A DNA stretch of 32,213 bases, taken from the NCBI GenBank assembly GCA_003231035.1, contig QIHU01000370.1, positions 1 to 32,213 on the forward strand. Reading direction: 5' to 3'. Of this stretch, positions 1 through 32,213 are shown in pieces; position 1 is the stretch's first letter, and the number at the start of each line of letters is the position of its first letter. This DNA is from Acidobacteriota bacterium (lineage in GTDB: Bacteria > Acidobacteriota > Thermoanaerobaculia > Multivoradales > SZUA-115). Below the pieces are notes generated by a model, which was given only the letters and a program-made list of their open reading frames with translations, did not search any database and was not told where the DNA came from. Both the position numbers and the translations under genes were made by a program.

Positions 1-46
1 GCAAAACGGGGAGGAAATCGTGCATCGGGATTTCAGGAGGGGTCAT
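1..46 (-). CDS. Possible 5' end of a divergent gene truncated by the left edge (reads MTPPEIPMHDFLPVL...)
   Basis: Open minus-strand frame from ATG at 46 to position 1; only 15 codons visible, no clear Shine-Dalgarno. Confidence 0.25.
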   Translation of the reverse strand, partial: MTPPEIPMHDFLPVL

Positions 47-120
47 TTCTTGGCGAGATTCTCGACTTTCTCCGAGGTGACTGGTACTGCTATTGGCTGC
101 GCCCCATCTATACTGCGCCG

Positions 121-1605
121 ATGGAACGCAGGGCCAAGATTGTCGCCACCCTCGGACCGGCCAGCTCCGAGCCCGAGATCCTCACCCAACTGATCAGCAC
201 TGGCCTCGACGTCGCTCGGTTGAATCTCTCGCACGGCAACCACGACAGCCACCGCTCGCTGATCAGGACCGTGCGCGCCTGCTCGCAATCCCTCGGTCGC
301 CACGTGCCGGTCGTCCTCGACTTGATGGGGCCCCGTTTTCGCCTCGGCCAGCTCGCGGCGTCGACCCAGCTCGACAATGGCAACGAACTCACCCTCGGCG
401 ACCGCGACGCCAAGGCCGACCTACCGGTCGACGGCACCGAGTTTCTCACCTATCTGCGCCAGGGCGAGCGCATCTTGATCGACAACGGCCTGGTCGAGCT
501 CCAAGTCATCGCCAAGCAAGGGCGCACCGTGCGGGCGCGGGTGATCGTGGGCGGGGTTGTATCCACCCGCAAAGGGATCAATCTGCCGGACACCGAGATT
601 CCATTCAGTATCTCTGCAAAGGACTACGCCGATATCGCTTTCGCCGTCACCGAGAAGGCCGACTACCTGGCCGTCAGCTACGTGGGTAGCGCCGACGACT
701 TGGCGGCGGTGCGCAAGGTGGTGCGCGACCACGACGGCAACATCCCGCTGATCGCCAAGCTCGAGCGCCGCGCCGCCATCGACAACATCCGGCGAATAGT
801 CCACGACTCCGACGCCGTGATGGTGGCGCGTGGCGACTTGGGGGTCGAGGTTCCAATCGACCATATTCCCGTACTGCAAAAGAAGATCATCGCCGAGGGT
901 CGGCGCACCGGCACGCCGGTAATCGTCGCCACCCAGATGCTCGAATCGATGATGATCCAGCCCCGCCCCACTCGCGCCGAAGCGACCGACGTCGCCAACG
1001 CCGTCTTCGACGGAACCGACGCCCTGATGCTCTCCGGCGAGACCGCCGCTGGCGCCTACCCGGTCAAGGTCGTGGAGACCATGGTGCGCATCATTGAACA
1101 AGCCGAAGCCTACGAACTGACCAGAAGCGGCAGTCGCTCCGGCCAAGGGCCCTCCGGGGTCCAACCGCTGGGAGCACCCAAAGCTCCCGCAACCCCTGAG
1201 CGATCGGGCGAGCGCAAGACCGCTAACCCACGCAGCGAGATTGCCGACGTTGTCTGTGCCAGCGCCGTCTACGCCGCCGACCAACTGGGCGTCGGCCGGA
1301 TCGTCGCTTTCAGCCAGGGTGGTTTCACCGCCCGATCGATCGCCCGCTATCGGCCGGCCTCACCGATTCTCGTTTTCACCACCGACGACGCCATGGCCCG
1401 CCAAGTCCAACTCATCTGGGGAGTGCGGCCATTGCGGATCGATGGCGAGGTGGCCACCCTCGAAGAGGTCATCAACCTGGTCGATGGACAACTTCGCAGG
1501 GCACGACTGGCCACCAGTGGCGAATCGATCGTCCTGCTGATGGGCGATCCCGTTGCCGCCCGTCCGCTGACCAACCTCATGCGCATTCATAGGATCGGCC
1601 GATGA
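121..1605 (+). CDS. pyk: Pyruvate kinase
   Basis: KIVATLGPAS, DVARLNLSHGN, LIAKLER, MVARGDLGVE, VIVATQMLESMM...PTRAEATDVANAVFDGTDALMLSGETAAGAYP motifs. Confidence 0.95.
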   Translation: MERRAKIVATLGPASSEPEILTQLISTGLDVARLNLSHGNHDSHRSLIRTVRACSQSLGRHVPVVLDLMGPRFRLGQLAASTQLDNGNELTLGDRDAKADLPVDGTEFLTYLRQGERILIDNGLVELQVIAKQGRTVRARVIVGGVVSTRKGINLPDTEIPFSISAKDYADIAFAVTEKADYLAVSYVGSADDLAAVRKVVRDHDGNIPLIAKLERRAAIDNIRRIVHDSDAVMVARGDLGVEVPIDHIPVLQKKIIAEGRRTGTPVIVATQMLESMMIQPRPTRAEATDVANAVFDGTDALMLSGETAAGAYPVKVVETMVRIIEQAEAYELTRSGSRSGQGPSGVQPLGAPKAPATPERSGERKTANPRSEIADVVCASAVYAADQLGVGRIVAFSQGGFTARSIARYRPASPILVFTTDDAMARQVQLIWGVRPLRIDGEVATLEEVINLVDGQLRRARLATSGESIVLLMGDPVAARPLTNLMRIHRIGR

Positions 1606-2342
1606 TTCCACTACGCGACCTCAACCCCACCGCGCGCAAACCGGTGGTCACTTGGGTCCTCCTCGGCCTCAATGTCGCCCTGTTCCTCTACGAGTTGAGC
1701 CTCGGCGAGCGACTGCAAGATTTCTTGCTATCAGCGGCCTTCATTCCCGGCCTCCATTTGCCGGGAGGCATGGATACCGGCATTCCGTTGGGGCTAGACA
1801 ACGCCCTGCTGTCGATGTTTCTGCACGGTGGTTTCATGCACTTGGCGGGCAACATGCTCTTCTTGTGGATCTTCGGCGACAACATCGAAGACCGCCTGGG
1901 TCGACTGCGCTTCATCCTCTTCTACCTACTCTGCGGCTTCGCTGCCTCCTACGCGCAGGCACTGGTGGACCCACAATCGAACATTCCCTTGATCGGCGCT
2001 AGCGGCGCCATCTCCGGCGTACTGGGCGGCTACCTGCTGCTCTACCCCAGGGCGCGGATCGAGACTTTGCTCATCCTCGGCTTCTTCTTTCAGCGCTTGC
2101 GCGTCCCGGCACTGGTCTTCCTACCGGTTTGGTTCTTGATGCAGCTCTTGCCCGGATTGATGGCGCTGGGCCAGAGTTCCGGCCAGGGCGGGGTCGCCTG
2201 GTTCGCCCACATCGGCGGCTTCGTGGCCGGCCCTCTGCTGGTCTGGCTATTCGGTGGCCTGCGCAAGCCACCGTCTCGTTCGCCCACTCTGCCGCCTTTT
2301 GGCCGGAGCGGTCCTCCATCGAGACCGAGTCTCTATCATTGA
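1602..2342 (+). CDS. Rhomboid family intramembrane serine protease
   Basis: Multiple hydrophobic segments, HGGFMHLAGNMLFLWIFGDNIED, catalytic GASGAISG, and C-terminal AHIGGFVAG; ATGA overlap with pyk stop. Confidence 0.93.
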   Translation: MIPLRDLNPTARKPVVTWVLLGLNVALFLYELSLGERLQDFLLSAAFIPGLHLPGGMDTGIPLGLDNALLSMFLHGGFMHLAGNMLFLWIFGDNIEDRLGRLRFILFYLLCGFAASYAQALVDPQSNIPLIGASGAISGVLGGYLLLYPRARIETLLILGFFFQRLRVPALVFLPVWFLMQLLPGLMALGQSSGQGGVAWFAHIGGFVAGPLLVWLFGGLRKPPSRSPTLPPFGRSGPPSRPSLYH

Positions 2343-3916
2343 AGCCTCTGGACCGAGGTCGACGTCGTGGGCTGCGGCGCGCGCTGTGGTTCTTAGCCGC
2401 CCTAGCGGTTCTCGCCGCGGTGGACGGGTTTTTAATCGAGCCGCGGCTGCTGATGGTGCGCCGACACCTGAACCTCGACCTCATCGCCGATCCCTACCGC
2501 CTCGTCCATCTCTCCGACCTTCACGTTCGCGGCGAGACTCCGGCGCTGCGCAAGCTGGTCGCTGGAGTGGCACGGGCCAAGCCCGACCTCATCGTGATCA
2601 CCGGCGACCTGGTTTCAGGCGGCGACACCCTAGCTCTTCAACATCCCAGCCTGCGGGCGGCCGCCGCGACGATCCGCCAGCTACGTCGTGTCGCGCCAGT
2701 CGTCGGCGTGCAGGGCCACAGCGAGTTCCTCGGCCCCGTGGTCAGCTACTTGGGCGACGCCGGCATCGACTGGTTGTTCAATGAGGGACGCTACTTCGGG
2801 CTCCCAACGGACGATCAAACCGATGGCGGATTCCTACTCCTCGGCCTCACCCAGCAGGTCGGCCGCGATCTCTTCCCGCCGCGGCCTCTCGACCGTTTCG
2901 CCCCACTCAAGGTCGACGGCCAAACAGTGTGGGGCCGTGCGACATCGAGCGAGAAGAACCTCTACTTTCACTACGACCCGCCTACTTCTGGGCTAGCGGC
3001 CGCCTCCGGACTCGCCGACAACGGTGGACCCTTGTCGTGGAGCGGCTATGAGTTGACCTGCGAGGTACGAATCGACGAAGAGCAGGCGGAGGTCGGCATC
3101 GGCGTGCATAGCCGCTATCCGCTGGGCGAGGATCGGATGCTGCGACTGCGGCGCCCCGGGGGCCGTTTCACCCGCAACGCCCCCTTCTTGATCCTGCCCC
3201 ACGGCACGGCGGGAACGGCCGGGCAGTTCAACACCGGAGTGATCCCGGAGGTCGGCCGCTGGTACCGGCTTCGTCTGCGCACCGAGGTCGAACCGGGCGT
3301 CGTTGTGCTGCGCGCGCGCGTTTGGCCGAGCGAGGAGCCCGAACCCACCGAGTGGCAGGCTTGGTTCGAGGATCGCACTTCTCGGCGCGTCGAGGCTGGG
3401 ACCGTCGGGCTGTGGACCCGCGACGGCGGCGGTGCCTTCCGCAACCTGGAGGTGCGCTCGACTTCCGGGGCACTCCTGCTCAGTGAAGGACTGGCCACCT
3501 CACGACGACCCGCGGGCTGGCGGGACGGGACGCGCTCCACTCGCCTCGCCATGGCACTGGCCCGCTCTCCCCAGCTCCCCGCGCGCGTTGCCGCCAAAAC
3601 CCCGCGCCACCTACCCCGGGTCCTCCTCTCCCACGTCCCCTCAGTCGCCCCGGAGGCAGCCCAGCGGGGCATCGAGGTCGTACTGAGCGGCCACACCCAC
3701 GGCGGTCAAGTGCGCCTCCCTGGGCTGGCGCTCGTCACCCGCTCGTCCCTGGGCACACACTACGACCGGGGCCTCTTCCATTTCGCTTCCCCCAACGCCC
3801 AAGGCTGGACCCGCCTATACATCAATCCGGGGGTGGGCACCTCGCTGTTGCCGGTCCGTTTCCTCTGCCCGCCGTCCTACACGGTGATCGAGTTGGGTCG
3901 GCGCCTGAAGCTCTGA
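2339..3916 (+). CDS. Calcineurin-like metallophosphoesterase with N-terminal TM segment and inserted ConA/LamG-like domain
   Basis: VHLSDLHVRG, VITGDLVSGGD, LLSHVPSV, VLSGHTHGGQVRLPG motifs; likely TTG start at 2339 overlapping the rhomboid stop (TTGA); the ORF track start at 2129 lies inside the rhomboid gene. Confidence 0.88.
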   Translation: MKPLDRGRRRGLRRALWFLAALAVLAAVDGFLIEPRLLMVRRHLNLDLIADPYRLVHLSDLHVRGETPALRKLVAGVARAKPDLIVITGDLVSGGDTLALQHPSLRAAAATIRQLRRVAPVVGVQGHSEFLGPVVSYLGDAGIDWLFNEGRYFGLPTDDQTDGGFLLLGLTQQVGRDLFPPRPLDRFAPLKVDGQTVWGRATSSEKNLYFHYDPPTSGLAAASGLADNGGPLSWSGYELTCEVRIDEEQAEVGIGVHSRYPLGEDRMLRLRRPGGRFTRNAPFLILPHGTAGTAGQFNTGVIPEVGRWYRLRLRTEVEPGVVVLRARVWPSEEPEPTEWQAWFEDRTSRRVEAGTVGLWTRDGGGAFRNLEVRSTSGALLLSEGLATSRRPAGWRDGTRSTRLAMALARSPQLPARVAAKTPRHLPRVLLSHVPSVAPEAAQRGIEVVLSGHTHGGQVRLPGLALVTRSSLGTHYDRGLFHFASPNAQGWTRLYINPGVGTSLLPVRFLCPPSYTVIELGRRLKL

Positions 3917-4005
3917 AGCTGTCCACGACGGTTCGTCCGATCCTGCTCAGGAAACGGTTGCGATTCACTCGGAGGTGTCACCGAATTCGGATCCGTCGCT
4001 GAAGA

Positions 4006-4332
4006 TCAGCAACAACCGCAAGCCATTGCGAGCGACCGGCAGACCGCGCGCATCTTCTCGGGAGCCACCGTGCCGACGAAACCGCGTAACTGAGCCTGCC
4101 GCACCGTGAAGAGATTGCATAGATTGACGCAGGAATCCTGCTTCAGCCCCTCCGCGACGCCGATCCCGACTTCAGTGGGCGATCCGCGAAGCGTCGATGT
4201 GACAGCCGCGACTGTCACCGTGTGCAGCAATGGGATCAGAGCCGGACGACTCAGAATCAAGACCGGACGCTTCTTGTCCGGCCGCGGCAGATCGAGCAGC
4301 CAAATTTCTCCTCGATTCACCCTTCCGGCCAT
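4006..4332 (-). CDS. mazF: MazF/PemK-type endoribonuclease toxin
   Basis: VNRGEIWLLDLPRPDKKRPVLILSR and downstream VTSTLRG...CVNLCNLFTVRQAQLRGFVGTV match the MazF/PemK family; overlaps the small upstream gene by 16 nt. Confidence 0.87.
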   Translation of the reverse strand: MAGRVNRGEIWLLDLPRPDKKRPVLILSRPALIPLLHTVTVAAVTSTLRGSPTEVGIGVAEGLKQDSCVNLCNLFTVRQAQLRGFVGTVAPEKMRAVCRSLAMACGCC

Positions 4333-4559
4333 GGCTGACCATCGATCAACGGCTCGATCTCGCCGAGCAGAGAATCCGCCTCACCCGCGTAGGCTTGCGC
4401 CATACGCGCATCGTTCTCCCTTCGTTCCTTGGCTGCCAGGTAGAGCCGAACCGCTGTGCGGATGAATGCCGACCGCCCACTTTCTTTGACTTCTGGATCC
4501 GCATCGAGCTCGCGAAGAAGAGTGGTGTCGATCGAGACCTGAACCGCTTTGGATGGCAT
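4317..4559 (-). CDS. Ribbon-helix-helix antitoxin of the MazE type
   Basis: MPSKAVQVSIDTTLLRELDADPEVKESGRSAFIRTAVRLYLAAKERR resembles an RHH fold; 80 aa, directly upstream of and overlapping mazF. The longer 256-aa ORF in the track extends into the RND gene. Confidence 0.85.
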   Translation of the reverse strand: MPSKAVQVSIDTTLLRELDADPEVKESGRSAFIRTAVRLYLAAKERRENDARMAQAYAGEADSLLGEIEPLIDGQPWPEG

Positions 4560-4578
4560 GTGGAGATAATACCACATG
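4557..4578. promoter_or_regulatory. Inverted repeat CATGTGG-N8-CCACATG over the antitoxin start codon; candidate autoregulatory operator
   Basis: Perfect 7-bp arms; on the minus strand the spacer contains TATTAT preceded by TGG (extended -10-like), 6 nt before the ATG. Confidence 0.55.
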
Positions 4579-4657
4579 ATCTTGTTGGCTAGACGGAGTG
4601 GTCCAGCGGCGCTCACCTTGGGGTCGAGGTCGGCGCCTAGCTGTCCGTGGCCGAAGG

Positions 4658-7243
4658 CTAGGGAAGGTCTAGCCGACGCCGGACCCGCAGACTCAGATAG
4701 GCGGGCAGCATCGTGATCGCCACCAAAGCGGTCAGGGCGGCGCCCAGAACGGCCACGTAGCCGGTGGTGCGCAAGCCGGGATAGTGGGAGAGCGACATCG
4801 AGCCAAAACCGACCATGGTGGACAGGGCGGCGACCACGATGGCGTTGCCCGTCTGCCGGAGGCCGTCCCGAACCTGGTCGGCGGTGCTCCGCCGCACTTC
4901 GTAGTAGCGGTGCACCATGTGCAGCCCGTAGTCGACACCGATACCGATAATCATGGTGGTGACGAAGATGTTCATGAAGTTCATCGAGATTCCCAGGAGG
5001 ACCATCCCGCCGAGCATCCAGATCACCCCGACCGCCAACGGCACCAGGGCCAGAATGGCCGCGCGCAGACTTCTGAAATCGAGCCAAAGGAGCAGAGCGA
5101 CCACGAATGTGCCCAGGAGGGCCGCGATCCAGGCGTCGCGTCGTATCCGGTTGCGCATTCGTTCGTTGACCAAGTTGGCGCCGGTGAGCATCACCTCGTC
5201 TCCTAGATCTTCCGCCAGATCGAGCACCTCCTGAGGCGCCTGGCGGCGGTAAACCTCGGGCGGCGGGTAGAGATAGATGACGCTCTTCCAGCCCGACTCC
5301 AGCGGCAGGAGCGCCCGGTCGAGGAGCTGGCGCACTTGCCGATTGCCGCCGAAATCTTCCACCCGCACCGGTTGCCGAGCCGCCAACGCTTTGTCGAGCA
5401 GATCGAGGCCGCCGCTGAAGGGCTCCACCCGTCGATTGAGCGCCGCTAGCGCCTGAGCGAAGCGAGATCGGATGCGCTCCATGTCAAAACGGCCGTCCTC
5501 GCGCCCGGCGCGCAGCCATTCGAGCGCCTCGCGCTGGGCGGAGGGAGCGGGCACGAACTTGGTGACGCTGCTCACTCCCTTCATCACCCCGGCCTCGACC
5601 AAAGCCTGCGCCCGTTGGGTGATCTCGGCGGTGCGCTCCAACAGCGGTTCGATTTCCTCCCCTTGGAGCACCAGCATCATGAAGTCGAAATCGGAGTCGA
5701 ACGACTCGGCCACCTCCTGTTCCACTTCGACACCGGCGTTGCCCGCCGGCCGCATCGAGCGCCAGTTGTCCTCAAAGCGCAACTCTCCCAACAAGGTCCC
5801 AGCACCGACGGTGACCAGCAAACCGAGCCCCAGCACCGTTTTGGGGTAGCGCATACACAGATCGATCATCCACTCGGAACCAAAACTGTGCAGGTAGAGC
5901 CGGGGCGCCTTGCGGCGGCGGCGCGAGTGATTCTCGCTCCAGGCGAGCATCGCCGGCAGCAAGAGTAGGACCGCCGCCATGCACAGCAAGATGCCCGTGC
6001 CGGTGAGTATGCCCATCTGGCGAAGGCCGCGAAAATCGGTAAAGGCGAAGGCGTAGAAGGTCGCCGCGGTGGTGACCGCCCCCACCACCACCGCCCGGCC
6101 CGAAGTGCCCATGGTCTTGGCCAGCGCCCGCTCAAACCCAGCACCGGCGTTGCGCTCTTCGACGAAGCGACCATAAAAAACAATAATAAAGTCGATCCCC
6201 AACCCGATCAACAGCGCCGCCGTGCCACTGGTGGCCGTACTCAGCGTACCGAAAGCCACCGCCGAGAAGCCGAAGGTAAGCACCAACCCTGAAGCCAGTG
6301 GAATAAAGGCGTAGGTCAGCGGCCCAAGACGGCGAAAAGCGATCAAGAAGAGCAGCAGCACTAAGGCCATCGAACTCAGCATGTTGACCGTCATGTCCCC
6401 TTGAATCGCCGAGGCGTCGATCAGCGCCGTAACGTAAGGACCTCCGCTTCGCGTCGTGGGCGGCAGCGGACGGGAGGAACCGGAAGGGCCGGCGATCTCC
6501 TCCCACTCGGCCAGGGTCGCATCGATCGCCGCCTGCGTCGCCCCCACCAGCTCACGGTCGAAGGCGATGTTCTGTGGCGCTTTGGTCGGCTTGACCAGGA
6601 GCAACAGCACTTGGCGATCCTTGGAGAGGAAGTAACCACTGCTCCAGTCGATGGCGAGACCACCGCGCCCCACGCTCAGCCCTCCACTCAAAATCTCCGC
6701 GATGCCCAAGGGATCGAGCTTCACCAGATCTTTCATCGCCAGAGCCTGCGGCGTGGTGAGCAATCGCTTGAGTTCCTGGGCGCGACGATCGATCCCCTCG
6801 TCGCTCAGCCGCTCGGCCAACGTAGCCCGGCCGTCCTCGTCGAGAAACAGCAAGGCATAGGGAAAGAAGGTCTCCACCAACTCGATCGGATCGCCGATCC
6901 GATAGTCGACGGTGTTGATTTGTTCGATACCTTCAAGCCGCGCCCCCAACCGATCGACGAAACTCTCATAGGGAGCGATCATCGCTCCCTCGGGTACGCG
7001 AACGGTGATCATCAGGTAGTCGAAGGTTCCGAAATCCTTCAACGTATCCATGTAGGCGTTGATCACCGGATCCTTGCGCGGCAGCAGGTTCAAGACATCG
7101 GTATCGAAGCGCAGCCGCGAGGCGAGGCCAAGCGCCACCAGCAAAAGAAGAGCGAAACCGACAAAGACCGCGCGGTAGTGGTGTTGGGCCCACAACGCCA
7201 AGCGCTGCAAGGGGCCCGATGTAGCTTCAGTGGAGCTACTCAT
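4658..7243 (-). CDS. RND superfamily exporter (MMPL-type)
   Basis: About 860 aa with two halves of hydrophobic segments, LIGLGIDFIIVFYGRF and IIGIGVDYGLHMVHRYYE repeats typical of MMPL/RND permeases; ATGA overlap with pgsA stop. Confidence 0.9.
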   Translation of the reverse strand: MSSSTEATSGPLQRLALWAQHHYRAVFVGFALLLLVALGLASRLRFDTDVLNLLPRKDPVINAYMDTLKDFGTFDYLMITVRVPEGAMIAPYESFVDRLGARLEGIEQINTVDYRIGDPIELVETFFPYALLFLDEDGRATLAERLSDEGIDRRAQELKRLLTTPQALAMKDLVKLDPLGIAEILSGGLSVGRGGLAIDWSSGYFLSKDRQVLLLLVKPTKAPQNIAFDRELVGATQAAIDATLAEWEEIAGPSGSSRPLPPTTRSGGPYVTALIDASAIQGDMTVNMLSSMALVLLLFLIAFRRLGPLTYAFIPLASGLVLTFGFSAVAFGTLSTATSGTAALLIGLGIDFIIVFYGRFVEERNAGAGFERALAKTMGTSGRAVVVGAVTTAATFYAFAFTDFRGLRQMGILTGTGILLCMAAVLLLLPAMLAWSENHSRRRRKAPRLYLHSFGSEWMIDLCMRYPKTVLGLGLLVTVGAGTLLGELRFEDNWRSMRPAGNAGVEVEQEVAESFDSDFDFMMLVLQGEEIEPLLERTAEITQRAQALVEAGVMKGVSSVTKFVPAPSAQREALEWLRAGREDGRFDMERIRSRFAQALAALNRRVEPFSGGLDLLDKALAARQPVRVEDFGGNRQVRQLLDRALLPLESGWKSVIYLYPPPEVYRRQAPQEVLDLAEDLGDEVMLTGANLVNERMRNRIRRDAWIAALLGTFVVALLLWLDFRSLRAAILALVPLAVGVIWMLGGMVLLGISMNFMNIFVTTMIIGIGVDYGLHMVHRYYEVRRSTADQVRDGLRQTGNAIVVAALSTMVGFGSMSLSHYPGLRTTGYVAVLGAALTALVAITMLPAYLSLRVRRRLDLP

Positions 7244-7809
7244 TCCTCGCTCGCCGGTGCTTCTTTGTTGCCGTAGAGCACCCAACGGCCGAAACGCACG
7301 AAGTACTCGGCTCCCGAGTAGAGACTTACCGCCAGCGCCAGCCACAGCGAGGCGATCGCCAGCTCACTGAAGCTATCCAACTTTTCGTAGACGATAAGGA
7401 GTGAGATCGCAACGACCTGCACCACCGTCTTGACCTTACCCGAAGCCGCCGCCGGAATGACGATACCTTCCGCCGCCGCGAAGCTGCGCAAGGCGGTCAC
7501 CGCGAACTCACGGGCGACGATCGCCGCCACGATCCAGGCCGGAACGACGTCGGGAATCATCTCCACCAACGATATGAACGCGGCGGAAGTCAGAATCTTG
7601 TCGGCCGCCGGATCGAGCAGTTTGCCCAGCCGCGTTTCCTCCTGGCGTCGCCGGGCCAGAAAGCCGTCCAGGAAATCGGTCAGTGCCGCGACCAGGAAGA
7701 CGGCCAAGCCGAGGAACTCCTTACCCGGTGTCTTGGTCAACAAAACCGCGACCAACAGGGGCACCAGCAGGATACGGAACAGCGATAGGAGGTTTGGAAT
7801 ATTGAGCAT
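7240..7809 (-). CDS. pgsA: CDP-diacylglycerol--glycerol-3-phosphate 3-phosphatidyltransferase
   Basis: MLNIPNLLSLFRILLVPLLV and CDP-alcohol phosphatidyltransferase signature DGFLARRRQEETRLGKLLDPAADK; alternative TTG start at 7854. Confidence 0.92.
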   Translation of the reverse strand: MLNIPNLLSLFRILLVPLLVAVLLTKTPGKEFLGLAVFLVAALTDFLDGFLARRRQEETRLGKLLDPAADKILTSAAFISLVEMIPDVVPAWIVAAIVAREFAVTALRSFAAAEGIVIPAAASGKVKTVVQVVAISLLIVYEKLDSFSELAIASLWLALAVSLYSGAEYFVRFGRWVLYGNKEAPASEE

Positions 7810-7923
7810 CGGTCGAGGGGTCAGGGACAAGGGAAGGGTGCTATTCGACGCCAAAGATAGCGCTTTGGGCGACGAATGGCCACCGCCGATTGCGCAAGAC
7901 AGGAAGCGGTGGGTTGCTTTGCT

Positions 7924-8631
7924 CTACGGAGGGTCCGTGGTCAGAACCAATCGACCGTTCTTGCGCACCCAAACTGGCGTGTGGCCTGCCGGCGGAGCCG
8001 GTGAGCCCACAACGGTGGTTGGGATGGACACCTCGCGCCCCGAGTAGAGCTGCATCACCCGGCGCACGTACTCGCGGGTCTCCCGGTAGGGCGGGATGCC
8101 GTGGTATCGCTCAACCGCCGACGGCCCGGCGTTGTAGGCCGCCAGCCCCAACTCAATGCGACCGTCGAATCGATCGATTAGCTGGCGTAGGTAGGATGTT
8201 CCGCCGCGCACGTTCTGCTCGGCATCGTAGGGGTCCGAGACGTGCAGCTCGCGCGCCGTGGCCGGCATGAGCTGCATCAGCCCCATCGCCCCTTTGACCG
8301 ACAGGGCCCGCACGTTAAATCCCGACTCCGTCTGGATGAGGGCCCGCACCAACCTCGGTTCTAGCTGGTGCGCCTGGGCGTGACGATCGATCATCGCGCC
8401 CAACTCGGCTCGCGGGATCTTCACCAAGGTCGTCGCGTGGCGCCGTCCGCGCTGCGTTTCATTCTCGTTGTGGATCACCTTGAGGCCATCCGCCCTGGTG
8501 CGGACCTCCACCTTCGCCACCGCCGGCTGCGGCAAGACCGCGCAGAGCAGCACTAGGCCGACACAGGAACGGAACCAGCCACGAGACCAACGCGGGCAGC
8601 CTCGGCGAGGCGCTGAGGGGAGAAATTGCAT
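7924..8631 (-). CDS. Lytic transglycosylase (SLT domain), probably exported
   Basis: N-terminal signal-like sequence; ALIQTESGFNVRALSVKGAMGLMQLMPATA...YDAEQNVRGGTSYLRQL...LAAYNAGPSAVERY. Confidence 0.92.
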   Translation of the reverse strand: MQFLPSAPRRGCPRWSRGWFRSCVGLVLLCAVLPQPAVAKVEVRTRADGLKVIHNENETQRGRRHATTLVKIPRAELGAMIDRHAQAHQLEPRLVRALIQTESGFNVRALSVKGAMGLMQLMPATARELHVSDPYDAEQNVRGGTSYLRQLIDRFDGRIELGLAAYNAGPSAVERYHGIPPYRETREYVRRVMQLYSGREVSIPTTVVGSPAPPAGHTPVWVRKNGRLVLTTDPP

Positions 8632-8671
8632 AACGAGCTTGGAGATTTTACTACAAGGCCAGCCGGTGAGC

Positions 8672-11338
8672 TCAGCCGAGCTGCTCCCGCACCAATCCTT
8701 CCACCGCTTCGAGGGCCTCATCCAGCTTCTCGGGCTCGCGACCACCCGCCTGCGCGAAGTCGGCACGACCACCGCCTCCGCCCCCCACCAGCGCGGCCGC
8801 CGCCTTGACCAGTTTGCCAGCGTGCACCCGCTCTCGCAGATCGTCGGTCACCGTCGCCACCAAGGTCACCTTGTCGTCGCTGCGCGCCCCCACGAAGACC
8901 ACTCCACTGCCCAGCTTCGAACGCAAGGCATCGACCATGTTGCGCAACTCGCCAGCTGGAGCCAAGGGAACCTCCCGCACCCACAGCTGGACTCCCTGGG
9001 CCACTTCGATCGTCGAGGGTTCCTGCGCGGATCCGCTCGCCGCCGACACCAGTTTGAGGCGAAGCTTGGCCAGCTCACTCTCTTTGTCTTTGACCTCGCG
9101 ACGCAGCCGGCCGATCTCCTCGGCGGCGCGCTCGGCCGGTGTACCGAGCCTTTCCTCGACCTCTTCCAACCAGCGCCTTCGCTGGCGCAGCCAGACGGAG
9201 GCACCCTCGCCGGTGAGGGCTTCAATGCGCCGCACTCCCGAGGCCACACCGCGCTCACCGACCACCACCAAGGGGCCGATCTGCCCGGTATTGGCAACGT
9301 GGCACCCACCGCACAGTTCCCGGCTGAAGCCCGGAATGGTTACCGTGCGCACCCGGTCGCCGTACTTCTCGCCGAAGAGGGCCATGGCGCCGGAGGCGAT
9401 CGCCTCCTCGTAGCTCGTCTCGGAGATCTCGGTCGCCAGCGCTCGTCGAATCCAGCCGTTACTCAGCTCTTCGATCGCCTCTTGCTGTCCATCGCTCAAC
9501 GGACTGCCGTGGGTGAAGTCAAAGCGCAGCCGCTCGGGGGCCACCAGCGAGCCCGCCTGGCGCACCCCGGGGCCGAGCACCTCGCGCAACGCCGCGTGCA
9601 GCAGGTGGGTCGCGGTGTGGTTGCGCTCGGTCGAGCGGCGGCGCTCGGCGTCCACTTCCAAGGCCAGGCTGGTTCCCTTCTCCAAGGTGCCCCGGCTCAC
9701 CCGCACGCGGTGCAAGAAGAGCCCACCAGAACTCTTGGTGGTGGCCAGGACTTCCGCCTGCCCGCCCGTCCAAGACAGACTCCCCGTGTCTCCAACTTGA
9801 CCGCCCGACTCGGCGTAGAAGACGGTGCGATCCAGAATCACTAGCCCTTCCGCCCCTTCGACAAGCCGTTCGGCATTGGGTTTCTCATCCGACCCTTCGT
9901 GGACCAGGCGGAGCACCACCGCCCCTTCTAGCACCACTTGGTCATAGCCCGTGAAGAGGGTGGGCTCCGCGTCGCCCTCGGCGCGCAACGCCGCTTGCAG
10001 CGCAGCGGCCCGCGCTTGCCCATCGCCCGTCGCCGCTCGGGAACGCTCGCGCTGCGCCTCCAGAGCCTGGCTAAAACCGGATTCGTCAATGGCGAAGCGC
10101 TCTTCCTGGGCAATTTCGCGGATCAACTCGAGCGGCAAGCCGTGGGTGTCGTAGAGGCGAAAGGTAACCTCACCGGCGAGTTCACCGGCCCCGGCCCGCC
10201 GCGCCTTTTCGATCTCTTCCTGCACTTGCCGAGCGGCGCTGGCGACGGTGGAGAGAAACTTCTCTTCCTCGGCCTGGACGGCGTCGCGCGAGGCCGCTTG
10301 GGTTGCGGCGAGTTCGGGATAGGCACCGCCCATGACCTCACCGACGACCGGTACCAGCCGATGGAGGAAGGGCTCTTCGAACCCTAGGCTTAACCCATGA
10401 CGCACGGCGCGGCGAAGGATCCGGCGCAGCACATAACCACGGCCTTCGTTACTGGGAATCACCCCGTCCGCGAGCAGGAAGGTGACGGCGCGCAGATGGT
10501 CGGCGATCACCCGCAGGGCGGTGTCACCCTCAGCGCCGCGCTGGCCGTAGGCTGCCCCCCCGGCCAAGGCCGCCGCCGCATCGATCAACGGCCGAAACAG
10601 GTCCGTATCGTAGTTCGACTCGACACCCTGCAACACCGCGGCGAAGCGCTCCAACCCGCCACCGGTATCGACCGACGGCTTGGGGAGCGGACGCTGAATG
10701 CCAGCGGCATCGCGGTCGAACTGCATGAAGACAAGGTTCCAGATTTCGAGGTAGCGACCGCTTTCCGCCCCTTGATGGAAGTCCACCGCCGGCAACTCGG
10801 GGTTACGATCAACCATGATCTCGGTGCAGGGGCCACAGGGGCCGGTATCGCCCATCGACCAGAAGTTGTCCTTGGCGCCGCAGCGCACCACGCGCTGGGG
10901 AGGTAGGGTTGAGAGTTTGAGCCACAGATCGTGCGCCTCGTCGTCCTCATGGAAGACCGTGGCGAAGAGGTGCTCGGGCTTCATCCCATAGACTTGGGTG
11001 ACCAACTCCCAGGCGAACTGGATCGCCTCTTCCTTGAAGTAGTCGCCGAAGGAGAAATTGCCCAGCATCTCGAAGAAGGTGTGATGACGCGGGCTGGGAC
11101 CGACGTTTTCCAGATCGTTGTGTTTGCCCGAAACTCGCAGACACTTCTGCGAGCTAGTGGCCCGCCGGCTGGGCGGCTCTTCGAGCCCCAGAAAGAAGTT
11201 CTTAAACGGCACCATCCCCGCATTGGTGAACAACAGGGTTGGATCGCCATGCGGCACCAGCGGCGCGCTCGGCGTCACCCGATGGCCACGCGCGGCGAAA
11301 AAATCGAGAAAACTCTGGCGAATATCTGCGCTCTTCAT
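8672..11338 (-). CDS. alaS: Alanyl-tRNA synthetase
   Basis: MKSADIRQSFLDFFAARGH, NVGPSPRHHTFFEMLGNFSFGDYFKEEAI, NHTATHLLHAALREVLG, SRELCGGCHVANTGQIG. Confidence 0.97.
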   Translation of the reverse strand: MKSADIRQSFLDFFAARGHRVTPSAPLVPHGDPTLLFTNAGMVPFKNFFLGLEEPPSRRATSSQKCLRVSGKHNDLENVGPSPRHHTFFEMLGNFSFGDYFKEEAIQFAWELVTQVYGMKPEHLFATVFHEDDEAHDLWLKLSTLPPQRVVRCGAKDNFWSMGDTGPCGPCTEIMVDRNPELPAVDFHQGAESGRYLEIWNLVFMQFDRDAAGIQRPLPKPSVDTGGGLERFAAVLQGVESNYDTDLFRPLIDAAAALAGGAAYGQRGAEGDTALRVIADHLRAVTFLLADGVIPSNEGRGYVLRRILRRAVRHGLSLGFEEPFLHRLVPVVGEVMGGAYPELAATQAASRDAVQAEEEKFLSTVASAARQVQEEIEKARRAGAGELAGEVTFRLYDTHGLPLELIREIAQEERFAIDESGFSQALEAQRERSRAATGDGQARAAALQAALRAEGDAEPTLFTGYDQVVLEGAVVLRLVHEGSDEKPNAERLVEGAEGLVILDRTVFYAESGGQVGDTGSLSWTGGQAEVLATTKSSGGLFLHRVRVSRGTLEKGTSLALEVDAERRRSTERNHTATHLLHAALREVLGPGVRQAGSLVAPERLRFDFTHGSPLSDGQQEAIEELSNGWIRRALATEISETSYEEAIASGAMALFGEKYGDRVRTVTIPGFSRELCGGCHVANTGQIGPLVVVGERGVASGVRRIEALTGEGASVWLRQRRRWLEEVEERLGTPAERAAEEIGRLRREVKDKESELAKLRLKLVSAASGSAQEPSTIEVAQGVQLWVREVPLAPAGELRNMVDALRSKLGSGVVFVGARSDDKVTLVATVTDDLRERVHAGKLVKAAAALVGGGGGGRADFAQAGGREPEKLDEALEAVEGLVREQLG

Positions 11339-11426
11339 GGTGGACCTCTCAGCGTGGTACATCCCCGCAAACCAGGGGGTCAACGGCCCGCGAGGATATC
11401 AGGCAGAGCGCAGTCGTGGTCCCCTC

Positions 11427-13358
11427 CTACCAGCCGCCACCACCGCCGCCACCCGAAGAACCACCGCCACCACCACCCCCGGAGCTACTCGAACTCGGTG
11501 CCGACACCCCCGTCGCCAAACCCACCGCGGCCGCCCCCCAGGAAGAGGTCGCCCCAGCGCCACCGAACGAGCCGCCGCCGCCGCTCCAACCGCTACCCCC
11601 GGCGCCCGCCGAGCGGCCAAACGAGCTACCACTCGTCCCCACCGCGGCTGACGAACTCCCCGCGAAGCTCTTGAACCACCGGTCCATATCCTTGTGCAGT
11701 CCGAAGGCCAAGAGATAGGGCAACCAGGCGTCGTCGAGATCGGGATCTTTCGACTCGAGCTGGCGGTGAAACTCCTCGCGCGCCGCCGCCAAGAGCTGTC
11801 GTTTGCGGATCACCCCGCGCCCCTGGCGGGTACGGGCCATGAATAGAAACCAGGCCGTGAAGGCCACCGGCAACAGCGCTAGGGCGGCGACCGAAACCCA
11901 GTCGGGTCGCCAGGAGACCCCTTCGAACGAGAAGAACGGAACACGGGCCATGACCAGACACAGCAGCCAGATCACCAGCGCCGGGATCAGAAAGGTGAGC
12001 GACACCAGGTCGAGCCGCCGCACCCGCTTGCGCCAATTGAAACTGAATACGCCTCCCAGGATCGTCGGCAAGAGCAACAGCATCCCGGCGGTGAGCGAAA
12101 GCGCCAAGGTCTGGTGAAGTTTCATCACCATCACCACGACCAGAAGCACCCCAACCGCGGCGAACAAGAGAAGTGTGGATCGCGGCGACGGTGACGGTCG
12201 CCGCGTGTCAGCGCGGACGATCTGCTCCACCCGGCGGTTCAAGAAAGGGGCGATCACCGACGCCGGCTGGAAGCCCTTCTTACGGTAGTGATGGCGAATC
12301 GCCTCGGTGTCCGTCTCCCTGCCCCCGTCGAAGAAGAGTTTGAGGACGAGCTTGTGCTCGTAGCTCGACAGCTCCCCCATCTTGGCGGTGAGCCGCAAGC
12401 GCAGCAGATCCGATCCGAAGCGGGTGGTCTTGGCCACGACCTCACTGCTCAGTTTGCCTTCGAGTTCCATGCGCGCCAGCACCGCCGCCACCTCCGGCGG
12501 GCCGATCGCCTCGTCCCACAGCGCACCGACCAGCTCCGGCGACAGATCGAAGAGGTGCTTCTCCAGCCAGTCGCGACCGAGCGGGTGCGGGATCTCCGGC
12601 TCGGCGTAGCGCCCGGCCGCGACCTCACCCCGCCGGAAGCGCACATACCCCATCGCCATAGCCACCAAGGCCGCGACGAACAAAGCGTAAACCCCCGACC
12701 TCGGCAAGGAGTGCAAGGCCGCCGACGGCCGACCTTCCCCAAGGTAGGTGAACTCCGTGGTCAGCAACATGCCGCGACCGGCGGCGAGATCTTCGACCGT
12801 GTGTCGGCCCGCCACGGCGGAGGCGCCGCGCCACACCGGATCGATCTCTAGATCCAGCGAAAAATGGACGATCGGCCCCACCCGGTCGGGGAAAGCAAAG
12901 TCGTGGTCGAAGCGGTAGCGGTCCCCTTGTTGATCGAGAACTCCAAACAGCGTGTATTCGATCAGGTAGGTGATCGGTGTCGCATCGAAGGGCGGATCGC
13001 TCGTTGCGCGACTGCGCCAGCGCAAGACGTTGGAGCGAGTCCACTCATAGTGATCGACCTGGCTTAGATCCCCTTTCATCAATGGGTAGCCGCCCGCGGC
13101 GGACGATTCCAAGCGCGAAATCCGTACCAGCTCTAGCTCCTGGCCGGTCGCCAAGCGAAAGATCCGCTCCCCGCCGTTCCAGTCGCCGGTGAAGACCATC
13201 GTCTGCCGCTCGGTGACGTGCAGCAACCCTGTGGAGTCCAGCCGCGCGGTCACCGCCATCTCGTCCCAATACAAATCGCGCGCCCGCGCCGCCGCCGAGC
13301 AAGCGATCAGTAGCCACAACACCAACCCGGCCCCACACAGCAACCGAGACCTTCGCAT
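11427..13358 (-). CDS. DUF2207-like membrane protein with Gly/Ser-rich C-terminus
   Basis: Signal-like N-terminus, N-terminal beta-rich domain (TERQTMVFTGDWNGGERIF), internal TM segments and Gly/Ser tail ending SSGGGGGGGW; SD-like ggagg upstream. Confidence 0.8.
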   Translation of the reverse strand: MRRSRLLCGAGLVLWLLIACSAAARARDLYWDEMAVTARLDSTGLLHVTERQTMVFTGDWNGGERIFRLATGQELELVRISRLESSAAGGYPLMKGDLSQVDHYEWTRSNVLRWRSRATSDPPFDATPITYLIEYTLFGVLDQQGDRYRFDHDFAFPDRVGPIVHFSLDLEIDPVWRGASAVAGRHTVEDLAAGRGMLLTTEFTYLGEGRPSAALHSLPRSGVYALFVAALVAMAMGYVRFRRGEVAAGRYAEPEIPHPLGRDWLEKHLFDLSPELVGALWDEAIGPPEVAAVLARMELEGKLSSEVVAKTTRFGSDLLRLRLTAKMGELSSYEHKLVLKLFFDGGRETDTEAIRHHYRKKGFQPASVIAPFLNRRVEQIVRADTRRPSPSPRSTLLLFAAVGVLLVVVMVMKLHQTLALSLTAGMLLLLPTILGGVFSFNWRKRVRRLDLVSLTFLIPALVIWLLCLVMARVPFFSFEGVSWRPDWVSVAALALLPVAFTAWFLFMARTRQGRGVIRKRQLLAAAREEFHRQLESKDPDLDDAWLPYLLAFGLHKDMDRWFKSFAGSSSAAVGTSGSSFGRSAGAGGSGWSGGGGSFGGAGATSSWGAAAVGLATGVSAPSSSSSGGGGGGGSSGGGGGGGW

Positions 13359-13410
13359 GGTACCTCCCTACTTTTCTTGCGCCAGTCGAGGCCTTTCCTC
13401 ACGGCGCGCC

Positions 13411-15204
13411 TCAAATGATCAACCGCACACCACCCATCTCCGCGATCCCGTAGGGGAAATGGTCGCCTGGCGAACCGATGAACATGAAGTTCTGGGGAAT
13501 CTTCCATTCGGCGGACAAGCGGGCGATCAGCTCCGGTCCGAACTGGTCTTCCAGCACGACGAAATCGATATCGATACTCGGGTAGGCCTCGTCGAGAAAA
13601 TCCAGATCCCGCTGCAAGCGATCGGGCAGCTTGTTCTGCTCATTGATCACCGTGACCACTTTGATCCGGTTGGTGTGTTCGTTGCGTTTGACGTACAGCA
13701 TTGCCCGGTTGAGGGTCGCCACGTTGTCGCCGCGGGTGAAGAAAACCACCTGCTGCGACTTGATCTCAGCGATCTTGGCGCGGATGGCCTCGGAGCTGCG
13801 GGTGGTGAACCCAGAGACCGAGTCCGCCACCGATTGCACCACCGCCAAGCAGAAGTTCAGCAGACCGATGCGGAAGAGCATCACCATGATGAACAGGACC
13901 GAGATCCCGAAGTAGACGCCAAACACAATGACTTTGGGCCGGTTGTCATCGCCGATGGTGTTCCCAGCCAATCCAATCAGTACCGCGATAATGCCCACGA
14001 TCACCGCCACCCAGCTCGCTCTCTCGGGTCGTGGAAGGCGGGCGCGCCGAACCTTCAGCAAGACATTGCCGAGACCGAAGAGCACCATGACCAAGAGGAA
14101 CGAGATGGTGTAGACACCGGCCAACGCAAGGATGTCACCCTTGGTGATCAGCAAGACCGAAACGCTGAGCAGGAAGAAGGCGATGATGATCCGGTGCGAA
14201 GTGCCACGGCGGTTGGTCTTGAGCAGGAACTGAGGTAGAACACGGTCGAGAGTCATGCGACGGATGAGGCCGGTAACCCCGATGTAGGAGGTCAGCACGG
14301 CTCCCGAAAGCACCAAGACGGCGTCGACTGAAATCAAAGTCGACAGCCAGCCGCCGCCGGCCACGTCCCCCATGTGCGCCAACAGCGCCTCCTGGTGTGT
14401 CTTCACGTCCGGGATTCTAACTAGTGCCAAGGCCAGAATCGCCATCAGCGGGTTGAAGACGGTCACCGCGATCCACATGTTGCGTAGCGTCTTGGTGAAA
14501 ACCCCCTTCTCTTGCTCTTCCACGAAGTTGGCCGAGCTCTCAAAGCCGGAGATCCCGAGCATCGCCGCCGCGAACCCGAAAAAGAGCGCCTTGACCGGCC
14601 CACCGGGGGCCGGAGTGGCGAAGTTGGCCTGCAAGATCTCCGTCCCGTGTTGCAAGATCCACACGCCACCAGCCACCAGGAGCACCACCAGGGCGCTCAA
14701 GTGGAAGATGAAGATCCCCACCGCCACCTTGGACGATTCGCCGATGCCGATAATGGTCAGGACCATGAAGACGACCAGCAGGGCGATAGTCGAGGGAATG
14801 ATCGGCAGACTATGGGCCAGCGAATGCAGGTAGTGCATCGCTTCGCTCGCGGAGATGACCGCCGTCGCCATGTAGGACAGCAGAGTCAAACAAGCAGCCA
14901 GCGACGCCACCGACTTCGCGGTGGTGTTGAGCAATGCGTTGTAAGCACCGCCGTTGAGAGGCAGTGCCCCCACGACTTCGGCGTAGACCTTGCGAAACAG
15001 AAAGAGAACCGCTCCCACCACCAACAGGGCCAGCCAGGCGTACTTTCCGGCGGCCATGATCGCTAGAGCCGAAACGTATAGACACGACGAGGTGATGTCA
15101 TTGCCGCAGATGGCCGTGGCCGGCAACTCCGATAGTTTCTCGTGGCCGTGGACCGAGGCAGGGGCGTCACCGCCCTCGGGAAGGGACAGTTCTAGTTCAC
15201 TCAT
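13411..15204 (-). CDS. APC superfamily amino acid permease with C-terminal cytoplasmic domain
   Basis: ATAICGNDITSSCLYVSALAIMAAGKYAWLALLVV, PLNGGAYNALLNT and multiple TM segments; about 130-aa soluble C-terminal region. Confidence 0.87.
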   Translation of the reverse strand: MSELELSLPEGGDAPASVHGHEKLSELPATAICGNDITSSCLYVSALAIMAAGKYAWLALLVVGAVLFLFRKVYAEVVGALPLNGGAYNALLNTTAKSVASLAACLTLLSYMATAVISASEAMHYLHSLAHSLPIIPSTIALLVVFMVLTIIGIGESSKVAVGIFIFHLSALVVLLVAGGVWILQHGTEILQANFATPAPGGPVKALFFGFAAAMLGISGFESSANFVEEQEKGVFTKTLRNMWIAVTVFNPLMAILALALVRIPDVKTHQEALLAHMGDVAGGGWLSTLISVDAVLVLSGAVLTSYIGVTGLIRRMTLDRVLPQFLLKTNRRGTSHRIIIAFFLLSVSVLLITKGDILALAGVYTISFLLVMVLFGLGNVLLKVRRARLPRPERASWVAVIVGIIAVLIGLAGNTIGDDNRPKVIVFGVYFGISVLFIMVMLFRIGLLNFCLAVVQSVADSVSGFTTRSSEAIRAKIAEIKSQQVVFFTRGDNVATLNRAMLYVKRNEHTNRIKVVTVINEQNKLPDRLQRDLDFLDEAYPSIDIDFVVLEDQFGPELIARLSAEWKIPQNFMFIGSPGDHFPYGIAEMGGVRLII

Positions 15205-15250
15205 GGTGGGCGCATTGTGCCAGGAAGAGGCAAGTAGGTCGAGCGAGAGA

Positions 15251-15270
15251 GGGCAGGGCAAGCCCTGCCC
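15251..15270. repeat. Perfect inverted repeat GGGCAGGGC-AA-GCCCTGCCC between recX and the permease gene
   Basis: 9-bp arms, 2-nt spacer, immediately after the recX stop codon; no T-tract on either side. Confidence 0.6.
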
Positions 15271-15762
15271 CTACTCCTCGTCTTGCGCCTTGGCGTGGCA
15301 CTCCTCGCGGAGTTCGTCGACAAGGGCAAAGATCGAGCCTCGGGAGAAACCCTTGCGATCTAGATGACGGGCCAGAACACGGGGGTCTAGCTTCCCGCGG
15401 CGGCTCCGCCGCCAGGCGGCGGCACTCTGGCGAGCGAGGGGTAGATCATCCCTCGGCACCAGTTCTAGCGCCTCTTCCACCGCTTCGGCGGCCGCCCCTT
15501 TGCGCACCAAGGCGGCGCGCAGCCGGCGGGCCCCCTCGCCACCTCGACGCAGCCGCCCTTCCACGTAGCCGCGCGCGGTGCGACGGTCGTTCAGATAGTC
15601 GAGTTCGGTCAACCTCGAGATCGTCGCCGCGATCTCGGCTGACGGGTAGTCCCGCTTCTCGAGCTTGACTTCGAGCTGGCGAACGAAATGAGGTTGACGG
15701 GCAAGCAGGTCCACCGCCTTCTCGAAACAGCTGACCGGCGCGCGCGGTGCTGGCCGGCTCAC
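15271..15762 (-). CDS. recX: Regulatory protein RecX
   Basis: LLARQPHFVRQLEVKLEKRDYPSAEIAATISRLTELDYLNDRRTARGYVEGRLRRGGEGARRLRAALVRKG is typical of RecX. Confidence 0.88.
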   Translation of the reverse strand: MSRPAPRAPVSCFEKAVDLLARQPHFVRQLEVKLEKRDYPSAEIAATISRLTELDYLNDRRTARGYVEGRLRRGGEGARRLRAALVRKGAAAEAVEEALELVPRDDLPLARQSAAAWRRSRRGKLDPRVLARHLDRKGFSRGSIFALVDELREECHAKAQDEE

Positions 15763-16931
15763 CCCGTTTCGATCTCGAACTGCGACGCCTCGCTCAGCAG
15801 ATCATCCTCGCCCTGCAACTCCAGCGAACTCTCCATCTCTTCGCGCGAAATATCGGCGGTGAACTGCACACCCTGGATCTTGAGCTTGAACTCGTCCGGG
15901 TTGGTGGCTCGCCGGATCGCCTCGTCGAGGGTAATCAGCCCGCTTTTGTAGAGCTGGAAGAGCGACTGGTCGAAGGTCTGCATTCCGTACTGGCTGGTAC
16001 CCAGTGAGATCTGCTCGCGGATGAACTTGGTCTTCTCTTTGTTCTCGATGCAGTCGCGGATGTACGGGGTCACCCGCATGACTTCGACCGCCGGCACCCG
16101 GCCGATGCCGTCGGCGCGGGGTAGTAGACGCAACGAGATCACCGCTTTGAGAACCTGGCCAAGCTGGATTCGAATCTGCTTCTGGTGGTGCGGCGGAAAG
16201 ACCGAGATAATCCGGTTGATGGTTTCGGTCGCATCCAAGGTATGCAAGGTCGACAAGACCATGTGGCCGGTCTCGGCGGCGAGCAAAGCCGTCTCGATGG
16301 TCTCGTAGTCGCGCATTTCACCGACCAGGATGACATCGGGATCTTGCCGCAAGGCCGAGCGCAGAGCGCCTGAGAAGGTGCGCGTGTCGACGTCGATTTC
16401 GCGCTGGTTGATGATCGCCTTCTTGTCGCGATGCAAGAACTCGATCGGATCCTCGATGGTCATGATGTGTTCGGTGCGCTCGGCGTTGATGGCGTCGATC
16501 ATCGCCGCCAGGGTGGTCGATTTCCCGGAACCGGTGGTGCCGGTGCACAGCACCAACCCACGGCGCTCGTCACAGATCTTCGACAGCACCGCGGGAAGCA
16601 TCAACTCCTTGAGGTTCTTGATCCGCGCCGGGATGACGCGCAAGACCAGCCCGACCGTGCCGCGCTGCTGAAAGATGTTGCAACGGAAGCGGCCCAAGCC
16701 AGGCACCGAATAGGCGATGTCGATCTCGAACTCTTCCTTGAACCGCTGCTTCTGGCGCGCGTTCATGATCGAGAAGGCCATGGCGATGGTGTCTTCCTGC
16801 ATCAGCCGCTTGATCTCTTGCAGCGACTGCAACTCACCATCGATCCGAATGACCGGGTTGCTACCGACCTTGAGATGAAGATCGGAAGCCTTGCGCTCGA
16901 CCGCCACTTTCAGCAAATCGTTGATATTCAT
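15759..16931 (-). CDS. pilT: Type IV pilus retraction ATPase PilT
   Basis: MNINDLLKVAVERKASDLHLKVGSNPVIRIDGEL, Walker A GTTGSGKSTTLAAMID, EDPIEFLH, VGEMRDYETIETALLAAETGHMVLSTLHT. Confidence 0.94.
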   Translation of the reverse strand: MNINDLLKVAVERKASDLHLKVGSNPVIRIDGELQSLQEIKRLMQEDTIAMAFSIMNARQKQRFKEEFEIDIAYSVPGLGRFRCNIFQQRGTVGLVLRVIPARIKNLKELMLPAVLSKICDERRGLVLCTGTTGSGKSTTLAAMIDAINAERTEHIMTIEDPIEFLHRDKKAIINQREIDVDTRTFSGALRSALRQDPDVILVGEMRDYETIETALLAAETGHMVLSTLHTLDATETINRIISVFPPHHQKQIRIQLGQVLKAVISLRLLPRADGIGRVPAVEVMRVTPYIRDCIENKEKTKFIREQISLGTSQYGMQTFDQSLFQLYKSGLITLDEAIRRATNPDEFKLKIQGVQFTADISREEMESSLELQGEDDLLSEASQFEIETG

Positions 16932-17911
16932 GATCTCACCTCCACCGACTCGCTCTCTGACCGTGCCACGGCCGCCGGCGGGCAGTAGGTCAACCAATGA
17001 TGGGGATCGGGGCGCCGGCCGTGGACCATATCCAGATAGGCCGTCATCAAGCGGCGGGTGATCGGCCCCGGCTTGCCATCACCGACCGGAATCCGGTCGA
17101 CGGAGCGAATCGGTGTCACTTCGGCGGCGGTGCCGGTGAAGAAGGCTTCTTCGCAGGTGTAGAGCATGGCGCGCGGCAGCCGCCCTCTGCGCACGGGGAT
17201 TCCCAGATCCTTGGCCAAGGTGAGGATCGTCGAACGGGTGATCCCCGGCAGAATCGAAGAGACCCGAGGCGGGGTCAGCAAGACGCCTTCACTGACCAGG
17301 AATAGGTTCTCGCCCGACCCTTCCGACAGGTGACCGGCTTCGTCGAGGGCAATCCCCTCGGCATAGCCGCCGATGATCGCCTCCATCTTGATCAGCTGAC
17401 TGTTGAGGTAGGTGCCAGTCGCCTTCGCCGCGGCCGGGAAGCCGCTCGGCGCCAACCGCCGCCAGGTTGAAACACAGGCGTCGACACCCTGCTCCAGAGC
17501 CTCTTCACCCAGGTACTTGCCCCAAGGCCAAACGGCGACGAAGGTCTCGATCGGGTTGTTGAGCGGATTGACTCCCAGCGAGCCAAAGCCACGAAAGACG
17601 ATTGGACGCACGTAGCATTCCTTGTACTCATTGGCGTCGATCGTCTCGATCGCCGCCTGGCACAACTCGTCCACGCTGAACGGGAGTTCGGCCCGAAAAA
17701 TCTTGCACGACGCCACCAGTCGCTTCATGTGATCCTGCAAACGAAAGACGGCCGGCCCCCGCTGTGTCTCATAGCAACGGATCCCTTCGAACCACCCGGA
17801 GCCGTAGTGGAGCGCGTGGGTCAGTACATGCACGGATGCATCTTCAAAACGAATCAGCTCCCCGTTCTTCCACACCCAGCGCACCGTCTCGAAAGGATCG
17901 TTCGACACCAT
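16928..17911 (-). CDS. ilvE: Branched-chain amino acid aminotransferase
   Basis: WVWKNGELIRFEDASVHVLTHALHYGSGWFEGIRCYET, ATGTYLNSQLIKMEAI, LDEAGHLSEGSGENLFLV; ATGA overlap with pilT. Confidence 0.94.
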   Translation of the reverse strand: MVSNDPFETVRWVWKNGELIRFEDASVHVLTHALHYGSGWFEGIRCYETQRGPAVFRLQDHMKRLVASCKIFRAELPFSVDELCQAAIETIDANEYKECYVRPIVFRGFGSLGVNPLNNPIETFVAVWPWGKYLGEEALEQGVDACVSTWRRLAPSGFPAAAKATGTYLNSQLIKMEAIIGGYAEGIALDEAGHLSEGSGENLFLVSEGVLLTPPRVSSILPGITRSTILTLAKDLGIPVRRGRLPRAMLYTCEEAFFTGTAAEVTPIRSVDRIPVGDGKPGPITRRLMTAYLDMVHGRRPDPHHWLTYCPPAAVARSESESVEVRS

Positions 17912-17984
17912 TTTCACCTCGCTAGTCTCACTGCGGTCAGAGCACCTTAAATTGTTGCAAATACAAGCCTTTGCCGGGCTTTGG

Positions 17985-18013
17985 ATCATAGCTCCGGGGC
18001 AATATCCTGTCAA
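17985..18013 (-). promoter_or_regulatory. Sigma-70-type promoter for ilvE: TTGACA-N17-TATGAT
   Basis: Minus strand reads TTGACAGGATATTGCCCCGGAGCTATGAT; perfect -35, 5/6 -10, 17-bp spacer, SD-like GAGGTG before the ilvE ATG. Confidence 0.8.
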
Positions 18014-18739
18014 TCAAGAGAGCCCTCTTTCCAACCACAAGGCCGCCGCGGCCACGGCGGCGGTTTCGGTCCTGAGGATTCTCGGCCCCAGGCAAAGATC
18101 GTGACAACCGGCTGAGCGCAGGGTGCTGCGTTCCTCTTGCGTCCATCCACCCTCGGGGCCGATCAGCACGGCGGTGGGCGATGTGGTGGCCTGCCCCGGA
18201 AGCGGCTGACCTGGGAGTCCCTGAGGCGTTTCCGCGGCCGGATCGAGGAGATAACAGAACTCGGTGACCGCCATCAGGGTGGTCACCTCGCTCCACGGAT
18301 GAGGGCCGGTGATGGCTGGGATGCGGGCCCGGCCGCATTGTTCGACCGCTGCTCTGGCGACCCGCTCCAAGCGCGCCAGGACCTCCTCCCCCCACTGCCG
18401 GTTGGTTCTGCTGGTGAGCACAAAACGCACCCTGTGGACCCCGAGTTCGGTGGCCTTCTCCACCAGCCAGGAGGCCCGCTGGGGGCGGGGCGGAGCCACC
18501 CAGAGTTCTAGGCGCGGCGCCGGCTCGAGGCTCGCCGCCTCGCCTTGAAGCTCCACCGTCGCCGCCCGCCGAGTGACGGTCGTGATCCGGCCGTGACGCG
18601 CCCTACCTTCGCCGTCGACCACCCGCAGAGTATCGCCCACGGCCAACCGCTTGGCGCGGAAAAGATGGCGATAACCGTCCCCTTCCACCACCACGTCGTC
18701 ACCTTGCAAGGCGGTCGGCGAGACGATCAGCGTGGTCAC
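18014..18739 (-). CDS. rsmE: 16S rRNA (uracil(1498)-N(3))-methyltransferase
   Basis: HLFRAKRLAVGDTLRVVDG, KATELGVHRVRFVLTSRT, LIGPEGGWTQEE, LGPRILRTETAAVAA. Confidence 0.93.
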   Translation of the reverse strand: MTTLIVSPTALQGDDVVVEGDGYRHLFRAKRLAVGDTLRVVDGEGRARHGRITTVTRRAATVELQGEAASLEPAPRLELWVAPPRPQRASWLVEKATELGVHRVRFVLTSRTNRQWGEEVLARLERVARAAVEQCGRARIPAITGPHPWSEVTTLMAVTEFCYLLDPAAETPQGLPGQPLPGQATTSPTAVLIGPEGGWTQEERSTLRSAGCHDLCLGPRILRTETAAVAAAALWLERGLS

Positions 18740-19701
18740 GCCGTTTCCGTCTCCGAATCCGTCTCAAAGAGACCACCTTCAAAGAGGCCATCTTCAAAGA
18801 GACCACTGCGCACCAAGGTGAGCGCCACCCACTCGCCCTCTTGTCGACTCTCGATCATCATCAGCCCCAACCGCGCGCAGTGATCGACCACCTCTCCCAC
18901 TTGCTCTTCGACCATCCCCGAGAAAATCAACTCTCCCCCCTGGACCAGCCGACCAACCAGGTTAGGCAGAGTGGGCAAAATCCGGTCGGGTAGAACGTTG
19001 ATCACGATCAGGTCGTAGTTCTGACCAGCACGCAACGCTTGCGCATCGCCCGCGAAGCAGACGAACTTGCCATCGCCCACCACAGTGGCGTTGAGGCGGC
19101 TATTGGTCCGCGCCTGAAATGGCGATACCGGATCGATGTCGAAGCCGATCGCCAGCCGGGCGCCCAGGGCCAAGGCCGCGAAAGCGAGCACGCCGGTGCC
19201 GGTCCCCACATCGAGGACCGTCGCGCCGACCGGACCCTTGGAAGCCCTATTTTCTAGCAGCTCCACCGCCAGGCGGGTCGTTTCGTGGCTACCGGCACCG
19301 AAGGCATTGCGTGCCGGCAACCGTAGGAGGATTCGCGACGCCTCGCCCAACGCGGGGTCTTCACCGCTGACCTCTTCCGGCTCCCTGGGGTCGAGCAAGA
19401 ATCGTTGGCCGGCCGGCCGCGGACGCGAGAGTCGCCGCCAATTGGCCAACCAGTCCCGCGCCTCGATCTCTTCCCTGGCTTCGCGATTCAACCCACGGTC
19501 GCTCCAGCCAGCTTCGTCAAGATCGGGGCCCGGCAGGTCAAACCAGGCTTCGAGCCGTACTTCACCCTCCTCGCTCGCCGACAGGTAGCTGAGACCCAGG
19601 GTTCCAGCCGACCACAAGGCGGCGATCCACTCCTCCTCCAAGGCGATCGGCAAACGATAGGTCAAGCGCAGGAAGGTAGCAGCCACTGTGTTTCGAGTCA
19701 C
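18736..19701 (-). CDS. prmA: Ribosomal protein L11 methyltransferase
   Basis: LRLPARNAFGAGSHETTRLAVELLE, VLDVGTGTGVLAFAALALGA, DLIVINVLPDRI; next to rsmE and dnaJ. Confidence 0.88.
   Translation of the reverse strand: MTRNTVAATFLRLTYRLPIALEEEWIAALWSAGTLGLSYLSASEEGEVRLEAWFDLPGPDLDEAGWSDRGLNREAREEIEARDWLANWRRLSRPRPAGQRFLLDPREPEEVSGEDPALGEASRILLRLPARNAFGAGSHETTRLAVELLENRASKGPVGATVLDVGTGTGVLAFAALALGARLAIGFDIDPVSPFQARTNSRLNATVVGDGKFVCFAGDAQALRAGQNYDLIVINVLPDRILPTLPNLVGRLVQGGELIFSGMVEEQVGEVVDHCARLGLMMIESRQEGEWVALTLVRSGLFEDGLFEGGLFETDSETETA
18764..18808. repeat. Three tandem 15-bp units (tcaaagagaccacct-like) in the 3' end of prmA
   Basis: tcaaagagaccacct / tcaaagaggccatct / tcaaagagaccactg; encodes the LFEDGLFEGGLFE tail. 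Confidence 0.8.
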
Positions 19702-19707
19702 GAGCAG

Positions 19708-20808
19708 CTAGCCGCCCGTGATCAGCTCCTTGACCTTACTCAGCACGCCGCCCTCGCGCACTTCCTCACCGTCCAATACAGCTAGCTGCCGCAGCAGGTC
19801 GAGCTGCTCGCTATCGAGATCGCGCGGTTTGGGCACTTTGAGTCGAATCTGTACCAGATGGTCCCCTCGGCCGCGCCGATCCAGCCGCTCGATGCCCTTG
19901 CCCCGCAACCGGAAGAGCTTGCCTGCCTGAGTTCCCGGCGGTACCTCCAGCCTCTCGGTGCCGTGCAGCGTCTCGACCTCAATCGTCGATCCGAGGACCG
20001 CTTGGGCGTAGCTGACGTCCTCGTCGCTGGCCACTTGCGCCCCTTCCCGACGAAGGCGGGAATGATCCTCGACTTCCAAGACCACGTAGAGGTCGCCCGC
20101 GGGCCCTCCATGGCGACCGTGTTCGCCCTCGCCGGTGAGGCGCAGCCGGGAACCTCGATCGACCCCGGCGGGAATCGAAACTTCCAATTCGCGTTCGCGG
20201 ACCACCTGCCCATCGCCCTTGCAGACCCTGCATGGATCGGAGATCTTGGAACCCTCTCCCCGGCAGTGGGGGCAAGTCTGGGCCATGGTGAAGAATCCCT
20301 GCTGGACCCGCACTTGACCACGGCCGCCGCAGGTTTGACAGCTCACCGGCGCGGCACCGCCATCACTGCCGCTGCCGCTACATTCGTCGCACCCCTCATG
20401 GCGCGGCAGCCGCAGCTTGGTCTCGGTGCCGAAAGCTGCCTCTTCGAAGGTCAGTCGCAGGTCGTAGCGCAGGTCAGCACCTCGGCTCGCCCGCCGACCG
20501 CCGCCGCGCCCGCCACCACCGCCAAAACCGAAGATGTCGCCAAGGATGTCCGAGAAGTCGGCGAAGATGGTCGGATCAAAACCGCCTCGACTGGTCCCCT
20601 CGTGGCCAAAGCGGTCATAGCGCGCTCGCTTCTCCGCGTCGCCGAGAACCGAGTAGGCTTCGGCGGCCTCTTTGAATTTCTCTTCGGCTTTCTTGTCGCC
20701 TGGGTTGCGGTCGGGATGGTACTTCTGGGCCAGCTTGCGGTAGGCCGATTTGACGGCTCGCGGCTCCGCGTTGCGCTCAACGCCCAGCACCTCGTAATAA
20801 TCACGCAT
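19708..20808 (-). CDS. dnaJ: Chaperone protein DnaJ
   Basis: J domain [36 protein letters not shown], Gly-rich region, four CxxCxGxG-type zinc motifs. Confidence 0.97.
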
Positions 20809-20857
20809 TGTATTGTCTAGCTCTGGTGGGTTGGGTGGTGTAGGCCCGGGCGGCAGG

Positions 20858-22693
20858 TCAGAGTCCGGGCAACTCTTCTTCGCTGCTCGTTTGTTGCAGC
20901 ATGACATCGGAGAGGAGGCGAGAGATCGAGTTGAGGTCGTACATCGCGGCTTCTAGTTCCGCCCGGCTGTCTTCCCCCACCGAGGTTCGGGCCCGCAGTA
21001 GGGTCTCGCTAACTTTCTTACGATCCTTGATCGACAACAGGTCTTTGAATTGGTTGAACACCCGCTCGTTGTTGTGGATCAGCCCTTCCAACCGGTTCTT
21101 CAACCGGCGCATTTCCTTGCGCTGCAAATCTTCTTGATGATGTTCTTCCGCCTCGCGGACCAAGCGATCGATTTCCTCTTGCGACAGGCCACCCGCCGGA
21201 TTGATCTCGATCGACTGCGACAAGCCGGTCGCCAGGTCGCGCGCCGAGGTGTTGACGATGCCGTTGGAGTCGATGGCGAAAGTCACTTCGATCTGGGGAA
21301 CTCCCCGTGGAGCCGGCGGGATTCCCACCAGCTCAAAGCGGCCGAGAGAACGGTTCTCGCCCGCGATCTCGCGTTCACCTTGGATGACGTGCACTTCCAC
21401 CGTGTCCTGGTTGTCGGCCACGGTGGTGAAGATCTGGGTGTTCTTGGTGGGAATGGTCGAGTTGCGCTCGATCAACCGGGTACACAGTCCACCGTGGGTC
21501 TCGACTCCGAGCGACAGCGGAGTGACGTCGAGCAGCACCAAATCCTTGATGTCGCCGCGCAAGATGCTGCCTTGGATCGCCGCTCCCATGGCGACCACCT
21601 CTTCGGGGTTAATCTCTCGGTTGGGTTTCTTGCCAAAGATCTTCTCGACTCGCCGCTGTACCAGCGGGGTGCGCGATTGACCGCCGACCACCAGGATATC
21701 GTCGATCTCGTCCGCCCGCATGCCGGCCTGCTCGATGGCGTCTAGGCAGGGCTTTTCGGTGCGCTCCACCAGGTCGGCCACCAACCCTTCAAACTTGTCG
21801 CGCGACAGGGTCCGCGCGAGGTGGCGCGGGCCGCTCTCATCGGCCGAGATAAACGGTAGGTTGATCGCCGCCTCGGTCTCGATCGAGAGTTCGCATTTGG
21901 CGCGCTCGGCGGCCTCTTTGAGGCGCTGCAGGGCCATCCGATCCTGGCGCAAGTCGATGCCGACCTCGTCGAGGAATCCCTCGATCATCCAGTTCATGAT
22001 CGCCTGGTCGAAATCTTCACCGCCGAGGTAGGTATCGCCCGCTGTCGACTTGACCTCGAAGATCCCCTCGGACAGGTTGAGAATCGAGACATCGAAGGTA
22101 CCGCCACCGAGGTCATAGACGGCGATCGTGCGGTTGCCCGTCTGCTTGTCCAGACCATAGGCGAGCGCCGCCGCCGTGGGTTCGTTAATGATCCGCAAGA
22201 CTTCGAGGCCGGAGATGCGCACCGCGTCTTTGGTCGCTTGCCTCTGCGCATCATCGAAATAGGCCGGAACGGTGACCACCGCCTGCTCGATTTTCTCGCC
22301 CAACGCCTCTTCGACAAAGCCTCGAATCTCCGCCATGATGAAAGCGGATATCTCTTGCGGACTAAACTCCTTGTCGCCCACCTGCACACGCACGTCGCCA
22401 TTGGGGGCGCGGACCATGTGGTACGGCAAGACCTCGCTGGCACGCTGGACTTCGGGATCATCGAACTTGCGTCCGAGTAGCCGCTTAACCGCGTAGATCG
22501 TATTCGCCGGATTGGTGATCGACTGCCGCTTGGCGATCTGCCCCACCAGCCGGTCTCCCTCTTCGGTGAAAGCGACGATCGATGCCGTGGTCCGACTGCC
22601 CTCGCGATTCGGCAGGACACGCGGCGCCAGTGCCTCGACCAACGCGGCACAACTATTGGTGGTACCAAGATCGATTCCGATGATCTTACTCAA
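20858..22693 (-). CDS. dnaK: Molecular chaperone DnaK (TTG start)
   Basis: [64 protein letters not shown]. Confidence 0.97.
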
Positions 22694-22825
22694 AGGCTTG
22701 TCTCCACTCCGCCGCTGAGACTCCCGCCAACCCTCACCGCGAGAGGGGCGCGAGTCCTCGCGTTGTTATGACCGCGTCCTGATGACAAGAGGGTATCCAG
22801 ATCGCGGCCGTGCACCACGGCAAAC

Positions 22826-23488
22826 TCATTCTTGATCATCGCCAGCGTCGTCGGCACCGTTGCCTTCAGGCGGCATGGCGACTCGCACCATCGCCGGCCG
22901 CAAGAGTCGATCATGCAGCAGGTATCCGCTCTGCAACTCATCCGCCACCGTGGGCTGACTCACGGTCTCGTCTTCAAAGCGCGAAACCGCGTCGTGGACC
23001 GCCGGATCGAAAGGATGGCCAGCCGCCGGCACTTGCTGCAATCCGCGACGGCGCAACATTTCGCGCAACTGGGTCAGGGTCATCTCGACCCCGAGCTTCA
23101 GATCTTCGACCGAGCCGTCGGCCTGCAACGCCCGCTCCAGATTGTCGATCACCGGAAGCAGTTCGCGCAAGGGTTCGATCAACGCGTACCGTTTGATGTC
23201 GGCCTTCTCCCGCTCCGCCCGTTTGCGGAAGTTGTCGAAATCAGCCAGCGTTCGCATCCGCTGATTGCGCATTTCTTCCAACTCGGTGCGCAGCTGGGAA
23301 CTCTCTTGCGGCGACACGTCCGGCGACTCCACGCCCGGCGGCGATTCCGAGGTCAGATCCTCTTCGATCGACTCTCCATCCTCATTGACCACCCAGACTT
23401 CGACATCGTCGTCTTCGAGGTGTTCTTTCAGTCTCTCTTCCATCGTGCTCTCTCCCATGGTGGAAGGGGTCTCCTCAGCGTCGCTCAT
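22826..23488 (-). CDS. grpE: Nucleotide exchange factor GrpE
   Basis: LADFDNFRKRAEREKADIKRYALIEPLRELLPVIDNLERAL, GHPFDPAVHDAVSRFEDETVSQPTVADELQSGYLLHDRLLRPAMVRVA; between hrcA and dnaK. Confidence 0.95.
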   Translation of the reverse strand: MSDAEETPSTMGESTMEERLKEHLEDDDVEVWVVNEDGESIEEDLTSESPPGVESPDVSPQESSQLRTELEEMRNQRMRTLADFDNFRKRAEREKADIKRYALIEPLRELLPVIDNLERALQADGSVEDLKLGVEMTLTQLREMLRRRGLQQVPAAGHPFDPAVHDAVSRFEDETVSQPTVADELQSGYLLHDRLLRPAMVRVAMPPEGNGADDAGDDQE

Positions 23489-23538
23489 TTCTCTTCTCTC
23501 GTTGGTCAGCAGGTCGATTCTCCATGGCCTCGAGACGG

Positions 23539-24609
23539 TCAGTCCTGGGGTCGGCCACTAAAAGAGTGCGCCAAGGCCCGGCTTAGGGACTCTCCGAGAT
23601 AATCGACCAGCGGAATCATCCGCCCATACTCCATCCGCGATGGTCCAAATACCCCCACCGACCCCAGCCTGCGGCCGGAAATTCCGTAACTGGTGGTAAC
23701 TAGGCTGAAATCGAGCTCCGAGGTTACATCGCTATCGTCACCGATGACTACCCGTACGCCATCCCCGCTCATGTACTGATTCAACAGCTTCACCAGCTGT
23801 GCTTTGCGCGAGAAGGTGTCGAAGAGCTGCCGAACGCGAGTGATGTCCTCGAGTTCGGGGTAGTTGAGGAGCTCCGCCGCGCCTTCGAAAAACAGTTCCG
23901 GCCCCGAGGTCGGATCGAGACCGCGGCGGGCGAGATCGATCGACAGGCTGAGCAATCGGTCCACCTGCGCCCGTTCCTCGGCCATCATCAGCAACAACTG
24001 CTCACGCACCTCGCTGACCGTCATGCCGGCGAAGTTTTCGGTCAGATAGTTCGAGATGAAGGTCAAATCCTCCCGCGACAGCGGCTCCTCCGTCTCCAAG
24101 ATCTTGTTGTCCACGAAGCCGGTGGAGGAAACCACGACGCAGAGTACCTTCCGGCCCGAGAGGGCCACGAAATCCACCGCCTTGAGGACCGTCTCGCCAA
24201 TCGCCGGGGTCAGGACGACGCTCACCTGGTGTGAGAGCTCCGAGAGCATCTGAGCGGTGAGGCTCATCAGATTGCCGGCGCCCTCCGACGCTTCGCTGAG
24301 ATTCTCGTCGATGAACCGACGCTGCTGGATCGGCAAGTTCTGCGAGTCCATCAACTCGTCGATAAACAAGTGGTACCCCTGGTGGGTCGGTACGCGACCG
24401 GCCGAAGTGTGTGGCTGGTACAGGTACCCACCCTCCTCCAAGTCGGCCATCGTATTGCGGATGGTCGCCGCCGAAAGCCCATGCGCACTGCTCTTCGCCA
24501 CGGTGCGAGAACTCACCGGTTCAGCGGTCAAGATGTACTTGACCACGACCTCTTTGAGGATCTCGCAATCGCGATCAGACAGTTGGTGAGCGGGCGGGGA
24601 GGGGGTCAT
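23539..24609 (-). CDS. hrcA: Heat-inducible transcription repressor HrcA
   Basis: SDRDCEILKEVVVKYILTAEPVSSRTVAKSSAHGLSAATIRNTMADLEEGGYLYQPHTSAGRVPTHQGYHLFID; start of the hrcA-grpE-dnaK-dnaJ cluster. Confidence 0.95.
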   Translation of the reverse strand: MTPSPPAHQLSDRDCEILKEVVVKYILTAEPVSSRTVAKSSAHGLSAATIRNTMADLEEGGYLYQPHTSAGRVPTHQGYHLFIDELMDSQNLPIQQRRFIDENLSEASEGAGNLMSLTAQMLSELSHQVSVVLTPAIGETVLKAVDFVALSGRKVLCVVVSSTGFVDNKILETEEPLSREDLTFISNYLTENFAGMTVSEVREQLLLMMAEERAQVDRLLSLSIDLARRGLDPTSGPELFFEGAAELLNYPELEDITRVRQLFDTFSRKAQLVKLLNQYMSGDGVRVVIGDDSDVTSELDFSLVTTSYGISGRRLGSVGVFGPSRMEYGRMIPLVDYLGESLSRALAHSFSGRPQD

Positions 24610-24746
24610 TGCAATTGCGCGAGGATAGCCGTAGTTGTGCGGCGAAAACGGTCGTTGCTAGTTTTGGGCCATCCCGCGTGGCACCAGATGGCTTGTCGGG
24701 CCCCAGGACTGGCCGCTATTGTAGCGCAGTGAGCACCGCGACCACT

Positions 24747-25766
24747 ATGGCGAGGGCCAAAGACGGGAGTTCCCCTCGGGGATCGCTCCATGGCGTGCGC
24801 TTCTCGGTGGTGGGACCGGGGAAAGTAGGATCGAGTTTGACTCACTGGTTGGTGGAGTGCGGCGCGACCCTGGTCGAGGTCGGCGCCCGGCATCCCGAAA
24901 GGGTGGAATCATGGGCCGAGAGCCTCTGTGCGCAAGCGCTGCCGATCGCCGAGCTTGGCCGATCCAGCCGCCGCGGCATCGGCGAAGCGGGCGAAGGCAC
25001 AGCGGGCGCGGAAGATCCGTCGCCAACTCGCCTGCCCGATCTCCTCCTGATTGCCGTTTCAGATCCCGCGATCGGCATCGTCGCAAACCAGCTCAGCCGC
25101 CGCCCGGTGGCGCGCATCGCCCTTCATACTTCTGGCAGTTTAGGGGCCGAGGTGCTGGCGCCGCTCGCCCCAGCGACGGCGATCGGTTCCTTGCATCCTC
25201 TCAAAGCCTTTCCCCGCGTGCTGCGCCGGGTCCGGGAAGCGGCCGGCACGCTCTTTGCCGTCGACGGCACGCCGCCAGCGATGGCCCTGTCCCGGCGGCT
25301 CGCCGCCGCTTGGGGAGCCACCACGGCCGAGGTACCCACGGCAGCCCGACCCCTCTACCACTTCGCCGCCACCCTCGCCGCGGGCGGGGTGGTCACCCTC
25401 CTTGCCACAGCCGACCGCATCGCACGGCAGCAGGGGCTAGACAAGGCCGTCACTCGCGGCTACATCGACCTGGCCATCGGCGCCCTGGAGGCCGCCCGGG
25501 AGGCGCCGACTCCCTCCGCCGCCATCACCGGCCCGCTGGCGCGCGACGATCTCGAAACCGTGGGCCGTCACTTGAGCCGGCTAGCGCAAGCGGATCGAGC
25601 GACGATCCCGCTATGCGGCCAGCTCGCCATGGAGACTCTGCGCCATCTCGGCCTCCCTTCGCGCGACTACCAAAAGGCAATTGCACGCCTCGGGCTAGGC
25701 AAAGATGATATGAATGTGAGTGTATGGGAGGAGCCCCTAGACCGTGGTGAGCGCAAGGGGCGGTAG
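24747..25766 (+). CDS. Rossmann-like / DUF2520 domain protein
   Basis: Nucleotide-binding GVRFSVVGPGKVGSSLTHWLVECGATLVEVGAR, IALHTSGSLGAEVLAPL, GSLHPLKAFPR; the ORF track start at 24609 gives an implausible N-terminus. Confidence 0.82.
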   Translation: MARAKDGSSPRGSLHGVRFSVVGPGKVGSSLTHWLVECGATLVEVGARHPERVESWAESLCAQALPIAELGRSSRRGIGEAGEGTAGAEDPSPTRLPDLLLIAVSDPAIGIVANQLSRRPVARIALHTSGSLGAEVLAPLAPATAIGSLHPLKAFPRVLRRVREAAGTLFAVDGTPPAMALSRRLAAAWGATTAEVPTAARPLYHFAATLAAGGVVTLLATADRIARQQGLDKAVTRGYIDLAIGALEAAREAPTPSAAITGPLARDDLETVGRHLSRLAQADRATIPLCGQLAMETLRHLGLPSRDYQKAIARLGLGKDDMNVSVWEEPLDRGERKGR

Positions 25767-25857
25767 GTAGAGGCGCGGAGATCGATTTCGCGGGCGGCCC
25801 AAACTGGCCGGCGGAGTCGAGTCAAACAGCGCAACTCGGGATTAAGATTACCTTTTC

Positions 25858-25887
25858 TTGACCCAAAGATAGACTCACTGCTATGAT
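25858..25887 (+). promoter_or_regulatory. Sigma-70-type promoter for the MglA-like gene: TTGACC-N18-TATGAT
   Basis: ttgacccaaagatagactcactgctatgat; about 40 nt leader to the ATG at 25935; overlapped by an inverted repeat GACTCA-N12-TGAGTC (25872-25895). Confidence 0.65.
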
Positions 25888-25934
25888 TTTGAGTCGTTCG
25901 CGATACAATTAGTCGGGCATCCGCGGGGGCGGAA

Positions 25935-27146
25935 ATGGTCTTCTTCAACTACAGCACAATGCAGATGGCGGCCAAGGTCGTCTACTACGGCCCAGGTCTG
26001 GGTGGAAAGACCAGCAATCTGCACTGGATCTACGCCAATACGGAGAATGAGTCGCGCGGTGAGATGGTCTCACTGGAAACCGAGACCGATCGAACTCTGT
26101 TCTTCGATCTCTTGCCGATCGAAGTCGGCTCGATCGCTGGCTTCAAGACCCGGCTCCAGCTCTACACCGTCCCCGGCCAGGTTTTCTATAACACCACTCG
26201 TAAGTTAGTCCTCAAAGGGGTCGACGGTGTGGTCTTTGTCGCCGATTCCCAGCGCGCCATGGTGCAGGCCAACCTCGACTCGTTTCGAAACCTGGAAGGG
26301 AACCTCGAAGAGATGGGACTCTCGGTGAACACCATCCCGCTGGTCCTCCAGTACAACAAGCGGGACCTGGGCGACATCGCCTCAATCGAGGAACTCAACA
26401 AGACCCTCAACCGCAAGAATTGGCCCCACTTCGAAGCCACCGCGATCAACGGAGAAGGGGTTTTCGAGACCCTCAAGGGGGTCTCCAAACTCACCTTGAT
26501 GGCGTTGAAGAAACGGCTGTCACGGTCGAGCGACAGCATCTCACCAGCCGCGCCCACGGCGCCCCCGATCACCACCACGGCAACACCTGAGCAGGCCGCG
26601 GCAGCCGCGCAGACCGCCAAAATCAACGCGGCCGAGCGCGCCCGCCAAAAAAACGCGGACGTCCCCCCTCAGCCAGACCTAACCCCCAAGCTGACGCCGC
26701 CACCCAAAGCGGCATTGGCGCCAAAGCCAACCTTGGCCCCGAAGCCGGCACCGGCACTGGCACCAGAACCATCGCTAAAGCCAGCCGCGGCGAAGCCCAT
26801 CGCGCCAAAACCGGCCGCACCGAAACGGGCGCCCCTGCCGCGCCCTCAACGCAAGGAACTCGACGCCCTCGGCGAACTCGAGCGGTTGCGCCAAGAGACC
26901 ATCCGTCCCAGATCGAGGCTTCGGCCCACCAGCAATGGAAGCGGCCAGCTGTACCGCGACATTCAGCTTTCTCTCAAGGGCACCGACTTTCAACGGGCCC
27001 GCCGATTCTTCCTCAACCTTCAGATTCAAGACGACGACAACCAGATCGTCGAGTCGATCAAGGATTTCGAAGTCGAGATCGACAACACCGAGGACCTGAA
27101 GAAGGTCCAGCTCAAGCTCAACATTGCCCTCAATCGACTGCCGTAG
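25935..27146 (+). CDS. MglA-like small GTPase with Pro/Ala/Lys-rich linker and C-terminal extension
   Basis: P-loop YYGPGLGGKTSNL, TVPGQVFYNTTRKLVLKGVDGVVFVADSQ, QYNKRDL; residues after about 200 are low-complexity PKPxxAPKP linker plus a 66-aa end module. Confidence 0.88.
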   Translation: MVFFNYSTMQMAAKVVYYGPGLGGKTSNLHWIYANTENESRGEMVSLETETDRTLFFDLLPIEVGSIAGFKTRLQLYTVPGQVFYNTTRKLVLKGVDGVVFVADSQRAMVQANLDSFRNLEGNLEEMGLSVNTIPLVLQYNKRDLGDIASIEELNKTLNRKNWPHFEATAINGEGVFETLKGVSKLTLMALKKRLSRSSDSISPAAPTAPPITTTATPEQAAAAAQTAKINAAERARQKNADVPPQPDLTPKLTPPPKAALAPKPTLAPKPAPALAPEPSLKPAAAKPIAPKPAAPKRAPLPRPQRKELDALGELERLRQETIRPRSRLRPTSNGSGQLYRDIQLSLKGTDFQRARRFFLNLQIQDDDNQIVESIKDFEVEIDNTEDLKKVQLKLNIALNRLP

Positions 27147-27248
27147 CGACTCGCCTCTCACTCGCCAGACCACTCCGCGAGCCGGTATCACCTGTAGGAC
27201 CCACGGGAACCGGCCCCGTCCAAGCGATGGCTTGAGGGCTACGAAGCG

Positions 27249-27276
27249 AATTCCAAAGCCATAATTCCAAAGCCAT
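27249..27276. repeat. Perfect tandem duplication of the 14-mer aattccaaagccat at the nrdR start
   Basis: aattccaaagccat|aattccaaagccat; the last AT is the first two bases of the nrdR ATG. Confidence 0.85.
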
Positions 27277-27733
27277 GAAGTGCCCCTACTGCTCCTCCAA
27301 CAACGATCGCGTCGTCGACTCCCGCGAGAGCAAGGAGGGATTGACCATCCGTCGACGCCGCGAGTGTTTGTCTTGCCAACGGCGGTTCACCTCATACGAG
27401 CAGATCGAGGACATCCCGTACTTGGTAATCAAGAGCGACGGTACGCGCCAGGAGTTCAGCCGCAAGAAATTGCTCAGCGGCCTGCTCAAGGCTTGCGAGA
27501 AACGACCAGTGGGGGTCAAGCAGCTCGATGAGATCGTCGATACGGCGGAAGCTCTCCTTCATCAAGCCAAGGACCGAGAGATCCCCACTAGCGAGATCGG
27601 AGCCCTTCTGATGGAGAAGCTGCGCAGCCTCGACCCCATCGCCTTCGTTCGCTTCGCCTCCGTCTACCGCCAGTTCGAGGATGTTGGCGCCTTCATGGAA
27701 GAGGTTCGGGCACTGGTCGAGGAGAAGGGGTGA
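27275..27733 (+). CDS. nrdR: Transcriptional repressor NrdR
   Basis: MKCPYCSSNNDRVVDSRESKEGLTIRRRRECLSCQRRFTSYE zinc ribbon and ATP-cone domain. Confidence 0.97.
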   Translation: MKCPYCSSNNDRVVDSRESKEGLTIRRRRECLSCQRRFTSYEQIEDIPYLVIKSDGTRQEFSRKKLLSGLLKACEKRPVGVKQLDEIVDTAEALLHQAKDREIPTSEIGALLMEKLRSLDPIAFVRFASVYRQFEDVGAFMEEVRALVEEKG

Positions 27734-27769
27734 TTGGCGTGACTTCGACTGGACCCCGCTGAGCCCAGC

Positions 27770-30160
27770 ATGGCAAGGAAAAGCAAGAAACCAGACCTAG
27801 AGTCACCGGATCTAGTCACCGATATCCCGGATGTGCTCCCGGTGCTACCGCTCAAAGATGCGGTGCTCTTCCCCTACATCATCCTGCCCTTGTCGGTCCG
27901 GCGGGACAAGAGCATGGTGGCGATCGATCGGGCCTTGGCCACCCATCGGTTGCTGCTCTTGGTGTCGCAGCGCGACCCCACGGTTGACGATCCCGACGCA
28001 GACGGGCTCTACTCGGTCGGCACCGCGGCGGCCATCATGCGCATGCTCAAGCTGCCCGACGGCCGCACCCGTATCTTGGTGCAAGGGCTGGCCCGTGCTC
28101 GGCTCGAACACCTAGGCCAGACGGAGCCCTTCCTGCAAGGCAAGATCCAACTTATCGAAGAGGCCAGGATCGACGACAAGAGCGCCATGAACGCGCAAGC
28201 CTTGACCCGCAATCTCAAAGAGAACCTCGATCATGTGGTCAACTTGGGCCGGGGTATCTCCCCCGAGGTGATGGTGATCGCCTCCAATTTGGACGACCCC
28301 GGCCGTCTGGCTGACCTCGCCGCCAGCAATCTCGAGATCAAAGTCGACGAGGGCCAGCAGGTGCTGGAGATCTCAGATCCGATCGAGCGGCTGGAGAAGG
28401 TCAATAAGTTGCTCAACCGTGAGGTGCAGGTTCTCACCATGCAGCAGGAGATCTCTTCACAGGCGCGCGGCGAGATGGACCGCTCGCAACGTGAGTACTA
28501 CCTGCGTCAGCAGCTCCAGGCGATCCGAGACGAACTCGGAGAAGGCGATGAGCTGGCCAGCGACATCGAGGGCTACCGCCGGGCGGTCAAAGACAAGGAG
28601 CTCTCCACAATCGCGCTGGAGGAGATGGAGCGCCAGATTCGCCGACTGGAACGCAGCCATCCCGAGAGTGCCGAGACCTCGGTCCTGCGCACCTATCTCG
28701 ACTGGCTGACCGACCTACCTTGGAACACCTACAGCGCCGACAACCTCGATCTCGATCATGCCCGCCGGATTCTGGACGAAGATCACTTCGAGTTGGAGAA
28801 GATCAAAGAACGGATCATCGAGTACCTCGCGGTGCGGCGGTTGAAGAAGGATAGCCGAGGTCCGATCCTCTGTTTCGTCGGCCCTCCCGGGGTCGGCAAA
28901 ACGTCGCTCGGCCGTTCGATCGCTCGCGCCCTGGGACGCCAGTTCGTCCACCTTTCCTTGGGTGGAGTCCGCGACGAGGCAGAGATCCGCGGCCATCGTC
29001 GAACCTATGTCGGAGCACTTCCCGGCCGCATCCTACAAAGTCTTCGTCAAGCCGGAACTAGCAACCCGGTCTTCATGTTGGACGAGATCGACAAGATCGG
29101 CGCCGATTACCGCAGCGACCCCTCCTCGGCACTGCTCGAAGTCCTCGACCCAGAACACAATTCCTCCTTCTCGGATCATTTCTTGGGACTTCCCTACGAC
29201 CTCTCGCAGGTACTGTTCATCGCCACCGCCAACCTGCTCGACCCCATCCAACCGGCCTTCCTCGACCGCTTGGAGGTCCTTCGTCTCACCGGCTATACCG
29301 AGGACGAAAAGCAACAGATCGCCAAGCGTCATCTCATCCCGAAACAAACCGAGGCCCACGGCATCGACGGCAAGAACGTTGCCTTCACCCGCCCCGGAAT
29401 CTCCTGTTTGATCTCCTCCTACACCAAGGAAGCGGGCCTGCGAAACCTCGAACGCGAGATCGCGGCCGTCTGCCGCAAGGTGGCGGTACGGGTTGCGCGA
29501 GGGGAAGATCGCCAGTTGCGGGTGACTCCGAAACAGATCGAACGGCTCTTGGGTCCGGCGAAATTCCATCTCGAAGAGCTGTTGAGCCACGACCGAGTCG
29601 GCGTCGCCACCGGTCTTGCCTGGACCGCGGCCGGCGGCGACCTGTTGTTTATCGAAGCGGTGGCAACCCCGGGCAAAGGCGACTTGGTCCTCACCGGGCA
29701 ACTCGGCGAAGTGATGCGCGAGTCGGCCCAAGCAGCGCTGAGCTTCGCGCGAGTCTACGCCGCCCGGCAAGCTGCGGCTGAAGATAGCAACGGCGCGGAC
29801 TCCGAGTTCTTCTCCAAGCACAATATTCACGTCCACGTCCCCGCCGGATCGATCCCCAAGGATGGACCATCGGCAGGTATCACCATGGCGACCGCGATCA
29901 TCTCGGTCTTCACCGGCCGACCGGTGAACCGGCGACTGGCGATGACTGGAGAGATCACCCTGCGCGGCGACATCCTGCCGATCGGCGGCCTCAAAGAGAA
30001 GATCATGGCTGCCCGACTGGCCGGCGTGGAGACACTCTTGTTGCCCAAACTCAACCAACGCGACTTGGTCGAAGTTCCGGAACCGATCAAGAAAGGGCTC
30101 ACCTTCAAATTCGCCGAACACCTCGGTGAGGTTCTCGAACACGCCTTGCTTGCCAAGTGA
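27770..30160 (+). CDS. lon: ATP-dependent protease Lon
   Basis: LPVLPLKDAVLFPYIILPLSV, GPPGVGKTSLGRSIARALGRQFVHLSLGGVRDEAEIRGHRRTYVGALPGRI, catalytic PKDGPSAGITMATA. Confidence 0.97.
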   Translation: MARKSKKPDLESPDLVTDIPDVLPVLPLKDAVLFPYIILPLSVRRDKSMVAIDRALATHRLLLLVSQRDPTVDDPDADGLYSVGTAAAIMRMLKLPDGRTRILVQGLARARLEHLGQTEPFLQGKIQLIEEARIDDKSAMNAQALTRNLKENLDHVVNLGRGISPEVMVIASNLDDPGRLADLAASNLEIKVDEGQQVLEISDPIERLEKVNKLLNREVQVLTMQQEISSQARGEMDRSQREYYLRQQLQAIRDELGEGDELASDIEGYRRAVKDKELSTIALEEMERQIRRLERSHPESAETSVLRTYLDWLTDLPWNTYSADNLDLDHARRILDEDHFELEKIKERIIEYLAVRRLKKDSRGPILCFVGPPGVGKTSLGRSIARALGRQFVHLSLGGVRDEAEIRGHRRTYVGALPGRILQSLRQAGTSNPVFMLDEIDKIGADYRSDPSSALLEVLDPEHNSSFSDHFLGLPYDLSQVLFIATANLLDPIQPAFLDRLEVLRLTGYTEDEKQQIAKRHLIPKQTEAHGIDGKNVAFTRPGISCLISSYTKEAGLRNLEREIAAVCRKVAVRVARGEDRQLRVTPKQIERLLGPAKFHLEELLSHDRVGVATGLAWTAAGGDLLFIEAVATPGKGDLVLTGQLGEVMRESAQAALSFARVYAARQAAAEDSNGADSEFFSKHNIHVHVPAGSIPKDGPSAGITMATAIISVFTGRPVNRRLAMTGEITLRGDILPIGGLKEKIMAARLAGVETLLLPKLNQRDLVEVPEPIKKGLTFKFAEHLGEVLEHALLAK

Positions 30161-30175
30161 CTCCGAAGAGGCCCG

Positions 30176-31279
30176 ATGAGCGGTAGCTTTGAAGATCGGC
30201 TCACCGGCTGGCTACGCCAGTTCGCCGCCGGAGCCGGCGGAGAGGCGATCGGCGACGACGCCGCCTTTCTTCCCGCCGGTGGACCCTGGGCATGGACCAC
30301 CGATACGCAGATCGAAGGGGTTCATTTCCAGCCTGGCCTTTCACCCCAGCTCCTGGCCCGACGCCTCCTGGCGGTCAATCTCTCGGACCTGGCGGCAGTG
30401 GGCGCCATACCGCGCTATGCGTTGCTCGCCCTGGCCGCTCCCCGGGGCTTTGACCACCGCGCCTTTTTCCGTGCCTTTGTCGCCGCTTGCAAGGCTCACG
30501 ACCTGCACCTGGTTGGCGGCGATCTGGCGACCAGTCCGACCTGGACCGCCGCCCTCACTCTCGTCGGCGAGCCCGCGGCAAAGCGCTGGGTCGAGCGTCG
30601 CGGAGCACGGCCCGGAGACCGCCTCTGGGTGGGGGGCACCCTCGGAGAGTCCGCCCTCGGGTGTCACCTCCTCGCCCTCGGGGCGCGTCCCAAGGGCCGG
30701 GCGATCGAGCTGCCCGCTTCCCTCCTCTCAAGATCCCCGCCTTCCCCGCGTTTGCTCAAGGCGGCGCGGCGAGCGGTACGTCGCCATCTGGCCCCGCGGC
30801 CCCAACTATCCCTAGGTAGCTGGCTAGCCAAACGAACGCGTAGCGCCGCGATCGACCTCTCGGATGGTCTTTCCTTGGACCTCCACCGCCTCTGCAGGGC
30901 TAGCCAGGTTGGCGCGGTTCTCGACCACCGCACCTTGCCAACCGCCGCCGATTTCAAGCCGTTGTGTCAGCGACTCGGCCTTAACTCCCTAGACCTGATG
31001 CTCGCGGGAGGCGAGGACTACGTGCTCCTCTTCACCCTGCCACCACGGGTGCGCCCGCCCCGAGAGTTCTTCCCCGCGGCCAGATCGATCGGGGTCCTTT
31101 CTGAACAACGGCCACTCCGTTTGGCCATCGACGGCAAGCTGCACCCCATCGAAGAACGCGGCTGGGATCACCTTGGGTATGAGGATCGGCCCGCCACGCA
31201 AAGAAAAAGCCCACCCCGCGAAAAAAGGGTGGGCTCTGACCCATCGATCGTCTCTAAAGCTACACCAGCGGCTTCTTGA
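30176..31279 (+). CDS. thiL: Thiamine-monophosphate kinase
   Basis: GDDAAFLPA, DTQIEGVHF, NLSDLAAVGAIPRYALLALAAP, DLSDGLSLDLHRLC, LAGGEDYVLLFTLP. Confidence 0.93.
   Translation: MSGSFEDRLTGWLRQFAAGAGGEAIGDDAAFLPAGGPWAWTTDTQIEGVHFQPGLSPQLLARRLLAVNLSDLAAVGAIPRYALLALAAPRGFDHRAFFRAFVAACKAHDLHLVGGDLATSPTWTAALTLVGEPAAKRWVERRGARPGDRLWVGGTLGESALGCHLLALGARPKGRAIELPASLLSRSPPSPRLLKAARRAVRRHLAPRPQLSLGSWLAKRTRSAAIDLSDGLSLDLHRLCRASQVGAVLDHRTLPTAADFKPLCQRLGLNSLDLMLAGGEDYVLLFTLPPRVRPPREFFPAARSIGVLSEQRPLRLAIDGKLHPIEERGWDHLGYEDRPATQRKSPPREKRVGSDPSIVSKATPAAS
31208..31235 (-). terminator. Rho-independent terminator of the HTH-duplication gene, embedded in the thiL 3' coding end
   Basis: Perfect 9-bp stem AGCCCACCC / GGGTGGGCT with 10-nt loop; on the minus strand followed by TTTTTCTT-like tract. 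No T-tract on the plus strand. Confidence 0.75.
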
Positions 31280-31958
31280 GTTTCTTGATCAAACGGTCGA
31301 ACTTCTTCTGCAGCTGGTTGTAGGTCTTCTCCAGTTCCCGAATCCGCTTTTCGGCTTCACGGGGAAGTTCCAGCAACGTCGCCACGGAAGCCGCCGCGAC
31401 GGCCCTGACCGCTCCGGTGGCACCAGCGGCCTTGCGACCCCGGTGCGCCTTCTTCGGCGCTCCCCGTTTGCTCTTGCTTCGAATCTCGGTAAACACCGCG
31501 ACCGCTTCCGGCTTGAATCGAAGATTGCGCCCCTTACCCTTGTGCGGCAAGCGGTTCAGGAAGTTCTTCTTGTAGCGCAGGAGAGTCGGGTAGGAAATCC
31601 CGGTGGCCTCCTGGACCTGGGTCAAGGTCAAGAGCTTCTCCCCCGTCTCGAGCACGGCTGTGCTCGTCTTCTTGGGCGGCAGCGAAGGCTTCGCGGCGGT
31701 CGTTCCCGCGCTCGCGCTCTTGCGCGGACGGCCGCGCTTGCTGATGTTTTCCTTCTTGATCTCTTTGAAGACCGCCAAGGACTTGACGTAGTAGCGCTGC
31801 TTACGCCCTTCGCCTTCAGATGGAATTCGATCTTGGTACAATTTCTTGTAACGTTGCAGGGTCGGCATCGAGATCTTCGTCCGCTTCGAAACCTCCGACA
31901 GGGTCAAGAGCTTTCGTCCTGAGCGGGTGGTTTTCTTCGCACGCGCCTTGGTCGCCAT
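31260..31958 (-). CDS. Protein with two tandem HTH (MerR-like) units each ending in an AT-hook-like basic motif, plus C-terminal coiled coil
   Basis: LLTLSEVSKRTKISMPTLQRYKK...KRGRPRK and LLTLTQVQEATGISYPTLLRYKK...KRGAPKK; SD aaggaga 6-9 nt before ATG at 31958. Confidence 0.8.
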   Translation of the reverse strand: MATKARAKKTTRSGRKLLTLSEVSKRTKISMPTLQRYKKLYQDRIPSEGEGRKQRYYVKSLAVFKEIKKENISKRGRPRKSASAGTTAAKPSLPPKKTSTAVLETGEKLLTLTQVQEATGISYPTLLRYKKNFLNRLPHKGKGRNLRFKPEAVAVFTEIRSKSKRGAPKKAHRGRKAAGATGAVRAVAAASVATLLELPREAEKRIRELEKTYNQLQKKFDRLIKKLKKPLV

Positions 31959-32129
31959 GGGAACTCTCCTTTTCATTTTGAAAAATAGGCTGGGATAGTC
32001 AGTCTGGAAAGACCAGGCCCGAAACACTGAATGAAGGCCGGATACGAGACTGAGTAAGATTGTCTCTCAAGGAAACTGATTATCGAAAAGAAAGTCAACC
32101 TTCCGAGTCGACGCATCCAAAAATCTTAG

Positions 32130-32213
32130 TTAGGTCCGCAGCTTCAACTGTTTAACAAGATAGGACAGAGCCTGGCGAGTGAGCCCAAGGCGGCGCGCGG
32201 CCGCGGCCTGGTT
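32130..32213 (-). CDS. C-terminus of a Fis-type HTH regulator (possibly sigma-54-dependent), truncated by the right edge
   Basis: Minus strand reads NQAAAARRLGLTRQALSYLVKQLKLRT-stop, resembling the Fis-family HTH at the C-terminus of NtrC-like activators. Confidence 0.75.
   Translation of the reverse strand, partial: NQAAAARRLGLTRQALSYLVKQLKLRT

Follow-up and report, generated by a model that had tools for sequence, protein, structure and literature searches.

RGRP hooks and disordered basic segments rich in lysine, alanine and proline are features of HMGA and of histone H1-like basic tails. Among bacterial proteins, CarD of Myxococcus xanthus has an HMGA-like AT-hook domain, a basic and intrinsically disordered region with RGRP hooks (PMC4374960). 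RacA reportedly condenses and tethers chromosomes, using both specific and non-specific DNA binding and oligomerisation via its HTH and its coiled coil (PMC6593407). BldC is a MerR-like winged helix-turn-helix (wHTH) regulator with no effector domain that assembles head-to-tail along direct repeats (PMC5859096), and in TraN of the Enterococcus plasmid pIP501 a single chain combines two MerR-like wHTH halves (PMC4981023).

We analysed a stretch of 32,213 nucleotides, referred to here as the window, from an Acidobacteriota bacterium (assembly GCA_003231035.1, contig QIHU01000370.1). The open reading frame list and Pfam identified a minus-strand gene at 31260-31958 (including the stop codon), whose product of 232 amino acids carries two wHTH units, an AT-hook and a predicted C-terminal coiled-coil helix. 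No described family with such a layout was found in the libraries and literature searched, and a sequence search of the PDB gave chance matches only. An earlier interpretation of this DNA, made from the letters alone (the sequence-only reading), had suggested a nucleoid-associated or bridging protein rather than a ligand-sensing MerR regulator, which we find plausible but supported only in part.

Results

The gene and its two winged HTH units

The gene is present in one copy in the source genome. Its ATG start codon is preceded by a Shine-Dalgarno sequence, AAAAGGAGA (read from the sequence as AAGGAGAG at 31965-31972, minus strand), and a Shine-Dalgarno sequence of 5-6 bases lies ahead of the starts of most orthologues. 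An intrinsic-terminator-like hairpin of 12 pairs, 7 of them G-C, with a T-rich tail, is located 3' of the gene (31206-31237, minus strand). Both signals had been noted in the sequence-only reading, as had the small size and highly basic nature of the product, which are borne out by orthologues of 194-310 amino acids with a pI of 10.5-12.0 and a net charge of +26 to +67.

A hidden Markov model (HMM) of the unit, built from family members with the window's own two units among them, placed unit 1 at residues 16-82 (31713-31913, minus strand; E 7e-35) and unit 2 at residues 107-172 (31443-31640, minus strand; E 2e-32). Local alignment of the two units using BLOSUM62 gave a score of 172, while 2000 shuffles gave a mean of 30.9 (sd 5.6) and a maximum of 62. 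Pfam detected MerR_1 (PF13411, E 4.8e-09, above the cut-off) in two stretches of the protein, and HTH_17 (PF12728, E 8.9e-08) likewise in two. A full-length AlphaFold2 model, generated using an alignment with 27 homologues, showed pLDDT values of ~94-97 in both units (~96 for unit 1) and ~48-52 over most of the linkers; the units were modelled as independent domains with low-confidence linkers between them (pTM 0.37), and the model of an isolated unit had a pLDDT of 90.5. The proposal of two homologous MerR-like units is therefore well founded, with an HTH fold predicted for each in the full chain and again for the isolated unit.

The recognition-helix stretch is SMPTLQRYKK in unit 1 (31842-31871, minus strand) and SYPTLLRYKK in unit 2. 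In the alignment of orthologues (alignment A1), the family pattern of unit 1 is T-L-x-E-V ... S-M-P-T-L-Q-R-Y-K-K ... I-P-S-x-G-x-G-R-K-Q-R-Y and that of unit 2 is S-Y-P-T-L-x-R-Y-V-K ... G-x-G-R-x-R-R-F, with S, Y, P, T, R and Y of the second recognition helix invariant in 27 orthologues. The recognition helices are thus near-invariant within each unit and unlike between units (SMPTLQRYKK versus SYPTLxRYVK), which suggests that some sequence-specific binding is likely.

Foldseek searches with the isolated unit ranked RacA first (5i44, probability up to 1.00, TM 0.6-0.66, E ~0.03-0.04), with SoxR, Xis, CarH, BmrR, BldC and RdfS behind it; the weak E-values are attributable to the small size of the domain. 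CarH and RacA led the matches of the full-length model, which also included 6ama/6amk (BldC) and 4p0z (TraN). Resemblance of the RacA type is common to other MerR-like domains, and a profile search of PDB sequences misses RacA, whose top ranking by predicted fold may be taken as a lead, short of proof of kinship.

Hooks, linkers and the C-terminal helix

An AT-hook had been proposed after each unit, and this holds for unit 1 but not for unit 2. KRGRPRK (residues 74-80; 31719-31739, minus strand) has an RGRP core with basic flanks, and 26 of 32 orthologues carry the GRP core behind unit 1. KRGAPKK (residues 164-170; 31449-31469, minus strand) lacks the RGRP core and, judged on its motif, is a degenerate, non-canonical hook in the source species; RGR follows unit 2 in many orthologues and is usual in alignment A1. 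The linkers vary in length from 15 to 84 amino acids among orthologues, consist to 68-100% of K/R/A/P/S/T/G, and are predicted to be disordered and basic. Arrays of extra hooks occur in L029, L030 and L032, with up to 12 GR[PK] motifs in L029/L030, and an N-terminal, H1-like basic tail of 50 amino acids is present in L016 and L020.

The second linker is followed by a short C-terminal helix that is conserved in the family, frequently with a terminal KPxxVTLxR (alignment A1). AlphaFold2 predicted a helix at residues 200-228 (31275-31361, minus strand) with pLDDT values of ~92-97, and I206, L209, Y213, L216, F220, L223 and L227 are spaced exactly 3-4-3-4-3-4 in the sequence. This heptad spacing is that of a putative coiled coil and agrees with the oligomerisation-type helix suggested earlier. 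No effector domain was seen among the aligned orthologues by Pfam, alignment or AlphaFold2.

Genomic context

The usual syntenic order is a sigma-54 regulator gene, the tandem-wHTH gene and then convergent thiL-lon-nrdR, with dipeptide-permease genes between the first two in some genomes. The window shows the same arrangement, save that its contig ends inside the gene of the sigma-54-dependent regulator with its C-terminal Fis-type HTH, of which the last 27 codons and the stop codon are present (32130-32213, minus strand). The orthologous upstream neighbour contains Sigma54_activat and HTH_8, with TPR-like matches in one of the two copies scanned. Sigma-54-dependent regulators of ~1100 amino acids, with no recognised sensor domain, are encoded in L033 (457-3792, plus strand) and L035 (311-3727, plus strand). 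This large and conserved neighbour is possibly a functional partner of the tandem-wHTH protein.

Downstream, a thiL-like gene with the AIRS fold (30176-31279, plus strand; PF00586, E 2.3e-18) serves as a syntenic marker and is separate from the tandem-wHTH protein; its reading frame crosses the terminator on the minus strand and shares 20 bases with the 3' end of the tandem-wHTH gene. thiL lies downstream in most of 18 flanked loci, and genomes without the tandem-wHTH gene mostly retain thiL. No pseudogene remnants were found around thiL in 11 such genomes (flanks of ~1.5 kb, some shorter), and neither a par-like gene nor an integrase was seen among the neighbours scanned. Elsewhere in the window, a MazF/PemK-like toxin reading frame (4006-4332, minus strand) lies beside a ribbon-helix-helix-like antitoxin reading (within 4317-5087), and by eye, the reading frames at 4006-4560 (minus strand) form a toxin-antitoxin pair. 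Also judged by eye, the reading frame at 25935-27146 (plus strand) encodes an MglA-like small GTPase with a long middle region rich in proline, alanine and lysine and a C-terminal extension.

Promoter and expression

A near-consensus sigma-70 promoter, TTGAC-N17-NATAAT, was found upstream of the gene in 17 of 32 orthologues with the strict pattern TTGAC-N(16-19)-NATAAT, against 0.17 expected from shuffled sequences. The 20 background segments contained 229 other genes, none of them with this promoter; these genes were defined with a naive ORF caller, with some starts possibly wrong. This points to strong transcription that depends on the housekeeping sigma factor, as far as sequence can indicate. 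In the source species, GATAAT (32079-32084) and TTGACT (32093-32098; both minus strand) lie 8 nucleotides apart and may be a promoter remnant (32079-32098), while the sister genome L004 has TTGACA-N17-GATAAT, as though ~9 bases had been lost in the source species. Given this disrupted spacing, the copy in the source species may use another -35 element.

A blind search for gapped dyads (paired tetramers) in 27 upstream regions chiefly recovered this promoter, with little else above shuffles; apart from the promoter, these regions showed no conspicuous operator-like or direct-repeat motif, and a fixed bipartite operator and autoregulation were rejected as candidates. Codon usage was mildly raised towards that of ribosomal genes (mean rank ~0.75 of background, range 0.26-1.00, 10 genomes), and we set aside the argument for high expression from codon usage, which was weak, variable and indecisive across these genomes. 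HU genes showed the strict promoter in 0 of 20 cases, a count that says little since, as seen by eye, HU genes lie close behind another gene.

Distribution and history of the family

Among 151 genomes of the class, the gene was present in 53 of 72 from the same order and in none of 79 from the other orders. It was not found in 19 of the 72, some of them incomplete, and the protein would thus be a dispensable, accessory component. A survey of 396 genomes across the phylum, with scoring limited to seven candidates at most in each genome, added only two genomes outside the class, with a single unit in a different architecture. In these (L068, 600-1620, plus strand, and a counterpart on the minus strand of L069, from another class of the phylum), the one unit lies in the middle of a protein of ~340 amino acids, which also shows a coiled-coil-like stretch and has a different kind of C-terminal region.

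Scanning 85,462 species for a sequence pattern gave 18 loci, labelled mostly as Acidobacteria, Acidobacteriota, Thermoanaerobaculia, Thermoanaerobaculum or Holophagales, with one uncultured bacterium; one locus labelled Deltaproteobacteria is the same contig as G006 of the source's order. By tblastn, neither the 50,697 phage records nor the 72,556 plasmid records contained a homologue. With this result and the chromosomal, syntenic position of the gene, an origin as a phage, plasmid or excisionase gene was rejected.

Searching homologues by unit number, as the sequence-only reading had recommended, the unit HMM found orthologues with two, three or four units, and a small paralogue (L070) with a single unit and a hook. 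The three-unit proteins form a group within one family of the order (f4). In the four-unit protein (L067, 1250-2890, plus strand), the last two units are nearly identical, which on sequence grounds reflects a recent duplication, and a long acidic EEAAAP repeat lies between the fourth unit and the coiled coil. A tree of 91 units placed 37 first units to one side of a branch with a support of 66/91, which is not decisive; the position labels required 8 changes against 43 under shuffling, and third and fourth units clustered with later units. The separation of first from later units in the tree indicates that the duplication is probably older than the radiation of the order, and unit number appears to have grown since in one family of the order through duplication of later units.

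Discussion

A proposed architectural role

We lean towards the view that this is an architectural DNA-binding protein specific to its lineage, namely an accessory nucleoid-associated protein whose wHTH units and hooks bind DNA and whose coiled coil bridges it. The units, the hook, the predicted disordered linkers and helix, the family, its synteny and its promoter are read from the sequences; from these features, we infer its mode of DNA binding, its oligomerisation, bridging and abundance, and an action that would be global instead of local. Each unit would insert its recognition helix (S-x-P-T-L-x-R-Y) into the major groove and its wing (GxGRxxRY/F) into the adjoining minor groove, and the RGRP hook and the linkers rich in lysine, alanine and proline would add contacts of low specificity with the minor groove and the backbone. 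The flexible linker would allow the 2-4 units of one chain to grip DNA segments that lie side by side or apart, and chains would be coupled through the C-terminal coiled coil, so that DNA would become coated, bent or bridged. An architectural or bridging role is preferred over ligand sensing because of the conserved parts, the expanding units and hooks, the lack of an effector domain, the strong promoter and the RacA/BldC-like fold. As for the nucleoid-associated, non-sensing role suggested earlier, the conserved architecture and the missing effector domain favour it, while the weak codon-usage signal, the 19 of 72 genomes in which the gene was not found, the disrupted promoter spacing in the source species, the weak E-values of the fold search and the near-invariant recognition helices do not. 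HU was found in all 72 genomes of the order, which argues that the protein adds to HU, and replacement of HU was rejected as a candidate.

An alternative that we consider unlikely, yet the most serious of those weighed, is that the protein is a sequence-specific transcription regulator with a limited regulon, in which the units read two half-sites and the hook and tails merely raise affinity. The near-invariant recognition helices that differ between units, the conserved position beside a sigma-54 regulator gene and the precedent of BldC, an effector-less MerR-like wHTH protein that regulates (PMC5859096), are consistent with such a function. However, linkers of 15-84 amino acids and unit numbers of 2-4 fit poorly with one fixed bipartite operator, the dyad search of upstream regions returned chiefly the promoter with no operator-like motif standing out, and the long hook arrays of some members are excessive for local action. 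The variable linkers, the gain of units and the arrays of hooks argue instead for avidity and bridging, and tolerance of added units and variable spacing, as read from these sequences, would be expected of a protein that coats or bridges DNA.

It appears improbable that the protein is a RacA-like chromosome anchor or segregation factor whose units gather chromosomal sites and whose coiled coil attaches to a partner at the pole or the membrane. Although the RacA DNA-binding domain heads the solved folds matched by the isolated unit and is near the top for the full model, and the layout of wHTH and coiled coil is shared with RacA, which reportedly tethers and condenses chromosomes (PMC6593407), the helix here is single and short (~29 amino acids), no par-like gene was seen among the neighbours scanned, and RacA has neither tandem units nor hooks. 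A domesticated excisionase, or another DNA-bending protein of a mobile element, is the least credible reading, and we give it hardly any weight: among PHROGs, phrog_66 (excisionase and transcriptional regulator) matches best, with E 1.3e-08, and Xis structures occur among the fold matches, but no integrase was seen nearby, the gene is inherited at one syntenic place, and no homologue was found among the phage and plasmid records searched.

The well-studied groups for nucleoid proteins are the Proteobacteria, Firmicutes and Actinobacteria, and no nucleoid protein specific to these Acidobacteriota was found in full-text literature searches. If the proposed role is true, the protein represents a further use of the MerR-like domain, in covalent strings of 2-4 units with AT-hooks and a coiled coil, to be set against classical MerR dimers and the chains of single domains formed by BldC. 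Since orthologues differ by nature in how many units and hooks they carry, the contribution of valency to DNA bridging is directly testable. More tentatively, and with somewhat less than even confidence, we suggest that these proteins constitute an undescribed class of bacterial architectural protein found mainly in a single order of Acidobacteriota. Its tandem MerR-like wHTH units would be countable DNA-binding beads strung along an H1/HMGA-like chain with hooks, the number of units and hooks would set the valency, and the protein would organise the chromosome jointly with HU.

Comparison with known systems

Like RacA of Bacillus subtilis, the protein is predicted to have a wHTH fold and a C-terminal coiled coil and lacks an effector domain. 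RacA, however, has a single N-terminal wHTH with no AT-hook or hook-bearing linkers, belongs to a different phylum and has DivIVA as its polar partner; identity between the domains is ~21-25%. BldC of Streptomyces is likewise a MerR-like wHTH protein devoid of an effector domain and was among the fold matches (6ama/6amk), but it is a single domain of 68 residues that has no coiled coil or hooks and works as separate chains, whereas here the units are covalently joined by flexible linkers. The 2-4 units and the conserved C-terminal helix set the family apart from such stand-alone single wHTH proteins lacking a coiled coil. In TraN (14.4 kDa), the two halves share a beta core, on which they pack into an internal dimer, and recognise a single specific site near oriT. 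The present units, by contrast, are predicted to be separate domains joined by a long disordered linker, in a protein that also has hooks and a coiled coil.

Classical MerR regulators share the MerR-type wHTH (PF13411, E 4.8e-09) but consist of a single wHTH directly followed by a long dimerisation helix, with an effector domain at the C terminus, in contrast to the two units, short distal helix and missing effector domain seen here. CarD also has RGRP hooks in a disordered basic segment of a bacterial DNA-binding protein, but combines them with an N-terminal domain that binds RNA polymerase and lacks wHTH units, and HMGA and H1-like tails share the hooks and basic disorder without tandem wHTH units of the present kind. 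In being small and basic and in its predicted DNA-binding fold, the protein resembles nucleoid-associated proteins. While the kind of domain itself is known, what is new is the presence of tandem units and AT-hooks on an effector-less, MerR-like and probably architectural protein.
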